In this document: positions 1 through 64,000 of the stretch, piece by piece
Layout of the letters: each line of letters begins with the position of its first letter
Position numbering within the stretch: position 1 is the stretch's first letter
Assembly: GCA_003131625.1 (NCBI GenBank)
Contig: PKVY01000066.1
Location: 1 to 64,000 of the forward strand
Reading direction: 5' to 3'
Length of the DNA: 64,000 bases
Origin: Acidobacterium sp.
GTDB taxonomy: Bacteria > Acidobacteriota > Terriglobia > Terriglobales > Acidobacteriaceae
Made by a program: the position numbers and the translations under genes
Notes under the pieces: model-generated
Databases searched by the model: none
Told to the model about the DNA's origin: nothing
Seen by the model: the letters and a program-made list of their open reading frames with translations, nothing else

Positions 1-159
1 ACCCACTTTCCCGAACTTGCCTGGACGCCGTCCTATGTCGGCTCAACCCAGCCGCGCCCGTTTCGCCTCGAAGGCAACCGGCTCATCATCACAGCAACCC
101 AGGGCCTCGTCGATGAGGGGATCCAGAAGCGGGTGCTGGTGTGGGAGCGCCCGAAATAA
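1..159 (+). CDS. Lipocalin-like domain protein, C-terminal fragment (cut by window edge)
   Basis: An open frame runs from base 1 to a TAA at 157-159, giving the last 52 residues of a protein whose start lies before the window. The tail reads YVGSTQPRPFRLEGNRL and ends in RVLVWERPK. This matches the closing strands of the small lipocalin-like (Lipocalin_5 type) family, where a 'G(T/S)xQxRxFxLxGDRL...VLVWER' ending is typical. These are small beta-barrel proteins of unknown ligand. The family call rests only on this tail, so function stays open. The next gene starts about 100 bases downstream and looks unrelated. Confidence 0.6.
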   Translation, partial: THFPELAWTPSYVGSTQPRPFRLEGNRLIITATQGLVDEGIQKRVLVWERPK

Positions 160-259
160 ACCGGGACCAGAGACCGACAAAAAAGCGTGGACTAGGGTTC
201 GGGTCCCGTGGCGGAGGTGTACGATGCCCCTAATACTTACGCCAAGACGGAGAACGAAC

Positions 260-1354
260 ATGCCGACAAGGATCGAAAAGGTAGCGAGCGAAAAGGAGGA
301 TCAGGAAGTAGCGCTCCAGTCGGAATATGACATCCTCACCTATCCGGCTGATTTCACGCTCGAAGTCCTGGTTAAAAAGTGGGAGAAGAATGAGATCGCA
401 ATTGCTCCCGGGCAAAGACGGTTCATATGGTCCCAGGCTCGAGCGAGCAGGCTCATTGAATCGTTTCTTATTGGCCTTCCCGTCCCGCCTGTCTTTTTTT
501 ATCTGGAAAGTGGAACAAACAATCTTTTGGTGGTGGACGGCCAGCAGCGCCTGCGCTCAATCGTTTTCTTCTTCTCCGGTAAGTTTGGCGACGCAAAGGA
601 CGACCCGGTGTTCAACCTGGTCGGCTTGAACGAAAAGAGCCGCTTTTACGAGAAGACCTTTCGTCAACTAAAAACTGACAACCGAGAGGCCTTTAATAAG
701 TTCGTGAATTCTGTATTGCGCTCATTTGTCGTAAAGCAGCTTGACCCCAAAGACGACACGAGCATCTTTGAAATGTTTGAGCGCCTCAATACAGGTGGTG
801 TGTCTCTAACCCCGCAAGAGATAAGGAATTGCATTTATCAAATCCCTCTCACCCAGTTGATCTTCGCCCTCAATAAGTTCCCAGCGTGGCGAAAGATAGT
901 AGGAGGGACCCCAGACAAGAGAATGCGGGATTCAGAGTTAGTCCTGCGATTTCTCGCTCTGCATTGGGGGGGCCCTTACAAGAAACCGATGAAAAAGTTT
1001 CTGAACGATTTTATGGAGCTCAATAAGAAAGCGTCGGCAGCCAGGCTCAAAGAGTTCGAGACTGCTTTCAAGAAGACCGCGACAGGGATAGTAGAAACCC
1101 TGGGACCCAGGCCATTTCACGTCCGCAGGGGATTAAATGCCGCCGTCTATGATTCCGTGTTCAACGCTTACGCCAACAACCTGCCTATCGTTGACAAGCC
1201 CCATTTGTCGCAAGAAACCAAACGTAAATTATCGAGCAGGTTTAGACGGCTAATCAAGGACAGGAAGTTCGAGGAGTGGACAATTAGCCATACTACCGAC
1301 CAGGACATTGTTCCCAGTCGTCTTGCTCGCGCAGAGAAAACCTTATTCAAATAG
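260..1354 (+). CDS. DUF262 (GmrS-type) domain protein, likely part of a defence/toxin module
   Basis: A 364-residue protein with the DUF262 fold, the ParB/Srx-like NTPase-nuclease half of type IV GmrSD-like systems. Visible hallmarks are GQRRFIWS at residues 51-58 and DGQQRL at 93-98, the conserved DGQQR nucleotide-binding motif. No HNH/DUF1524 half follows, so it is not a full GmrSD fusion. The ATG at 260 has a GGAG seven bases upstream. An in-frame ATG at 224 with GGAGG is an alternative start that adds 12 residues. Only 12 bases separate it from the following HEPN gene, so the pair is probably one transcript. Its codon use and A/T-rich patches differ from the GC-rich genes that follow, suggesting transfer. 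The DUF262 family is clear; the defence role is inference. Confidence 0.82.
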   Translation: MPTRIEKVASEKEDQEVALQSEYDILTYPADFTLEVLVKKWEKNEIAIAPGQRRFIWSQARASRLIESFLIGLPVPPVFFYLESGTNNLLVVDGQQRLRSIVFFFSGKFGDAKDDPVFNLVGLNEKSRFYEKTFRQLKTDNREAFNKFVNSVLRSFVVKQLDPKDDTSIFEMFERLNTGGVSLTPQEIRNCIYQIPLTQLIFALNKFPAWRKIVGGTPDKRMRDSELVLRFLALHWGGPYKKPMKKFLNDFMELNKKASAARLKEFETAFKKTATGIVETLGPRPFHVRRGLNAAVYDSVFNAYANNLPIVDKPHLSQETKRKLSSRFRRLIKDRKFEEWTISHTTDQDIVPSRLARAEKTLFK

Positions 1355-1366
1355 AGCGAACGATCG

Positions 1367-1858
1367 ATGCGATTCGCTATGCTAGACCGGCTTATCTCTG
1401 ACTGTGAGACCCACTTGCAGGTTCATAATGCTGGCGGCACGGCAATTGAAAGCTATTTCGTGCAGTATATATTGACGCGCATTTGCGCCGAGTACGAAAA
1501 TCGGATCGGCATTTTGGTTCGGCGCCGTTGTTCACGAACCAGAGATGCGCATGTTAAGCAATTTCTGGAGCGTAGCGCCAGAGAGGCGGCCAAACGATTC
1601 AATATAAGCGACATAAAAGGGACGCTAGAGAGGTTTGGCGATGATTACAAGACTGCATTCCATAATTCGATTGCCAACACAGCGGCTCACGTCGCTTGGG
1701 ACAATATTTATACCAATCGACACGGTGTCGCGCATGGCGGGGGAGCGCAAATGAGTTTTATGGACCTCAAGAGGGATTATGCGGATAGCCTCTTGGTATT
1801 GGACGCAATTGTCAACGCGCTAAGCCTTAGGGCGAGGGAAGTGCGTGACCTAAAGTGA
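1367..1858 (+). CDS. Small HEPN-domain protein (putative RNase effector, MAE_28990/MAE_18760-like)
   Basis: A 163-residue, mostly alpha-helical protein. Residues 116-126 read TNRHGVAHGGG, giving the R-x4-H motif (R118, H123) that forms the RNase active site in HEPN toxins. The second half resembles the RiboL-PSP/MAE_28990 HEPN groups. It starts 12 bases after the DUF262 gene with only a weak ribosome site (AGAGCGA), which suggests translation coupled to the upstream gene; an ATG at 1379 is an alternative. Like its partner it is A/T-richer than the surroundings. Established knowledge: HEPN proteins with R-x4-6-H are usually metal-independent RNases in toxin-antitoxin or abortive-infection systems. 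Inference: here the HEPN protein is the effector and DUF262 the sensor or control protein. Confidence 0.62.
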   Translation: MRFAMLDRLISDCETHLQVHNAGGTAIESYFVQYILTRICAEYENRIGILVRRRCSRTRDAHVKQFLERSAREAAKRFNISDIKGTLERFGDDYKTAFHNSIANTAAHVAWDNIYTNRHGVAHGGGAQMSFMDLKRDYADSLLVLDAIVNALSLRAREVRDLK

Positions 1859-2149
1859 TAATATCAGGCCGATAACGGCCGAGCGGCCCATTCAAGCCTT
1901 CCTTGGGCATGAACGGGGCCGTTCCACTGGGTAGAGGGCGCGATGACTACCGAGCAACCCCGCAAACGCCCCGCTCCCTCCACCCATTTCCCTCTTTTCC
2001 CCAAACCGCGAGATATCCACAGATCTGTCAAGCCCCCGTGGAAAAATCCAAAGTAATTACCCAACATTCCACGCCACTTACACCCTTATACCCTCAAAGA
2101 TATTTGGCCGGTTTATTCTCTCAATCTGATATCCTGAACTTATAGGATA
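1859..2149. other. Non-coding stretch after the HEPN gene
   Basis: Nearly 300 bases with no credible gene. The 3' part (2040-2149) is A/T-rich. A short inverted pair TATCCT/AGGATA lies just before the terminator at 2150. No promoter or repeat is supported. Confidence 0.5.
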
Positions 2150-2190
2150 GAAAAAGAAAAAAGGCTCAGCCTCCGCGGCTGGGCCTTTTG
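2150..2190 (+). terminator. Rho-independent terminator (possibly bidirectional)
   Basis: An A-rich run is followed by an 11-bp stem, AAGGCTCAGCC (2161-2171), loop TCCGC, GGCTGGGCCTT (2177-2187, with one G-T pair), then T-rich sequence. It closes the DUF262-HEPN unit although it lies about 290 bases after the HEPN stop. The A-run on the left would supply a U-tract for - strand transcripts. Confidence 0.75.
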
Positions 2191-2192
2191 CT

Positions 2193-2621
2193 TTGTTCCC
2201 TGCACACCATCATCCACCGGAGGAAGGAAAAGGCCCGATGAAGCTGTCACCCGCACCCGCCTCGAACTGTTGTTGCTGCTCCCGGCTCCCAGCTCCAGGC
2301 TCCCAGCTACTTAAGAATCAAATGCGTACACGACTTGCACCCTGTTTTCAAATACATGCGTGCCACCGCCGCAGCAGCCAGTAGCCACGCATCACAAAAC
2401 AAAATAGATGCCCACAAGTATTGAGGAATGAAATGCGTAACGCTCACTCGAAATCGCGCGCTGCCGTAGAATCTAATACTTGCGCGGCGCTACCCCAAAC
2501 AGGGGGGTGGGGGGTGGGGGGTGGGCTGCACGGTACTTTCGTCCTCTGCCGTGCCCGTGGCTACTGGCTACCGGCTACAACCTCCTGTCTTCCGTCTCCT
2601 TTACCATGTTCAGGCTGAACC
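2193..2621. other. Non-coding leader of kduI with low-complexity sequence
   Basis: About 430 bases with no supported gene. It contains repetitive 'gctcccggctcccagctccaggctccc'-type sequence near 2275-2310 and 'ggctactggctaccggctac' near 2560-2580, both degenerate tandem words, plus the G-rich tract at 2502-2525 listed separately. It is presumably the regulatory region of kduI, but no clear -35/-10 pair can be named. Confidence 0.4.
2502..2525 (+). other. Four-run G-quadruplex motif upstream of kduI
   Basis: Three runs of six G and one run of three G are separated by single T bases. This is the G3+N1 x4 pattern that gives the most stable parallel quadruplexes. It sits on the non-template strand about 97 bases before the kduI ATG, so it could form in the DNA or in the kduI leader RNA. 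Whether it acts is inference. Confidence 0.6.
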
Positions 2622-3452
2622 ATGAAAACCCTTCTGATGGCCGATCCGGTCCGCTACCCGCGCATGACCACCGAGGATCTGCGCTCGACCTTCCTCCTCG
2701 ATGCCCTCTGCGCACCCGGCGCTCTGCATCTGGCCTATGTCGATCTCGACCGCGCCGTCGTCGGCCATGCCGCTCCCACCGAGAAACCGATCCCTCTGCC
2801 CACGTTTCCCGAGCTGCGCGCCGGCTTTTTCACCGAGCGCCGTGAGCTCGGGGTGCTGAACATCGGCGGACCCGGCGCCGTCCACATCGGCCAGCAGACC
2901 TTCGCCCTCGACAACCTCGACGTCCTCTACATCGGCCGGGGAAATCCGGAAGTTCATTTCGAGTCGAAGTCGCCGGACCAGCCCGCAATCTTCTATCTGC
3001 TTAGTTATCCCGCCCATGCCAGCTACCCGGTCACGCTGGTGAAGAAGGCCGACGCCAACCCCACCACCATCGGCTCCCCGGAAACCTGCAACCTGCGGAC
3101 CATTTGTAAATACATCCATCTCGACGGAGCAAAAAGCTGCCAGCTGGTCATGGGAGTCACGCATCTGCACAGCGGAAGCGCCTGGAACACCATGCCGCCG
3201 CACACCCACATGCGCCGCTCGGAGATTTACATGTACTTCAACCTCGCGCCCGACGCCCGGGTCTTCCACCTGATGGGCCCGCCCAACCAGACCCGCCATC
3301 TGGTGATGGCCAACCGCGACATCGTCGTCTCGCCCGGCTGGTCGATCCACGCCGGCATGGGCACCCGCGCTTATAGTTTCTGCTGGGGCATGGGTGGAGA
3401 GAATCAGGACTACGCCGACATGGACCCCGCACCGCTCGATTCCCTGCTCTGA
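2622..3452 (+). CDS. kduI: 5-dehydro-4-deoxy-D-glucuronate isomerase (KduI)
   Basis: A 276-residue cytoplasmic enzyme of the bicupin KduI family (E. coli 278 residues). It converts 5-keto-4-deoxyuronate, the product of unsaturated pectin or glycosaminoglycan uronates, to 3-deoxy-D-glycero-2,5-hexodiulosonate, the substrate of KduD. The zinc ligands align exactly with those known for E. coli (two residues less): H194 and H196 in PPHTHMRRSE, E201 and H243 in WSIHAGMGT. The full length and intact ligands make the call firm. The secreted cupin follows 18 bases later on the same strand, and kduD with its regulator converges from the other side. Confidence 0.96.
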   Translation: MKTLLMADPVRYPRMTTEDLRSTFLLDALCAPGALHLAYVDLDRAVVGHAAPTEKPIPLPTFPELRAGFFTERRELGVLNIGGPGAVHIGQQTFALDNLDVLYIGRGNPEVHFESKSPDQPAIFYLLSYPAHASYPVTLVKKADANPTTIGSPETCNLRTICKYIHLDGAKSCQLVMGVTHLHSGSAWNTMPPHTHMRRSEIYMYFNLAPDARVFHLMGPPNQTRHLVMANRDIVVSPGWSIHAGMGTRAYSFCWGMGGENQDYADMDPAPLDSLL

Positions 3453-3470
3453 CGTTAGAAAGGATCACCG

Positions 3471-3950
3471 ATGCAAGCAGCCATCGTTCTCGCCGCCGGC
3501 TTTTTCGCCATTGCACTCACGGCAGCAGCGCAGACCACGCCGCACGATCCCGTCATCGTGATTCCCGCTCCGGATCTTCACGCCCAGCTCGGCACGCTGG
3601 CCGGCGTGGCAAAAGAGAAAGGCTCCGCCGGAGTGACACTCGAAGACTACGGCAGCTACAAGATCCAGCTCTCCGTCCGCACCGTGAGCGGCGGCGCAGA
3701 AGTCCACGCCCACTGGGATGACGTAATGACCGTCGAACAGGGCAGCGCCACGCTCATCACCGGCGGCACGGTGGTCGATGGCAAAACCGGAGACGACGGC
3801 GAGACCCACGGCTCCAGAATCGACGGAGGCCGGTCACAGAAGGTCGGCCCCGGCGACGTCCTGACCATCCGAGCCGGCACGCCGCACCAGCTCATCCTGG
3901 AACCAGGAACGGTCTACGGCGCAGTCGTCGTGAAAGTCCACGAACCCTGA
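3471..3950 (+). CDS. Secreted single-domain cupin protein
   Basis: 159 residues with an N-terminal signal peptide (hydrophobic residues 4-20, likely cleaved after ALTAAAQ) and a small cupin barrel. Cupin motif 1 appears as VHAHWDDVMTVEQGSATLITGG, and motif 2 as GDVLTIRAGTPHQLIL. A metal site from the two His of VHAH, a Glu and the His of TPHQ is plausible. The gene is 18 bases after kduI and probably co-transcribed. A role in binding or turning over a periplasmic sugar acid is suggested only by this context. It could equally be an unrelated cupin. Confidence 0.8.
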   Translation: MQAAIVLAAGFFAIALTAAAQTTPHDPVIVIPAPDLHAQLGTLAGVAKEKGSAGVTLEDYGSYKIQLSVRTVSGGAEVHAHWDDVMTVEQGSATLITGGTVVDGKTGDDGETHGSRIDGGRSQKVGPGDVLTIRAGTPHQLILEPGTVYGAVVVKVHEP

Positions 3951-3992
3951 TCCGTTCTCCGTGTCCTCTGTGTTCTCTGTGGTAAGGTTTTT
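3951..3992. repeat. CTCTGTG-type intergenic repeat sequence
   Basis: Between the convergent stops of the cupin and IclR genes lies 'tccgttctccgtgtcctctgtgttctctgtggtaaggttttt', a chain of overlapping 'ctc(c/t)gtg(t/g)' words. From memory, very similar 'ccgtgtcctctgtgttctctgtggt' sequence recurs between genes of many environmental bacteria. Only one copy lies in this window, so the repeat status cannot be proven here. Confidence 0.4.
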
Positions 3993-4014
3993 GCTTTTCG
4001 CTACCGGCGACAGG

Positions 4015-4917
4015 CTACCGGCTGTAGTGTTGCTCAAACGGCGACGGCGCATGGACCCGTTTCCGCTCCCGCACTCCCAACGACGCCGAAATTTCCCGGC
4101 AACAGCGCACCAGATGCTCCGCGATGCCTGGCACGCTTTGCTGCGTGATCCGAGAAGTCGGTCCGGAGACGCTGACTGCGGCCATGGGATGCCCGCTCTC
4201 GCTCAGGATCGGCGCGCCGATACAGCGCACCCCATCCTCCACTTCCTGATCGTCGATGGCATAGCCGCGCCGGCGCACCCGATCCAGCGACCGCAGCAGC
4301 GCCTCCGGCGTCATCAGCGTCCGGTGCGTAAAGCGCACGAAGCGAATCTTGCCGATGATGTCCGCAGCCTCGCCCTCGGGCAGGAACGCCAGCATCGCTT
4401 TTCCCATCGCCGTGCAGTACACCGGGTTCGACGCGCCGATCCGCGACGACAGCCAGGTGCGCCGATTGTTGGGCTCGACCTTATCCAGATACACCACCGA
4501 GGTTTTCTGCAGGACGCCGAGATGGATCGTCTCGCCCACCTGCGCCGAGAGCCGGCGAAACCACGGATGCACCCGCGCCCGCAGATCGATCTGCTCCACC
4601 GCCCGGCTGCCCAGCTCATACAGCTTGAGGCCGAGACGGAAACGGTTCTCTGGTGTGCGCTCGATCAGCCCGCAGCGCTCCAGCACCATCAGCGCCCGAT
4701 GCGCCGTGCTCTTGTGCAGCTCCATGCGCTCGCAGACGTCGGCCAGGCCCAGCGGGCCTTCGCTTTCGCCGAGTAGCTCGAGAACGGCGACTGCGCGATC
4801 GAGGCTTTGCAGCTGATACGGATCGGCTCTGGGGGTTTTGGCGTCGGCCCGCTTTCCCTCGCGGCTCGGCGCCGGCGCTTCCACGGCCTTCGCTCGCTCT
4901 TGCGTCGGGGCTTTCAT
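4015..4917 (-). CDS. IclR-family transcriptional regulator of the uronate genes
   Basis: 300 residues. A basic, Ala/Pro-rich N-terminal arm (1-38) is followed by a winged helix-turn-helix (about 40-100; LADVCERMELHKSTAHRAL is the recognition region) and an IclR effector-binding domain (about 115-285). The ATG at 4917 overlaps the kduD stop as ATGA, so the two are translationally coupled; longer in-frame starts would lie inside kduD. IclR proteins such as KdgR sense pathway intermediates (2-keto-3-deoxygluconate in the classic case) and repress uronate genes. A KdgR-like role is inferred from the operon, and the palindrome at 5704-5720 is the candidate site. The gene converges with the kduI-cupin pair. 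Confidence 0.9.
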   Translation of the reverse strand: MKAPTQERAKAVEAPAPSREGKRADAKTPRADPYQLQSLDRAVAVLELLGESEGPLGLADVCERMELHKSTAHRALMVLERCGLIERTPENRFRLGLKLYELGSRAVEQIDLRARVHPWFRRLSAQVGETIHLGVLQKTSVVYLDKVEPNNRRTWLSSRIGASNPVYCTAMGKAMLAFLPEGEAADIIGKIRFVRFTHRTLMTPEALLRSLDRVRRRGYAIDDQEVEDGVRCIGAPILSESGHPMAAVSVSGPTSRITQQSVPGIAEHLVRCCREISASLGVRERKRVHAPSPFEQHYSR

Positions 4918-5672
4918 CGCGCCAGCCACCCGCCATCCACAACCAGAACCGTGCCGGTCACATAATCGCTCGCCGGCGAGGCCAGAAACACCGCGGCCCC
5001 GGTCAGATCTTCCGGCTCGCCCCAGCGCCCGGCCGGAATCCGCTCGAGGATTTGCCGGTTGCGCGTCTCGTCCTTCTGCAAGGCCGAAGTATTTTCGGTC
5101 CGGAAATATCCCGGCGCGATGGCGTTCACCTGCACATTGCGCGGCGCCCATTCGTTGGCCAGCGCCTTCGTCATCTGCGCCATGCCGCCCTTCGACGCAA
5201 CATAGGCCGCGATGCGAATTCCTCCCTGGAACGACATCATCGACGCGATGTTGATGATCTTTCCCTGCCGCCGCTTCAGCATTTCCCGCCCTGCGAGCTG
5301 GCACAGTTGGAAAGCGCTGGTCAGGTTTACTTGCAGCACCCGCTTCCAGGCTTCCAGTTCGTGGTCCTCAGCGGCCGCGCGATGAATCGTGCCCGCATTG
5401 TTGATCAGAATATCCGGAGCGCCCATGGCGACGACCACATCGGAGAAGAGCCGCTCCGCGCCGTCTTCGGCGCTCAAATCGGCTGAGAAGCTTCGCCCCT
5501 CGCGCCCCAGCTTCCGAATCTCACCCGCCGTTTCTTCCGCCGGCCGCCGATTGCCGTGGCAGGCGACGGCCGCTCCCGCCTCCGCGAGGGCCAGGGCAAT
5601 CGCAGCGCCCAGACCGCTGGCCGCGCCGGTCACCAGCGCGGTCTTTCCATCCAGACGAAAGCGATCCGCCAC
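4914..5672 (-). CDS. kduD: 2-dehydro-3-deoxy-D-gluconate 5-dehydrogenase (KduD), SDR family
   Basis: 252 residues when started at the GTG at 5672, which has GGAGGG six bases upstream; E. coli KduD has 253. A TTG ten codons earlier is a weaker option. Classic short-chain dehydrogenase features are TGAASGLG (15-22, cofactor loop), NNAG (91-94), and S144, Y157, K161 as the catalytic triad. The ending VTGTVLVVDGGW is typical of the family. It reduces the KduI product to 2-keto-3-deoxygluconate with NAD(P)H in the cytosol. It is coupled to the IclR regulator by a 4-base overlap. Sequence alone allows other SDR substrates, but kduI next door makes KduD likely. Confidence 0.92.
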   Translation of the reverse strand: MADRFRLDGKTALVTGAASGLGAAIALALAEAGAAVACHGNRRPAEETAGEIRKLGREGRSFSADLSAEDGAERLFSDVVVAMGAPDILINNAGTIHRAAAEDHELEAWKRVLQVNLTSAFQLCQLAGREMLKRRQGKIINIASMMSFQGGIRIAAYVASKGGMAQMTKALANEWAPRNVQVNAIAPGYFRTENTSALQKDETRNRQILERIPAGRWGEPEDLTGAAVFLASPASDYVTGTVLVVDGGWLAR

Positions 5673-5703
5673 GCTTTTCCCTCCGCGGACGCTATTCCGC
5701 AAC

Positions 5704-5720
5704 GAGGTACGCCGTACCTC
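5704..5720. promoter_or_regulatory. Palindromic operator candidate upstream of kduD
   Basis: GAGGTAC-GCC-GTACCTC is a perfect 7-bp inverted repeat with a 3-base spacer, centred about 40 bases before the kduD start. Position and symmetry fit a repressor site for the co-transcribed IclR protein. No second copy of the full palindrome was found before kduI. Confidence 0.55.
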
Positions 5721-5866
5721 AGTGCGAATCGCGCAAACATGCCATTGTCCTGGCGGGCTATGGCATTGTCAAGCGAAGGAAAGCCGCTCTCGCTCCGGAG
5801 ACGAAACGGGCCGGTCAGGCGGGATCGGCGAGGATCAGGCGCGGATGGCGGATTCCGCGGTGTGGC

Positions 5867-6352
5867 TCACTTCTGAACGACGTTCTCCGATGTTCCGTTG
5901 AACGTCATCTGGCTTGTGGGCATGAGCCCGAGAATAAATTTGAAGTTGACACTGACCTTCACTTTCACCAGGCAGCCGTCGACGCTCCCCGTGGTGGTGC
6001 AGCTGCCGGCGGACCCATTTGGTTGGGTTCCCGGCCACGAGGGGGTCACCGTCACGGTTCCCGTTCCCGGGGGGGCCAGCCCCTGCACATAGCTGGTGAT
6101 ATTCGCCGAAGTGGCATCGCAGGCGAGGGTCGATGTCGTCGCACAGGATGTGCCGCTGAATGCGGATCCGCGCACGATCGCGTAACGCGTCCCTTCCTGC
6201 GCCGCATACGAAACAAAGTGATAGACAAACAGCGCCCGGGAGCAATCGAGGATACCGAAGATCGCCGAGAACAGCACAATCGTCGAAAGCGCGAACTCCA
6301 CCATCGAGTCGCCGCGTTCCTCACCGGCTATTTTCCGTAGTCGCCTTCGCAT
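5867..6352 (-). CDS. TadE-like minor pseudopilin (1)
   Basis: 161 residues from the ATG at 6352 (GAGAGG upstream); a GTG five codons earlier is possible. The N-terminus has the TadE signature: a short basic lead, ERGDSMVEFALSTIVLF with the conserved Glu after a prepilin-like Gly, and one membrane segment (about 14-36). A Thr/Gly-rich extracytoplasmic domain with four Cys follows. TadE/TadF proteins are processed by the prepilin peptidase and are needed for Flp pilus assembly. It is the last gene of the - arm of the Tad locus, 18 bases after the preceding TadE gene. Confidence 0.85.
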   Translation of the reverse strand: MRRRLRKIAGEERGDSMVEFALSTIVLFSAIFGILDCSRALFVYHFVSYAAQEGTRYAIVRGSAFSGTSCATTSTLACDATSANITSYVQGLAPPGTGTVTVTPSWPGTQPNGSAGSCTTTGSVDGCLVKVKVSVNFKFILGLMPTSQMTFNGTSENVVQK

Positions 6353-6370
6353 CTTTCCTCTCCCCACGGT

Positions 6371-6826
6371 TTACGGAACCGTGCTCCGCATTTCGGATAC
6401 GGCGCTCAGGGTGCCGGGCGATGCGAACTTTGACCACGGAAGCAGCGGACTGTACGACGCGCTGACTGTGACCTTCACGTAGTACACCTCAGTGGTGCCG
6501 GTGCAGGTCGGTGTGGTCGCGCAGCTGGCCGAAGCGCCGGTGCCGTCGGAGCACTCGCAGCCGTACACCGCAGTGGCGGAGGCACCGGAGACGTCCGGCG
6601 CATTGTCTACCGCCATCGTCTGCATGTCCGTTGTGTCGGTGGGGTATTGGGATCCATAAACCGCGCCAGCGTGAGCCGCGCCCTCCAATTCGTTCGCCTG
6701 ATAATAGGCGCGTCCGAAATCCGTTACGCCCAGCATCAGCGTCAGCAGCACCGGCATAAAAAGGGCTGTTTCAACCAGGCTGGAACCCCGCTCGGATCCA
6801 GCTAAACCGCGCATTCGTACTTTCAT
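6371..6826 (-). CDS. TadE-like minor pseudopilin (2)
   Basis: 151 residues from the ATG at 6826; upstream in-frame starts would lie inside the previous gene. ERGSSLVETALFMPVLLTLMLGVTDFGRAYY gives the TadE processing region and single membrane segment (residues about 12-35). The rest is a secreted Thr/Ala-rich domain with a cluster of four Cys (GCEC...CATTPTC). The start is 4 bases after the stop of the TadG-like gene, so they are translationally linked. It belongs to the pseudopilin set of the Tad pilus. Confidence 0.85.
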   Translation of the reverse strand: MKVRMRGLAGSERGSSLVETALFMPVLLTLMLGVTDFGRAYYQANELEGAAHAGAVYGSQYPTDTTDMQTMAVDNAPDVSGASATAVYGCECSDGTGASASCATTPTCTGTTEVYYVKVTVSASYSPLLPWSKFASPGTLSAVSEMRSTVP

Positions 6827-6830
6827 GTGA

Positions 6831-8129
6831 TCACTCCACCAAAATCGCTGAACCGCCCTTGATGGGCGAACCGCCAGACAGCGAGGAATAGTTGTTGCCC
6901 ATAACCAGATCGGCGCCCGAGTTGACGATGACCGAACCGACATCGATAATCGTGTACGCCGCCGCGTTACCCGTACTGTTGAAGGTTAGTTGCGCATCGG
7001 GAGCATAAATCGCTCCCTGCCATTTCGAGGTCGAGTTGCCGTCCAGGATCATCGACGTGCTGTCGCTCGAGTTCTGATAAATCAGAATTCCCGCGTAGGT
7101 GCCGCTGGTCGGCGCCACCAGCTGGGCGGTGCTGCCGCTGTTCATGGTCAGCGAGCCGGAGTTGAAATAGATGGTGACGCCGCTGGTTCCGGTGATCGTG
7201 CCGCCGTCGTTGATGGAACCGTTCAGATAGTAAGTGCCTGCAGCGAGCGTGACCGAAACGCCGGAATTGATATTGATGCCGCCCAAATAGGCGCCCGGCA
7301 GCAGGGTCGCACCATTGGCGGGCACGTAGTTCCCGGATTGTTGAACCGTTCCTTGTCCCGGAGCGGTCAGGTAGCTCAGGGGATCCGTTACCGTCGCAAC
7401 CTCCGTTTTGGGCGTTGGCGTGAACGTCCCGCCGTTGTCCGGGCTCCAGCCTCCCGCAACCGAAAATGACGTGGTGGTGAACGTCCCGCTGTCGCTCTCC
7501 AGCGCGTTGCCGTCGGTGGCGTCATCCATGATGCCGCACGAGGCGCTGATCGTGCCTCCGTTCAGCAGCATGCCCGTTCCCGATCGCTGCGAAGGAAGCG
7601 TCGACGTGTAGAAGCAGGCCGAGGCATTCCCCTCTCCCGCCTCCGACCTCACGGTAATCGTTTCCGAGCTGATCCCGACGGCCCTGGCGAAAGTCGTAGC
7701 CTGCGGGTATTTGATCTCCGCCTCGACATATTTGGTGCTTCCGTAATTCGGATCATTCGTCGTTGAGCCCAGCTCGCACGGCCCCTGGTTGACCCACAGG
7801 ATCAGCCCGCCGGCGTTGCTGGTGGCGCAATTCGTCACCACCGTGGTGCCGCTGGTTGGGAATCCATTCTCCGCCAGCGCCTGCTTGGCGGCGGTCTGCA
7901 TATTGGTGCATGCGTAGGTGCTGCCGCAATTGCTGGCCTCCAGCGCTCCTGCCAGGGCCGCGGCATCCACCGCCGCCTGCAGCCTTCGCTTCTCCAAACG
8001 GAGCTGCCCCACGTCGATCGCCAGTGCCGCAAACGCGACGATCATCATCATGCCGAGGGCCCCAATCAGCAGGGCGTCGCCGCTTTCGTCCCTGATCCCG
8101 AACTTCAGACGCTTAAGAATGCCGCGCAT
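6831..8129 (-). CDS. TadG-like pilus-associated protein without VWA domain
   Basis: 432 residues. Residues 14-60 (DESGDALLIGALGMMMIVAFAALAIDVGQLRLEKRRLQ, then AAVDAAALAGAL) form the TadG-type N-terminal membrane anchor with its 'VDAAALAGA' signature. The C-terminal two thirds (about 180-432) are Gly/Ser/Thr-rich with repeated short strands (GGTISASCG, GGININSGVSVTLAAGTYYLNG). This looks like a beta-helix/adhesin-type domain in place of the VWA domain of its two neighbours. It is probably anchored in the inner membrane with the bulk outside the cytoplasm. A scrap of a TadG tail lies just upstream (8215-8262). Confidence 0.78.
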   Translation of the reverse strand: MRGILKRLKFGIRDESGDALLIGALGMMMIVAFAALAIDVGQLRLEKRRLQAAVDAAALAGALEASNCGSTYACTNMQTAAKQALAENGFPTSGTTVVTNCATSNAGGLILWVNQGPCELGSTTNDPNYGSTKYVEAEIKYPQATTFARAVGISSETITVRSEAGEGNASACFYTSTLPSQRSGTGMLLNGGTISASCGIMDDATDGNALESDSGTFTTTSFSVAGGWSPDNGGTFTPTPKTEVATVTDPLSYLTAPGQGTVQQSGNYVPANGATLLPGAYLGGININSGVSVTLAAGTYYLNGSINDGGTITGTSGVTIYFNSGSLTMNSGSTAQLVAPTSGTYAGILIYQNSSDSTSMILDGNSTSKWQGAIYAPDAQLTFNSTGNAAAYTIIDVGSVIVNSGADLVMGNNYSSLSGGSPIKGGSAILVE

Positions 8130-8214
8130 TGTCTTCCCCCCACCAGCCTGCCGGAATCGCTGGCCGTGGTCCCCGGTTAAACTCCTTCGCCCTTAGCAAA
8201 GCGGCTCCCTCTCC

Positions 8215-8262
8215 ACTGGTCACGTTTGGAATCGGCCTTTCAACGGTTAGATCGCCTGGCGA
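8215..8262 (-). pseudogene. Relic of a TadG 3' end
   Basis: Read on the - strand this stretch encodes GDLTVERPIPNVTS. That lines up with the final residues of the two VWA-TadG genes (GDLSVGRLIPNGTS and KLMGARLIPNGTT). The DNA also matches: 'ctggtcacgtttggaatcggcctttcaacggttagatcgcc' against 'ctggtcccgtttggaatcagccgtccaacgcttagatcgcc' at 11160-11200. There is no stop at the matching place and no coding frame before it. It is best read as the surviving tail of a deleted or recombined TadG copy. Confidence 0.7.
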
Positions 8263-8335
8263 ATCACAAAACGTAGAAAAAGGCCCGTGAGGATTCCCCC
8301 GGCGGCCCTACAGCCCGTCACCGGTGTAGCTTCGC

Positions 8336-10198
8336 TTAGGTGGTGCCGTTTGGAATTAATCTGGCCCCCATTAACTTGGTTGCTATGGCCGCGTAGATAT
8401 CGCTGATTGCTGTGATCCCGGAATTATCGGTGTTGGCCGTGCAACCACTGTCTCCGCCCGTGACTTTGAAGTCGCTGTAGAAATAAGGCGAAATAGCATC
8501 GCCGGAAACCTGCGTGGCCATTTTCTGCAGAGCCTGACAGGGGGTAATGTTTGGCTGGGTTCCGGCTCCGACGTCGCTGCCGCAGTCGCTGGAGTTCGAT
8601 TGCGCCGGGGAGCCATACGCGATGGTGAAGACCAGCGTATTGTTGGCGTTGCCACCGGAGGCGTAGGTTGCCGCATACTGCGAAGCAGTCACTTCTTGTC
8701 CGCATTCGCCAACCCACGAAGGGTAGCTCCCGCTACTGTCGGCTGTTTTCCAACCCGTGGGGTACGTGTAGGCGGAGGTATTGAGCGATTGTGAAACGGT
8801 CGCTTTCCCTTTGGAAGTAGCGGGCAGGTAGGTCGTCGTCGCCGCAGTGGCGGAGCTGGGCATCGCAAACTCCGGACCCGAGGAGCCGGGCCAATACTGC
8901 GGCGCAGTTGCATTGCCGTCACCCAGAATGATCATCACGTTGGCGGAGTTGGCGTGACTCGCCTGCTCCTTCAGCAGAGCAGCCTGCGCTGCATAAAGTG
9001 CGCCCGGATAGTAGGTGCCGAAGTCGCCGTCGTAGCTGGAAGGAGCCAGACCACCACATCCACTCACCGCGCCCGTTGCTCTCACCAGATTCGAACTGCT
9101 GGTCAGACTTGTCGTTCCGCTCGATGAAACCGTGTTGTAGTCCTCAAGAAACGGCGTGATCTGGTAGGTAGGCGAATAACTGCCGGTGGGGATCGTGTAT
9201 CCCGCTGTGCTGGTCGGAGGAGGAGGAAAGGTATACGGCATGGCCCACGCGATGCCCGTCCAAGGTGGCTGGTAGTCCAGCTGGTTACCATTATTGCCGT
9301 TGCTGTTGTTGCCGCTGCTCTTGTTGATCGGCCAGATGATCGGCGTATAGAGGCCGCCGCCGAGACTGTAGTAGGAGACGCCCAGGTAGCTGGACGGGGC
9401 GGTCGTTGTGCAGCCGAAAGTCTGCGCCGCGCCAGTGTTGGTGATGGCCACACCTGCCTGTGCATTGCTACCCGCCACCACATTGGGGAAAGTGAACAGC
9501 GCCACGTGATCGTAGGTGGTGTTAAGACCCGCCAGAAGCTGCTGCACGCCGTTCAGCGCGCATTGTTCCTGGGTGATACCGCCGCAGTTGCTGTCAGTGT
9601 CGTTCATCGAAAGGGTGGAGTCGACGACCAGAGCGATGTTGTACGGCATGGGCCGAGCGTTGGTTGCCGTCGAGGTGGCGCTCAGAGTAATGTTCGGCTT
9701 CCCGAAGATACCGGCAAATAACGTGGGCACGGTAGCTGTTTCGGTAACCGACACGGCGTTGGGAACGGTCACGCTGCCGCTGGACAGTGTGCAGGGAATC
9801 CCCCAGCCCGACACCGTTGTCAGGCACAGGGGGGTCACCGTGGGCGTACCAATGGTGACGCCCGAATAAGCATTCTTATCGCCCGTTTCGGCGCTGTAGT
9901 TTGCCCCGACCGTCGCGTACTTGGTGCTGGTTCCGGAAAACGATTCCGCGGCCGCCAGCGCCGCAGCATCGGCAGATGCCTGCAGCTCGCGCTGGATGAC
10001 CATGGCGTGGCCGACGTCAACTACCAGCGCCGCCGTCGCGAGGACAGCGAACAACATCACCACAACCCACGGAATCACCTGGCCGCTCTCGTCGGCAAGT
10101 ATCAGGCGTGCGATCGAACGACAGTTCCGCCGCTGGCGGGCGTTCCCCGCCGATCGCGATTCCTGGTCTGTTCCCTGATCTTTTCTGGCTTCCCGCAT
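8336..10198 (-). CDS. tadG: TadG-like protein with von Willebrand A domain (1)
   Basis: 620 residues from the ATG at 10198 (GGGGGAAAG upstream). A cytoplasmic basic lead of about 35 residues is followed by DESGQVIPWVVVMLFAVLATAALVVDVGHAM (membrane segment about 42-64) and the TadG 'ASADAAALAAAE' motif. A VWA domain follows, with MIDAS motif VVDSTLSMND (about 190-200) and a second acidic loop ILGDGNAT. A long Ser/Thr/Asn-rich insert sits inside the VWA part. The ending is ARLIPNGTT. TadG proteins sit in the envelope and are needed for pilus assembly or surface binding; the metal site suggests adhesion. It follows a TadE gene by 82 bases. Confidence 0.85.
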   Translation of the reverse strand: MREARKDQGTDQESRSAGNARQRRNCRSIARLILADESGQVIPWVVVMLFAVLATAALVVDVGHAMVIQRELQASADAAALAAAESFSGTSTKYATVGANYSAETGDKNAYSGVTIGTPTVTPLCLTTVSGWGIPCTLSSGSVTVPNAVSVTETATVPTLFAGIFGKPNITLSATSTATNARPMPYNIALVVDSTLSMNDTDSNCGGITQEQCALNGVQQLLAGLNTTYDHVALFTFPNVVAGSNAQAGVAITNTGAAQTFGCTTTAPSSYLGVSYYSLGGGLYTPIIWPINKSSGNNSNGNNGNQLDYQPPWTGIAWAMPYTFPPPPTSTAGYTIPTGSYSPTYQITPFLEDYNTVSSSGTTSLTSSSNLVRATGAVSGCGGLAPSSYDGDFGTYYPGALYAAQAALLKEQASHANSANVMIILGDGNATAPQYWPGSSGPEFAMPSSATAATTTYLPATSKGKATVSQSLNTSAYTYPTGWKTADSSGSYPSWVGECGQEVTASQYAATYASGGNANNTLVFTIAYGSPAQSNSSDCGSDVGAGTQPNITPCQALQKMATQVSGDAISPYFYSDFKVTGGDSGCTANTDNSGITAISDIYAAIATKLMGARLIPNGTT

Positions 10199-10280
10199 GG
10201 TCTTTCCCCCGCCCTCGGCCCAGTGTCCGGGCCTTTTTCTGTTCAGTCTCACGCAATATCGCGGCCTTCCGCGCTGCCGC

Positions 10281-10865
10281 TTATTGCACCAGCTCGGCAC
10301 TTTGTGCCGTTAACGAATATGTCTTGCTCGTCCACCCAAACATCACCGGAGTAACCGGATACACTGCCTGGATCTCCACCGAGTCGCCTTGACTCATGGG
10401 CAGATCGGAGCATGAGGGGCTCGAAGAGCCGGTCCCGTTGTAGGTCGTAACCGCTGAGGTCTTGGCCGTCGTGTAGGTGATGGTGTAGCTCAGCTTTGAG
10501 GCGTCGATGTTCGACGTCGAATTCTGAATCGTCGTCGCCGCGTATTTGCAGGGGTCGCCGCTGTCCATAATCGAATAGCCACCATCCGAGCCGGGGGCGC
10601 TCGCCGCAAAGCCTCGCGCTCCGCCATTCACTGCGTTGGTCAGAACCAGATACTGGTTGAGGATGATTCCGAAGGAGAAGATTCCCGTAAGGACAACCAG
10701 CAACACGGGAAGAACGAGGGCCGTTTCGGCCACGGTCGAGCCGGCTTCGCCGCGACGCAAGCGCCCGAATCGAGGGCCCAAGCCCCCTTCGTGAGCAGCG
10801 CAGCGAAGAATTGTCTGTGAACGAATGAGCCCCAATGCGCTCCGGATTGCCTGACCCTTTGTCAT
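10281..10865 (-). CDS. TadE-like minor pseudopilin (3)
   Basis: 194 residues from the ATG at 10865 (GAGGAG just upstream). The cytoplasmic lead is long for the family (about 42 residues). Then comes EAGSTVAETALVLPVLLVVLTGIFSFGIILNQ, the TadE processing site and membrane segment, followed by a secreted domain with two Cys and the ending TYSLTAQSAELVQ. The end is nearly the same as that of the TadE at 12616-13176 (TYTMTATTTELIQ), so the two TadE/TadG-VWA pairs look like a duplicated unit. Confidence 0.82.
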   Translation of the reverse strand: MTKGQAIRSALGLIRSQTILRCAAHEGGLGPRFGRLRRGEAGSTVAETALVLPVLLVVLTGIFSFGIILNQYLVLTNAVNGGARGFAASAPGSDGGYSIMDSGDPCKYAATTIQNSTSNIDASKLSYTITYTTAKTSAVTTYNGTGSSSPSCSDLPMSQGDSVEIQAVYPVTPVMFGWTSKTYSLTAQSAELVQ

Positions 10866-11095
10866 CGCTCCTCTACCCACCTCAAAAATCAACCCTGTGC
10901 GGCAAAAGCCGTGCAGGTGTGTCTGCCAAACTCCCACGGTGCACGCGATCCGCATGCCATTCCGCGCCATTTCAGACCGGGAAGCTCTTAAGTACAGATT
11001 AGTGCGGACTTTCACGGGCACAATGCCCACTTCGTGGTAGCAAATTACCGTCAGTAACGGCGTTGCGTGCTCAATTAGATACGGGCTCCCTTGGC

Positions 11096-11127
11096 GCCCG
11101 AACTGCGGCGCTCCTCGTCGTTCGGGC
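11096..11127. other. Hairpin between the two TadE/TadG-VWA units
   Basis: GCCCGAAC (11096-11103) pairs perfectly with GTTCGGGC (11120-11127) over a 16-base loop. It lies in the 291-base gap between the 3' end of TadG-VWA 2 and the next TadE gene. It has no T-tract, so it may be an RNA-processing or partial-termination element that sets relative expression. Confidence 0.45.
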
Positions 11128-11156
11128 TGCGACGGTCTGTCGGAGAGTACCTTCCC

Positions 11157-12596
11157 TCAACTGGTCCCGTTTGGAATCAGCCGTCCAACGCTTAGATCGC
11201 CCGCGATGGCCGAAAAAATCTGCGTAAGACTCGTGAAACTGCTCTGCCCTCCCGCGGGCGGAGTGCAGCCATTCGAGATGCTCGATCCGTCGGCAAAGAA
11301 ATACTCCGTCGCCCCGCTGGACATCGTCTTCAGAACCGTGCACGGATTCTGCGCCGGACTGTCCGTCTGGCAATAGCCCGACGAGGTATTCGCTGCGCCG
11401 TAGGCCACCACGTAAATCTTCGTCCCCGCGCTTTTGGCCGCCGCGGCTTCAGCGATCCCCTGCTGGCACATGTCTTTATAGGACGGAAAATTTCCGTTCG
11501 AATTTAGGTACTTGCTCGTATTGCTGGTACCCCAGCTCACACTGTCCGCCTGGCCGTTCACCGTCACCGCCCCGGACGCGTCGCCGTCGCTCAGGATAAT
11601 CATCACGTTATCCGCGCCGGTCCGCGTGTTCTGTGACAAATATTGCTGCGCGGCATTGATGGCGCCCGCATAATACGTGCCCATCCCGCCCTGGGCAGCC
11701 ATTCCGCAGCTGCTGCTGGTGGCGCCCGACGCAACCACCAGGCTGGAGCTGCCGCTCAGCGTCGTGGTCCCGTCCGATGTCCGGAAATTGTTCGAGAGCG
11801 GCACAATCTGGTAATCGGAGATCTCCGTTGCCGTGGTTGCGTTCGTCGCATCCGGGTAAGGGATGGGCGTGAAAGATCCGCTGTGCGGGCACGAGGTGTC
11901 ATACGAGGGAGTCGACGTCGGAGGGAAGGTGAAGAGCGATACCTCGTCCACCGCGGGCTGCCCGCTGCAGCTGCTCAGACCGGTGTAGCACGGCGAGAAA
12001 TCCGACAGCAGGTCCTGAACGCCCTGGAGCGCGCAGTAGACCCGGCTCCCGGCGCAGTTCAGCCCGCTATCCTGATTCGTCATCGACTGCGTCGTATCCA
12101 CCACGATGGCCACGTTGAACGGGGATCTGGGCGCGCCATGCGCGGCCGCCGTCGCCGTCGCGGAGATAGGCACAGTCGTGATGCCGATCACCCGCGCAAA
12201 GGTCGTCGGGATCGACGAGGTCTGTGTCACCACCACCGCGTTGTCGTTGCTGGGAGTCAGGCACTCGATACCCCAGCCTTTGACCGTCGACGAGCAGTAA
12301 GCGCTCACGGTCATCGCCACTCCGGGCAGGTTTGCGGATGCGTTGGCGTCCCCTGTTTCGGAGCCGTAGGTATGAGCCACGCTTGCATACGTCGAATTGG
12401 GCAGCTGCAGCGCTCCCGCCATCGCCGCCGCGTTGCTCGACTGCTGCAGTTGCCGCTCGCACACCATGGCGTGGCCGAGATCGATCACGAACCCCGCGAT
12501 TCCCATGATCACCCCCAGCATCACCGCCAACCATGGCAGCGCCTGCCCTCGCTCTTCGCGGATCAGATTCGCTAGTGTTTTTTTTCTCCGATTCAT
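11157..12596 (-). CDS. tadG: TadG-like protein with von Willebrand A domain (2)
   Basis: 479 residues. The N-terminus has EERGQALPWLAVMLGVIMGIAGFVIDLGHAM (membrane segment about 19-41) and the TadG-type 'QSSNAAAMAGAL' motif. The VWA domain carries MIDAS IVVDTTQSMTN (about 164-174; DxTxS where DxSxS is usual) and IILSDGDAS. The C-terminus GRLIPNGTS is shared with the other VWA paralogue. Paired Cys suggest disulfides outside the cytoplasm. It starts 19 bases after a TadE gene. With 8336-10198 it forms a paralogous pair; this copy lacks the long Ser/Asn-rich insert. Confidence 0.85.
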   Translation of the reverse strand: MNRRKKTLANLIREERGQALPWLAVMLGVIMGIAGFVIDLGHAMVCERQLQQSSNAAAMAGALQLPNSTYASVAHTYGSETGDANASANLPGVAMTVSAYCSSTVKGWGIECLTPSNDNAVVVTQTSSIPTTFARVIGITTVPISATATAAAHGAPRSPFNVAIVVDTTQSMTNQDSGLNCAGSRVYCALQGVQDLLSDFSPCYTGLSSCSGQPAVDEVSLFTFPPTSTPSYDTSCPHSGSFTPIPYPDATNATTATEISDYQIVPLSNNFRTSDGTTTLSGSSSLVVASGATSSSCGMAAQGGMGTYYAGAINAAQQYLSQNTRTGADNVMIILSDGDASGAVTVNGQADSVSWGTSNTSKYLNSNGNFPSYKDMCQQGIAEAAAAKSAGTKIYVVAYGAANTSSGYCQTDSPAQNPCTVLKTMSSGATEYFFADGSSISNGCTPPAGGQSSFTSLTQIFSAIAGDLSVGRLIPNGTS

Positions 12597-12615
12597 TGGC
12601 GTTCCCCCTGCACCG

Positions 12616-13176
12616 CTACTGGATCAGTTCGGTCGTCGTAGCGGTCATCGTGTAAGTGTGAGAACCGAAAGCAAAAACGTTGACGGTCACCGGATAGGTC
12701 ACCGTAAGCACCGCGGTTTCTCCGGTGGTCATGGTCACGCTGCTGCACGAAGGGGTTGTCGTCCCTGAGCTCGAATAAGCCGTCCCGCCCAGCGTGACCG
12801 TATAACGAAGACTGCTGGCTGTCAGTCCGGGCGCAGCGTTTTGCACATCCGTCACGGTCGATGCGCAGGGATCGGCCACATTTCCGCGCAGCAGCGCCAG
12901 CTGCTCTGCGCCCGCCTGCACCGCATTGTTCAGCGCCAGATCGTTGTTCAGGGCGATGCCGAAGAAGATCATGCCTGTGATCATCATGACCATCAGCGGT
13001 ACCACCACAAAAGCCATCTCCGCGAGCGCCGATCCACTTTCATCGCGGATCGCCAGATCGCGTAGCCGCGCGGTCATCGACGGTCTCCGCTCCGCCTCTT
13101 GCGCCGGCCCTTTCCCTCGGAGGTCTGGAATTCTCGTTTCTTCATGCACCGCTGTCTCCTGTACCTGTTCGTTCAT
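12616..13176 (-). CDS. TadE-like minor pseudopilin (4)
   Basis: 186 residues. The ATG at 13176 overlaps the stop of the upstream membrane-protein gene as ATGA, which supports this start over the internal ATG at 13077. A charged lead of about 45 residues precedes DESGSALAEMAFVVVPLMVMMITGMIFFGIAL (processing site and membrane segment). A secreted domain with two Cys follows and ends TYTMTATTTELIQ. Coupling to the polytopic protein and to TadG-VWA 2 puts all three in one operon. Confidence 0.85.
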   Translation of the reverse strand: MNEQVQETAVHEETRIPDLRGKGPAQEAERRPSMTARLRDLAIRDESGSALAEMAFVVVPLMVMMITGMIFFGIALNNDLALNNAVQAGAEQLALLRGNVADPCASTVTDVQNAAPGLTASSLRYTVTLGGTAYSSSGTTTPSCSSVTMTTGETAVLTVTYPVTVNVFAFGSHTYTMTATTTELIQ

Positions 13177-14804
13177 GGCAGCTGCCTCGGAGAACCCGCT
13201 CCGCTGCCGGCCTGGTTCAGCGCAGCAACGCTGTTCTCCCCGTTCTTCAAATCCTTGCGGGCAACGAACACCGCCGCCACCTTGTCCTCGTACGTCAGCT
13301 CGAAGCGCGCGTCCGTGCGCAGCAGCTGCGTCAGCGCCGCTCCATCCGGAGCGATCACCACCCCCGCCGACTGCAAATCCGGATCCGCAGCCCACTTGGC
13401 CCCGCCGCTCCACGTTTCGCGCGAACGGTCGATCGCCTTGTCCCCGTAGAGCGCCGCGCGGCCGTCGATGCTCACCGGCTCGCGCAGATTCCAGATCAGG
13501 AACCCGCCCCAGTCGTAATCGTTGAACAGCGGCCCTGTGTAGTGGCGCTCTTTCACCACGTCCACCGCCCGCACCGGCATCTTCTCCGCCAGCATGGCCT
13601 GCAACCGGCCGTTGTTCAGATGCAGCAATGCAACACTGGCCACAAATGCCAGAACCGCGCTGGCAGCGCTCAGCGCCAGCGCCCACGCCGGCAGGTTCTT
13701 CCTGTCTTCGCGTTCCGCGCGCACCGGAAGGCCCGCGGCCAGAATCGCACCCGCTGTAATCGCCATCACCCACAGATCGCGCCGCGAGCGGAACGAAAGC
13801 ACCGCCGCCATGGCCAGCATCAGCGTCTCGAATGGCGCCAGCCGCCGGTACCGGAACAGCACTCCGGCCGCAGCCAAGGCAAGAAACAGCAGGGCAAAAT
13901 CGCCCAGCGTCCGAAACGGCAACGCCAGCATCTCCGCGATGCTGTCCAGCACGCCCGGCTGCGAACCCAGTTGCCACGCCACTTTGTAGATCCCCGGTCC
14001 GTACGGATTCAGGCACGTCGCGGCAACGCATGCCCCCAGCGCCAGCCACAGATTCCGCGCCGGTGCGCCTTTCGTTCCCGACTTCCACCAACGCTCCAGC
14101 AGCGGCTCCGTCGCGGCGATCCCCAGCACCAGCAATCCGTCGACAAACTGAATATGCACATTGGCCCACAGCGCGAACAGCAGCGGCAGCCACAGCAGCT
14201 CGCGGCTCTTGCCGGTCTGGCGCACGTGCATCAGGATGTCCATCTCCAGCGCGAAAAACAGAATCGTGAACAGCCACGGCCGCGGCGTGCTCATGCGCGA
14301 AAGGCAGAACATCACGGCGATCGTCAGCACCGCGCGCTGCGTGAAATCCGCCTGCAGCCGGCTCATCATGTGATAAACGGCCGCTGCGATCAGCGCCATC
14401 ATGGCCGCCGTGAAAATCATCAGCCCCTGCAGATTCATCCACCCGTAGAGCTTCAGCAGAATCAGCTCGAACAGCCAGCTGTACGCCTGCCACGCGCTGC
14501 CGCCGCTCACGCGCGAGAACGGATCGGTACGAGGAAAGGCGTGGTGCTGCAGAATCCACTGGCCCGTGCGCAGGTGCCAGCCTACATCCGGGTCGGCGAC
14601 CGCTCCGGTGGCGCCGCGCAGGCAAACGAACGCCGAAACCGCGCACAGTAACCCGATCAGCAGGGCCCGTGCGGCCTGGTCCGTGCGCGATGGATTCGTT
14701 TGAAATTCCTGCAACGCGATGCTCCTCTGGCCCTCAATGCCCCCGGTGCGCGAGCACCGGACGCCTGTTCTGCGCGCGGTGACAGACCAACCCTCATCTC
14801 GCAC
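13173..14804 (-). CDS. Polytopic membrane protein, GT-C glycosyltransferase-like, in the Tad locus
   Basis: Up to 543 residues with about nine or ten hydrophobic segments (from about residue 45 to 400) and a soluble C-terminal domain (about 410-543). The first extracytoplasmic loop has DPDVGWHLRTGQWI, an acidic/His motif of the kind found in GT-C fold transferases that use lipid-linked sugars. The GTG at 14804 has no good ribosome site. A TTG at 14714 with AGAGGAG is a likely truer start and would remove 30 unconserved residues. It heads the - arm of the Tad locus and overlaps a TadE gene by 4 bases. Modification of pilins or of TadE/TadG is a reasonable inference; no enzyme function is proven by the sequence. 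Confidence 0.7.
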   Translation of the reverse strand: MRDEGWSVTARRTGVRCSRTGGIEGQRSIALQEFQTNPSRTDQAARALLIGLLCAVSAFVCLRGATGAVADPDVGWHLRTGQWILQHHAFPRTDPFSRVSGGSAWQAYSWLFELILLKLYGWMNLQGLMIFTAAMMALIAAAVYHMMSRLQADFTQRAVLTIAVMFCLSRMSTPRPWLFTILFFALEMDILMHVRQTGKSRELLWLPLLFALWANVHIQFVDGLLVLGIAATEPLLERWWKSGTKGAPARNLWLALGACVAATCLNPYGPGIYKVAWQLGSQPGVLDSIAEMLALPFRTLGDFALLFLALAAAGVLFRYRRLAPFETLMLAMAAVLSFRSRRDLWVMAITAGAILAAGLPVRAEREDRKNLPAWALALSAASAVLAFVASVALLHLNNGRLQAMLAEKMPVRAVDVVKERHYTGPLFNDYDWGGFLIWNLREPVSIDGRAALYGDKAIDRSRETWSGGAKWAADPDLQSAGVVIAPDGAALTQLLRTDARFELTYEDKVAAVFVARKDLKNGENSVAALNQAGSGAGSPRQLP

Positions 14805-15150
14805 CGTGAGTGGAAGTTACCTGTGGGAAATGTCCTTCATTATCATCAGGGCGCACCGCCCCCTCGTCGATAACCCACATCACGAGCCGGAATAACACCC
14901 TCGTGCACCCCTCCCCCGAATGGGGAATTAACCGTGGAGCCAACTTTTGCCCGCAGAGCGTGCCTTTGACAACGTCCCTTCCGCCTGGTGGAGAGTCAGG
15001 TCCCCGGTTACCTGCACCGAATGGGGTACGACTTTAGTACTGATGAGCCATGGCTTCCAGACACTCCCTCGGTTACTTCTGATCCTCGGGACACGGCGCG
15101 GCCTCCGCCGGCAGGTCGGTTGCAGCAGCGCTCCGGTCATCCTGGAACGA
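14805..15150. promoter_or_regulatory. Divergent regulatory region between the two arms of the Tad locus
   Basis: About 350 non-coding bases between the - arm (14804) and the first Flp gene (15151). It must hold the promoters for both. TTGACA occurs at about 14967, but no matching -10 box at normal spacing can be defended. 'ggggtacgactttagtac' at 15023-15040 carries an ACTAAAGT word (on the - strand) also seen before other surface genes of this window. Confidence 0.45.
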
Positions 15151-15327
15151 ATGAGCATGAAAGTTACTCGAAAGCTCCTGAACGACCTTCTGCGCGGCGA
15201 ATCCGCGTCCGGCATGCTCGAGTATGTTCTGCTCGCCGCATTGCTGGTTCTCGCGGCTTACGTAGCGATGCATCACCTGGATAAGAAAATCGCGAAAGAT
15301 TACAACCAAATCGGCAAGAAATTCTGA
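15151..15327 (+). CDS. Divergent Flp-type pilin 1
   Basis: 58 residues; an ATG at 15157 would give 56. A basic lead (MKVTRKLLNDLLRG) is followed by ESASGMLEYVLLAALLVLAAYV, the Flp prepilin segment with the conserved Glu-Tyr, and a lysine-rich tail ending NQIGKKF. Counting back from Glu(+5) puts Ala, not Gly, at -1, unlike the two downstream pilins. It may be processed poorly or serve as a minor subunit. It is first in the + arm, about 250 bases before the second pilin gene. Confidence 0.8.
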   Translation: MSMKVTRKLLNDLLRGESASGMLEYVLLAALLVLAAYVAMHHLDKKIAKDYNQIGKKF

Positions 15328-15347
15328 CCGGAAACACAGGTCGCCGG

Positions 15348-15361
15348 GAGCTCTTGAGCTC
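15348..15361. other. Short palindromic element after flp1
   Basis: GAGCTC-TT-GAGCTC, a doubled palindrome flanked by GG/CGG, sits 21 bases after the flp1 stop. It could fold into a short stem and attenuate read-through to flp2. It lacks a T-tract. Confidence 0.3.
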
Positions 15362-15577
15362 GGCAAACTTCCCCTTCATCGCGATTGCCGGATTGATCGC
15401 ACTTCGCATTTCCACCGCTGTGGCGGATGCGAGCAACGAAAGTGGCAAGCGCTAACACATAGTGAGGATGGCGGTACAACGCAGGCCGCCGCAGAATCAC
15501 AACAACGATTGAAAGCGTGCTGCATTCGTCGGAAGTCCGACAGAACGGCAACGCAGTAACCAACAGGGAGGAACAGA

Positions 15578-15748
15578 ATGAACCGGACATCGCGGCTCCT
15601 GACAAGTTTGCTGAACGATGAATCGGGCCAGGATCTGATCGAGTACGCCCTAATTGCGGCTTTGATAGCGGTTGCTGCCATCACCGCGATGAAGGGACTC
15701 GGCAACAAAATTTCGAACGACTTCAACACCATCGGCAACAGCCTCTGA
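15578..15748 (+). CDS. flp: Flp pilin 2
   Basis: 56 residues starting at the ATG at 15578, with GGGAGG seven bases before it. LLNDESGQDLIEYALIAALIAV is the textbook Flp/TadE-class signal: Gly at -1, Gln at +1, Glu-Tyr at +5/+6, then the hydrophobic assembly helix. The mature tail ISNDFNTIGNSL closely matches pilin 3 (ISNEFNSVGNSL). After cleavage by CpaA the mature subunit has about 40 residues. It is one of three pilin genes placed before cpaA. Confidence 0.93.
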   Translation: MNRTSRLLTSLLNDESGQDLIEYALIAALIAVAAITAMKGLGNKISNDFNTIGNSL

Positions 15749-15909
15749 TGGATTTCCTGAGGGCTCTCGTTCTTCGTCGCACAGGCGGTCAGGTAACGGA
15801 AGTTGAGTTCCGCCGGTAACGAAGACAGCCAGTGACCTCAATTGCTTCGATTGCTTCGATTTAGCACCAGAGTTTTAGACAAAAGTAGCAAAGGGTAACA
15901 CTTAAATGG

Positions 15910-15940
15910 CATTGCGACGGAGGTCCCCTCCAGCGCAATG
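15910..15940 (+). other. Symmetric stem-loop in the leader of flp3
   Basis: CATTGCG-ac-GGAGG-tcc-CCTCC-ag-CGCAATG is a 7-bp outer stem and a 5-bp inner stem separated by a symmetric 2x2 internal loop. It lies between flp2 and flp3, 80 bases before the flp3 ATG. Such a structure could stabilise the 5' end of a processed, abundant pilin mRNA. Any function is inference. Confidence 0.55.
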
Positions 15941-16020
15941 TAACAACAATCACCACCAACGCAGCGCGGTCAAACGATGTCACCAAGGATGGCCGTGCGG
16001 CTATTAACAAGGAGACGGTA

Positions 16021-16182
16021 ATGAAACTGCTTTTCAAGAACCTGATGAACGATGAGTCTGGCCAGGACCTGATCGAGTATGCTCTGATCGCTGCCCTCAT
16101 CGCCCTGGGCGCCATCGTCGCGATGGGCTCGCTGAGCAACAAAATCTCCAACGAATTCAACTCGGTCGGCAACAGCCTGTAA
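16021..16182 (+). CDS. flp: Flp pilin 3 (likely major pilin)
   Basis: 53 residues with an ideal ribosome site (AAGGAGA, six bases before the ATG). NDESGQDLIEYALIAALIALGAIVAMGSL gives the cleavage site G|QDLIEY and the assembly helix; the tail is ISNEFNSVGNSL. It is close to pilin 2 but shorter in the lead. The strong ribosome site, own hairpin leader and clean motif make it the best candidate for the major pilin, which is inference. Confidence 0.93.
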   Translation: MKLLFKNLMNDESGQDLIEYALIAALIALGAIVAMGSLSNKISNEFNSVGNSL

Positions 16183-16660
16183 CCTTCACTGACGTTCTGA
16201 CGGTTTCTGTTTTTGCCGGTCTCTGGTTGGGTGGTACGGGTTTCGGCCTCTCTCTTTTGCGACGAGATGTGCCGGGTCCCGAGCAAACAAGCTGAGGTCG
16301 CGGCCAATGTTGTCTGGGCTCCGGTCGCGACCCTCCAACCTCCCCTCCGGCTTCATCCGAACCGTTGGTCCTCAGCGCAGGCGTCCAGGTTTCTGACCTT
16401 TTCCCGGTGTCCGGCACTTCGTACCTGGCTTGCCGGCCTGGCTCTTGTACCGAAGGACGACGCAGCATCGTGCGGATTTCCTGGCCGCTCCCGCAAGGGA
16501 TAGTTCCAGGCCGGGATGCCGCGGCGTGATGTGCTGGCAGCCTCCTCGGAGCCGTTTCGTGCCCCCCGGAAGTTTCCCTCTCATCGCTCTGTCCTTCCCG
16601 CTCTACGCTTCGTTCTAGTTCTGACCGGCCAACCGCCGGAGCGCAATTGGGGATCTTCGC
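16183..16660. other. Non-coding stretch between flp3 and cpaA
   Basis: About 480 bases, pyrimidine-rich on the + strand. Open frames on both strands lack family features or ribosome sites and look accidental. A GGTCGCGACC palindrome lies near 16323-16332. No T-tract terminator after flp3 and no clear promoter before cpaA could be recognised. Confidence 0.45.
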
Positions 16661-17203
16661 ATGTCGAACCTTCATTCCGAGTGGCTGTACCCGGCTATCG
16701 CACTGCTTTGCGCGATCGTCGGCTCAGTTTTCGACGTACGCAGCCGCCGGATTCCGAACTTCATTACTCTGCCCGGCATTTTGCTCGGCTTGTTCCTGCA
16801 CTTCGCGTTCGGCGGCTGGAAGCAGCTGGGTTTGGCTGCTCTCGCCGGTCTGATCTGCGGTGTCCTCTTCCTTATCTTTTGGCTGGCAGGCGGCATGGGT
16901 GCCGGTGACGTCAAGTTGATGACCGCCGTCGCCACGATCGCCGGGATGCCTCTGGTTCCCTTTCTTCTCATCCTCACCGCGCTCTCTGGCGGTGTGATGG
17001 CCCTCGGCCTCGCGCTCTGGCGCGGTAAGCTGAAGGACACCATCCGTAACGTTGGCGCCCTCGCCCTGCATCATCGCATCGAGGGTCTTGCCCCCCATCC
17101 ACAACTTAATCTCGCGAATGCGAGGACACTGCGCCTTCCCTATGCCCTGGCTGTTGCTGCCGGCACCGCGACGACGCTGTTCCTCACGGCGTTCCAAAGG
17201 TGA
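16661..17203 (+). CDS. cpaA: Prepilin peptidase CpaA/TadV (A24 family)
   Basis: 180 residues with about five membrane segments. The two catalytic Asp of type IV prepilin peptidases are present: D25 in SVFDVRSRRIPN and D83 in GMGAGDVKLM (the GxGD motif). It lacks the methylase domain of PilD, as is normal for CpaA/TadV, but carries a C-terminal extension of about 50 residues. It cleaves the Flp pilins and the TadE pseudopilins at the inner membrane. cpaB follows 6 bases after its stop. Confidence 0.93.
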   Translation: MSNLHSEWLYPAIALLCAIVGSVFDVRSRRIPNFITLPGILLGLFLHFAFGGWKQLGLAALAGLICGVLFLIFWLAGGMGAGDVKLMTAVATIAGMPLVPFLLILTALSGGVMALGLALWRGKLKDTIRNVGALALHHRIEGLAPHPQLNLANARTLRLPYALAVAAGTATTLFLTAFQR

Positions 17204-17209
17204 TCTGAT

Positions 17210-18025
17210 ATGGCTCGCCGCTTGATGCTTGCTCTCGTCGCTGCTTTGGTGATCTCCGGCCTCTTCACGTTCTGGCTCAGCCGCAGAGTTGCCCACGCTT
17301 CTCACGTGCCCGTTCAGCCGGCCAACCAGTACGTTGCCGCTGCGCGCTCCCTCGATCCCGGCGAAGTCATCCGCCGCGAAGATCTCTCCATGATCGAATG
17401 GCCCCGCAATCATCCTTTGACCGGCAGCTTCGTCAAAATCGACGACGTGGTGGGCCGCGCCGTGCTCTATCCGCTCGCCGCCGGGCAGCCCATTCTCGAC
17501 CGCCAGCTGGCCGCCGCCGGCGCCGGCATCGGCCTCACAGGCAGAATTCCCAGCGGCATGCGCGCCATTGCCCTCCGTTCCGATGAGGTCGTCGGCGTGG
17601 CTGGCTTCCTCATGCCCGGTACCCATGTCGATGTGCTCGTTACCTATACCGACAACACCCATCCGGAGCCGGTGACCGCCACCGTCCTCCAGGACTCCGA
17701 GGTTCTCGCCGCCGGCCATCAGGTTCAGCCTGATCCCTCCGGCAAGCCCGTTTCCGTGGATGTCGTCACCCTCCTGCTCTCTCCCGAGGAGGCCGAAAAG
17801 GCCGTTCTCGCCAGCGAGAAAGGAACTATCCACTTCGTCCTGCGTAATGGCGGCGATCATGGCGCGGCGGGTGCTACCCCGGTCGCGCTCGCGCAACTGG
17901 CCGCCCTGCCTTCCACCGCCAAGGGTGCCCCACCGGTGCCCGAGGTCCACAAACCCCACGCCCCCAAACCCTGGGTCGTGGAAACCATGTTGGGCGATAA
18001 GCGCTCCGCGGTGAGTTTCAACTGA
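17210..18025 (+). CDS. cpaB: Flp pilus assembly protein CpaB/RcpC
   Basis: 271 residues. One N-terminal membrane anchor (about 5-24) is followed by a SAF domain (about 42-105; ARSLDPGEVIRREDLSMIEW) and the RcpC/CpaB domain (about 110-230; GMRAIALRSDEVVGVAGFLMPGTHVDVLV). CpaB is a periplasmic or inner-membrane-anchored partner of the secretin. The C-terminal 40 residues are Pro/Lys-rich. It is 8 bases before cpaC. Confidence 0.92.
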   Translation: MARRLMLALVAALVISGLFTFWLSRRVAHASHVPVQPANQYVAAARSLDPGEVIRREDLSMIEWPRNHPLTGSFVKIDDVVGRAVLYPLAAGQPILDRQLAAAGAGIGLTGRIPSGMRAIALRSDEVVGVAGFLMPGTHVDVLVTYTDNTHPEPVTATVLQDSEVLAAGHQVQPDPSGKPVSVDVVTLLLSPEEAEKAVLASEKGTIHFVLRNGGDHGAAGATPVALAQLAALPSTAKGAPPVPEVHKPHAPKPWVVETMLGDKRSAVSFN

Positions 18026-18033
18026 GGCATTGC

Positions 18034-19497
18034 ATGATAACCACACAGCGCACAACTCGAAGGCTTTCACCCGCCCTGCTGGCGGCGGCGTTTGCGGTGG
18101 CCGCATCTTCCGCCGCATGCGCGCAGGAAAAGCCCGTCGCCGCCGGGACGCCCTCCACCTTCGTCGGCAGCATGGGCACCAGCGCCCAGGCCGTCGGCGA
18201 GCCTCTTCATCTGCTCGTCGGCCGCTCCATGTTCGTCAACACCGAGAATCGCATCAAGCGCGTCTACGTCAGCAACCCCGACGTGCTGGATTCGTTTACC
18301 TCCAGCCCTCACCAGATTGTCATCACCTCCAAAGCTCCCGGACTCTCCAGCCTCGTGCTCTGGGATGAAACCGGACAATCCCGCGCCTATCTCATCAATT
18401 CCGACATCGATGTCTCTGACCTGCACCATGCCCTGAAGGACGCCTTCCCCGACGAGAACATCCGCGTCGAAGGTCGCGGCGACCAGGTCGCTCTCGCCGG
18501 CCTCGTCTCCAGCCCCGAAACCGCCGACGCTGCGGCCAAACTGGCTGCCCTCTTCTCCAAGGATGTCGCCAATTCCCTGCAGGTGACCACGAAGCACACT
18601 CCTCAGGTCCGGCTCAAGGTGCGCATCATCGAGATCGACCGCTCCCGCGCCCAACAGCTGGGCTTCAACTTCTTCGGCCCCGGCGTGAATTCCTTTAGCT
18701 CGAGCACCGGACAGTTTGGCGCCGTCACCGTGGGCGCCAATACTCCCACTCCCGTTTCCTCTCCCACCGCCAGCACCTCTCTGCTCTCGCTCAGCAGTCT
18801 GCTCGGTCTGTTCTATTACAACCAGGATTTGCAGCTGGGCGCCGCCATTCAGGCCCTTCAAACGAACCAGATCGCGCAGATTCTCGCTGAGCCCACCATC
18901 ACCGCGCTGAGCGGAGAAAAAGCCTCCTTCCTTTCTGGCGGCGAGTTCCCCTACCCGGTGGTGCAGGGCGGCACCGGCGGATTCACCTCCGTCACCATTC
19001 AGTTTCGCCCCTACGGCGTCAAGGTGGACTTCACTCCGACCGTTCTGGCCGATGGCACCATCGAGCTGAAAGTTGCGCCCGAGGTCAGCGCGCTGGATTA
19101 CTCCAACGAAGTCACCATCTCCGGATACACCATTCCGGCCATCTCCACGCGCCGCGCCGAAACCATGGTCGAGCTCAAAAGCGGCCAGAGCTTCTCTATT
19201 TCCGGGCTGCTCGACAACCGCACTTCCGATCAGCTCTCCAAGATTCCCGGCATCGGCGACATCCCCATCCTCGGCAAGCTCTTCCAGTCGAAGAACACCA
19301 CCAAGAGCGTCGCCGAGCTGGCGGTGATCGTGACCCCCACCCTGGTGGATCCGCTCACCGACAATCCCACGCCGACCCAGCCGACGACGGCCGTCCCGTT
19401 CATCGAAAATCAGAAGTTCGACAAGAGCATCGCGCCCAAAACGCCGCCGCCTCAGCCGCAGCCCCAGCCGGTGCCCCCGCAGGTCCCGATTCACTGA
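18034..19497 (+). CDS. cpaC: Outer-membrane secretin CpaC/RcpA
   Basis: 487 residues. A signal peptide (1-30, ending SSAACAQ) leads into the N-terminal pilus-formation domain (about 55-125; VGRSMFVNTENRIKRVYVSNP), a BON-like segment (about 130-185), and the secretin barrel domain (about 255-430). The latter includes the conserved PTITALSGEKASFLSGGEFP and the ending GDIPILGKLF...ELAVIVTPTLVDP. It forms the channel through which the Flp pilus leaves the cell. A Pro/Gln-rich tail follows. cpaE starts 19 bases downstream. Confidence 0.94.
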   Translation: MITTQRTTRRLSPALLAAAFAVAASSAACAQEKPVAAGTPSTFVGSMGTSAQAVGEPLHLLVGRSMFVNTENRIKRVYVSNPDVLDSFTSSPHQIVITSKAPGLSSLVLWDETGQSRAYLINSDIDVSDLHHALKDAFPDENIRVEGRGDQVALAGLVSSPETADAAAKLAALFSKDVANSLQVTTKHTPQVRLKVRIIEIDRSRAQQLGFNFFGPGVNSFSSSTGQFGAVTVGANTPTPVSSPTASTSLLSLSSLLGLFYYNQDLQLGAAIQALQTNQIAQILAEPTITALSGEKASFLSGGEFPYPVVQGGTGGFTSVTIQFRPYGVKVDFTPTVLADGTIELKVAPEVSALDYSNEVTISGYTIPAISTRRAETMVELKSGQSFSISGLLDNRTSDQLSKIPGIGDIPILGKLFQSKNTTKSVAELAVIVTPTLVDPLTDNPTPTQPTTAVPFIENQKFDKSIAPKTPPPQPQPQPVPPQVPIH

Positions 19498-19516
19498 AAA
19501 GGATAAGGATGCAGAT

Positions 19517-20758
19517 ATGAGCCAGCAGGCCTCCAATTCGCAGACTCTCACGGTTGCGCTGCTGACCGTCGGTCTCGACCATGAACTGACGGACAAAGTC
19601 GTCCACGCCGCCTCCGAGCACCACTGGACGGTCAGCCACGACGACTTCGACGAGTACGTCTCCGCCGTCCGCCGTCCCGCCGTCTCCTCGGAGACCAAAG
19701 CCGCCGACCTCGTCATCGCCATCATCGACTTCGATCGCGACCCTGCGGGCGCCGCCGAAACCGTCACCTACCTGCAGCAGCTCTTCTTCGGGCGATTCTT
19801 TGCCGCCGCTCTTTCCGGCCGCAACGATCCCGATCTCCTGCTCTCCGCCATGCGCGCCGGCTGCAACGAGGTACTCAAAAACCCCCTCGATCCCCGCCAG
19901 CTCGCTGACACCTTTGACCGCCAGGAGAGGCAGTGGGCCACCAATACCGGGCGCGCCCGCAACACCGGGCACATCATTTCTTTCTTCGGCGCCAAGGGCG
20001 GCGTGGGCACCACCACCGTCGCCGTCACCCTGGCCTATTACCTCGTCCGCCAGAAGAACAAGCGCGTCCTGCTCATCGACAACCATCCCGAGTTCGGCCA
20101 TGTCTGCCTCTACCTCGGGCTCGATGGCAGCCGTTACCACTTCGATGAGCTCATTCGCAACGTCAATCGCCTTGATTCCACCTTGCTGCGCGGCTTCATC
20201 GCCAAGCATGGCTCGGGACTCGAAGTCCTTTCTTCCCCTGAATCGCACGATCTGACCCGCACCGTCGATCCCGACGCCCTCGAACGCACCCTCGAGTTCC
20301 TGCGCGGCGAGTACGACTACATCATTCTCGACTGCCAAACCTCCCTCGAGGAAGTTTCCCTCGCCGTCATGGACCGCTCCGACCAGATCTACCTGGTCGC
20401 TACCCCGGACATCGGCGCCATTCGCGACCTTTCCCGTTACATCGACGGACTCAGCCGCAACGAGTCCACTTCCGCGCGCCTTCACGTCATCATTAACCGC
20501 TATTCCTCCCACGGCGCCATCGCCATCGAGCAAATCGAAAAGGCCATTCGCGTCCCGGTTGAAGTTCGCCTCTGCAACGCCTACACCGAATGCCAGCGCG
20601 CCATTAACGTCGGCGAGCCCATTGGACCCGACAAGAAATCGGAGATTTCCGGCCAGTTCACCCGCTGGACCTCCATGCTCACCGGTGAGGAAGCCGCTGC
20701 CAAAACTCAGCCGGCCCGCAAAGGCTTCTCTTTGTTCGGCCAGAAAAGGACTGAATAG
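19517..20758 (+). CDS. cpaE: Pilus localisation ATPase CpaE/TadZ (MinD/ParA-like)
   Basis: 413 residues. An N-terminal receiver-like domain (about 10-135) probably lacks phosphorylation. A ParA/MinD-type ATPase follows, with deviant Walker [14 protein letters not shown] (about 156-168) and the ILDCQTS switch region (about 270). TadZ/CpaE marks the pole or site where the Tad machine assembles. The ORF lies between the secretin and the motor ATPase, and its stop is 2 bases before cpaF. Confidence 0.92.
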
Positions 20759-20760
20759 CG

Positions 20761-22143
<1,383 letters not shown>

Positions 22144-22155
22144 GGTCCCGCGCTC

Positions 22156-23133
22156 ATGATCTTCATCGCCTCCAGCTTCTTCGCCGTCCTCATCATCACC
22201 TTCGGGGTGGTTACGCTCGCGACCGGGCCCAGCCAACTCGATAAGACGCTGCAGTCCCGGCTCGCCGCCATTTCCATTGACAAGTCCGGTATCCCCGGGG
22301 CCGCCGCCCTCCAGGCCGGTGAGCTCCTGCGCAAAACCGCCAGCAGCCGTTTCGACTGGATCGGCCAGTCCATCTCCAAATACATCTCCATGCAGTCGCT
22401 GCAGAAGTGGATCTCCCAGGCCGCGCTCAACACCACGGCCTCGGCCCTCTTTGTGCAGACCGCCGCCGCCGCCGCCATCGGCGCCCTTATCACTGTCTTC
22501 TTCGCCCCGTTCGCCGCCGCTGTTGCTTCGGCCGCCGCCTTTTGCGCCACGCTGCCCTGGGCCCGCATCGCCTTTGCCCGCTACCGCCGCCTGCGCGCCT
22601 TCGAAAAAGCCCTCCCCCACGCCATCGATATGATGGCCCGCTCTCTCCGTGCCGGCCATTCCACCGCAGGCGCCATCGAAATCATGGCCCAGGGCGCTCC
22701 CGAACCGGCCTGCTCCGAGTTCAGCGAGGTCTTTCGCCAGCAGAACTTCGGCCTCCCGCTCCGCGATGCCCTCATGCAGCTCATCGATCGCGTTCCCTCT
22801 GCCGATCTGCGCGTCCTCGTCACGGCCATCGTGGTGCAGCGCGAAACCGGCGGCAACCTGGTCGAAGTCCTCGATCGCACCACCAACGTGATTCGTGAGC
22901 GCCAGCGTATCCAGGGCGAGATTCGCGTGCAGACCGCTCAGGGCCGCCTCACCGGCTGGATCCTGACCCTGCTTCCCGTGGTCGTCATGCTGCTCATCAA
23001 CGTGATGGATCCCGGCTATTCCAAGCCCCTGTTCCATGACCCGTTCGGCCACAAACTCCTGATGCTCTGCGGCTGCCTCATCGTGCTGGGAGCCTTCTTC
23101 ATCAACCGCATCATCAACTCCATCGACGTATAA
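22156..23133 (+). CDS. tadB: Inner-membrane platform protein TadB
   Basis: 325 residues with membrane segments at the N-terminus (about 3-22), the middle (about 95-135) and the C-terminus (about 268-320). A T2SSF/TadB domain lies at about 155-285 (FEKALPHAIDMMARSLRAGHS...VVQRETGGNLVEVLDR). With TadC it forms the pilus assembly platform on which CpaF acts. It starts 12 bases after cpaF. Confidence 0.93.
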   Translation: MIFIASSFFAVLIITFGVVTLATGPSQLDKTLQSRLAAISIDKSGIPGAAALQAGELLRKTASSRFDWIGQSISKYISMQSLQKWISQAALNTTASALFVQTAAAAAIGALITVFFAPFAAAVASAAAFCATLPWARIAFARYRRLRAFEKALPHAIDMMARSLRAGHSTAGAIEIMAQGAPEPACSEFSEVFRQQNFGLPLRDALMQLIDRVPSADLRVLVTAIVVQRETGGNLVEVLDRTTNVIRERQRIQGEIRVQTAQGRLTGWILTLLPVVVMLLINVMDPGYSKPLFHDPFGHKLLMLCGCLIVLGAFFINRIINSIDV

Positions 23134-23145
23134 CGGGAGACGAAT

Positions 23146-24036
23146 ATGGTGATCTTTTTCTACATTGCGCTCTCCCTCACCGTCTTCTGCGTGATTACGC
23201 TGCTGTGCGCGCCACTCTTCCTGCGCCCTTCGCAGCAGGCTCGCCGCATTCTCGACATCGTCACCAGCGACCGGCCTGACAAGCGCACCGTCCGCAGCAA
23301 GGAGAAAGCCAAAGACAGGCTCCTCTCCCTGGCTCGTTCCTTCCGCGCGCGCCTCGGACTCTCAGAAGATGAGAGACTCCGCCAGCGCTTCGTCACCGCC
23401 GGCCTCAAGGGCGGCAGCCAGCTCGACCTCTATTTCACCGCCCGCTTTGTCGGCCCCGTAGCCGGCATCCTCGGCGGCACCTTCATCCACACGAACACCG
23501 CCTTCTGGTGCCTCGCTCTTGCCGCCATCGGCTATCTGCTTCCCGATATCTGGCTCACCCGCGCCGTCAATAAGCGCAAGAAAAAGATTCAGAAAGGCAT
23601 TCCCGACGCCATCGACCTGCTCGTTATCTGCGTCGAAGCCGGCCTCGGCCTCGATCAGGCCCTGCTCCGCATCGGCCAGGAAATCGCCGTCAGCTATCCC
23701 GAGCTCAACGAGGAATTCAACCAGATCAACCTGGAGCAGCGCGCCGGCAAACCCCGGCTCGATGCCTGGCAAAGCATGGCCGACCGCACCAAGCTCGAGG
23801 AGTTCACCTCCCTCGTCACCATGCTGCAGCAGACCGACCGCTTCGGCACACCCATCGTCCGCGCCCTTAGCCGTTATTCCGAGGAGCTTCGCACTGCGCG
23901 GCGTCAGCGCGCCGAAGAGGCTGCCGCCAAAACCAAAATCAAGATTCTGTTTCCCCTGGTTTTCTTCATCTTTCCCTGCCTCTTCATTGTGCTGTTGGCT
24001 CCGGCAATCCTCACTTTGAGCGCCAACCTGAAATGA
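23146..24036 (+). CDS. tadC: Inner-membrane platform protein TadC
   Basis: 296 residues with membrane segments at about 1-25, 95-140 and 268-294. A T2SSF domain lies at about 155-285 (KGIPDAIDLLVICVEAGLGLDQALLRI...LQQTDRFGTPIVRAL). It is the partner of TadB. It starts 12 bases after tadB and is the last recognised Tad gene. No TadD-like TPR lipoprotein follows. Instead two membrane microproteins lie 73 and 234 bases downstream. Confidence 0.93.
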   Translation: MVIFFYIALSLTVFCVITLLCAPLFLRPSQQARRILDIVTSDRPDKRTVRSKEKAKDRLLSLARSFRARLGLSEDERLRQRFVTAGLKGGSQLDLYFTARFVGPVAGILGGTFIHTNTAFWCLALAAIGYLLPDIWLTRAVNKRKKKIQKGIPDAIDLLVICVEAGLGLDQALLRIGQEIAVSYPELNEEFNQINLEQRAGKPRLDAWQSMADRTKLEEFTSLVTMLQQTDRFGTPIVRALSRYSEELRTARRQRAEEAAAKTKIKILFPLVFFIFPCLFIVLLAPAILTLSANLK

Positions 24037-24109
24037 ACAGGGAAACGACAAGTTTGCTGGAATTCGCGTGCGCCCGCACCTCCTGGGCGAACCGGAAAGG
24101 AGATTCACG

Positions 24110-24208
24110 ATGGAATCGTCCATGATTGTGCGCGTTGTCGCGCTCGCATTCGCAGTAGTTGTTGTCGGCGTCATCATTCTGCGCAGAAGGAAGTCGAGGT
24201 CTGCGTAG
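24110..24208 (+). CDS. Membrane microprotein 1 at the end of the Tad operon (32 residues)
   Basis: A 32-residue frame with a strong ribosome site (GGAAAGGAG, ending six bases before ATG). It starts MESSMIVRVVALAFAV and ends GVIILRRRKSRSA: a two-residue polar head, one hydrophobic helix of about 19 residues and an Arg/Lys-rich tail. Membrane insertion with the tail in the cytoplasm is expected. It is clearly paralogous to the frame at 24271-24363. No family is recognised. The matched ribosome sites and the paralogy argue that both are real genes. Confidence 0.68.
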   Translation: MESSMIVRVVALAFAVVVVGVIILRRRKSRSA

Positions 24209-24270
24209 TCTCATCTCTTCTCGGGAGCTGACTCCCCTCACTACGGCGCATGCCGGGAAAGGAGTATGCC

Positions 24271-24363
24271 ATGGCTGGATCCCTGATGATCCGTGCGGTC
24301 GCCGGTGCTCTTGCGGTTCTGGTGTTCGGCGTGATCGTGCTGCGCAGAAAGAAAATTGCCTGA
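24271..24363 (+). CDS. Membrane microprotein 2 at the end of the Tad operon (30 residues)
   Basis: 30 residues with GGAAAGGAG six bases before the ATG. It starts MAGSLMIRAVAGALAV and ends LVFGVIVLRRKKIA. Aligned with microprotein 1 it conserves S-x-MI-R-V(A)-A-x-AV-V-GVI-LRR-K, while the DNA has diverged at many third positions, the sign of selection on protein. A hairpin with 9-bp stem follows at 24384. Possible roles are a Tad platform subunit, a regulator of TadC or CpaF, or an envelope-stress peptide. None is shown by the sequence. Confidence 0.68.
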   Translation: MAGSLMIRAVAGALAVLVFGVIVLRRKKIA

Positions 24364-24383
24364 TTTTCTCAGGCTCCCACTGC

Positions 24384-24407
24384 GTCCTGAGCTCCGTTGC
24401 TCAGGAC
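24384..24407 (+). terminator. Hairpin closing the Tad operon
   Basis: GTCCTGAGC (24384-24392) pairs perfectly with GCTCAGGAC (24399-24407) over the loop TCCGTT, 20 bases after microprotein 2. Only a short pyrimidine run follows, so termination may be partial or Rho-assisted. Confidence 0.55.
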
Positions 24408-24527
24408 CTCTAACCCAGTACCGGCCACGTGGATCCTCCAGCCGCGGACTCTCATCCCGTTCGCCTCGGGAGATCCCTCGCATCGGAGGCGAGAAACTGC
24501 CTGCAAGCCGGCGGAGAGGGTGTGCCT

Positions 24528-24881
24528 GTGCAATATCTAACTGTCACCATACCGGAGAAGGCCGTAACCGTCGGCTCCCGCATCGGACTCGCTGACACCT
24601 GGCTTACGCGATTGTTCGGCCTTCTCGGAAAATCCTCCCTCGACGACGGTGCCGGCCTCCTTATTCGCCCCTCCTCCGGCGTCCACACCATGTGGATGCG
24701 CTTCGCTATCGACGTCATCTCTCTGGACAAGAACCTGCGCGTCCTCAACACCTGGGAGCGCCTCCGCCCCTGGCGCCTCACCCCCGTCAGCTTCAAGACC
24801 CACAGCGTCCTCGAGCTCGCCCCCGGCCAGATCAGCCACCTCAACATCGAGCCCGGCGACCAGCTCGTTCTCTCCAACTGA
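24528..24881 (+). CDS. DUF192 family protein
   Basis: 117 residues from the GTG at 24528, which has GAGAGG eight bases upstream; a GTG two codons earlier is too close to that site. It shows the DUF192 pattern: RLFGLLGKSSLDDGAGLLI, then VHTMWMRFAIDVISLD and a final LELAPGQISHLNIEPGDQL. Most DUF192 proteins are exported, but this one has no signal peptide. Function in the family is unknown. It lies between the Tad operon and YceI. Confidence 0.85.
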   Translation: MQYLTVTIPEKAVTVGSRIGLADTWLTRLFGLLGKSSLDDGAGLLIRPSSGVHTMWMRFAIDVISLDKNLRVLNTWERLRPWRLTPVSFKTHSVLELAPGQISHLNIEPGDQLVLSN

Positions 24882-24984
24882 GCTCGCACTCGCGCATCCC
24901 GCTCCCCAGCCCGCCTGGAGCGCCCGCCCACCGTTGCAACGAATCTCCTCCTCGCGCATCCATTCCAGAGGAGGAAACACAGCT

Positions 24985-25548
24985 ATGAGCGCCGCCGCGG
25001 CTTCGCCCGCAACCACCAGCACCACCTGGAATATCGACCCCGTCCATTCCGTCGCTGAGTTCCGCGTGAAGCACATGATGATCGCCAACGTCCGCGGCCG
25101 CTTCACCGGAGTTTCCGGCAAGCTCACCTACCATTCCACCGACGTTGCCAAATCCCGCGTCGAAGCTTCCATCGATGCCGCCACCATCGACACCCGCGAC
25201 CCCCAGCGCGACACCCACCTCAAGGGCCCCGACTTCTTCGACGTAGAGAAATTCCCTTCCCTCACCTTCAGCTCTTCCCGTGTCACGCGCCGCGCCAACG
25301 GCGCCCTCCTCGTCACCGGCCCGCTCAGCATCCACGGCGTCACCCGCGAAGTCGAGTTCACCGTCGAAGGTCCGACCCCGCCCGTGAAGGATCCGTGGGG
25401 AAACACCCGCGTCGGCGTCACCGCCTCCACCACCATCGACCGCAGAGAATTTGGCCTGACCTTCAATGCCCCTCTCGAAGCCGGCGGCGTCCTGGTCGGC
25501 GAAGAGGTCCATATCACCCTGGAACTCGAGTTCGTTCAGGCCGCCTGA
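24985..25548 (+). CDS. YceI-like domain protein
   Basis: 187 residues starting at the ATG at 24985 with GAGGAGG upstream. It is a lipocalin-like YceI barrel: WNIDPVHSVAEFRVKHMMIANVRGRF at the start, then HLKGPDFFDVEKFPSLTF, and LSIHGVTREVEFTVEG. YceI proteins bind isoprenoid-type lipids. The usual periplasmic signal peptide is absent; the N-terminal 12 residues are Ala/Thr-rich but not hydrophobic enough, so it is probably cytoplasmic. Confidence 0.92.
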   Translation: MSAAAASPATTSTTWNIDPVHSVAEFRVKHMMIANVRGRFTGVSGKLTYHSTDVAKSRVEASIDAATIDTRDPQRDTHLKGPDFFDVEKFPSLTFSSSRVTRRANGALLVTGPLSIHGVTREVEFTVEGPTPPVKDPWGNTRVGVTASTTIDRREFGLTFNAPLEAGGVLVGEEVHITLELEFVQAA

Positions 25549-25628
25549 TCCGGCCCTCCCAGTTCGCTCCCTCCTCGCGGGAATCATCTGGTCAATAATG
25601 ATGCTCAGGGTTCAACGGAGCGCGGACG

Positions 25629-27959
25629 ATTCCCGACAGCGAAACAATTCGCCTGCAGTTACAAATTCGCGGCGTCGTCCAGGGCGTCGGCTTCCGCCCC
25701 TACGTCTATAACCTGGCTCGCCGACACGCGCTCGCCGGCTTCGTCCTCAACTCCCCTCGCGGGGTCTTCATTGAAATCGAAGGGAACCCGGCGACCGTCG
25801 AAGCTTTCGTCACTGCCCTTCCCGCCGAAGCGCCGCCTCTCGTCCGCATCGCCCAAATCCTTCGCACCGAGATCCCCATCCTCGGCGATTCCGCCTTTGC
25901 CATCCACGAAAGCGATGCCGCCGGTTCCGCCTTCGCCCTCGTCCCGCCCGACATCTGCGTCTGCGAGGCCTGTCTCGCCGACACCCGCGATCCCGCCAAT
26001 CGCCGTTACGACTACCCCTTCACCAACTGCACCAACTGCGGCCCGCGCTACAGCATCATCCTCGACGTTCCCTACGACCGCCCCATGACCACCATGGCGG
26101 AATTCGCCATGTGCGCCGACTGCCTCCGTGAATATAAGGATCCCGAAAACCGCCGCTTCCACGCGCAGCCCAACGCCTGCCCTGTCTGCGGCCCGCGCCT
26201 GATCCTTGTCGAGCCCGAGACAAGCGCGACCGCATCCTCATCCCCGCCGCAAACCTCCCGCGCTATCCTCTCCCGCGTCGCCGATCTCCTCCGCGCCGGC
26301 GGTATCGTCGCCTGGAAAGGTCTCGGCGGCTATCAGCTCGCCTGCGACGCGCGCCAGCCCGCCGCCGTTGAAGAACTCCGCCGCCGCAAGCGCCGCAGCG
26401 AAAAACCCTTCGCCATCATGGTCGCCGATGCCGACGTTGCCGCCTCCCTCTGCTTCGTTTCCGCGGAAGAGCGCGACGCCCTCCTCAGCCGCGAGCGCCC
26501 CATCGTCCTGCTCCGCCGCCGCCCGGGTGCCGATCTCGCCGACGCCGTCTCTCCCGGCAACCCCACTACCGGCGTCATGCTTCCCTGCACGCCCATGCAC
26601 GATCTCCTCTTCCGTATCCTGCGCGAGCGCTTTAACGCCGACCCCGCGCTCATCATGACCAGCGGCAACATCAGCGAAGAGCCCATCGTCATCGACAACG
26701 CAGAAGCCGAACAGCATCTCGCCGGAATCGCCGACGCTTTCGCCCACCACAATCGCCGCATCCACACCCGCGTCGACGACTCCGTGGTCCGCGTCGTCTC
26801 CGGCCAGGGCATGCTCCTCCGCCGCGCCCGCGGCTACGCCCCCCAGCCTGTCTTTCTCGGCCGCGGCGAAGCCGAAGTTCTGGCCTGTGGTGCGCAGCAG
26901 AAAAACACCCTCTGCCTCACCCGCGCAGGATTCGCCATCCCCAGCCAGCATCTCGGCGACCTCGAGAACTTCGAAACCCTCCGCTTCTTCGAGGAAACCC
27001 TCAAGCGCATGTCGCGTCTCTTTCACGCCACGCCCACTGCCGTCGCGTACGATCTGCACCCCGGCTATCTCAGCACCCAATTCGCGCTCAAACTCCACAA
27101 TCTCCGCCGCATCGGCGTCCAGCATCACCACGCCCACATCGCCAGCTGCATGGCCGAACATCAGCTCCAGGGCCGCGTCATCGGCGTCGCCTGGGACGGC
27201 ACCGGCTTTGGCCCCGACTCCACCATCTGGGGCGGTGAATTCCTCACCGCGGATTACCTCGGCTTCGAGCGCTATGCGCGTCTCCGCCCCGTTCTCCTCG
27301 CCGGCGGCGACTCTGGTGTGCGCGAGCCCTGGCGCGTCGCCCGCAGCTATCTCCTCGACACCTTCGGCACCGTCCCCGATGCACCCCGCTGGTCCGGAAT
27401 GGCCGCACCCGAGCGCCTCCGCGTCATCGACGCCATGCTCACCCGCCGCGTCAACACCATCCCCACCTCATCCGCCGGACGCCTTTTCGACGCCGTCGCC
27501 TCGCTCATCGGCCTCCGCCACACCGTCTCCTTCGAAGGCCAGGCCGCCATGATGCTCGAAGCCGCTGCCGATGCCCACCCCGATCCCGCACCGGACCCCT
27601 ACGACTTCGCTCTCACGGGCGCCTCTCCTGCCGACATCGACTTCTGCCCTATGATCCACCAGATGGTCGCCGGCCTCGAAGCCGGCCAGACGCAGACCCA
27701 CATCGCTGCCCGCTTCCACCACACGCTCGTCGCCGCCATTGTTGAAGTGTGCCGCCGCATGCGCACCGACCTCGACCTCAACCGCGTCTGCCTCAGCGGC
27801 GGGTGCTTTCAAAATGCGCTGCTGCTCGCAGGCTGCGTCGAATCCCTGCGCGGTGAAGGTTTCGAGGTCTTCTCCCACCGCGAAGTCCCCGCCAACGACG
27901 GTGGCATCTCCCTCGGCCAGGCCGCCATCGCCTGCGAACAACTTCGCCACTCGATCTAG
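25629..27959 (+). CDS. hypF: Carbamoyltransferase HypF ([NiFe]-hydrogenase maturation), non-standard start
   Basis: About 776 residues with every HypF block. These are acylphosphatase RGVVQGVGFRPYVY (about 14-27), two zinc fingers (CVCEACLA...CTNCGPR and CADCLR...CPVCGPR), a YrdC-like domain (about 205-375), and the carbamoyltransferase/Kae1-like part with HHHAH (about 500) and CLSGGCFQN (about 720). It transfers carbamoyl from carbamoyl-phosphate toward HypE. In this frame a stop lies at 25599-25601, and no ATG, GTG or TTG occurs before the conserved RGVVQGVGFRP. The best start is the ATT at 25629, preceded by ACGGAG. A sequencing frameshift is the alternative. No other hyp or hydrogenase gene is in the window. 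Confidence 0.9.
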   Translation: MPDSETIRLQLQIRGVVQGVGFRPYVYNLARRHALAGFVLNSPRGVFIEIEGNPATVEAFVTALPAEAPPLVRIAQILRTEIPILGDSAFAIHESDAAGSAFALVPPDICVCEACLADTRDPANRRYDYPFTNCTNCGPRYSIILDVPYDRPMTTMAEFAMCADCLREYKDPENRRFHAQPNACPVCGPRLILVEPETSATASSSPPQTSRAILSRVADLLRAGGIVAWKGLGGYQLACDARQPAAVEELRRRKRRSEKPFAIMVADADVAASLCFVSAEERDALLSRERPIVLLRRRPGADLADAVSPGNPTTGVMLPCTPMHDLLFRILRERFNADPALIMTSGNISEEPIVIDNAEAEQHLAGIADAFAHHNRRIHTRVDDSVVRVVSGQGMLLRRARGYAPQPVFLGRGEAEVLACGAQQKNTLCLTRAGFAIPSQHLGDLENFETLRFFEETLKRMSRLFHATPTAVAYDLHPGYLSTQFALKLHNLRRIGVQHHHAHIASCMAEHQLQGRVIGVAWDGTGFGPDSTIWGGEFLTADYLGFERYARLRPVLLAGGDSGVREPWRVARSYLLDTFGTVPDAPRWSGMAAPERLRVIDAMLTRRVNTIPTSSAGRLFDAVASLIGLRHTVSFEGQAAMMLEAAADAHPDPAPDPYDFALTGASPADIDFCPMIHQMVAGLEAGQTQTHIAARFHHTLVAAIVEVCRRMRTDLDLNRVCLSGGCFQNALLLAGCVESLRGEGFEVFSHREVPANDGGISLGQAAIACEQLRHSI

Positions 27960-27964
27960 CTCTG

Positions 27965-28085
27965 GGTGGGTGCCCCATCCTGGTGCGCGCCGAAGCCCCG
28001 GGGCCCCCAGCACGACCGTTGTTGGCGTGATGGGGTAATTTTCGCGCAGCAGGGTGGGGTTTTCGGCGTACCCCGCACCTCACCC
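27965..28085. repeat. Intergenic inverted-repeat element between convergent genes
   Basis: CCCCATC (27973-27979) pairs with GATGGGG (28029-28035) and, alternatively, CCCCATCCTG pairs with CAGGGTGGGG (28050-28059, one mismatch). Two stems thus compete for one arm. It lies between the stops of hypF (+) and the sigma factor (-) and may act as a two-way terminator. 'gtgccccatcc...ggtggggt' sequence is, from memory, a common intergenic element of Acidobacteriota. Only one copy is present here. Confidence 0.5.
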
Positions 28086-29324
28086 CACGGCCCCTCGCCT
28101 CTCTTCCAAAAAATTCCGAATCGCAGGATCCCGCTCCAGTCCAATCGCCACATCATACGCATGCCGTGCATCCGCGCCGGCACCTGCCCGCGCCAGCAAT
28201 TCTGCGCGCGCTGCCCAATACGGTTGATACTCCGCCAGCCGCGCATCCGTCGCTCGATCCGGCAACGTCGCAAGCCCGGCCTGCGCTCCCCGCACCTCGG
28301 CAACCGCGAGCGCGCGATTGATCGCCACCACCGGCGAGCCCGTAATCGCGAACAGCGCGTCGTAAATCTCCAGCACCGCCGCCCAGTTCGCGCTCCCGCT
28401 CCGGCATCGCGCCACGTGCGCCGACTGCACCGCCGCCTCCAGCTGATACCGCCCGATCGCGCCCAACTCGCTGGCCCGCACCAGCAGCGCTTCGGCCTCC
28501 CTGATCATTTGTGCGTCCCACAATGACCAATCTTGGCTCGCCAGCGGCACATACTCCCCGCGCTCGTTCCTTCTCGCACGCCGCCGCGCCTCCGCATGCA
28601 GCATCAGCGCCAGCAAGCCCAGCGCCTCCGGTTCCTGGGGCAGCATCGTGGCCACCAGCCGCGCCAGGAACAGCGCCTCGCCCGTCAGATCGCGCCGTAC
28701 CGTGTCTGTGCCCGCGCCATCGCTCCATCCTTCCGCGAACGTCGCGTAAATCGCCTCCAGCACGGTTTCCAGTCGCCCCGCGAGTTCTTCGCGCTCCGGT
28801 ACGCGCAGCGGAATCCCCGCCTCGCGAATCTTGTTCTTCGCCCGCACCAGCCGCTTCCCCATTGCCGCCGGCGACGTCAGAAACGCCGACGCAATCGTCG
28901 CCGCATCCAGTCCCACAATCGTCTGCAGGATCAGCGGCGCGCGAATCCCCGCATCGATGGCCGGGTGCGCGCATGCAAACATCAGCGCCAGTCGCCGGTC
29001 CGGAATCTCTCCGCCTTCCGGCGCCGCGCCGATCGCCGCAATCTGTTCCAGATCCCCATCCACCACGCCGCTGCGCTCGCGTTGTCGCCCCGCGTCGATC
29101 CACTTCCGCCGCGCCACCGTCATCAGCCACGCTTCTGGATTTTCAGGACACCCCTTCACCGGCCAGTCCGCCAGCGCCGCCGCGAACGCCTCCGACAGCG
29201 CATCTTCCGCGGCTGCTACATCCCGCGTGCGCGCCGCCAGAAACGCAACCAGCTTCCCGTAGCTGCGTCGCGCAACCTCATCCGCTGTGTCGCGCGCTCG
29301 CGCTTCGCCGCAATCCATGGTCAT
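28080..29324 (-). CDS. ECF-type RNA polymerase sigma factor with C-terminal TPR-like extension (ECF42/DUF6596 type)
   Basis: 414 residues. An ECF core occupies about 10-180: region 2 with LVAFLAARTRDVAAAEDALSEAFAAAL and PEAWLMTVARRKWIDAGRQ, region 4 with LILQTIVGLDAATIASAFLTSP. An extension of about 230 helical residues holds the conserved AIYATFAEGW and YQLEAAVQSAHVA blocks of DUF6596 and TPR-like repeats. This is the architecture of ECF42 sigma factors, which have no anti-sigma factor and are controlled through the extension. The usual DGPF/YCII-like partner gene is not adjacent. Start at the ATG at 29324, with an ATG two codons later as alternative. Confidence 0.9.
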   Translation of the reverse strand: MTMDCGEARARDTADEVARRSYGKLVAFLAARTRDVAAAEDALSEAFAAALADWPVKGCPENPEAWLMTVARRKWIDAGRQRERSGVVDGDLEQIAAIGAAPEGGEIPDRRLALMFACAHPAIDAGIRAPLILQTIVGLDAATIASAFLTSPAAMGKRLVRAKNKIREAGIPLRVPEREELAGRLETVLEAIYATFAEGWSDGAGTDTVRRDLTGEALFLARLVATMLPQEPEALGLLALMLHAEARRRARRNERGEYVPLASQDWSLWDAQMIREAEALLVRASELGAIGRYQLEAAVQSAHVARCRSGSANWAAVLEIYDALFAITGSPVVAINRALAVAEVRGAQAGLATLPDRATDARLAEYQPYWAARAELLARAGAGADARHAYDVAIGLERDPAIRNFLEERRGAVG

Positions 29325-29511
29325 CGGGTCAATCTCAGCCCAGAATTACAGTCCGGATACAGGCAGTGCACACCTCACCCCTCGCGGCGTCAGCTGTCGA
29401 TCAGCCTCTGCAACGCCGCGTCCCAGCCCTCACTATGATGACGTTCCGCAGCCCGCGATTTGGACATCGCGACTCGTGATCCGGCCCCAGCCGTAATTTT
29501 CACCGGCGACC

Positions 29512-32187
29512 CTACGGCACCAGCTCCTCCGTCACCACCGCGCCACCCATCGACGCAACCACCGCCGACGCCTTCACTACTTTCCGCGAGTCCTTGTCGA
29601 CCCACAGCGTCTTCTTATCCGCGCCATCCGTCGGCGTAATCTCCAGCCGATACGCATCGAAGGTTCCCGCCGGCACCGTCACCTTCTCCACGCCCGCCAC
29701 TTTCAGCTGCATCAGCTGAACCTTCTGCGACTGCAGATCGAAATTGCGGAACGTCGTGCTGTACCCCTCCGCCAGCGGCAGGCACGCAATCGCCTGATCC
29801 CCTCCCGCAGCGTCTCCGAACAGCGGCCCGCCCAGATCCACCGCAATCGGGCGCGTCTGTCCGTTCATGCTGAACTGACCAGCCGCCTTGTCGCCGGCGA
29901 AATCCACATCGATCGCCACCGGTCCCTGTTTGACGCTGCGCTTCCTCAGAATCAGGCTCGACTTGTCGATCGTCGCCGTATCCGTCACGCTTCCCTGCGG
30001 CGTATCCATCGTGTCGGTTGCCGTCCACGTGCCGCCGCCGTCCTCGATCGTAGTCGCCAGCTTCATCGACATCTGCTGGCCACCCATTTCGATCTTCACC
30101 TGATAATGCCAGGTCGCCGCCGTCAGATCCGCCGCTGTCTTCGGCACTCCCACCGCATTCGCCTGGATCGCCTGCGCCACCACCACCGTCTTCGGATCGA
30201 CTGCGATCTCCTTGAGGCGAGCCACCGCTTCCGTCGTTCCGCCTTCCTGGTATCGCCCGCCCAGATGCTGCGCCAGGAATTTCTCCGACTCCATAAACAG
30301 GGCCGAATTGTTCACTGGCCGCTGAAACCCGTGGCCTTCATCGGGAGCCAGAATGTACTCCACCGGAAATCCCCGGTCGCGCAGCGCAACCACAATCTGC
30401 TCCGCTTCCCGACGGTTCACGCGCGGATCGTTCGCGCCCTGGGCCACCAGCAGCGGCGTCCTGATCTTGTCCGCGGAGTGGATCGGCGATGCTGCCTCCA
30501 GCAGTGCCTTGCCCTCCGGCGTGTTCGGATTCCCCATCCGCTCGTAGAACACTTTCCGGATCGGCTCCCAGTACGGTGGAATCGATTCGAGCAGCGTGAT
30601 CAGATTCGACGGCCCCACAATGTCGACCGCCGCCGCGTACAAATCCGGAGTGAACGTGACGCCAGCCAGCGTCGCGTAGCCGCCATACGACCCGCCCAGA
30701 ATCCCCACTCGCTTCGGATCCGCGATGCTCTGCGCGACCATGTACTTCACGCCCCAGGTCACGTCGTCCTGCATTTTGCGGCCCCACTCCAGATTCCCCG
30801 CGTCCAGAAATTTCCGCCCGTAGCCCGTCGAGCCGCGGAAATTCGGCATCAGCACCGCGTACCCGCGATTCGCGAAAAACTGCGCCAGCGAGTTATAGCC
30901 CCACACATCGCGCCCCCACGGCCCGCCGTGCGGAATCACCAGCGCCGGCAGATTCTTCGCATCCACCCCCTTCGGCAGCGTCAGATACGCCGGAATCTCC
31001 AGCCCATCCGACGACGTGTACGTCACTGACTGCATCTCTGCCAGATCCTGGCGCGGCAACTTCTCCCGCACCTTATATTGCGGCGTCAGCTTGTGCGTCT
31101 TGCGATCGAACAGCAACGTCTGACCCGGCTCCGTATCGCTCGATGCCGTCACCAGCCACACCTGCTCATCGCGCGTCCGCGAGTCCATGCCGATTTCCAT
31201 CCCCGGCAGCCGCTTCTCCAGCCACTTGTAATCCGCCGCGAAGTGTTTGTCGCGGAATAGCCGCTTCTCGCGGTCATAGTAGTACGACGTCCCGACCAGC
31301 TCGTCCGTCGCTTCGGAGAACATCGCTCCGCCGAAGTCGACCTTGTTCTCCGGATCCGACTCCACCATCTGCGTTTCGCCTGATGCCGGATCCACCAGCG
31401 CCAGCGAGATCAGATTCGTGCCCTTGTTCGTCTCGATATAAGCGCGCGACCCATCCGGCAAAAAGTGTAGCGGGGCGCACGTCTCAAACACCGAGCAGGA
31501 GTAGATCTTCGTGAAGCTGTCCGCATCCACACGCAGAATTTCGGTGTCTCCGTTATCCGCGCTCCGCGTCGCCAGCCGCAGATTCCCCTTCACGTCGAAA
31601 ACCCAGCCCGTGATCCGCTCCGTGTTCTTGCGCATCAGCGTCTTCTCGCCCGTCGAAATCTTCAGCCGGTAGAGATCGTGCCACGCCTTGTCCCGGTCGT
31701 TCAGGCCGATGTAGACAATGTCCGGATCCGTCTTCGGCACCTCGACCAGCTCCACGCGCACACCCTTCAGCCCCGTCAGGTCGCGCGACGCCGGAGCATC
31801 CGCTCCCGCCGCTGGCTGCGCTGCCGGATCGACAGCATAGACATTGAAGTTCTCGTCTCCGTCGTGATCCTTCGCGTAAATGATGAACATGCTGTCCCGC
31901 GTCCACAGATAGCCCGGGATCGGGCGCTTGGTCTCCGTCGTCAGCAGCCGCGCCGCGCTGAACGGCTCGTCCACCGCCTTCACATAGATGTTGCGGGTGT
32001 CCTTCCACGGCTTCAGGAATGCGATGTAGTGACCGTCTGGCGATATCTGCGCCGCCGCGATCTCCGGATTCCCGAAAATCAGCTCGCGATCGATAATCGG
32101 GGGCAGCCCCGCGCTGCTGGTGCCCTGCGCTGCGACGAATAATGCGGGAATCATGAGGCAAAGAACTCCATAGACGAATCTCTTCAT
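29512..32187 (-). CDS. Secreted S9-family prolyl oligopeptidase-like peptidase with C-terminal beta extension
   Basis: 891 residues. Signal peptide 1-20 (MKRFVYGVLCLMIPALFVAAQ). A beta-propeller (about 35-400) gates an alpha/beta-hydrolase domain (about 410-650) with nucleophile GGSYGG (Ser about 499), Asp in NDPRVN (about 587) and His in DEGHGF (about 618). Residues about 665-891 are an extra beta-rich domain (ATWHYQVKIEMGG... ending EVP-type strands VVASMGGAVVTEELVP). It resembles DUF3108-like lipid-binding barrels, and ordinary S9 peptidases of 650-700 residues lack it. A longer start 11 codons upstream is possible. It probably cleaves small Pro-containing peptides in the periplasm or outside. 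Confidence 0.88.
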   Translation of the reverse strand: MKRFVYGVLCLMIPALFVAAQGTSSAGLPPIIDRELIFGNPEIAAAQISPDGHYIAFLKPWKDTRNIYVKAVDEPFSAARLLTTETKRPIPGYLWTRDSMFIIYAKDHDGDENFNVYAVDPAAQPAAGADAPASRDLTGLKGVRVELVEVPKTDPDIVYIGLNDRDKAWHDLYRLKISTGEKTLMRKNTERITGWVFDVKGNLRLATRSADNGDTEILRVDADSFTKIYSCSVFETCAPLHFLPDGSRAYIETNKGTNLISLALVDPASGETQMVESDPENKVDFGGAMFSEATDELVGTSYYYDREKRLFRDKHFAADYKWLEKRLPGMEIGMDSRTRDEQVWLVTASSDTEPGQTLLFDRKTHKLTPQYKVREKLPRQDLAEMQSVTYTSSDGLEIPAYLTLPKGVDAKNLPALVIPHGGPWGRDVWGYNSLAQFFANRGYAVLMPNFRGSTGYGRKFLDAGNLEWGRKMQDDVTWGVKYMVAQSIADPKRVGILGGSYGGYATLAGVTFTPDLYAAAVDIVGPSNLITLLESIPPYWEPIRKVFYERMGNPNTPEGKALLEAASPIHSADKIRTPLLVAQGANDPRVNRREAEQIVVALRDRGFPVEYILAPDEGHGFQRPVNNSALFMESEKFLAQHLGGRYQEGGTTEAVARLKEIAVDPKTVVVAQAIQANAVGVPKTAADLTAATWHYQVKIEMGGQQMSMKLATTIEDGGGTWTATDTMDTPQGSVTDTATIDKSSLILRKRSVKQGPVAIDVDFAGDKAAGQFSMNGQTRPIAVDLGGPLFGDAAGGDQAIACLPLAEGYSTTFRNFDLQSQKVQLMQLKVAGVEKVTVPAGTFDAYRLEITPTDGADKKTLWVDKDSRKVVKASAVVASMGGAVVTEELVP

Positions 32188-32351
32188 AATCGGCGGCTCC
32201 GTTTCTCCCGACCTCTCCAATGCACCTGAACCTGGACCAGGAAGACAGCGGCATTGTCTTCCTGCCGCGTCGAATGATCAAGCGCGAGCCCCAGACCCGC
32301 AATCAGCCCAGGGCTCGGCCCGACATCAGCTCCCTTCAAGTTGTCAGTATT

Positions 32352-32396
32352 TGGCTGCCCCCAGGGATTCGAACGCCGATATGCTGATCCAGAGTT
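32352..32396 (-). other. 3'-half tRNA-Gln(CTG)-like segment (possible attachment-site relic)
   Basis: On the - strand the sequence runs from an anticodon-loop-like ACTCTGGATCAG (loop C-T-CTG-G-A) through a T arm GGCGTTCGAATCC to TGGGGGCAGCCA. The 5' side of the anticodon stem and the whole 5' half are missing, and the T stem has a mismatch. It is therefore not a tRNA gene. Fragments reaching from the anticodon loop to the 3' end are typical of integrase attachment sites. Confidence 0.45.
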
Positions 32397-32585
32397 ATGA
32401 CAGGCAAGATGGGAGGATTCGCAACTTAACCCTCTCTCCACCAATAACTTAGAGAATCAGCAGCCCGCACAGAAGGGCCGCTAAACTTGTTGCAACTCGT
32501 TGCTTTGCTTTCAGGGACTTGCAGGAGCGTGCGCCATATTCCATGTCATACTCGCTTCATACTTTTTTCTGCGATTCCCCTCTAA

Positions 32586-32630
32586 CTGTCACGGCAGAGG
32601 TCGCGGGTTCGAACCCTCGTCCGAGCCTGC
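32586..32630 (+). other. 3'-half tRNA-Asp(GTC)-like segment (possible attachment-site relic)
   Basis: CTGTCAC (an Asp anticodon loop with GTC), GGCAGAGGTC, the T arm GCGGGTTCGAACCCTCG and CCGAGCC follow in tRNA order. The 5' half is absent: bases before the loop do not pair with GGCAG. The T stem is imperfect. It resembles the duplicated 3' tRNA end left by a tyrosine-recombinase element. No integrase is in the window. Confidence 0.5.
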
Positions 32631-33009
32631 GACCCGGCGGCCTGTGGCTAGCTAGCCAGGATGTCGGCTGCTCCCCATAGCTCAGCCTTTCGGACCCCAA
32701 GTGGTTTTTGGGTGTCCGATTTGGTGTCCGTTCGACTTCGAATTTCGTACGAACGAGTGCGAGTCAGTGCGAGGAGATACGCGTCCTGAATATTAATGGA
32801 ATGAAGTAGATATGCGATTCAGTGCGCCGCAGTGCAAGAGTGCGCAGAAGGGAAAAATCACATTTCGAGCCAGGCGCATTCAACCGGGCTCTCCCACCTC
32901 TCCGACGCCCGCGGTGTGGGATGCTCCAGATGCGACTATCGCATCGCGGGATTGGATCGTCACCTGGGATGGTCGAAGGCGGAGGGCGAAGGACGGCACG
33001 CAAAATGAA

Positions 33010-33036
33010 ATGGCCGGACCTTATCGGTCCGGCCAT
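33010..33036 (-). terminator. Terminator of the giant repeat protein gene
   Basis: A perfect 11-bp stem, ATGGCCGGACC / GGTCCGGCCAT, with loop TTATC. On the - strand it is followed by TTCATTTTG. It lies 33 bases after the stop at 33069. Confidence 0.85.
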
Positions 33037-33068
33037 GGAGGGTTGAAGTGAAGGGAGCCCGGCTCTGA

Positions 33069-36000
33069 CTACTGGAGAGTCAGCGTGACGGTGGTCGAGT
33101 GGCTGACGGTTCCACTGGTCGCCTTGATCGCAACCGTGTACGTCGTTCCCTGATTCCCGCCCTTACCGAAGCCCGAGCCGTTACTGCTGCCGCAACCGGA
33201 GAGCGCCGTGATGGCCACGATGCCGCCGAGAGCGAGCAGGAGCAGACAGACCATCTGACCGAAGCGACGTCCCTGGCGGCGCATTCTCCGGGTGCCCGCG
33301 AGAGGCAGGAGAAGGAATGCGAGCGCCACCGGGATGAGCTTGCGCCCGGTCGAGAGAGGCTGGACGGCCGCCGAGGAGCTGGCGGTCGCGATGGCCACTG
33401 AGACGGTCTGTGGACCGGCACCCGCAGCAACGGTGGACGGAGTAACGGTAGCGGCCGCGCCCGGCGGCAGACCCGTTACCAGGAAGGTGACCTGACCAGG
33501 ATACGGCTGCCCGGCGATGGCCGGCGCCACTGCAACCTGATAGGTGAAGGTGGTGCCGGCGAGCCCGGTTTGGGTGGCCGGCGACGCTGAGATGGTGAAG
33601 TCAAGCCCGCCGACCGTGACGATGATCGGGGAGGCAGTGCTGCTGCCGGTGAAGTTCGTGTCGCCACTGTAGACCGCCGTCAGCGAGTTCGAGGAATTCG
33701 GCGCCAGGGTTGTGGTGGAGTAAGTGGCGATGCCTCCGGCCAGGGTTGCCGTATTGAGCAGCGTTGTGCCGTCGTAGAAGCTAACGGTGCCTGAGGGAGT
33801 ACCGGTGGTGGCCGAGGCAACGGTCGCAGTGAGTGTGACCGTGGCTCCCGGGCTGACTGAAGTGCTGTTCACCGCAAGCGTGGTGGTGCTGGCCGCCTGG
33901 GCGATGGTGAGGATTCCGTCATTGACGACGACGGTGTAATCGCTCAGATTCGCTCCGGCGGCGCTGGGGACGATTGGATAGGTCCCAACGTTGGAGGTGG
34001 TCGTCGCGGTGGTCGTGAAGCTTTCCGTGAAGGTGTCGCCGTTCTGCTGGCCGGTGATGGTTCCGGTGAAGGTTGGATTCGCGGTGCCATAGACGCGGCT
34101 GGCATTATTGGCCGAAACGGTGAGGGTTTGGGTGGTTACGGTCAGGGGCGAGGTGGCTGTCGCGGTCTTGTAATCGGTGGCGTCGGTCGGTGTGAAGGCG
34201 GCGGTGAGCGTGTAGGTGCCGCCAGTCAGTACCGTGGCGCCGGTGACAGAGACAGCCGAGCCGCCGGTGGGCGTCGCCGTGTAGGCGAAGGCACCCGCGA
34301 CGGAGGTGCTGTTAAAGGCGGCAGTGGCGTTGAGCAGCGCCGACAGATTGGTGCCGTAGGCGATGGTGGTGGCCGGCGTCCAGGTAATGGTGGGCTGCGC
34401 CTGGTTGACGGTCAGCGGCACCGACTTGGGCGGCGGCGTTGAGTACTGGACGGTGTTGTTCGGCGTGAAGCTGGCGGTCAGCGTGTAACTGCCGGCAGCC
34501 AGGACTGTGGTCGCGGTGACCGTCGAAGCGGATCCACCGGTAGGCATCGCCGTGTAGACAAAGGTTCCAGGCACAGTGGTGCCGTTATAGACCGCAGTGG
34601 CATCGAGGGTGGTGGTGAGGTTGGTTCCGTAGGTGATTGCCGGCGGATTCGCCCACGTGATCGAAGTTCCCGCCGAGTTCACGGTGAGGCTGAAGGTGGC
34701 GGTGGCCGTCGTGCTGTTGGCGTCGGTGACCGTCACTGTGTAGGTGGTCGCGTTGGTGGTCACCGTCGGCGTACCGGTGATCTGGCCGGTGGCCGGGGCC
34801 ATGGCGAGACCCGTGGGCAGGGCCGGCGAGACGGCGTAGCTGAGCGGCGCCGTGCCGCCCGCGCCGGTAACCGGCGTGAACGGTGTGGCGGCCGCATCAG
34901 CCAGCAACGTGGTTGTGGGTACGGCCGTGGTTGCCGTCAGGTTACCGTTCACCGTGAGGCTGAAGGTCGCAGTAGCGGTTGCGCTGGCAGCGTCGGTGAC
35001 CGTGACGGTGTAGGTGGTCGCCGCGCTGACGACCGTCGGCGTGCCGGTGATCTGGCCCGTCGCCGGAGCCATCGTCAGACCCGTTGGCAATGCCGGTGAT
35101 ACGCCGTAGCTGAGCGGCGCAGTGCCGCCCGCGCCGGTGACCGGCGTGAAAGCGGTAGCCGCGTGACCTTCGGTGAGGATGGTGGTGGGAATCACAGTGG
35201 TGGCTGAGACCGATCCACTCACCGTGAGGCTGAAGGTTGCTGTGGCGGTTGCGCCGTCCGCGTCGGTGACAGTGACCGTGTAGGTTGTCGTCGCGCTCGC
35301 GGCCGCCGGTGTGCCGGTGATCTGGCCCGTTGCCGGGTTCATGGTCAGCGTTGCAGGCAACGCGGGCAGGACGCTATAAGCCAACGGCGCCCTTCCACCC
35401 GCTCCCGTGACTGGAGTGAAGGCGGCCGCCGCATGGCCAGCGGTCAGGGTAGTCGTGGGAATGGCAGTCGTCGCCGTCACGGCGGAATCGACCGTCAGAG
35501 TGAAGGTGGCGGTTGCGGTAACGTTGTTAGCGTCCTTCACGGTGACCGTGTAAGTGGTCGTCGCACTGGCCGCGGCCGGCGTGCCGGTGATGGCGCCCGT
35601 CGCTGAGGCCATGGTCAGAGTTGCAGGCAGTGCCGGCAAGACGCTGTAGGTCAGCGGCGCCGTTCCGCCCGCACCGGTAACCGGCGTGAACGGCGTCGCC
35701 GCATGGCCTGCCGTCAGCGTGGTGGTCGGTATGGCAGTGGTCGCCGAAAGCGAACCGCTGACCGTCAGGCTGAACGTCGCCGTGCCGGTCGCGCCGTTCG
35801 TATCGGTGACGGTCACGGTGTAGACGGTGGTGGCACTGGATGCGGCCGGCGTGCCGGTGATCTGGCCCGTTGTCGCGCTCATGGTTAGAGTCGCAGGCAG
35901 GGCCGGCAAGACGCTGTAGGTCAGCGCTCCCGTCCCACCCGCACCAGTGACCGGTGTAAAGGCTGTTGCCGCTACCCCTGCCGTCAGCGTGGTGGTCGGT

Positions 36001-39000
36001 ATGACGGTCGTCGCCGAAACCGCGCCGTTTACGGTCAGGCTGAAGGTGGCTGTGCCGGTGGCTCCGTTCGTATCGGTCGCGGTGACGGTGTAAGTGGTGG
36101 TCGCACTAGCTGCGGCGGGCGTGCCGGTAATCTGGCCGGTCGCCGGAGCCATGGTCAGGGTTGCCGGCAGCGCCGGCAAGACGGTGAAGGTGAGCGCACC
36201 GGTGCCGCCCGTGGCCGTGACCGGCGTGAACGGAGTCGCCGCATGGCCCGCGGTCAGCGTGGTCGTGGGTACAGCGGTGGTTGCCGAGACCGCGCTGCTA
36301 ACGGTCAGGCTGAAGGTGGCTGTGGCGGTTACGTTGTTGGCGTCTTTCACCGTCACCGTGTAGACGGTGGCGGCGCTGGCCGCGGCCGGCGTGCCGGTGA
36401 TGGCGCCCGTCGCAGAGGCCATGGTCAGAGTTGCAGGCAGTGCCGGCAAAACGCTGTAAGTCAGCGGCGCCGTTCCGCCCGCACCGGTAACCGGTGTGAA
36501 TGCCGTTGCCGCGTGGCCCGCGGTCAGCGTGGTTGTGGGTATGGCGGTCGTCGCCGAAAGCGGCCCGTTCACCGTCAGGCTGAAGGTAGCGGTGCCGGTG
36601 GCGCCGTTTGTATCCGTAGCGGTGACGGTGTACGTGGTGGTCGCGCTGGCCGCAGCTGGTGTGCCAGTGATGGCGCCCGTCGCCGGGGCCATGGTCAGGC
36701 TTGCAGGCAGGGCCGGCAAGACAGTGTAAGTGAGCGCTCCCGTGCCGCCCGTGGCGGTGACCGGCGTAAAGGCTGTTGCCGCTACACCTGCCGTCAGCGT
36801 AGTCGTCGGAACGGCAGTGGTTGCTACCACCGCGCCGCTCACGGTCAGGCTAAAGGTGGCCGTGGCGGTCGCGCCGTTGTGGTCCGTGACGGTCACCGTA
36901 TAGACGGTGGCGGCACTAGCCGCAGCGGGCGTGCCGGTAATCTGGCCGGTCGCTGCGTTCATGGTCAGAGTTGTCGGCAGCGCCGGCAAGACACTGTAGG
37001 CCAGAGGCGTTGTTCCGCCGGAGCCGGTCACCGGTGTGAATGCCGTTGCCGCGTGGCCCGCGGTCAGCGTGGTCGTGGGGATGGCAGTCGTTGCCGAAAC
37101 TACGCCATTCACGGTCAGGCTGAAGGTTGCTGTGCCGGTTGCGCCGTTTGAATCGGTCGCGGTAACGGTGTAGACGGTGGTCGCACTGGCCGCAGCTGGC
37201 GTGCCGGTGATCTGGCCCGTCGCCGGGGCCATGGTCAGAGTTGCAGGCAATGCCGGCAAGACGGTATAGGTGAGCGCTCCCGTGCCGCCCGTGGCTGTGA
37301 CCGGCGTAAAGGCCGTGGCCGCATGGCCCGCAGTGAGCGTGGTCGTGGGGATGGCAGTCGTTGCCGAAACTACGCCATTCACGGTCAGGCTGAAGGTTGC
37401 GGTGCCGGTTGCGCCGTTCGTATCCGTCGCGGTGACGGTGTACGTGGTGGTCGCACTGGCCGCAGCTGGCGTGCCGGTGATGGCGCCCGTCGTCGGGGCC
37501 ATGGTCAGTGTTGAAGGCAGCGCCGGCAGGACGGTGTAGGTGAGCGCACCGGTGCCGCCTGTGGCTGTGACCGGCGTGAAGGCCGTGGCCGCATGGCCCG
37601 CCGTCAGCGTGGTCGTCGGTACCGCCGTGGTTGCCACCACCGCGCCGTTCACCGTCAGGCTAAACGTCGCCGTGGCGGTCGCGTTGTTGTGGTCCGTTAC
37701 GGTCACTGTGTAGACGGTCGTCGCGCTGGCTGCGGCCGCAGTCCCGGTGATCTGGCCCGTCGCCGCGTTCATGGTCAGGGTTGCAGGCAGCGCCGGCAAG
37801 ACGCTGTAGGCCAGCGGCGCTGTCCCGCCGGAGCCTGTCACCGGAGTGAAGGGTGTCGCCGCATGACCCGCCGTCAACGTGGTGGTCGGTACGGCGGTGG
37901 TTGCCGAAACGGCACCGTTGACGGTCAGACTAAAGGTTGCGGTGCTTGTCGCGCCGTTCGTATCGGTTGCGGTGACGGTGTAGACGGTCGTGGCGCTCGC
38001 CGCGGCTGGGGTGCCGGTGATCTGGCCCGTCGCCGGGGCCATGGTCAGGGTTGCGGGCAGTGCCGGCAAGACGCTGTAGGTGAGCGATCCCGTGCCGCCT
38101 GTGGCTGTGACCGGTGTAAAGGCTGTTGCCGCTACACCTGCCGTGAGCGTAGTGGTCGGAATGGCCGTGGTCGCTACGACCGCGCCGTTCACCGTCAGGC
38201 TAAAGGTTGCTGTGCCGGTGGCGCCAACCGTATCGGTCGCGGTGACGGTGTAGACGGTCGTTGCGCTGGCCGCGGCCGGCGTGCCGGTGATCTGGCCCGT
38301 TGCCGAGGCCATGGTCAGGGTCGCAGGCAGAGCGGGTAAGACGGTGTAGGCGAGGGCACCGGTTCCACCCGTGGCTGTGACTGGAGTGAAGGCTGTCGCC
38401 GCGTGGCCGGCGGTCAGCGTGGTCGTGGGTACGGCGGTGGTTGCTGAAACCGCGGGATTGATGGTGAGGCTGAAGGTGTTCGTCGCCGTGGCGCTGTTGG
38501 CGTCGGTCACGGTTACTGTGAAACTCGAGGACGCATGGGTCGCGTTCGGTGTGCCGGTAATCTGGCCGGTCGAGGTGTTGTAGGCCAGAGTCCCGGGCAA
38601 ACTTGGCGAGACGCCGTAGGTGTAAGGCGTGGTGCCGCCCGAACCCGTCACGGGTATGACTGGTGTTACAGCGTGATTCAGAGTAAAGGCGACAGTGGCA
38701 ACCGACTGGGTCGCCGCCAGAGTGGCGTTCACGGTCAGGTCAAAGGTCGCGGTGTCGGTTGCGCCATTTGCGTCAGTGACCGTTACCGTGTAGGTCGTGA
38801 GTGCACTCGCCACGCTGGGCGTGCCGGTAATCTGGCCGGTCGTTCCGGACATGGTCAGACCCGTAGGCAGAGTCGGCGAGACACCGTAGCCGAGGGTTCC
38901 CGTGCCACCGCTGCCGGTGACTGGGGTGAACGGCGTGGCCAGGTGGCCCTGGGTCAGGACGGTGGATGCGACCGCAGTGGTTGCGGTCACGGCGGAGTTG

Positions 39001-42000
39001 ACGGTGAGGCTGAAGGTAGCCGACGCGTGATTGGCTTCGCTATCAGTGACCGTGACGGTGTAGGTGGTCAGCGCATGGGCCGCAGCGGCCGTGCCGGTGA
39101 TCTGGCCCGTCGTCGTGCTCATGGTGAGGGTTGCAGGCAACGCCGGCGAGACGCCATAGGTGAGGGCGCCAGCGCCACCCGAGCCGGTGACCGGTGTGAA
39201 CGGAGTCGCGGCATGACCGGCTGTCAGCGTGGTTGAGGCGACGGCCGTGATCGCCGTCACGGCGGTGTCAATGGTGATGGTCTGGGTGTTGTCGTGACTG
39301 GACTCGAACCCTCCTACGCCACCCGGATCGGTGTAAGAGGCGATGACGTGGTACGTGCCTACCGCAGTGTTGGCCGGGATGCTGTAATTCTGGCTACCGG
39401 TCGCACCGCTGCCGTTGAGGGTGAACGGGCCGATCGCGGTGCCGATGACGGTGCCCCCGCACGGGAAGGTTTGCGTGGTGCAGACGGTGAAGGTGACGTC
39501 GCCATCGGTCACGACTGAATTGTTGCTGGTGCGCTTAACAGTTGCACTGAGGGCAACGGTGGTGGCGCTGGCGCTGACCACGAAGGCGTTCGGGGAAGGA
39601 GTTCCCGCTGTGGTGGTGGTGGGGATGTTGGGCGCGGTGCCGATGTTGAGGGTTTCGGAACCGGCGGTCAGAGTGTCGGCGCCGACCACCAGCATGCTGA
39701 CGTTCAGCGTGTCGGTGCCCGCCGCGCTGACGGTAAGGGCACTAAAGGTTGCGCCGATGCCACCGACGGTGGTCGCGGAGGTTCCGGTGGCGGTTCCGGT
39801 GCCGGTGAAGATCAGGGGTACCGTGACGCCGCCGACGTTCTGGCCACTCTCGGTGACGGTGACGATGACCGGGGGCACGGTCCCGGCAACGGTCGCGGCG
39901 CCGGCATAAGGCCCGTCTGGGGTAGCGAATGCCACCGCGGTGTAATCGGTCTGGACCGAGCCGGAGTCAGAGCAGTTGGCAACGCCGTAACCGGCGGGGC
40001 TTGCGTTGGAGAAGCCGCGCTGGTCGGTGGTGAAGCCGGAAGGAATATCGGCATGCAAGCCACCGCAGATGGCGGTGCTGCCGGGTTGCGGCAGGATGGT
40101 CGATGTTGAGCCGCCATAGTTGCCCAGAGCGGAGAGAGTGGCGGTTGAGGTCAGGTAGGCGTTGCCAAAACCGCTTGCAGGGCAATCGGGAGACGAGCCC
40201 GGATCGCACTCGGAAGTTTCCCCGAAGATGGAGTTGGTGACGCTGAGAGTAGCACCGCTGCTGTGGATGCCGCCGTTGGTGTTTCCGGCAAGGGTGCTGT
40301 TTTGCACCGTGAGGATGCCCTGGTTGTAGACCGCGCCAGAGATGACGGTGGTATTCGTGATGTTTCCTGAGAAGGTGTCGTATTGCAGTACGACGGGATT
40401 AGGCGTGTCGAGATAGATCGCGCCGCCGTCGTCCGCCTTGTTAGCGGAGAAGGTGCTGTCAGTGACGGTGAGCGGACCGCTGCTGGTGATAGCCCCGCCG
40501 CTGCCGCCTTGTCCAGGGGTGCTGGACGCGGTGTTGCCGGAGAAGGTGGAATTCGCAATCGTAAGCGTGCCGGTATTGAGGATCGCGCCGCCTTCGCTCG
40601 GGTTGGCCTGGCCGCCGCCGGTTGCGCTGCCGGCGGTGTTGTTGAGGAAGGAGCTGTTGCTCACGCTCAGAGTGCTGGCGTTAAAGATGGCGCCGCCGTA
40701 GCCCTGGGCGAAGCCGCCGGAAGCGACGGTCGCGGTAGAAGCATTCTGAATGGTCAGATTGGCAATACTGAGCGATGAGCCGCCGTCGACCCAGAACCCC
40801 TGGTAGGTGCTCTTGCCGTCGATGGTGAATCCACTCGAAGGCCCGGTGATGTCAATCGCGCCTTCGATCTTGGGCAGGATACCGGTGAGCGTGAGGGTAG
40901 CGCCGTTCAGGGTGGAATCAAAGGTGATGTCGCCGTTGCCCTGTGTATTCGCAGCGTTGATTGCCTGGCGGAGCGTGCAGGTGGCGCCGCAGGTTGCGCC
41001 GTCGGTATCGGCGCTCGACGTCACTTTGAGGAAATTGGTCTGGACCGCGCCCGCGTCGGTGGCCCCTGTTCCGCAGGTCGCATCCAGGGGAAGTCCGCGC
41101 TGATCGACGGTGAGGGCAGTGCCGCCGACATTCAGTGCGCCAGCGGTGGTCCCGCCGCAAATGGCCGCGCTGCCTGATTGAGGCACCATGGTCTCGGTAA
41201 AGCCGCCGTTGAAGCCGAGCGCTCCGAGGTCGATCACGGAGGGCGCCGTGATGTTGCCGTTGCCATCACCCGTCGAGGGGCAGCCGGGCCCGTTCGCCCC
41301 GGTGCCGCTGTAGCACTCTGCGGCATTCGTCGAATCACCCGGAGAGCCCACGATGCTGTCGGTGACGGTCATGGTACCGGCGTTGTTCAGGGCGCCGCCC
41401 AGTCCCGCAGCGGCAGTGTTGTTCCAGAAGGTGCTGTCGTGAATGGTCAGGGTACTGCCGTTGTCGTTGAAGATGCCGCCGCTGCCGGCACTGGCGCCGT
41501 TGGTTCCAGCTTGGTTGTTGGCAAAAGTGCTGTCGCTGATGGTCAGCGTCACCGGCGTGTAGGTGTAAATCGCGCTGCCTATCCAGGCGGAGTTTCCCGA
41601 GAAGGTGCTCTGGTAGATCGTGGCCGGTGAGCCGATGGCGTAGAGAGCGCCGGCGAGACCGCCGCCGGAAGCGGGGGCGGAGTTATTGGAGAAGGTGGTG
41701 CCAGTTACAGTGAGCGGGCCGGCCGCGAGGACTCCGCCAGCGCCGTTCGCCGCGGAGTTACCGGTAATGACCATGTTGGTCAGGGTCAGATTGACGCCGG
41801 TGTAAGCGTAAATACCGGCGCCGTAGCCCGGGTCGCAGGTGCAGCCGCCCGTCGCGTTGACGAAGCCGTCGGCGACGGTGAAATTTTGAAACGTCGCGGA
41901 TCCGTTTTCAATCAGGAACACCTGATACAGGTTGTTGCCGGAAACGGTAAGGCCGCTGCCGGGCGCAGCAGTGAAGGTGACGGAGTTCGTCGTGGCTGTC

Positions 42001-42332
42001 GGGTAAGTGACAGAGGCCGTGCTGGTCAGGGTGATGGTCCCAGAGACGCCTGTCATGTCGACGATGGCTGAGTTCGTGGTGTCGGCATTGACAGCCGCGA
42101 TCGCGTCACGCAGAGAGCAACTCCCGCTGCCGCCCGGATTGTTCGCCGGGCAATTGGCCGCAGTGCCTGCGCCGCCAGGGTCGGTCGTCACACTGACCGT
42201 AAAGGTGTCCGTCGCCGCGGCGGCGTTGGTCGCAGGCGCCAGGAATAGGGGCGCGAGCCAAACGAGATTGGCAAAGAGGAAGGACAGAACGCGGAAGGAC
42301 GACGAACGACGGGAAGCAACCACTGGCGACAT
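33069..42332 (-). CDS. Giant secreted Ig-like repeat protein (putative adhesin)
   Basis: 3087 residues from the ATG at 42332 (GAGG eight bases upstream). Domains in order: signal peptide (1-36), then two parallel beta-helix blocks of CSLREAI type (CSLRDAIAAVN near 75, CTLRQAINAAN near 455). A variable Ig-like stretch (about 800-1025) follows, then 17 tandem cadherin/He_PIG-like repeats of exactly 90 residues (1026-2555), two MBG-like and one YDG/MBG-2 repeat, and an Ig_3-type domain (about 2550-2890). At the end lie two hydrophobic segments split by RRMRRQGRR, an ALSGCGSS stretch and a last beta segment. Thr/Ala/Gly-rich and almost without Cys in the repeats. Probably a surface stalk for attachment; no enzyme motif is seen. 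Confidence 0.88.
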   Translation of the reverse strand: MSPVVASRRSSSFRVLSFLFANLVWLAPLFLAPATNAAAATDTFTVSVTTDPGGAGTAANCPANNPGGSGSCSLRDAIAAVNADTTNSAIVDMTGVSGTITLTSTASVTYPTATTNSVTFTAAPGSGLTVSGNNLYQVFLIENGSATFQNFTVADGFVNATGGCTCDPGYGAGIYAYTGVNLTLTNMVITGNSAANGAGGVLAAGPLTVTGTTFSNNSAPASGGGLAGALYAIGSPATIYQSTFSGNSAWIGSAIYTYTPVTLTISDSTFANNQAGTNGASAGSGGIFNDNGSTLTIHDSTFWNNTAAAGLGGALNNAGTMTVTDSIVGSPGDSTNAAECYSGTGANGPGCPSTGDGNGNITAPSVIDLGALGFNGGFTETMVPQSGSAAICGGTTAGALNVGGTALTVDQRGLPLDATCGTGATDAGAVQTNFLKVTSSADTDGATCGATCTLRQAINAANTQGNGDITFDSTLNGATLTLTGILPKIEGAIDITGPSSGFTIDGKSTYQGFWVDGGSSLSIANLTIQNASTATVASGGFAQGYGGAIFNASTLSVSNSSFLNNTAGSATGGGQANPSEGGAILNTGTLTIANSTFSGNTASSTPGQGGSGGAITSSGPLTVTDSTFSANKADDGGAIYLDTPNPVVLQYDTFSGNITNTTVISGAVYNQGILTVQNSTLAGNTNGGIHSSGATLSVTNSIFGETSECDPGSSPDCPASGFGNAYLTSTATLSALGNYGGSTSTILPQPGSTAICGGLHADIPSGFTTDQRGFSNASPAGYGVANCSDSGSVQTDYTAVAFATPDGPYAGAATVAGTVPPVIVTVTESGQNVGGVTVPLIFTGTGTATGTSATTVGGIGATFSALTVSAAGTDTLNVSMLVVGADTLTAGSETLNIGTAPNIPTTTTAGTPSPNAFVVSASATTVALSATVKRTSNNSVVTDGDVTFTVCTTQTFPCGGTVIGTAIGPFTLNGSGATGSQNYSIPANTAVGTYHVIASYTDPGGVGGFESSHDNTQTITIDTAVTAITAVASTTLTAGHAATPFTPVTGSGGAGALTYGVSPALPATLTMSTTTGQITGTAAAAHALTTYTVTVTDSEANHASATFSLTVNSAVTATTAVASTVLTQGHLATPFTPVTGSGGTGTLGYGVSPTLPTGLTMSGTTGQITGTPSVASALTTYTVTVTDANGATDTATFDLTVNATLAATQSVATVAFTLNHAVTPVIPVTGSGGTTPYTYGVSPSLPGTLAYNTSTGQITGTPNATHASSSFTVTVTDANSATATNTFSLTINPAVSATTAVPTTTLTAGHAATAFTPVTATGGTGALAYTVLPALPATLTMASATGQITGTPAAASATTVYTVTATDTVGATGTATFSLTVNGAVVATTAIPTTTLTAGVAATAFTPVTATGGTGSLTYSVLPALPATLTMAPATGQITGTPAAASATTVYTVTATDTNGATSTATFSLTVNGAVSATTAVPTTTLTAGHAATPFTPVTGSGGTAPLAYSVLPALPATLTMNAATGQITGTAAAASATTVYTVTVTDHNNATATATFSLTVNGAVVATTAVPTTTLTAGHAATAFTPVTATGGTGALTYTVLPALPSTLTMAPTTGAITGTPAAASATTTYTVTATDTNGATGTATFSLTVNGVVSATTAIPTTTLTAGHAATAFTPVTATGGTGALTYTVLPALPATLTMAPATGQITGTPAAASATTVYTVTATDSNGATGTATFSLTVNGVVSATTAIPTTTLTAGHAATAFTPVTGSGGTTPLAYSVLPALPTTLTMNAATGQITGTPAAASAATVYTVTVTDHNGATATATFSLTVSGAVVATTAVPTTTLTAGVAATAFTPVTATGGTGALTYTVLPALPASLTMAPATGAITGTPAAASATTTYTVTATDTNGATGTATFSLTVNGPLSATTAIPTTTLTAGHAATAFTPVTGAGGTAPLTYSVLPALPATLTMASATGAITGTPAAASAATVYTVTVKDANNVTATATFSLTVSSAVSATTAVPTTTLTAGHAATPFTPVTATGGTGALTFTVLPALPATLTMAPATGQITGTPAAASATTTYTVTATDTNGATGTATFSLTVNGAVSATTVIPTTTLTAGVAATAFTPVTGAGGTGALTYSVLPALPATLTMSATTGQITGTPAASSATTVYTVTVTDTNGATGTATFSLTVSGSLSATTAIPTTTLTAGHAATPFTPVTGAGGTAPLTYSVLPALPATLTMASATGAITGTPAAASATTTYTVTVKDANNVTATATFTLTVDSAVTATTAIPTTTLTAGHAAAAFTPVTGAGGRAPLAYSVLPALPATLTMNPATGQITGTPAAASATTTYTVTVTDADGATATATFSLTVSGSVSATTVIPTTILTEGHAATAFTPVTGAGGTAPLSYGVSPALPTGLTMAPATGQITGTPTVVSAATTYTVTVTDAASATATATFSLTVNGNLTATTAVPTTTLLADAAATPFTPVTGAGGTAPLSYAVSPALPTGLAMAPATGQITGTPTVTTNATTYTVTVTDANSTTATATFSLTVNSAGTSITWANPPAITYGTNLTTTLDATAVYNGTTVPGTFVYTAMPTGGSASTVTATTVLAAGSYTLTASFTPNNTVQYSTPPPKSVPLTVNQAQPTITWTPATTIAYGTNLSALLNATAAFNSTSVAGAFAYTATPTGGSAVSVTGATVLTGGTYTLTAAFTPTDATDYKTATATSPLTVTTQTLTVSANNASRVYGTANPTFTGTITGQQNGDTFTESFTTTATTTSNVGTYPIVPSAAGANLSDYTVVVNDGILTIAQAASTTTLAVNSTSVSPGATVTLTATVASATTGTPSGTVSFYDGTTLLNTATLAGGIATYSTTTLAPNSSNSLTAVYSGDTNFTGSSTASPIIVTVGGLDFTISASPATQTGLAGTTFTYQVAVAPAIAGQPYPGQVTFLVTGLPPGAAATVTPSTVAAGAGPQTVSVAIATASSSAAVQPLSTGRKLIPVALAFLLLPLAGTRRMRRQGRRFGQMVCLLLLALGGIVAITALSGCGSSNGSGFGKGGNQGTTYTVAIKATSGTVSHSTTVTLTLQ
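34668..39257 (-). repeat. 17 tandem 270-bp coding repeats
   Basis: The repeats are exactly in frame and exactly 270 bp (90 residues) each, with typical core P(T)TTLTAGHAATAFTPVT, LPALPATLTMAPATGQITGT and YTVTATDTNGATGTATFSLT. The first three and last two copies differ more. The middle dozen are nearly identical in DNA, for example 37081-37140 against 37351-37410. This pattern suggests recent expansion and homogenisation in the centre. It is coding, not a CRISPR or satellite. Confidence 0.92.
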
Positions 42333-43370
42333 ACACAAACCTCACAAGAAATCGAATCGTGCTCTGCGACGAGGCACACACGGGCCTCGCATGGCGCAGT
42401 ACAGCAATGCAGGTCAGGATTAGAAATCGTCAGGACAGGTATCTAAACCGCGCACCAACCTGTCCGGCACCAAAGACAACTAAGAGGATCAAAAAATTTC
42501 CCAAGGGTGAGCCGAGGGAGCAGACAGCAAAGTTCGCCTGCAAACACACCACCAGGAAGCTAAGTCTTGAATCGTGCAGTTCAAGTTAGCGTTGAAAGGA
42601 ACCAGGGTCAATGACTCTTTGGGGTACTCTTTCGTGGTACCAGCTGAGGAAAAAGGGACTGGGTTGAAGAAGGCTTTGGCAATCCGGGTGCAGGAGTTGC
42701 AGCATCGACTTCCGATGAAACCGGATCCAGCGACGCTTCTCCGTGGAGAGAAGTGCGTCGGTGGCGGTTGACCTTTGGTACCGAGGCGCAGCGCGGAGGC
42801 ACGCTTCGAAATTGGCCGAGGGGTGCTGCCCCATTTCCCGGGCGCATTTATCGGGCTGTGACCTTTGCGCCACAATAGCGGTGCACAAGGTACTAAAGTA
42901 ATACACACAAAGATTACCTTCGCTGGTAAGATTTGTCTACTTTCAACGCAGTTCCTACACGGATTTATGCCGCCGCATCAACAGACTATGGCCTGAACCG
43001 GAACAGAACCCTCATAGAATGGGCCATTTTCTGTGGAAAACCCGAAAGTAACCGGTTGTTGAAAAACTTGGTGACTGACGTGCCTTCAACGAGGCAGACT
43101 TTATTCGCTCAGTTTGTCCTTCGAACCGGCACCAGAACGCAGGGACCCAGTCGAAAGTGGGCCCTATCCGGCTACTGAGGAGCACCGATTTTAGGCGCCT
43201 CAGGCTGGATTGTGGTCCGAAGAAGCTGAACGCTTTTTGTTTTGCAAGAGGTGAGGTAGATGCACTCGATATTCTTCGTACCCCCCGCGGGGTGTGCCCG
43301 CGGCGTCGTCCACGCGTCCTCCGGCAACCAGGCAAACCAGCACACTTCGAGCCGTCGAGTGCGGAGACAG
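42333..43370. promoter_or_regulatory. Long divergent non-coding region between two surface-protein genes
   Basis: About 1040 bases, A/T-richer than its flanks. Short frames at 42574-42771 and 42933-43178 show no family features. Structures seen are a hairpin at 42732-42759 (GACGC-TTCTC / GAGAA-gt-GCGTC) and TTACC-ttcgct-GGTAA near 42917-42932. GGTACTAAAGTAAT near 42889-42902 shares ACTAAAGT with two other upstream regions. It presumably carries both promoters and long leaders; no known riboswitch was recognised. Confidence 0.4.
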
Positions 43371-46300
43371 ATGTGGTGCGCCGGTGCGCTCGCATTGGCG
43401 GCGTGCTGCGTTTCCGTCCTGCTGTCGGGATGCGGAAGCATCATGTCCAACGCGGCGAGCGGTAGCCTGGTAGCTTCGGCGAATTCACTTTCCTTTGGAA
43501 GCGTGTCGTTAGGGCAGACGTCCGGCGCCTCGGTATCGCTCAGGAATGAGAGCACGGCAGCGGTACAGATTTCCCAAGTCAGCTTGACCGGGCCGTTTTC
43601 CGTGATGGGGCAAAGCGGCATGCCGGTCACGATCGCCTCCGGCGGCACGTACGCGGTGAGTTTGCAGTTCACGCCAACGTCGGTTGGGGCGGCGACAGGC
43701 AGCCTGACGCTGACCACCAACTCGACCTCGGGCAACCCAGTGGTGAGCCTGAGCGGCACGGGCACGGCGGATGCGCAGGCAAGTGCACCGGGAGCGATGA
43801 TCAGCCCCGCGCCGGGAAGCGTGTTGCCTGGTTCCTCGGTGACGTTCACATGGTCAGCGGGAAGCGGCGTGGCGGAATACCAGCTGTGGGTGGGATCGAC
43901 GGGCGCGGGCTCGCAGAATCTGGGTGCTTATACAGAGGGCGTGGCTACGGGGAATACGGTTTCGGCGACGGCAACCGGACTGCCGACCAGCGGAGCGACC
44001 CTGTATGTGCGGCTGCTCTCGGAGATCGGGGGAAACTGGCAGTCCACGGACTACACGTATACGGAAGCCAGCACGGTAGACACGCCGGTGACAACGGTGA
44101 GCGCAGTCTCGTGCACGAGTGCGACGATCACAGGCGCGGGGACGGACACCTGCACGGTGACGCTCGACGCGCCGGCCAGCAGCGGTGGCGCGTCAGTGAG
44201 CCTGGCGAGCAGCGACTCCGCTTTGACGGTACCCTCGTCGGTACTGGTTGGGGCAAACCGGAGCAGCGCAACCTTCACGGCGATCGCGGCCGCGGTGAGC
44301 GCAACACAGACGGCGACGATTACGGCCAGCGTGGGAACCAGCTCGGCGACGTTTGCTCTGCAACTGAGCCCGCAGGCGGCGAGCAGCGGGACTGCGGCTC
44401 TGAGCCTGAGCGCCAGCAGCCTGTCCTTCGGCGATGTCACGGTCAACACCCAGGCGACGCCCCAGTCCGTGACGCTGCTGTCGTCGGGAACGGCGGCTTT
44501 AACCATCAATTCGGTGACGGTGGCCGGGGCAGGATTCGCGATAGCGGGACCGGGCTTCCCGGTGACACTGAACCCCGGAAATGCGGTTACAGTGCAGGTG
44601 AAGTTCGATCCTGCCACGGCGGGCGCGGCAAGCGGAACGCTGACCGTTGTCACGAACGCTCCGACTAACGGTACGGCGCTGGTGAGTCTGAGCGGAACGG
44701 GCGATGCGGCGGCGGGGACGCTGAGTACGCTCTTCTGCCAAAGCGGGACGATTACGGGCGCGGGCAGTGATGCGTGCACCGTGAACCTGACGGCGGCGGC
44801 GCCGGCGGGCGGACTGACGGTGAATGTGTCGAGCAGCAATACCGCTTTGACGGTGCCGGCTACAGTGACGGTGCCGGGGGGCGCGATGGGTGCGTTCTTT
44901 ACGGCCACAGCCACAGCGGTGACGTCGACCCAGACAGCCAACGTGACTGCGACCGCAAACGGTCTTTCGAAGATTTACGCTCTGCAGCTGGTGGCACAGA
45001 CGCCAGGGCTGAGTGTGAGTTCGACCAACCTCAATTTCGGAGATGTGACGGTCAATACGTCCACGACCGAGACGATCACGCTGACCTCGACCGGAACCTC
45101 TCCGCTGACTGTTAATTCAGCTGCGCTGGCGGGAACCGACTTCTCAATGTCGGGCGCGGCGTTCCCAGCAACGCTGAATCCGGGACAATCGGCAACTCTG
45201 CAGGTGAGCTTCGACCCGGGTACGGTGGGAGCGCAGACTGGCACGATCACGATCTCCAGCAACTCGGCAACCAACGGAACCGTGGTGGTCGCCCTCAGCG
45301 GGACGGGACAGTCGGCGGGAGGCACGCTCAGCGGGCTCTCCTGTGCGAACGGGACGATCAGCGGCGCAGCCAGCGATTCATGCACAGTGTCGCTGAATTC
45401 GGCCGCACCGACAGGCGGGCTGACGGTCACACTGAGCAGCAACAATTCGTCGGTGACCGTGCCTGCTTCCGTGACGGTGCCGACGGGGGCTACCACCGCT
45501 CCCTTCACGGCAACGATTGCCGCGGTCACCTCGACGCAGTCCGCCACGCTGACGGCGACAGCCAGCGGCGTTTCGAAGGTCTATGCGCTGCAACTTAATG
45601 CGCAGACGGTGGGGATGAGCCTGAGCACCAACAGCCTTGCCTTCGGAGACGTGAACCTCAACACTTCCACGAGCCAGTCGGTGACAGTGACCTCGTCCGG
45701 TACAGCTGCGCTGACGATTAACTCGGCAACGCTGACGGGAACCGGCGGCTTCACCCTGGGCGGGGCGACGATCCCGGTGACGCTGAATCCAGGACAATCC
45801 GCGACACTGCAGGTCACGTTCGATCCCACCACGGCAGGAGCGAAGACCGGATCGATCCTGGTCACCAGCAACGCCACTACGAACCCGACGGCAACGATCA
45901 GCCTGAGCGGAACGGGCGACGCGGCGGCGGGCACGCTGAGTTCGCTCACCTGCACCACGGCGTCCTTCTCAGCCGCGGGCACGGATGCCTGCACGGTGAC
46001 GCTGAGCGCCGCAGCACCGGCCGGCGGACAGGTGGTTACACTGGCCAGCAACAATTCATCGGTCACGGTGCCGGCTTCGGTGACGGTGGCAGCGGGCGCT
46101 ACCACCGCTCCCTTCACGGCAACGATTGCCGCGGTCACTTCAACGCAGTCCGCCACACTGACAGCGACAGTCAGTGGGATTTCGAAGGTCTACACGCTGC
46201 AGCTCAACGGGCAGACGGTGGGGATGAGCCTGAGCACCAACAGCCTCGCCTTCGGAGACGTGAACCTCAACACGCCCACGAGCCAGTCGGTGACGGTGAC

Positions 46301-47387
46301 CTCGTCCGGTACAGCTGCGCTGACGATCAACGCGGCGGCGGTAACGGGAACTGGCTTCACCGCGGCGGGAGTGACGTTCCCGGTGACCCTGAATCCGGGA
46401 CAATCCGCGACGCTGCAGGTGACGTTCGATCCGACCACGGCAGGAGCGCAGACCGGATCGATCCTGATCACCAGCAACGCCACTACGAATCCGACGGCAA
46501 CGATCAGCCTGAGCGGAACCGGCGACTCGACCACGGGCGCGCTGAGTTCGCTCACCTGCACGACCATGTCGTACTCGGCCGCGGGCACGGATACCTGCAC
46601 GGTGACGCTGAGCGCCGCGGCACCGGCCGGGGGACAGGTGGTTACGCTGGCCAGCAACAATTCGGCAGTAACGGTACCGGCTTCAGTGACGGTGGCGGCG
46701 GGCGCTACAACCGCTCCCTTCACGGCAACGATCGCCGCGGTCACTTCAACGCAAACGGCGACGCTGACAGCAACCGCGAGCGGCGTGGCAAAAACTGCCG
46801 TCCTGCAGCTAACCGGAGGGTCGATTGGACTGAAGCTTGGATCGACGAGCGTCGCGTTCGGCGATGTCGACCTGAACACACCCACTACGCAAACCGTGCT
46901 TCTAACCTCGTCGGGGACCGCGGCGGTCACCATCAGCGCGGCAACGCTGACGGGGACGGGCTTCACGATGTCAGGAGTCACGGCCCCTGTGACTCTGGGT
47001 CCGGGCCAGACGGAGACGCTGGATCTGGTGTTCGATCCAACGACCGCCGGAGCGGCCACGGGGCTGGTGACGATCACCAGCAACGCTACCAGCGGAGCAA
47101 CGGCGACGATCGCCCTGAGCGGGACGGGCGTCTCGTCGGCCTCCTATGAAGTGCAGCTGACCTGGGACGCACCGACGGAAACGACTGACCCAGCGGTGGG
47201 ATACAACATCTATCGATCGACGGGCAGCGGGTCGTATGAACTGGTGAATACGTCGGTCAATACACCAACAACGTTTACCGACACTACGGTGGTGAGCGGC
47301 AGCAGCTACAACTATGAGGTCACCAGCGTGGATGCGTCGGGAGTGGAAAGCGCGCCCTCGAACGTCTACACGGCGGCCATTCCGTAA
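43371..47387 (+). CDS. Large surface lipoprotein with alternating ASH (choice-of-anchor D) and Ig-like modules
   Basis: 1338 residues from the ATG at 43371 (GGAG six bases before it); an upstream in-frame ATG at 43260 would spoil the signal peptide. MWCAGALALAACCVSVLLSGC is a lipoprotein signal with lipobox LSGC. Six ASH/choice-of-anchor-D modules (each starting like LSLSTNSLAFGDVNLNT) alternate with five Ig-like modules that begin with a Cys pair (SLTCTT...GTDTCTVTL). A Fn3-like domain sits after the first ASH and another closes the protein (TWDAPTETTDPAVGYNIYRS). The last repeats are near-identical. Likely exposed on the outer membrane as an adhesion or scaffold protein. Confidence 0.87.
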   Translation: MWCAGALALAACCVSVLLSGCGSIMSNAASGSLVASANSLSFGSVSLGQTSGASVSLRNESTAAVQISQVSLTGPFSVMGQSGMPVTIASGGTYAVSLQFTPTSVGAATGSLTLTTNSTSGNPVVSLSGTGTADAQASAPGAMISPAPGSVLPGSSVTFTWSAGSGVAEYQLWVGSTGAGSQNLGAYTEGVATGNTVSATATGLPTSGATLYVRLLSEIGGNWQSTDYTYTEASTVDTPVTTVSAVSCTSATITGAGTDTCTVTLDAPASSGGASVSLASSDSALTVPSSVLVGANRSSATFTAIAAAVSATQTATITASVGTSSATFALQLSPQAASSGTAALSLSASSLSFGDVTVNTQATPQSVTLLSSGTAALTINSVTVAGAGFAIAGPGFPVTLNPGNAVTVQVKFDPATAGAASGTLTVVTNAPTNGTALVSLSGTGDAAAGTLSTLFCQSGTITGAGSDACTVNLTAAAPAGGLTVNVSSSNTALTVPATVTVPGGAMGAFFTATATAVTSTQTANVTATANGLSKIYALQLVAQTPGLSVSSTNLNFGDVTVNTSTTETITLTSTGTSPLTVNSAALAGTDFSMSGAAFPATLNPGQSATLQVSFDPGTVGAQTGTITISSNSATNGTVVVALSGTGQSAGGTLSGLSCANGTISGAASDSCTVSLNSAAPTGGLTVTLSSNNSSVTVPASVTVPTGATTAPFTATIAAVTSTQSATLTATASGVSKVYALQLNAQTVGMSLSTNSLAFGDVNLNTSTSQSVTVTSSGTAALTINSATLTGTGGFTLGGATIPVTLNPGQSATLQVTFDPTTAGAKTGSILVTSNATTNPTATISLSGTGDAAAGTLSSLTCTTASFSAAGTDACTVTLSAAAPAGGQVVTLASNNSSVTVPASVTVAAGATTAPFTATIAAVTSTQSATLTATVSGISKVYTLQLNGQTVGMSLSTNSLAFGDVNLNTPTSQSVTVTSSGTAALTINAAAVTGTGFTAAGVTFPVTLNPGQSATLQVTFDPTTAGAQTGSILITSNATTNPTATISLSGTGDSTTGALSSLTCTTMSYSAAGTDTCTVTLSAAAPAGGQVVTLASNNSAVTVPASVTVAAGATTAPFTATIAAVTSTQTATLTATASGVAKTAVLQLTGGSIGLKLGSTSVAFGDVDLNTPTTQTVLLTSSGTAAVTISAATLTGTGFTMSGVTAPVTLGPGQTETLDLVFDPTTAGAATGLVTITSNATSGATATIALSGTGVSSASYEVQLTWDAPTETTDPAVGYNIYRSTGSGSYELVNTSVNTPTTFTDTTVVSGSSYNYEVTSVDASGVESAPSNVYTAAIP

Positions 47388-47414
47388 CGAGCGAAGTACC
47401 TCAACTCAAAACAA

Positions 47415-47438
47415 AAGGCCCGCCGTTTGGCGGGCCTT
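47415..47438. terminator. Bidirectional terminator between convergent genes
   Basis: AAGGCCCGCC-GTTT-GGCGGGCCTT is a perfect 10-bp stem with T-rich sequence on the right (TTCTCTTT) and A-rich sequence on the left. It serves the lipoprotein gene (+) and the exopolysaccharide operon (-). Confidence 0.9.
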
Positions 47439-47488
47439 CTCTTTGCTGTGCTGGCGATGGATAGGGCAGGAGTCGAGGGAAAGCTGGG

Positions 47489-48835
47489 TCAGCACTTTGC
47501 GATGTTGGGGGCCTGAATGTTGCGGGTTGCGTTGCGGGTGTCCACGACCAGCTTCGCTTTCGCAACGATGCCGGGATAGTCGTACTGCGAGTGATCGGTA
47601 ACGATGACGACGCAGTCGAATTCCGGAATCTTCTCCAGCGGGGTGCTGGTCATATTGAGCGCGTATTTACGTCCGTGACCGACGGTGGGGAAGAAGGGGT
47701 CGTTGTATTCGACGTGCGCGCCGCGCTTTTGCAGAAGCTCGATGATGGTGAGCGAGGGCGACTCGCGAAGGTCGTCGATGTCGCGTTTATAGGCGAGTCC
47801 GAGGATCAGGATGCGGGAGCCGCGCAGCGCTTTGCCCTGCTGGCTCATGGCTTCGATGATGTTCTCGACCACGAAGTAGGGCATACCGATGTTGATTTGC
47901 CCGGCCAACTCGATGAAGCGGGTGTTGAAGTCGAATTCCTTTGCTTTCCAGGACAAGTAGAACGGGTCGATGGGAATACAGTGGCCGCCGAGACCGGGAC
48001 CGGGATAAAACGCCTGGAAGCCGAAGGGCTTGGTTTTGGCCGCGTCGATTACTTCGAAGAGGTCGATGTCCATCCGCATGCAGAGCTGCTTCAGCTCATT
48101 GACGAGCGCGATGTTGACGCAGCGGTAGATGTTTTCGAGCAGCTTGGTCATCTCCGCTGTGGCAGGTGAGGAGACAGGCACGGTGCGGTTGAAGATGGCG
48201 CCATAGACCGCGGAGGCCAGATCACGAGCGGCGGGCCCGCAGCCACCGACGACTTTGGGGATGTCGCGACGGGCGACGGTATCGTTGCCTGGATCTTCCC
48301 GCTCGGGCGAAAACGCGACGTAGAAGCCGGGGCTGGAGGCATCGCGCGCGATGCGCAGACCAGCGGGATTTCCCTTCTCGAGCAGCGGGACCACGACTTC
48401 CTCGGTGGTTCCAGGATAAGTGGTGCTTTCGAGGATGATCAGCTGCCCGTCGTGGACATGCGGAGCGATGCTGCTGACGGTACCGGTGACATAGCTCAGG
48501 TCCGGCTCGTGGTACTCGTTCAGCGGAGTCGGCACACAGATGATGATGACGTCCATCGCGGCAATCTGTGCGTAGTCAGCGGTTGCGGTGAAGCCGCTCT
48601 TGCGGGCCAGCTGAATCTCGGCGCCTGGAATGCGGACGATGTAGGAGCCACCGCGGTTGAGGGTGTCGACTTTGCGGGAATCGATGTCAAAGCCGGTTAC
48701 GCGAAAGCGCGCATCGCTGAACAGCAACGACAGGGGGAGGCCGACGTAGCCCATGCCGACAATGCCGATGCGGGCCTGGCGGCTCTCGATCTTCTGCAGC
48801 AATTCAGTGGTTTTGTCTAAAGAAGTCACGGTCAT
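47489..48835 (-). CDS. Nucleotide-sugar (UDP-GlcNAc/ManNAc type) 6-dehydrogenase
   Basis: 448 residues from the ATG at 48835 (GGGAGC six bases upstream). It has three UDPG/MGDP dehydrogenase domains. N-terminal Rossmann motif is GIVGMGYVGLPLSLLF (about 24-39), the catalytic Cys is in GPGLGGHCIPIDPFYL (about 262), and C-terminal UDP-binding domain carries ILGLAYKRDIDDLRESPSL. It oxidises the sugar C6 twice with NAD+ to make a nucleotide-uronate (WbpA/WecC/TviB-like). The exact sugar cannot be told. It is the last gene of the exopolysaccharide operon, just before the terminator. Confidence 0.93.
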   Translation of the reverse strand: MTVTSLDKTTELLQKIESRQARIGIVGMGYVGLPLSLLFSDARFRVTGFDIDSRKVDTLNRGGSYIVRIPGAEIQLARKSGFTATADYAQIAAMDVIIICVPTPLNEYHEPDLSYVTGTVSSIAPHVHDGQLIILESTTYPGTTEEVVVPLLEKGNPAGLRIARDASSPGFYVAFSPEREDPGNDTVARRDIPKVVGGCGPAARDLASAVYGAIFNRTVPVSSPATAEMTKLLENIYRCVNIALVNELKQLCMRMDIDLFEVIDAAKTKPFGFQAFYPGPGLGGHCIPIDPFYLSWKAKEFDFNTRFIELAGQINIGMPYFVVENIIEAMSQQGKALRGSRILILGLAYKRDIDDLRESPSLTIIELLQKRGAHVEYNDPFFPTVGHGRKYALNMTSTPLEKIPEFDCVVIVTDHSQYDYPGIVAKAKLVVDTRNATRNIQAPNIAKC

Positions 48836-48947
48836 TGTTGCTCCCATCATAGATACCAAAAAAGAGGACGCCTGTGTATTGCTCACCATTGTCAGCCGCA
48901 TTCACAGGGCGGGAAATGCCACAATTTCGTCATGCGGATTCACTGGA

Positions 48948-50426
48948 TCAAGCGGAAACCACGACTGCTTCGTCGGTGGAGGGCGGCTTGAAGAATCCGC
49001 GCAGGATTTCGACGTAAAGCTGTTTCTGGCGCAGGACGTAGAGGAGAATCCACAGGTAGACTCCGGAGAGGATGGCGGCGCACAGAGCCAGGCGGGGCAG
49101 CGGCGACAACAGGTGGCCCCAGAAGAAGCGCGGCGCAAAGGCGACCGCGGCAGCGATGACACCCGCGAGCATGGGCCGGCCGATCGACAGCAGAAGGTCG
49201 CGAAGCAGGACGGGCGTTCCGCTGCGGGACCAGGCGATGAGGGGAATGACCGACACCATCATTACGGTCGAGTAGGCTACGGCAACGCCTTTCGGTCCCC
49301 AGGGCAAGCCGATGGCGTAGCCACCGACGAGCAGGGGCGCCATCACAAGCGCTATTCGCAGGCCTCGCCCGACCAGCCCGCACGATGAGAGCAGCCATCC
49401 CAGAGGCGCGAGAATCGCAAAGCCAAGAGTGGTGGGCGCCAGAATGCGGAAGATCGGGACGGCGGAGTTCCATTTGGGCCCGAGGAAAACGTGAATGATG
49501 TCGTCGCCAAAAAGGCCGCACATCAAGGTGATGGGCACGGTGAGCGACAATACCAGCGAATAACCCTTAAGGAAAAAGCTTCGCAGGCGAGCCGGCTGGT
49601 CCTGGAGGCGCGACAGCGCCGCGAAGACTACGCCGCCAGCGGCTGAGTTCAGATTGTCGGTCGGGATGTTGACCAGCTGATAGGCGCGGCCGTAAATGCC
49701 GAGCGCGTCGACGCCCCAAAAGCGCCCCAGCAGAACCTTGTCCAGGTTCATGGCGAAGTACATGATGAGGCCATTCAGCGTGAGCGTGCCGCCGAAGCGC
49801 ATCATGTGGAAAATCTCAGTGTGTTTGCGCGGCTTGCCCGGTACCCAGCGCGAAGCCACCCAGACGCCGATGGTGTAGACCAAGGGCGTGACGGTGGAGG
49901 TGGCGACGAGCGACCAGTATGCAAAACCGCGCAGCGCCATGGTGATGCCGATGGAGGTGCTGACCGCCAGCGACACGATGTCGATCATCGACAGCGTGAC
50001 GAAGCGCATCTGGCGCTCGAGCAGGGCGCTGTGCTGTACTCCGGCAGCATTGAAGACAAAGGCCGTGGCGAGGACAGCGGTGACGCCGACCAGACGCGGC
50101 TCGTGATAAAACGCAGCGACGAAGGGGCCGAGGGCAACGGCGACGACGCCCAGAACGACGCCGACCAGCAGATTGATCCAGAACAGCGTCGACGACTGCT
50201 CGGTGGTGATGGACTGACGCTGCACCGCGGCGGCGGAGAGGCCGAAATCGCGAAAGACGCTGAAGACGCCGATGACGGCGGTGACCATACCCACGAGGCC
50301 AAAATCTTTGGGGAGCAGGAGACGGGCCATGATCATCAGGGTGCCCGTTCGCAGCAGAAGGGTCGTAATCTGCGAAACGATTTTGGCGAGGCCGCCACGC
50401 ATCGTTCGTTGTTTCAGATCTTTCAT
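48948..50426 (-). CDS. Polysaccharide flippase (Wzx-like, MATE/PST family)
   Basis: 492 residues with about 12-14 membrane helices spread along the chain. The N-terminal block LKQRTMRGGLAKIVSQITTLLLR leads into ARLLLPKDFGLVGMV, typical of oligosaccharide flippases of the WzxC/RfbX class. It would move undecaprenyl-linked repeat units to the periplasmic face. The ATG at 50426 has GGGGAGA before it; an earlier in-frame start is less likely. Neighbours are the PIG-L deacetylase and the nucleotide-sugar dehydrogenase. Confidence 0.9.
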   Translation of the reverse strand: MKDLKQRTMRGGLAKIVSQITTLLLRTGTLMIMARLLLPKDFGLVGMVTAVIGVFSVFRDFGLSAAAVQRQSITTEQSSTLFWINLLVGVVLGVVAVALGPFVAAFYHEPRLVGVTAVLATAFVFNAAGVQHSALLERQMRFVTLSMIDIVSLAVSTSIGITMALRGFAYWSLVATSTVTPLVYTIGVWVASRWVPGKPRKHTEIFHMMRFGGTLTLNGLIMYFAMNLDKVLLGRFWGVDALGIYGRAYQLVNIPTDNLNSAAGGVVFAALSRLQDQPARLRSFFLKGYSLVLSLTVPITLMCGLFGDDIIHVFLGPKWNSAVPIFRILAPTTLGFAILAPLGWLLSSCGLVGRGLRIALVMAPLLVGGYAIGLPWGPKGVAVAYSTVMMVSVIPLIAWSRSGTPVLLRDLLLSIGRPMLAGVIAAAVAFAPRFFWGHLLSPLPRLALCAAILSGVYLWILLYVLRQKQLYVEILRGFFKPPSTDEAVVVSA

Positions 50427-50489
50427 CGTCTCCCCACGCTGCTTGGGTGGATGGCCGCCTCCCTTCCCTGACAATACCTGCCGGTCACG

Positions 50490-51143
50490 TCAGAGCACCA
50501 GCTTGCGGCAATAGAACGCCTCGGCGTAGCCGCTTTCCGCATTGCATTCCATGCCGCGCAGCCGCATCAGCGAGTGAAAGGTGGACTCCTGGAACCAGCT
50601 CCGGCTGCGCTGCGAGGCGAAACCGTCCATGAGGTGACGGACCTTGGTCTGGCACATCTCCTTGGTGAGGGGAACGAAGACGGAGGGCCGTCCCATATCG
50701 CCGTCGTACTTGGGAATCTCGTACTCGAGGATGAAGTGATTGCGGAAGGTGTTCCAGGTCAGCTCCGACAGGAGACGGTGGTCCTGGTGCGCGTCGTGGC
50801 GCTGATGGGTGAAGATGAGATCGGGATCGACCTTCTGCTTCAGTTCCTCGAAGGTCGCCTTCACCTCGGAGCCGACGAAGGGCATAAAACCATCGGGAAA
50901 TTCCTTGAGCATCAGGCGGTCGATGCGGCCCGAACCCGCAAATAGTTCCGCCGCCTTCTGCGCCTCCGCCTTGCGGACGCCCATGGCATTGAAGACGACC
51001 CAGTGAAAGGAACAGTCGGGATACTGATCGACGAGGCGAAGGATGGTGCCGCCACAGCCAATCTCAATATCGTCGGAATGCGAACCCAGGCACAGGACCT
51101 TGATGGCCCCGCCTTTCTTCACATCGAGGTTCAGTTTGATCAT
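50490..51143 (-). CDS. PIG-L family deacetylase
   Basis: 217 residues. Zinc and catalytic motif SHSDDIEIGCGG (21-32) and the second metal motif HQRHDAHQDHR (about 115-125) are both intact. These enzymes deacetylate N-acetylglucosamine-type sugars or act on related amides. In this operon a nucleotide sugar, a lipid-linked sugar or a polysaccharide residue is the likely substrate. The first 10 residues of a longer frame begin with TTG and are left out. It lies between the FAD oxidoreductase and the flippase. Confidence 0.91.
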   Translation of the reverse strand: MIKLNLDVKKGGAIKVLCLGSHSDDIEIGCGGTILRLVDQYPDCSFHWVVFNAMGVRKAEAQKAAELFAGSGRIDRLMLKEFPDGFMPFVGSEVKATFEELKQKVDPDLIFTHQRHDAHQDHRLLSELTWNTFRNHFILEYEIPKYDGDMGRPSVFVPLTKEMCQTKVRHLMDGFASQRSRSWFQESTFHSLMRLRGMECNAESGYAEAFYCRKLVL

Positions 51144-51188
51144 AGGGATGGGTCTTTCAAAGTACGACAAGCCGGCGACGGCGACGAT

Positions 51189-52511
51189 TCAGGTCGACGA
51201 AACGACGGCGGAGAGAGCTCGTTCAGCGGCTTTTTCGCCGCTGATGAAGCTTTCGTCGGTCCACATGTAGCCCCAGTCGCCATAGCGCCCGCAATAGGCG
51301 ATACCGATGTCGTCGAGGTATGCGTGGACGGTTTTGAGTGATTCGGCGCGTTCGAGATCGAAGATGATGTTGGCGTATTTGAGCAGCATCGCCTTCTTGT
51401 CGAGGATCTGGTCGTTGTCGCGAATGATGCCGACCTTGCGCAGGTCGCGAATGACCGGCTCGATCCAGTCGTCGGCATTGCCGCGGAAAGGCTTGTACTT
51501 CTCCGAGAAGTAGACTTCCGCCTGAATGTTGCCGGCGCCCGGAGGGGCGTTCTTCGCCGAGAGCATGTACGGGAAGCCGAGGCGGCTGAAGCAAATGTCC
51601 GGATCGTAGAAATACGTCATGTGCGCGTTGGAAATGTCGTCGCGGTTGAGGCCGATGTTGACGAGCACGCAGGTGGAGCAGGTGAGTCGGCCAGCCGCAT
51701 CGACCACATCCTGGGGCGCGCCTTTGATCATGCGAATCAGATCGGGCAGCGGCACCGAGGAAACCAGGGAATCGTAGTTCGTGACGAGGCCATTGGAGAA
51801 GCGAAGTTCCCGCGCACGGGGATCAACGGAGACCAGCTCATGGTTGAGCTTGATGTTCCCCATGGGAACAAATTTGTTGAGGTAGAGGCGGAATCCGCCT
51901 TCACTCGGATAGCGGAAATGGGTGATGTAATGCACCTGGGGAGCCGATGCGGAGAGTGCGCCGCGCAGCATTTCTTCGAGACTGGCGCGGTAGATGCGCG
52001 GCCCCAGCCAGTCGGTGCTCATGTTCTCGGCTTCGGTGGTGTGGTACTTGCGTGTGTAGCGCATGGGGAACGACTCGGCAAAGGTCTTGCCGAAGCTGGC
52101 ATAGAGCCAGTCGGCATAGTTTTTGATCGGGCGCTCGGGCGCGTTGCGCTCTTCGAGAAAATCGGTGATGACCTTGATGATGGTTTCTTCCGGCAGTCCA
52201 TGCATGTGGAGCTGGACGGGATGCGGGGGCCAGTAGCCTTCCCAGTAGTTATTCAGCGAAATGGGAATGGTCTCGTAGCGCCCACCGACGCTCTCCGCGA
52301 AGAGTTCCTGGATGCGGGTGTCTTTGGTAAAGGAGATATGCGGCCCGACGTCAAAGAGGAAGCCGCTCTCGTAGCGAAACGACATGGTGTGGCCGCCGTA
52401 GTACGCATTCTTGTCGTACATGACGGGCGCGACACCCTCCTGATGCAGCCGGTGGGCGGCTCCAAAGCCGGCCATACCGCTTCCAAGGACGACGATGTTA
52501 GGCGTAGACAT
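51189..52511 (-). CDS. FAD/NAD(P)-dependent oxidoreductase (amine-oxidase/UDP-galactopyranose-mutase-like fold)
   Basis: 440 residues from the ATG at 52511. N-terminal dinucleotide fold NIVVLGSGMAGFGAAHRL (5-22) with the acidic end of strand 2 (YDKN), then a GGHTMSF motif as in protoporphyrinogen oxidase or UDP-galactopyranose mutase relatives. The C-terminal part has the FAD-closing GYMWTDESFISGEKAAE. No membrane segment. Such proteins recur beside CDP-sugar and PIG-L genes in polysaccharide clusters. The reaction is unknown; a sugar-ring oxidation or mutase step is inference. Confidence 0.83.
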   Translation of the reverse strand: MSTPNIVVLGSGMAGFGAAHRLHQEGVAPVMYDKNAYYGGHTMSFRYESGFLFDVGPHISFTKDTRIQELFAESVGGRYETIPISLNNYWEGYWPPHPVQLHMHGLPEETIIKVITDFLEERNAPERPIKNYADWLYASFGKTFAESFPMRYTRKYHTTEAENMSTDWLGPRIYRASLEEMLRGALSASAPQVHYITHFRYPSEGGFRLYLNKFVPMGNIKLNHELVSVDPRARELRFSNGLVTNYDSLVSSVPLPDLIRMIKGAPQDVVDAAGRLTCSTCVLVNIGLNRDDISNAHMTYFYDPDICFSRLGFPYMLSAKNAPPGAGNIQAEVYFSEKYKPFRGNADDWIEPVIRDLRKVGIIRDNDQILDKKAMLLKYANIIFDLERAESLKTVHAYLDDIGIAYCGRYGDWGYMWTDESFISGEKAAERALSAVVSST

Positions 52512-52616
52512 TACGAAAATTCTCTCCGGGGTAGTTGTTGTTCGGTATCCCTCAGTTGGGGAGAGGGGGTCTTTCCTCAGTAACACTCATGGCCGACACT
52601 TTTGGGGCATGCCCGG

Positions 52617-53705
52617 TCAGCCGGCGTCGCGGGCCAAGGCCTCATACTGCTCAATCTGCTTGAGGGTGAGCTGCTGCAGATCGGCGCCAGCCTTGAAGCC
52701 TTTATACCAATCGGCGATCCAGGACAGAGCCTGTTTGAGGGATAGGACCGGCCGCCAATGCAGACCGGCGGCGGCTTTCGAGGCGTCGAGTTTCAGGGCG
52801 TGGGCTTCATGCGGATGCGCGGCGGAGTCGAGAGCCCATGCGGCGCCGCCGCCCCACTGGCGGACGAGCTCGTCGGAAATCCACGAAACCGGCTGGACAT
52901 CGGAGTCGACCGGGCCGAAGTTCCATCCGGAAGCGAAGCGGGGGCCGTCTTCGGCGAGGCGCTCCGCCAGCATCAGGTATCCGCGCAGCGGCTCCAGAAC
53001 AAACTGCCAGGGCCGGTAAGCGGAAGGATTGCGGATGAGACAGGGCTGGCCGTCGAGAAAGGCCCGCATGAGGTCGGGGATGAGCTGATGGCTTGTCCAG
53101 TCGCCGCCGCCGATGGCATTGCCGGCGCGGGCACTGCCGAGTGCGACGCCGTGATCGGCGATGGTGTTCGGCGAGAAGAAGGAATCGCGATACGCGCTGG
53201 TGACGAGTTCGGCGCAGCCCTTGGAATTGGAGTAGGGATCGTGGCCGCCCATCGGCTCATCTTCGCGGTAGCCCCAGATCCACTCACGGTTGTCGTAGCA
53301 CTTATCGCTGGTGACGTTGACGAAGGCGCAGCGCAGTTTCAGCTGGCGAACCGCATCGAGCACATGCACGGTGCCCATCACGTTCGAAGCGTAGTTGCCG
53401 ATGGGGTCTTCGTAGCCGGCCTTCACGACCGATTGCGCCGCGAGATGGAGAACGACTTCGGGGCGGCACTCGGCCATCGCGCTTTTGAGTTGCGCGAAGT
53501 CGCGAATGTCGCCTTGAAGCGAGCGCAGCTTGCCGGCCACGCGCGCCTGCTCGAAGAGACTTGGCTGGGTGGGCGGGTCGAGCGCATAGCCGGTGACGTC
53601 GGCTCCGAGCGTGTTCAGCCAGAGCGATAACCAGCTGCCCTTAAAGCCTGTGTGCCCGGTGAGAAAAACGCGCCGGCCCTGCCAGAAGGAGCGATTGACG
53701 TTCAT
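52617..53705 (-). CDS. rfbG: CDP-glucose 4,6-dehydratase
   Basis: 362 residues. The ATG at 53705 overlaps the stop of the preceding oxidoreductase gene as ATGA. It is an extended SDR with TGHTGFKG (16-23, NAD loop), VTSDKCYDN (about 130) and catalytic YSNSKG (about 158). The ending motifs are those of RfbG rather than RmlB. It converts CDP-glucose to CDP-4-keto-6-deoxyglucose, the branch point for CDP-3,6-dideoxy or other CDP-6-deoxy sugars. The cytidylyltransferase that makes CDP-glucose is two genes upstream. Confidence 0.94.
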   Translation of the reverse strand: MNVNRSFWQGRRVFLTGHTGFKGSWLSLWLNTLGADVTGYALDPPTQPSLFEQARVAGKLRSLQGDIRDFAQLKSAMAECRPEVVLHLAAQSVVKAGYEDPIGNYASNVMGTVHVLDAVRQLKLRCAFVNVTSDKCYDNREWIWGYREDEPMGGHDPYSNSKGCAELVTSAYRDSFFSPNTIADHGVALGSARAGNAIGGGDWTSHQLIPDLMRAFLDGQPCLIRNPSAYRPWQFVLEPLRGYLMLAERLAEDGPRFASGWNFGPVDSDVQPVSWISDELVRQWGGGAAWALDSAAHPHEAHALKLDASKAAAGLHWRPVLSLKQALSWIADWYKGFKAGADLQQLTLKQIEQYEALARDAG

Positions 53706-55042
53706 CGAACTCCCGCGACAATTTCGGACGGCAACGCGGACTCCCCGGGAGCCTTCTTCGCCAGCGGCCAGCGAGCGTTCTGCTCCTGCCAGAGGGTTCC
53801 GGCGATGCCCTGGGGAACGGCATCGACGTCGTCGAAGCTGATGACGGCGTCCTTCGACAAGTTGCGCTTCAGTACGCATCCTTCGGAGAGGCCGATGGGC
53901 AGCGCCCTCATGCCGCGCGCCGATTCGGCATTGTCGATGAGGCCGTACGTGCAGAAGCCGCCGATGCCGTCGAGACGCTCGCCCGCTTTCAGGTCACGCT
54001 TCGCGACACTGACGACTTCGCAGACGGGTCCGCCGAGGGGCGTGACGGTCGCATCGCGATTGACGACCGCTCGGCCAATGGTCGACGCGATCTGCAGATG
54101 CGGCAGATGGAACGGCGTGTAGAAGACGTAGAAGGGTCCGTCGCCGAGCTTGTAGTAGGCGAGTTGGGCCTTTTTGAGCGGCGAAGTCTCGTGAATGATC
54201 ACGAAAGCGCCGGTATGCGGAGCCGCGCCGAGAGCGAAGTCGACGAGGCCGGTCTCGAGCATTTCTTTCGCGGGCAGCAGATTCGCGACTTCACGAACGT
54301 AATTGCAGGGCGGACCGAACATACCGCGGCGTCCAACTTTAAAGCCGGTAGCGTTGGCGAGGACGGTGGCTTCCATCGAGAGCTTGGTGGAGTCGGCGAA
54401 GGAAGTGACCTTGCGGACGTCCTGATCGTTCTTCTCGGCAAACGCGCGCTGGGTTTCGGGGTTGCGGTAGTAGTCGACCATGCCCTTGATGTTGCCGGCA
54501 GCGACGATCTTCAGTCCCAGCGTGCGCAGGTAGCGCAGCAGGGTCATCGCGACACCGGGCTCATCGCCGTCGGTATGGGTGAGCACAACGCCCGCTTCGT
54601 CGGCTTTGACCTTGAGGATGGGGCCGACGAGGGAATCCAGCTCGGCATTCACGAGCACGACGTGCTTGCCGTATTTGAAGGCGTCGAGCACGACGCCGGC
54701 GGCGGCTTCGACGGTGCCTGTGACTTCGAGGAGGACGTCGATGGCGCCGCAAGCGGTCAGGACGGAAGGGTCGGTGGTGAGAACGTGCACGCCACGGGCG
54801 ATCTGCTCTTCGGCTTCATGCGCCGAATGGACGAGGGCGCAGTTTGGGAAACCAGCCTCACGGAAGGCACGCTCCGCGTGTTCCGCAGTTCGGTTGGCAA
54901 TCGCCACCAGGCGCATGCCCGGAACCGGCGTTCCCAGTTGCAGGGCGATGGCTCGGCCCGTTGCTCCGGCGCCGACCATGCCGACGCGGATCGGGTTTCC
55001 CGATGTTTCCAGCTTCTGCAAGGCAGTATCGACAGCACTCAT
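53702..55042 (-). CDS. NAD(P)-dependent oxidoreductase with C-terminal SAF domain
   Basis: 446 residues. Rossmann domain with GMVGAGATGRAIALQL (about 21-36), a middle catalytic part reminiscent of homoserine dehydrogenase (GDEPGVAMTLLRYLR, AAGNIKGMVDYYRNP), and a SAF domain near the end (about 355-430; AKRDLKAGERLDGIGGF). Start ATG at 55042 with GGAGAG. It overlaps rfbG by 4 bases and follows the cytidylyltransferase gene by 83. SAF-type proteins of this kind often sit in CDP-sugar clusters. Action on a CDP-4-keto-6-deoxyglucose derivative is a guess from position. Confidence 0.85.
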   Translation of the reverse strand: MSAVDTALQKLETSGNPIRVGMVGAGATGRAIALQLGTPVPGMRLVAIANRTAEHAERAFREAGFPNCALVHSAHEAEEQIARGVHVLTTDPSVLTACGAIDVLLEVTGTVEAAAGVVLDAFKYGKHVVLVNAELDSLVGPILKVKADEAGVVLTHTDGDEPGVAMTLLRYLRTLGLKIVAAGNIKGMVDYYRNPETQRAFAEKNDQDVRKVTSFADSTKLSMEATVLANATGFKVGRRGMFGPPCNYVREVANLLPAKEMLETGLVDFALGAAPHTGAFVIIHETSPLKKAQLAYYKLGDGPFYVFYTPFHLPHLQIASTIGRAVVNRDATVTPLGGPVCEVVSVAKRDLKAGERLDGIGGFCTYGLIDNAESARGMRALPIGLSEGCVLKRNLSKDAVISFDDVDAVPQGIAGTLWQEQNARWPLAKKAPGESALPSEIVAGVR

Positions 55043-55125
55043 TGGATCTCTCCAGTCATTCGGCGGATTTGCCGATGATGTGTTCTTGTTTTTGTGGTCG
55101 GGGAATCTGTCGGGCCTGGTTTCGA

Positions 55126-56016
55126 TCAGTTGCGTATGGCCTTGCGCGACCCGGTGATTCCGTTGCCGACGGCGCTGCGCCGGTCGAGAAATTCCGCCAC
55201 GGGCACCGGAGCGGACGGCCTGGGGTCATCCGTCCCGTTGTCGCCTCTCCACGCATGCCAGGGCGCCGATCCGCTGCCCCACAGGCTTTCCAGCGACTGG
55301 CGGTCTTTGAACGTATCCATGCCGGCCCAGAAGCCATCGTAGGTGTAGCCGAGGAGCTGCTTCTCATCGATCAGCCGCTGGAACGGTTCGATGACGAGCT
55401 CTTCGCCCTCTTCGATGTAGTCGAAGATCTCTTTTTTGAAGGCGAAGTACCCGCCGTTGATGCGCACGGAACCGTTGGTGATGGCGTGGACGCCGGTGAC
55501 GAGGCTCGAGCCCGGCTCGGTCGAGACAACGTGATAGCTGAGGTTGGGCAGGACGCACAGGAAGCTGGCGACCTTCTTGTTGCGATGAAAATGGTCGAGC
55601 TGCTGGGGAAGCGGCAGGTCGGTAAGACCGTCACTGTAGTTGGCGAGGAATTCGTCTTCGCCCTCGAGATAGCGCTCGACCGCCTTCAGCCGCTGGCCGA
55701 TGTTGGAGTTGATGCCGGTATCGGCGAAGGTGATGCGCCAGTCGTGAATGTCGCTGTTGAAGAGCTCGACTTTGCGGCCGCCCTGGGACAGCACGAAGTC
55801 GTTGGACGCGCACTCGCTGTAGTCGAGGAAGTAGCGCTTGATGGCGTCCGCGCCGTAGCCGAGGCAGAGGATGAAATCCTTGTGGCCATAGTGGGCGTAG
55901 TACTTCATCACGTGCCAGAGCACGGGCCGGTATCCAATCTGCACCAACGGCTTGGGAACATTCTCCGCATCGCGAATGCGCAGACCCATTCCACCGCAGA
56001 ACAGAACGACTTTCAT
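55126..56016 (-). CDS. rfbF: Glucose-1-phosphate cytidylyltransferase
   Basis: 296 residues from an ATG with AAGGAG seven bases before it. N-terminal nucleotidyltransferase signature VVLFCGGMGLRIRDAENVPKPLVQIG (the usual GGxGTR is here GGMGLR), NYSDGLTDLP with the metal-binding Asp, and GYTYDGFWAGMDTFKDRQSLESLW typical of RfbF. It makes CDP-glucose from CTP and glucose-1-phosphate for rfbG. An extra tail of about 40 residues follows the usual end. Confidence 0.94.
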   Translation of the reverse strand: MKVVLFCGGMGLRIRDAENVPKPLVQIGYRPVLWHVMKYYAHYGHKDFILCLGYGADAIKRYFLDYSECASNDFVLSQGGRKVELFNSDIHDWRITFADTGINSNIGQRLKAVERYLEGEDEFLANYSDGLTDLPLPQQLDHFHRNKKVASFLCVLPNLSYHVVSTEPGSSLVTGVHAITNGSVRINGGYFAFKKEIFDYIEEGEELVIEPFQRLIDEKQLLGYTYDGFWAGMDTFKDRQSLESLWGSGSAPWHAWRGDNGTDDPRPSAPVPVAEFLDRRSAVGNGITGSRKAIRN

Positions 56017-56119
56017 AATGCTTCTCCTTGTTGATTCACAGTCTTGATCGTTTCGAGCCCTGGGCTCGCGGGTTCAAATGATTGCGTACAGGGTTGCCGT
56101 GTGCCTGCGCCTTTTGCAT

Positions 56120-57466
56120 CTACTTTGGCGTGGCGCCGACCACGGCGGAATTATGGGGAGGCGCGACGGACGCCGGCCTCATTTTTTCGCTCGCTGGAGG
56201 AAACAGCAGATCGAACTGAGCACCTGCCTGGGCTCTGTAGGCCGCCAAGCTCGCAGCCATGCTGATTTTGACTTCCCGCGTATGGTCGACCAGGGAGGCA
56301 AAAGCATCGGCCAGCCGATCCGGGTCGAAGGTTCGGATGTCGACACAGTATTGCGAGAGTCCCAGCGCCGCCATCAGGTCGGTCACTTTCGGGTGGTGCG
56401 AAATGGCCAGAACCGGCTTGTTCAAAATGTGGGCTAATACCACTCCATGGAAGCGGCAGGTAACGATGTAATCCATCGCCGCCATTCGGGACAGGAGCCC
56501 ATCGACGCTGTCGACCGGCTCATAGGGCGGCGTGTCGATGTCCTGCTGCGTCCGCAGAACCCTGCGCAGGTCTTCGATCGCGGCAGGATCGGCGCCGGCG
56601 TCGCTGCCGAACAACTCGAGCGAACAGGAGTACCGGACCAGCGATGAGGCGAACGTCGCGAACTTGGCGAGGTACTCGTCGTAGAGAGCCTGCAGGTTCT
56701 CGCCCGTGTATTCGCGAGGGTCGCAAAACGGCCAGGGCATGGGAGCGAGGCCGACAACCGGCCCATTCCGCGTGTCTGGCGGAGCCGACGGCAGCGAAAC
56801 GTCGAGGCTATAGACGTTGTCGGGAAAGACCTGACTCTTTCCTGTAAACCCAATTTGCCGCGCGAGGGCCTGCGAGGGCTCGTCGCGGAAGGACACGTAA
56901 TTGGCGGCGTAAAGCGACCGGCGAACGAAGAACTTACTGAGCGGATGCCGCAGGGGACCCGCGCCGACGTTGAGGAAGACCCGCCTGACGCCGGCGAGCT
57001 TCGCCATCAGAACCCAGATCAGAATGGCGTAGGGAAAACCCCACGGACCGCTGCGTTCGGTGAGCTGGCCGCCGCCGCTGACGATGAGCATGTCGAACGG
57101 CCGGAGCTTTTGAAACGAGGTCGCCAGGAAAGCCAGCTCGCGGAAAATGTTTCTGGGAAGGCGAATGGCCGGATTTCTCGTTGTGGCCAGCCAGTTCCCT
57201 GGTCCGCGTTTGGTTTTCTCAGTCTTTGCGTTTTCTCTGGAGGCGTAGCCGATGCCCCAGGTATGTCTCCGAATCGCAAAAGACGGAATTCCGTGGCGGC
57301 TGCCCGTGTCGCCGGGGTTCATGGAAAAAGCCGCGATTTCAGCATCCGGCCAGCGCGAACGGATGTTATGGATGACGACGTCCATGATGGCGTCGTCACC
57401 GAGGTTGCCGCCGCCCGTGTGATGCAGGATGGCGATCTTCGCCGGTTTCTTTTGATCTGAGCTCAT
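56120..57466 (-). CDS. Polysaccharide pyruvyl transferase family protein
   Basis: 448 residues. It opens with ILHHTGGGNLGDDAIMDVVI (13-32), the family's N-terminal motif, and has FDMLIVSGGGQLTERSG and a late TCRFHGVVLAHILNKPVLAISHHPK motif (about 355), all hallmarks of the PS_pyruv_trans (CsaB/WcaK) fold. It is expected to transfer pyruvate from phosphoenolpyruvate to a sugar to form a ketal, adding negative charge to the polymer. Soluble; no signal. Lies between rfbF and the glycosyltransferase. Confidence 0.92.
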   Translation of the reverse strand: MSSDQKKPAKIAILHHTGGGNLGDDAIMDVVIHNIRSRWPDAEIAAFSMNPGDTGSRHGIPSFAIRRHTWGIGYASRENAKTEKTKRGPGNWLATTRNPAIRLPRNIFRELAFLATSFQKLRPFDMLIVSGGGQLTERSGPWGFPYAILIWVLMAKLAGVRRVFLNVGAGPLRHPLSKFFVRRSLYAANYVSFRDEPSQALARQIGFTGKSQVFPDNVYSLDVSLPSAPPDTRNGPVVGLAPMPWPFCDPREYTGENLQALYDEYLAKFATFASSLVRYSCSLELFGSDAGADPAAIEDLRRVLRTQQDIDTPPYEPVDSVDGLLSRMAAMDYIVTCRFHGVVLAHILNKPVLAISHHPKVTDLMAALGLSQYCVDIRTFDPDRLADAFASLVDHTREVKISMAASLAAYRAQAGAQFDLLFPPASEKMRPASVAPPHNSAVVGATPK

Positions 57467-57534
57467 TGCAACCGAGTAGAACGGGCAGAAAAGAGTACTT
57501 CAGCAATTTGGGCTTCACGATCGAGCCCTGAAAG

Positions 57535-58704
57535 TCAGTTGTTCAGCGACGGCACCGGTTGGAGCGCGGATTCCGGTTGTGCCGGTACCGGTTGCGGGTG
57601 CTTCTGTGCGGCAAGGTCGGCCAGACTGCGGAGACGCGCTTTTCTTTCCACGATATGGGGCAGCGGTTCGAGACCGACAGTTTTGAGGATCATTTCCCAA
57701 CGATATACCCAGTCGTGGCGCAGCAAAGCCTGCTGGACATTGGTTCGCCGCATCTGGTCTTCTTTTTCAGGATCCATCTGGACCATGCTGATGACCCTGG
57801 CGAAGTCCGGTGAGTTATAGGGGAAATCGATCATGGGGTCGGGCCAGTCGAAGAGCTGGGCGAAGGCTTCGTTGTTGGGCCGCTCGCCGACGTTGATCGC
57901 GCCCGCAGCCACGCCGTCGAAATAGCGGTAGCCGATTTCGATTTGATTGCCGCGTATGTCGGGCCGGTCGATGAGGCCGGGATTCACGATGAAGTAGCGG
58001 CTCCGCTTCAATGTGTTCGCGTACAGCTCGCGGTGGTCATTGGGGTCCAGCACCTGATCGGCGGAAGTGGTGTCGTACACATAGTAGAGGCCTTCTTCAG
58101 CAGCCAGCTTCAGGAGCGCCGCGTGGGTCGCCGCTCCTCTGCGTCCGATGCTGTACACGTCGATGCTGCGCTCGGGCGGATTCGGGTAGGGACAGAAGCG
58201 GATGGCGTCAACGGCGGGCGGCAGGTACATGCTTCTGGGGCCGATACGCTCGTTGAGCGGCCCGGGACTCTGGCTGTAGTAGAGGCAAACCAAGTCGAAT
58301 TGCTTGAGCAGACGCAGGTAGTTGCCGTAGGCCTTCATCTGCGTGACCCACAGCTCGTCGATCACCATAACCGCTTTTTTGCAGCGCTCCCGCCAGTTGC
58401 CGATGGCGTTGATGCGGAGCACATCGGTGGGATCTCCGCAGACGGCAACGAAGAGGTCGTAGGTCTGGTCGAAGTTTTTCGACTCCATTCCGGGATTCAG
58501 GACGAGGGGGGTGTGGTAGGCAAGCTGCTTGGCGTAATGGTGACGGCGCGTCGACTGATCGAAGCGAGGCGCGATCATTTCCGCAGAGTCTACCTCGGCG
58601 ATGACATCCTCGAATTCGAAATGGGCGCAACGAAACGGGAGCCGTTTGGCTGCGTTGCGCTGCGAGAACAGGAGGACGCGTGGTTTCTGATTTTGCATTT
58701 CCAT
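57535..58704 (-). CDS. CgeB-like glycosyltransferase (family 1 type)
   Basis: 389 residues. The C-terminal half has the CgeB/Glyco_trans_1_2 pattern: YSIGRRGAATHAALLKLA, SRYFIVNPGLIDRPDIRGNQIEIGYRYFDGVAAGAINVGE, then a region ending in a helix before a Pro/Gln-rich tail. The Glu of QIEIGYRYFDGVAAG is the likely nucleotide-sugar contact. It presumably adds one sugar of the repeat unit in the cytoplasm; donor and acceptor are unknown. ATG at 58704, with an ATG two codons on as alternative. Confidence 0.82.
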   Translation of the reverse strand: MEMQNQKPRVLLFSQRNAAKRLPFRCAHFEFEDVIAEVDSAEMIAPRFDQSTRRHHYAKQLAYHTPLVLNPGMESKNFDQTYDLFVAVCGDPTDVLRINAIGNWRERCKKAVMVIDELWVTQMKAYGNYLRLLKQFDLVCLYYSQSPGPLNERIGPRSMYLPPAVDAIRFCPYPNPPERSIDVYSIGRRGAATHAALLKLAAEEGLYYVYDTTSADQVLDPNDHRELYANTLKRSRYFIVNPGLIDRPDIRGNQIEIGYRYFDGVAAGAINVGERPNNEAFAQLFDWPDPMIDFPYNSPDFARVISMVQMDPEKEDQMRRTNVQQALLRHDWVYRWEMILKTVGLEPLPHIVERKARLRSLADLAAQKHPQPVPAQPESALQPVPSLNN

Positions 58705-58743
58705 CGCTTCGTAGACGACTCGGATAAAAGTGACGCTGCTGGA

Positions 58744-59331
58744 TCAAACTTTTTCGGGCTTGTGCCCGGTAAGGACGGCTTCTCGACTTTGCTCGACCTG
58801 GTGGGGCGGCATGAGCGGCCAGGCGCGGTCCTGATCGGAAACCGCAGTGGCGGGCAGAGGCCATTGAATGCGAAACGCAGGATCGTCGTAGCGTGCGCCG
58901 CGGCAGGCGGTCGGGGTGTAAACCTGCGAGGTCATGTAGTGCATCTCGGTCCCGTCCACGAGGGTCTGATAACCGTGGCCGCAATGCTCGGGCACGAAGA
59001 GCATGCGCCCGTTTTCCTCGGTTAATTCGGCGCCAAACCACTGGCCAAATGTGGCGGAGCCTGGCCGCAGATCGAGCGCCACGTCGAACATCGCACCCCG
59101 GGTGCAGCGAACCAGTTTGGCTTCGAGCACGGGTTCGACCTGGTAGTGCATGCCGCGCAGCGTACCCTTCAGCGCGCTGAATCCCATATTCGCCTGGAGG
59201 GGAAGAAACTCGATACCGTGTTCGGCGAATTCACGGGAACACCAGGCGCGAAAAAAGCGTCCGCGATCGTCGCCGCGAAACTCCGGATCGATCACCCATA
59301 CTCCCGCTATTGGCGTGTCGGTGAACCGCAT
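58744..59331 (-). CDS. rfbC: dTDP-4-dehydrorhamnose 3,5-epimerase-like protein
   Basis: 195 residues, full length for RmlC/RfbC cupin epimerases. It has RGRFFRAWCSREF, the catalytic-His motif LRGMHYQ, LVRCTRGAMFDVALDLR, and FVPEHCGHGYQTL. No rmlA, rmlB or rmlD is present, while CDP-glucose genes are. It may therefore act on the CDP-4-keto-6-deoxy sugar, or supply a branch from a pathway encoded elsewhere. It lies 6 bases after the CheR-like gene. Confidence 0.9.
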   Translation of the reverse strand: MRFTDTPIAGVWVIDPEFRGDDRGRFFRAWCSREFAEHGIEFLPLQANMGFSALKGTLRGMHYQVEPVLEAKLVRCTRGAMFDVALDLRPGSATFGQWFGAELTEENGRMLFVPEHCGHGYQTLVDGTEMHYMTSQVYTPTACRGARYDDPAFRIQWPLPATAVSDQDRAWPLMPPHQVEQSREAVLTGHKPEKV

Positions 59332-59337
59332 CGGTTT

Positions 59338-60495
59338 CTACCTCTGGGAGCGTCCCGAGCCAGCCAGTTCCCTGGAGTCAGAGGCCTGGCCCACGCGAAA
59401 AACGGAAGCATAGCGAATCTGCGAGTCGGGTCTGCGGTCGTCGAAGGGTTCGAGACCCCAATATTCCAGCGGCCACCCGGCGAGGATGGAAGTATCTCCT
59501 TCGTGGATCTCCCGAGCCAGATCTGTAATCGGGCTCCAGGATTCCTCAAGAGCTACTTTCGTCCGCACGTCGAGATCGATGCCGGTCACGAAGAGATACT
59601 CGCCTGGTTTCACAAGCCGCCCGATGTTCCGCAGACAGTTTTGGGCATCCGGGGGTTCCATGTGGCAAAGAAAGCGATTGGCGACGACGACATCCTGGGG
59701 ACCGATAGCGGCCAGCAATCCAGGATCGCCGGCGTCTCCGCACATCCAGGTGATGCCCTGACGAAGCCAGGGCTTAATGGTCGCCTGGTTCCCTTTCGTC
59801 TCGAACATGACTTCGATTTCCTGGGCGGACACGCGCTCGAACATCGACGCATTCTGGTCTCTCGAAGTGTTCCAGCTGACGTCCCCTTTTTGTTTGGCGG
59901 CCTCTTCGTTCTCGGAGGCCATCGCGTCGGAACCGCTGAGCGAATAGACGCCTCTGCGGGCGAAGTCCACGATTTCCTGGGAAATGTCGATGGCATGCAC
60001 GTTCAGCTGCAGATCGGGGCGCGCCGTACGGATAGCCCACACCATGGAGTAGACTTCCGCTCCTTTGCTGCAGGCCAGCACCGTCATATCGAAGCGCGCG
60101 CCCTGGGGTTTCTGATCGGCGAGACGGTGTAGCAGCTCGAGTTCGGCACGATTGCGCAGAAAGAACGTGGCGAAATACTGCTGACGATCGGCGGAAAGAC
60201 GAACCAGCCGATCCAGATGGCGTCCCCAGGCGCGAGTCACCGACCGGTTGCGGACCGAGGGAGAGAGATGCTTCCAGACACGTCCGGACTGCCCGATGTA
60301 GATGCTGAGGATGCGGCGCATGATCTTCGAGCCTGTGCCGATTTTGGGATCGCTTGTGTCGGTTGCTGGCATGGAAAAGGTTGGGAGATTCTCATCGCCG
60401 GCGAGCGTTGGAACGACCCCGTGCCCCGCTGGGGCGGACCCGTTCGCAGTCAACGATGACAATTCGAATTCAACCACACTGGAGGATTTATTCAT
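59338..60495 (-). CDS. CheR-like SAM-dependent methyltransferase in the polysaccharide operon
   Basis: 385 residues. After a loose N-terminal stretch of about 60 residues comes a CheR-type arrangement: FLRNRAELELLHRL, the SAM loop MTVLACSKGAEVYSMVWAI (about 138-156), AIDISQEIVDFARRGVYSL (the acidic strand end and CheR-type 'A..G.Y'), and a later DVVVANRFLCHMEP. The usual N-terminal CheR helical domain and any chemotaxis genes are missing. Methylation of a sugar or of an envelope protein is more likely than receptor methylation. It starts 41 bases after the VanZ-like gene. Confidence 0.78.
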   Translation of the reverse strand: MNKSSSVVEFELSSLTANGSAPAGHGVVPTLAGDENLPTFSMPATDTSDPKIGTGSKIMRRILSIYIGQSGRVWKHLSPSVRNRSVTRAWGRHLDRLVRLSADRQQYFATFFLRNRAELELLHRLADQKPQGARFDMTVLACSKGAEVYSMVWAIRTARPDLQLNVHAIDISQEIVDFARRGVYSLSGSDAMASENEEAAKQKGDVSWNTSRDQNASMFERVSAQEIEVMFETKGNQATIKPWLRQGITWMCGDAGDPGLLAAIGPQDVVVANRFLCHMEPPDAQNCLRNIGRLVKPGEYLFVTGIDLDVRTKVALEESWSPITDLAREIHEGDTSILAGWPLEYWGLEPFDDRRPDSQIRYASVFRVGQASDSRELAGSGRSQR

Positions 60496-60536
60496 ACAGG
60501 TTTTATGCGGTTCCTATCAGGTTCTGAGGCAAGGAT

Positions 60537-61766
60537 TTAGTGCACGCGGCCGTTGCCCGTTCGGCTCGGTTGACTTGTGCTCGGGGCGCCGTTCCCCATC
60601 GGGCTGACGGCCAACCCCGCGAAGGTTCTGGCTTTCAGCGTTTGCACCAAAACCGGCGGACACAAGACCACTCCAAACGCGGTGCCGATCGTATTGTTCA
60701 GCAGATCGGTCATGCTGGAGTCCCGCGTGGGGAGAAAATACTGCAGGGTTTCAATGACCAGGCTGATCGCGAATCCAAGAAGAATCGCGGTCAGGCGAGG
60801 CCTCGCGATTCCGGGTGTCAGCGAAAACCAGAGCGCGAAGAAAAATCCAAACGGGATGAAGCCGGCAACATTGACGCCCATGTCGAACCAGTAGCCGCGC
60901 GTCTTCCAGCCATCCCAGCGGCTGCGAAACGGCTTCCACACAGGCTCAAGGAATGCCGGATGCAGAACGAAATAGCGCGGCTGGATCAGGAGAGAGTTTC
61001 CGACGGCGCCCTGGTCGTGGATCAGGTTCCCGCTGTGCTCGTCAAACTTGTACAGCACCGACGGAGCGTGATCGCTGTTCGCCGCTGGCGGTTGTCCTCG
61101 CAACCAGCGACCGGCATGTTCAACGACCTCGGATGGGGAAAGATCGACGTCATAAATCGCCAGCCCGAGGATGTCGCCATGCCAGCTGTCCTGATTCGCG
61201 GAACTGCCGAGGATCACCCTCCCGGTAAGGTCAGCGACGGTGAGCCCAAAATCCGATGAGACACTGGCTGGAACTCCGTCGACGTAAAGCGCCGTCCTGC
61301 CGCGAGCGCTGGTGATGGTAAGAACAACGCTCGTGCCTTTTTCGAATACGCTGCCGGTCCTCCACCACTGCCGAACCAGGTTTCCGCCCGCATCGAGCGC
61401 AGGCCGCTGCACGGCAAGGCTGGCATCGAACTGGCGCAGGGCGAAGACATATTTCGGATCCGGGTTGTCATCCAGTGCGACGATGGTGCCCGATCCGGAA
61501 ACGCGACCGGGTCGCAGGTAAATCTCAAGAGCGCATGGGCCGCCGGGTAAATCGCCCCGCAACGGTCTGATGCTTACGACAATGCCGCGATGGCCGAAGC
61601 GAATGCCGTTCTCCCGCTGCAGCCACTCCACATCGTTTTTTTGCGGGAGAAACGGCCAAAGCCCGGCGATGAGGATGACGACCAGAATGCAGATGCAAAT
61701 TGCGCCCGTCAGCAGGCGGGGACCATCGAGTTCGGAGGGTCTGCGCGTGCCATAGGTTTCGATCAT
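60537..61766 (-). CDS. LamG-like/VanZ-like membrane protein
   Basis: 409 residues. One membrane helix at about 19-41. A concanavalin/LamG-type beta-sandwich follows at about 50-235 (IVVSIRPLRGDLPGGPCALEIYLRP, TALYVDGVPASVSSDFGL, ILGLAIYDVDLSPSEVVEHAG). Then come three or four helices of VanZ type (about 290-395; DMGVNVAGFIPFGFFFALWF, IETLQYFLPTRDSSMTDLLNNTIGTAFG). Such LamG-VanZ proteins occur in exopolysaccharide and exosortase clusters. A carbohydrate-binding envelope role is plausible but unproven. Confidence 0.83.
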   Translation of the reverse strand: MIETYGTRRPSELDGPRLLTGAICICILVVILIAGLWPFLPQKNDVEWLQRENGIRFGHRGIVVSIRPLRGDLPGGPCALEIYLRPGRVSGSGTIVALDDNPDPKYVFALRQFDASLAVQRPALDAGGNLVRQWWRTGSVFEKGTSVVLTITSARGRTALYVDGVPASVSSDFGLTVADLTGRVILGSSANQDSWHGDILGLAIYDVDLSPSEVVEHAGRWLRGQPPAANSDHAPSVLYKFDEHSGNLIHDQGAVGNSLLIQPRYFVLHPAFLEPVWKPFRSRWDGWKTRGYWFDMGVNVAGFIPFGFFFALWFSLTPGIARPRLTAILLGFAISLVIETLQYFLPTRDSSMTDLLNNTIGTAFGVVLCPPVLVQTLKARTFAGLAVSPMGNGAPSTSQPSRTGNGRVH

Positions 61767-61864
61767 CGAGTTGTTTCACCGCCGCCGGTACGAGATTACT
61801 TCTGCGGCGGGCGCCGAGGAGCGCCACAGAATTTTGGGGACGCGCGTCTCGCGCCGGAGACCTT

Positions 61865-61892
61865 GTGAAGGGGCTCTGACGAGCCCCTTCAC
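61865..61892. terminator. Strong hairpin after the beta-helix gene
   Basis: GTGAAGGGGCTC-TGAC-GAGCCCCTTCAC is a perfect 12-bp stem, 29 bases beyond the stop at 61921 on the - strand. It has no T-tract, so it may be a partial terminator that lowers expression of the downstream polysaccharide genes relative to the beta-helix gene. Confidence 0.6.
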
Positions 61893-61920
61893 CCATCGTT
61901 CACAGCACAGTTCTATCGGC

Positions 61921-63759
61921 TTACTGCGGCACTACGGTTCCGGTCAGGTTGGTTGGCGACCCGGGAGTCACACCGTTCCCGTAACAGGTGTTGGCGTTGA
62001 AGTTATACGGTCCGCCGGCTCCGCCGTCGGTTCCGTGCATGACGTTCACGAAGCACTGGTAAGCAGGGTTCCCGTAGGTGTGCCCGCCCGGCCCGCTGCC
62101 TCCAGTGACATCAGGACCGGTTGCCGGGTAAGGAATCGAACCCCACCAGGAGGGTTTGCTGGTTTGATAGAACGATGCGGGCAACGTCAGGGTACTGGCG
62201 GCCCATGCAATCGTCCCACCGATGTTGTTGAAGTTTCCGGTAATCAGATCGGTGGCTGAGGTTCCGGCTTTGTCACCTCCCCCAGAGCCATCGTCGGCTG
62301 ATTCGCCATAACCAAACGACCAGCCGTAGGCATCGGCGTCATAGCTTCGGTTCGCCGGGTATTCAACCGACGCTACCTGGCCCATGGTGGAGGTTCCATA
62401 GGCAACCAGAGACTGCATCTGGGAGCTGCCCACGACGTTGCCGACGAAGTTGTTGAGCGTCGCCAGATACGACCACTGCATGGCGCGAACTGCCTGGAAT
62501 CCGTAAATGGCGCCGGAGCAGCTCACCGTACCGCGGCCACTGGCCGGAGCGCAGATGTGGTTGGTGCCGATGACCCAGTTGCGGTAGGCCGTAGTCTGGC
62601 TGGAGGTGCCCCACACGGAATCCGCGTAGATCTGCGTGAGAGCATTGCCCTCGAGCAAATTGTATTGCGGCGAGGCTCCGTGGAAGCTGATACCGCCAAT
62701 CAGGAAGCTGGGTGCGCCGGCGTCGAACTCGCCCTCGGTGTAGTTGTAACCGATCACGTTGCCGGCCGCGCCCCACTCCATCATGATGGCGACGTGGGTC
62801 CGCTCCACGATGTTGTTTTCGACCAGAGTAGCGCTGGTCTTGTAGGCGAGGTCGACATCGGAATCATACGTGCCGGGTTCGTGCAGGTACGCGTTGGAGA
62901 AGTAGCTGTCGCGGATCTCGTCGCGATAGCCCCAGTAGTCTTCCAGCTGATCGCCGTCGGTGTAGTTCCCTTCCACGCCTTTCACCCAGCAATACGCGCA
63001 GGAGGAGAGTCCGAAGTCAGCCGCATAGCCTTTGTTGTTGGCGTAGACCTGGAGGTTTTCCACCCCGGCGTAACTGGCCGACATGTTGAACGGAACAGCG
63101 ATGGGCGACTGCGTATAGGCGCCATACAATCCCGGCGAGATGGTGACGGTCGAGCCGCTGACGGCGGTGACCTGAACAATCTGGCCGCGAGCCAGGCTTC
63201 CACTACTGGTCCAGCCATCGCACCATGTGCACTGTCCTTCGCTGCCGTCGGAGGAGACGAAGGCGGGATTGTTAGTTTCGGCGATCACCAGATACGAGTT
63301 GGTGGTGATTCCCGATGCATTGCTGAGGGTAATGCTGGTCGATCCGTTGCTCGCGCCTCCGGTGATGTTGACCGGGTTGTAGCTGGGGCCGCCGGAACCG
63401 AGCGCCACAACGTAGCCGCCGCCGCCACCAGTCGCGCTGAGGATGGTCTGGTTGGCGCCAGCGCCGCGCAGGGTCACGTTCGACGGAACCTGAATGGTGC
63501 CGCTGATGCTGTAGGTGCCCGCCGCCAGAGCCACGGTTTGACCGCTGGGACAGGATGCAAGAGCGGAGTTGATCTGGGATACGGTTGCGGAAGAGGTAAG
63601 GCTGGCGCAATTGGTCGTGCGCGCCGGGATACCACCCACTCCTGAGTTGGACCAGTTAATCGCCTGCGTGGCGCTTAAAATTGAGGACCACGACTGGGCA
63701 TGACTAGAGAGCGAAAACACGAACAACAATACGGAAATTCCTGCAGCACTGCGCTTCAT
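61921..63759 (-). CDS. Secreted right-handed beta-helix protein (pectate-lyase-like fold)
   Basis: 612 residues with a signal peptide (1-21, MKRSAAGISVLLFVFSLSSHAQ). A parallel beta-helix follows: QTVALAAGTYSISGTIQVPSNVTLRGAGANQTIL (about 75-108) is the classic entry turn. Then come short coils (VENLQVYANNKGYAADFG, DEIRDSYFSNAYLHEPG, NIVERTHVAIMMEW, NVIGYNYTEGEFDAG). The fold is shared by polysaccharide lyases, hydrolases and non-enzymatic surface proteins; no lyase-specific Arg/Lys catalytic set could be assigned. It is first in the - strand series before the polysaccharide genes and might bind or trim the polymer. Confidence 0.82.
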   Translation of the reverse strand: MKRSAAGISVLLFVFSLSSHAQSWSSILSATQAINWSNSGVGGIPARTTNCASLTSSATVSQINSALASCPSGQTVALAAGTYSISGTIQVPSNVTLRGAGANQTILSATGGGGGYVVALGSGGPSYNPVNITGGASNGSTSITLSNASGITTNSYLVIAETNNPAFVSSDGSEGQCTWCDGWTSSGSLARGQIVQVTAVSGSTVTISPGLYGAYTQSPIAVPFNMSASYAGVENLQVYANNKGYAADFGLSSCAYCWVKGVEGNYTDGDQLEDYWGYRDEIRDSYFSNAYLHEPGTYDSDVDLAYKTSATLVENNIVERTHVAIMMEWGAAGNVIGYNYTEGEFDAGAPSFLIGGISFHGASPQYNLLEGNALTQIYADSVWGTSSQTTAYRNWVIGTNHICAPASGRGTVSCSGAIYGFQAVRAMQWSYLATLNNFVGNVVGSSQMQSLVAYGTSTMGQVASVEYPANRSYDADAYGWSFGYGESADDGSGGGDKAGTSATDLITGNFNNIGGTIAWAASTLTLPASFYQTSKPSWWGSIPYPATGPDVTGGSGPGGHTYGNPAYQCFVNVMHGTDGGAGGPYNFNANTCYGNGVTPGSPTNLTGTVVPQ

Positions 63760-64000
63760 ATGTCCTCATCCGTCCTCCTTCGCTTAGCCCTGTTGTGATC
63801 TTTGAAATCTTCGGGCCTTGTTCCGGGATTGCGTGGCTATCGACAAGCGATCAAGGCGAACCGCCGATGTCATTGTCTGGTGACGATGGTAGGGGCAGTA
63901 TAGCGAGCCAGAACGCGACAAGCAAGACACTAAAGTTACTATTTCTTGGGCCGACGTTACCTGGCGACTTTGGCGAACTGCGCCGTTGTACTCACTTTCA
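63760..64000. promoter_or_regulatory. Upstream region of the beta-helix gene
   Basis: 240 non-coding bases up to the window edge. 'gacactaaagttactattt' at 63926-63944 repeats the ACTAAAGT word seen before the pilin and giant-protein genes. No complete promoter can be defended. Confidence 0.35.

Follow-up and report, generated by a model that had tools for sequence, protein, structure and literature searches.

Tad pili are widespread machines for adhesion, predation and surface sensing, and it is an open question how a single ATPase can drive both their extension and their retraction. Their inner-membrane platform is described as TadB and TadC (CpaG and CpaH) in passages of PMC12019362, PMC13170226, PMC11300603 and PMC6668835. 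We analyzed a 64,000-nucleotide stretch of DNA from Acidobacterium sp. (here, the window) in which two frames of about 30 codons, a size easily overlooked by gene calling, follow tadC. Are these frames genes, how closely are they tied to tadC across the phylum, and could their products belong to the Tad machine?

Two short coding frames behind tadC

A Tad pilus operon occupies part of the window on the plus strand, with genes assigned by Pfam (Table 1). Its two Flp genes matched PF04964 with E-values of 5e-12 and 2e-12 and encode pilins of 53–56 aa. The name cpaE/tadZ, given to the ATPase gene that precedes cpaF, is presumed from its position. A TadC model built by AlphaFold2 from 36 sequences had a mean pLDDT of 77.6, with helices at residues 2–25, 90–111, 118–164 and 237–295; the model from the single sequence was poor (pLDDT 55.8). 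In a Foldseek search with the TadC model, the cytoplasmic (T2SSF) domains of EpsF, OutF and PilC ranked first, though at E 0.15–0.45, and by sequence no solved structure matched TadC at E ≤ 0.01. Upstream of the two clear Flp genes, the end of a frame at 14947-15327 (GESASGMLEYVLLAALLVLAAYVAMHHLDKKIAKDYNQIGKKF) resembles a third, diverged Flp pilin. On the minus strand, opposite the operon, a long frame (12616-14646) has an end (DESGSALAEMAFVVVPLMV) whose motif reads like that of a TadE-type pseudopilin.

Table 1. Features of the Tad operon and its downstream region, in window coordinates
Feature	Position	Strand	Basis
Flp pilin	15578..15748	+	PF04964
Flp pilin	16021..16182	+	PF04964
Prepilin peptidase cpaA/tadV	16661..17203	+	PF01478
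cpaB/rcpC	17210..18025	+	PF16976
Secretin cpaC/rcpA	18034..19497	+	PF00263, PF13629
cpaE/tadZ-like ATPase (name presumed)	19517..20758	+	AAA_31/CbiA
cpaF/tadA ATPase	20761..22143	+	PF00437
tadB (T2SSF)	22156..23133	+	Pfam
tadC (T2SSF platform protein), MPs directly after	23146..24036	+	Pfam PF00482
MP1 ribosome-binding site, 7 nt before ATG	24094..24102	+	Sequence; kept in all six close genomes
MP1, membrane microprotein of 32 aa with one span, a short acidic N end and a basic C tail	24110..24208	+	Sequence, selection, family
MP2 ribosome-binding site, 6 nt before ATG	24256..24264	+	Sequence; kept in all six close genomes
MP2, 30-aa paralogue of MP1	24271..24363	+	Sequence, selection
Smaller second hairpin	24358-24374	+	Fold scan
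9-pair hairpin after MP2, no T-tract	24384..24407	+	Fold scan
DUF192/COG1430 gene, conserved next neighbour, start codon unsure	24429..24881	+	Pfam PF02643

The original prediction, made from the letters of the window, was that two short frames with paralogous products follow tadC. Both frames are present at that place, and their translations, MESSMIVRVVALAFAVVVVGVIILRRRKSRSA (MP1, 32 aa) and MAGSLMIRAVAGALAVLVFGVIVLRRKKIA (MP2, 30 aa), are 56% identical over 27 aa. Between the two copies, pS is 0.62 and pN 0.27. A search of their own genome (93.7% complete) with MP1 at E ≤ 10 matched the places of MP1 and MP2 and nothing else. The strong ribosome-binding sites that had been predicted are there too, GGAAAGGAG in both cases, with spacings that are nearly rather than exactly equal. 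An in-frame ATG at 24250, upstream of the MP2 start, has no ribosome site.

Comparison of close genomes showed that both frames are protein-coding. In summed pairwise Nei–Gojobori comparisons of five genomes (that of the window plus the PMAD, PMSS, PMUI and JASHPM records, which carry the names Acidobacterium sp. or Acidobacteriaceae bacterium), dN/dS in the claimed frame was 0.15 for MP1 and 0.27 for MP2, versus 1.01 and 1.58 in the two other frames of MP1 and 2.12 and 1.72 in those of MP2. For comparison, tadC gave 0.065, a value that leaves out palsa343, whose tadC is out of frame. Synonymous change thus far exceeds non-synonymous change, and the equal divergence that had been named in advance as counter-evidence was not found. 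Across six genomes, variable sites at codon positions 1, 2 and 3 numbered 9, 6 and 21 in MP1 and 7, 7 and 19 in MP2, with no length difference within either frame. Mean identity in these genomes was 0.81 for MP1 and 0.85 for MP2, compared with 0.68 in the DNA before MP1 and 0.67 between the frames, as expected from the earlier observation that the spacer has diverged while the protein pattern has held. The ribosome sites are the conserved exception in this otherwise less alike flanking DNA. MP1 and MP2 are therefore protein-coding and under purifying selection; chance frames are excluded by the codon-frame specificity of that selection, by the codon-position bias and by frame identity above that of the flanking DNA.

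A hairpin had been proposed to close the unit. As a fold it is real, since the stretch 24355-24440 has a z of -4.1, but its role as the end of the unit is not supported: it has no U-tract, and a DUF192 gene follows. Our scan found no terminator-like site on the plus strand, the one site detected lying on the minus strand, and for this reason the MP transcript may continue into the DUF192 gene. Of the 110 acidobacterial loci whose sequence extends at least 900 nt beyond tadC, 101 have a same-strand DUF192 match behind it (57 of 62 loci with an MP and 44 of 48 without). Because it is equally frequent where MP is absent, DUF192 does not need MP. It is a second conserved gene linked to Tad.

Distribution of the MP family and its link to tadC

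We searched behind tadC in other Acidobacteriota, as the original prediction had proposed. The 116 tadC loci comprised 103 matches in 90 of 150 same-family genomes and 13 further acidobacterial records, with some loci representing an identical sequence twice (e.g. G062/DX2 and G052/LL7). A filter scan asked for frames of 22–60 aa within 450 nt behind tadC, with a hydrophobic span, at least two R/K in the tail and a Shine–Dalgarno match of at least 4 letters. Homologous MP-type frames were present in 64 of the 116 loci (81 frames, 77 distinct sequences), at a median distance of 37 nt from tadC; the other counter-evidence named in advance, a lack of such frames in relatives, was likewise not found. 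In five more loci the frame that passed the filter encodes another kind of peptide, and these were excluded on inspection. Among the remaining loci, two have no more than 120 nt of sequence behind tadC, and the contig of G149 breaks off within the MP. Four more distant tadC matches, examined apart, had no MP in the first 300 nt. The description of the microproteins as paired is true for the window but does not generalize: 48 of the 64 loci have one copy, 15 have two and one has three, and pairing is lineage-specific.

Such a filter makes linkage to tadC partly circular, so a position-blind profile search was added. Profile A1, built from 75 MPs, was run against 396 genomes of the phylum with position ignored, using in many genomes the best 20 first-look candidates. 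At least 38 matches were obtained at E ≤ 1e-4, in 33 genomes, and 36 of 38 lie 37–449 nt behind a same-strand tadC, the two exceptions being those in G391 and G383. For genomes without members in the profile, the figure was 20 of 22 matches; outside the home family, again among genomes without members in A1, it was 10 of 11 genomes. Matches at E 1e-3 to 0.05 fell mostly within long frames and resembled chance helices. A wider profile, A2, gave at least 49 matches at E ≤ 0.005 in 42 genomes, 44 of 49 within 600 nt behind tadC, a linkage count that is descriptive because many A2 members were drawn from the same loci. The remaining five are the matches in G391 and G383, two in G295 and one in G276. 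By either profile, MP is encoded within the Tad operon in most carriers and is in that sense a Tad-operon component.

A further 60 tadC loci of the phylum, two of them with almost no sequence behind tadC, had no A1 match. Ten of these passed the filter within 350 nt, compared with 7 of 1200 shuffled stretches; among the ten, the frame in G161, which has a TTG start, seems spurious, and in G379 a further frame escaped the filter. About 50 of the 60 had no such frame by the filter within 350 nt. Remote members (e.g. MTTTQIILIAVAAIVGVLYLMRRRARLRKED) share build more than letters, and common descent with MP is likely. In four genomes (G361, G206, G271 and G504; loci L177, L187, L188 and L191) the MPs have a longer N end, e.g. 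MPLALWLTQATPESGSDS, and end in (D/Q)DW(S/N). The additional N-terminal part may form a second short helix or be cleaved off.

Several MPs are parted from tadC. In LL7/G052 the MP is displaced to ~1.5 kb behind tadC, still in the Tad cluster, so its apparent loss there is displacement. The MP of G383 lies 1.6 kb behind tadC, beside a Flp pilin-like frame. Both in L073 (LL7) and in L184 (G383), an opposite-strand regulator-like frame (containing KVILADNQSVFRTGAARIL) stands between tadC and the displaced MP. G391 has an MP on a contig with cpaF and without tadC. In G295, two tandem MP-like frames, with a helix and an LLRRR tail, occupy L276 (G295:C1:2027431-2027735), and no match to Tad genes was found within 6.3 kb of them. 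Three other matches were taken as chance helices: one inside a presumably lgt-like gene of G276, one inside a presumably transporter-like frame of G465, and one inside a 165-aa frame of G140 without the tail.

Non-acidobacterial samples gave no MP. Among 246 genomes from the phylum to which a record named Ca. Brocadia belongs, there was no match at E ≤ 0.001. Four single genomes (those behind L075–L078) also had none, in a search that found the positive control, Granulicella paludicola (DSM 22464), whose MP lies behind tadC. Plasmid tadC loci of Burkholderia, Skermanella, Chlorobium and Azospirillum had no MP within 350 nt; in two of these four loci, genes for a TPR protein and TadE-type proteins follow tadC. 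Judging from these few samples, the MP family may be confined to Acidobacteriota.

To relate MP to its neighbour, we placed its presence on a maximum-likelihood tree of TadC (112 rows, 63 with MP and 49 without, after four cut-off or out-of-frame rows were dropped). On this tree, whose bootstrap is not fully settled and whose root is only drawn, MP presence changes 3 times, versus 36.7 times in shuffles. Of the 49 rows without MP, 46 form one clade. The others are G052 and LL7, which have the same sequence and a displaced MP, and G106, the only row in the MP part of the tree in which no MP was found. Five genomes (G014, G030, G048, G073 and G147) have one TadC of each class, and in these MP lies behind one class only. 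Distances between MPs correlate with those between their TadC proteins (rho 0.35, n = 63; 0 of 1000 permutations as high). These data show that MP has been inherited together with one large set of TadC lineages. MPs are present at many acidobacterial Tad loci but not at every one. We also considered that MP makes up for a span that TadC has lost. The MP and MP-less classes show no clear difference in the hydropathy of TadC, which argues against such a simple replacement.

One sub-group within the MP-less clade has another single-span peptide (e.g. MTPAVVAVLVILLVLGLVAYNRQKDQA), which starts at or overlaps the tadC stop in seven of eight rows: L097 (G004), L145 (G011), L135 (G042), L101 (G025), L120 (G091), L117 (G050) and L149 (G030 C70); it is absent in G023. 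These peptides hint that a helix of this kind has been used beside tadC more than once.

Build of the peptide and comparison with known proteins

The 77 MP sequences are 29–44 aa long, with a consensus of about MDxxT(I/L)IR(I/V)VAGVLxVVVLxI(L/I)IxRR(R/K)xK. Position 8 is R in 69 and Q in 8, position 11 is A or S in 76 of the 77, and R is found at position 25 in 76. No sequence has an acidic residue at positions 6–24. Mean net charge is -0.7 before the span and +4.6 after it, and the C side is higher in all 77, in a set for which the scan filter asked for a basic tail and a Shine–Dalgarno site, so that charge bias and ribosome sites were partly selected for. In bacterial membrane proteins, the positive-inside rule relates such charge bias to orientation. 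By this rule MP would be N-out/C-in, with its RR(R/K)xK tail on the cytoplasmic face of the membrane.

Conservation along residues 6–24 (weighted column entropy) has its strongest period at 100 degrees, with an amplitude reached in 0.2% of shuffles. The conserved side of the helix comprises R8, A11 and positions 15, 18, 19 and 22. A one-sided face of this kind is expected of a helix that packs on a partner; a mere anchor would not need one. MP thus has the marks of a single-span accessory protein, namely one helix, fewer than 50 aa, conservation with a partner gene and a one-sided face. Linkage suggests that tadC is that partner gene.

Library searches returned weak matches. With MP1, all five NCBIfam and all six Pfam matches were below the curated cut-offs, as were the Pfam matches of 10 further members. 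LPXTG_anchor was the commonest NCBIfam family (45 of 75 members, best E 7e-4), and Gram_pos_anchor was matched in Pfam by 37 of 75. The best Pfam score of any member, 24.6 bits (E 2.5e-5, cut-off 25.2), was to the eukaryotic Syndecan domain PF01034 and came from one MP with a YRMKKK tail; what the two share is a helix and an RMKKK tail, a likeness of composition. PHROGs gave weak matches only (best listed E 2.9e-4), and a PDB profile search with MP gave nothing below E 0.44. Among the papers listed in literature searches, none was on such a peptide. Neither 'small protein' nor 'TadC' occurs in a paper on Kil and Tad (PMC12075869), and 'tad' and 'pilus' are absent from two papers on small proteins. 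The suggestion that MP is a possibly undescribed part of Tad machines therefore stands within these searches: as far as they reach, MP is an unnamed microprotein family of the Tad operon. Its genes follow tadC in many families of a phylum that is abundant in soil, and proteins this small can be missing from the parts lists even of well-studied machines.

The closest comparisons are of arrangement. TadB and TadC share with MP the operon and the membrane, and tadC directly adjoins it; they differ in being T2SSF proteins of ~300 aa, whereas MP has no T2SSF domain and a single span. In E. coli, the one-helix proteins CydX, whose gene sits in its partner's operon, and AcrZ serve larger membrane complexes (cytochrome bd and AcrB), much as is proposed here for MP. 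Both are precedents for single-span helper proteins (PMC6005532, PMC7267776). Family searches gave no sequence relation of CydX or AcrZ to MP, whose own partner is putative.

Possible roles at the Tad platform

We propose that MP is an N-out/C-in single-span accessory helix of the TadB/TadC platform, which stabilises the platform or tunes its drive by CpaF; taken as a whole, we regard this proposal as an even bet. The surest step is the first, in which MPs would be translated from the tad transcript by means of their own strong ribosome sites. They would then insert N-out/C-in, bringing the RR(R/K)xK tail to the cytoplasmic membrane face. Through the face formed by R8, A11, 15, 18, 19 and 22, the helix would pack on a transmembrane helix of TadB or TadC and serve the platform as CydX or AcrZ serve their partners. 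In the last and least sure step, MP would stabilise the platform or tune the CpaF drive, its basic tail lying where platform and ATPase meet. Duplicate MPs could supply an extra dose or two helices acting in one platform.

Published modelling offers a framework for such a helix. An AlphaFold3 model presented in passages of PMC12019362 has CpaG and CpaH as a trimer of heterodimers, with a shaft and openings of ~22 Å to the membrane. In these passages, the first helix of CpaH (TadC) stands in front of the openings, CpaF is predicted, at lower confidence, to contact a positive patch of CpaG/CpaH there through a negative patch of its own, and the authors reckon with the possibility of 'an unknown regulatory element'. 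On that model, a helix oriented N-out/C-in, its basic tail in the cytoplasm, would fit next to TadC. TadB and TadC are themselves thought to derive from gene fission, according to a passage of PMC6668835; platform parts have thus been split before. MP would add a new part to models in which the inner-membrane platform consists of TadB and TadC only. The platform reading has a limit: Tad platforms in general can do without the helix, because 46 of the 112 rows in the TadC tree make up a clade that lacks MP and has TadC of similar hydropathy. The plasmid loci and the 246 genomes of another phylum, which gave no MP, and the tandem frames of G295, with no Tad gene found near them, also count against it. 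Moreover, co-inheritance with tadC is expected of any gene in the same operon, and the partner could be TadB, CpaF, the pilins or DUF192.

We also weighed a role outside the platform, which is possible, if on the unlikely side. MP would then be a membrane-bound Tad regulator or assembly factor that, for example, holds the CpaE/TadZ ATPase, the prepilin peptidase or DUF192 at the membrane, or guards unassembled pilins. A shared operon fits this reading, as does the MP of G383 beside its Flp pilin-like frame, ~1.6 kb from tadC. DUF192, although it follows in 57 of 62 MP loci, is no less frequent behind tadC without MP (44 of 48), and the usual place of MP, a median of 37 nt behind tadC, is right after the platform genes.

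MP might also be a pilin-like helix, either a minor pilin reduced to its minimum or a decoy that goes into the platform instead of the Flp helix. Like MP, Flp pilins (PF04964) are short helical membrane proteins of the same locus; in size, hydrophobicity and operon position MP comes close to them, and such a helix could use the platform's opening for pilins. We nevertheless consider it distinctly unlikely, since MP has neither leader, processing site nor Glu5. The prepilin site G/A-xxxx-E occurs in none of the 77 sequences, which also have no acidic residue in the span, and its basic end is the C-terminal one, opposite to the arrangement in a pilin leader. Flp_Fap is absent both from the Pfam matches of MP1 and from the 25 Pfam families that 75 members match most often.

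Several known type I toxins have the same build as MP (~30 aa, one helix and a basic tail), which raises the question of whether MP is a small hydrophobic toxin of the type I toxin–antitoxin kind, or another membrane-acting peptide, riding in the operon. Such a peptide would hardly be expected to be inherited with TadC, to lie behind tadC in several families, to carry its ribosome site in an operon context and to be so rarely found in convincing form outside Tad loci (two copies, both in G295), and we judge this explanation very improbable. Finally, sorting tails (LPXTG, PEP-CTERM, GlyGly-CTERM) resemble MP in having a helix followed by RRRK, and weak matches to them are the commonest in the libraries, but the idea that the frames are relics of such a tail, or functionless chance hydrophobic frames, is barely credible for free 30-aa proteins with their own start, matches below the shown cut-offs, neither an LPxTG nor a PEP motif in any of the 77 sequences, almost invariant R/Q8 and A/S11, and selection specific to the reading frame.

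A bolder form of the accessory-helix reading of the TadB/TadC platform, which we think doubtful, is that MP acts as a detached gate helix in the TadB/TadC opening, where its basic tail on CpaF would set pilin entry and exit and hence extension and retraction. If so, the Tad systems of other lineages would use the first helix of TadC for this purpose, or unrelated single-span peptides; the peptides that overlap the tadC stop in the MP-less clade would be an example of the latter.
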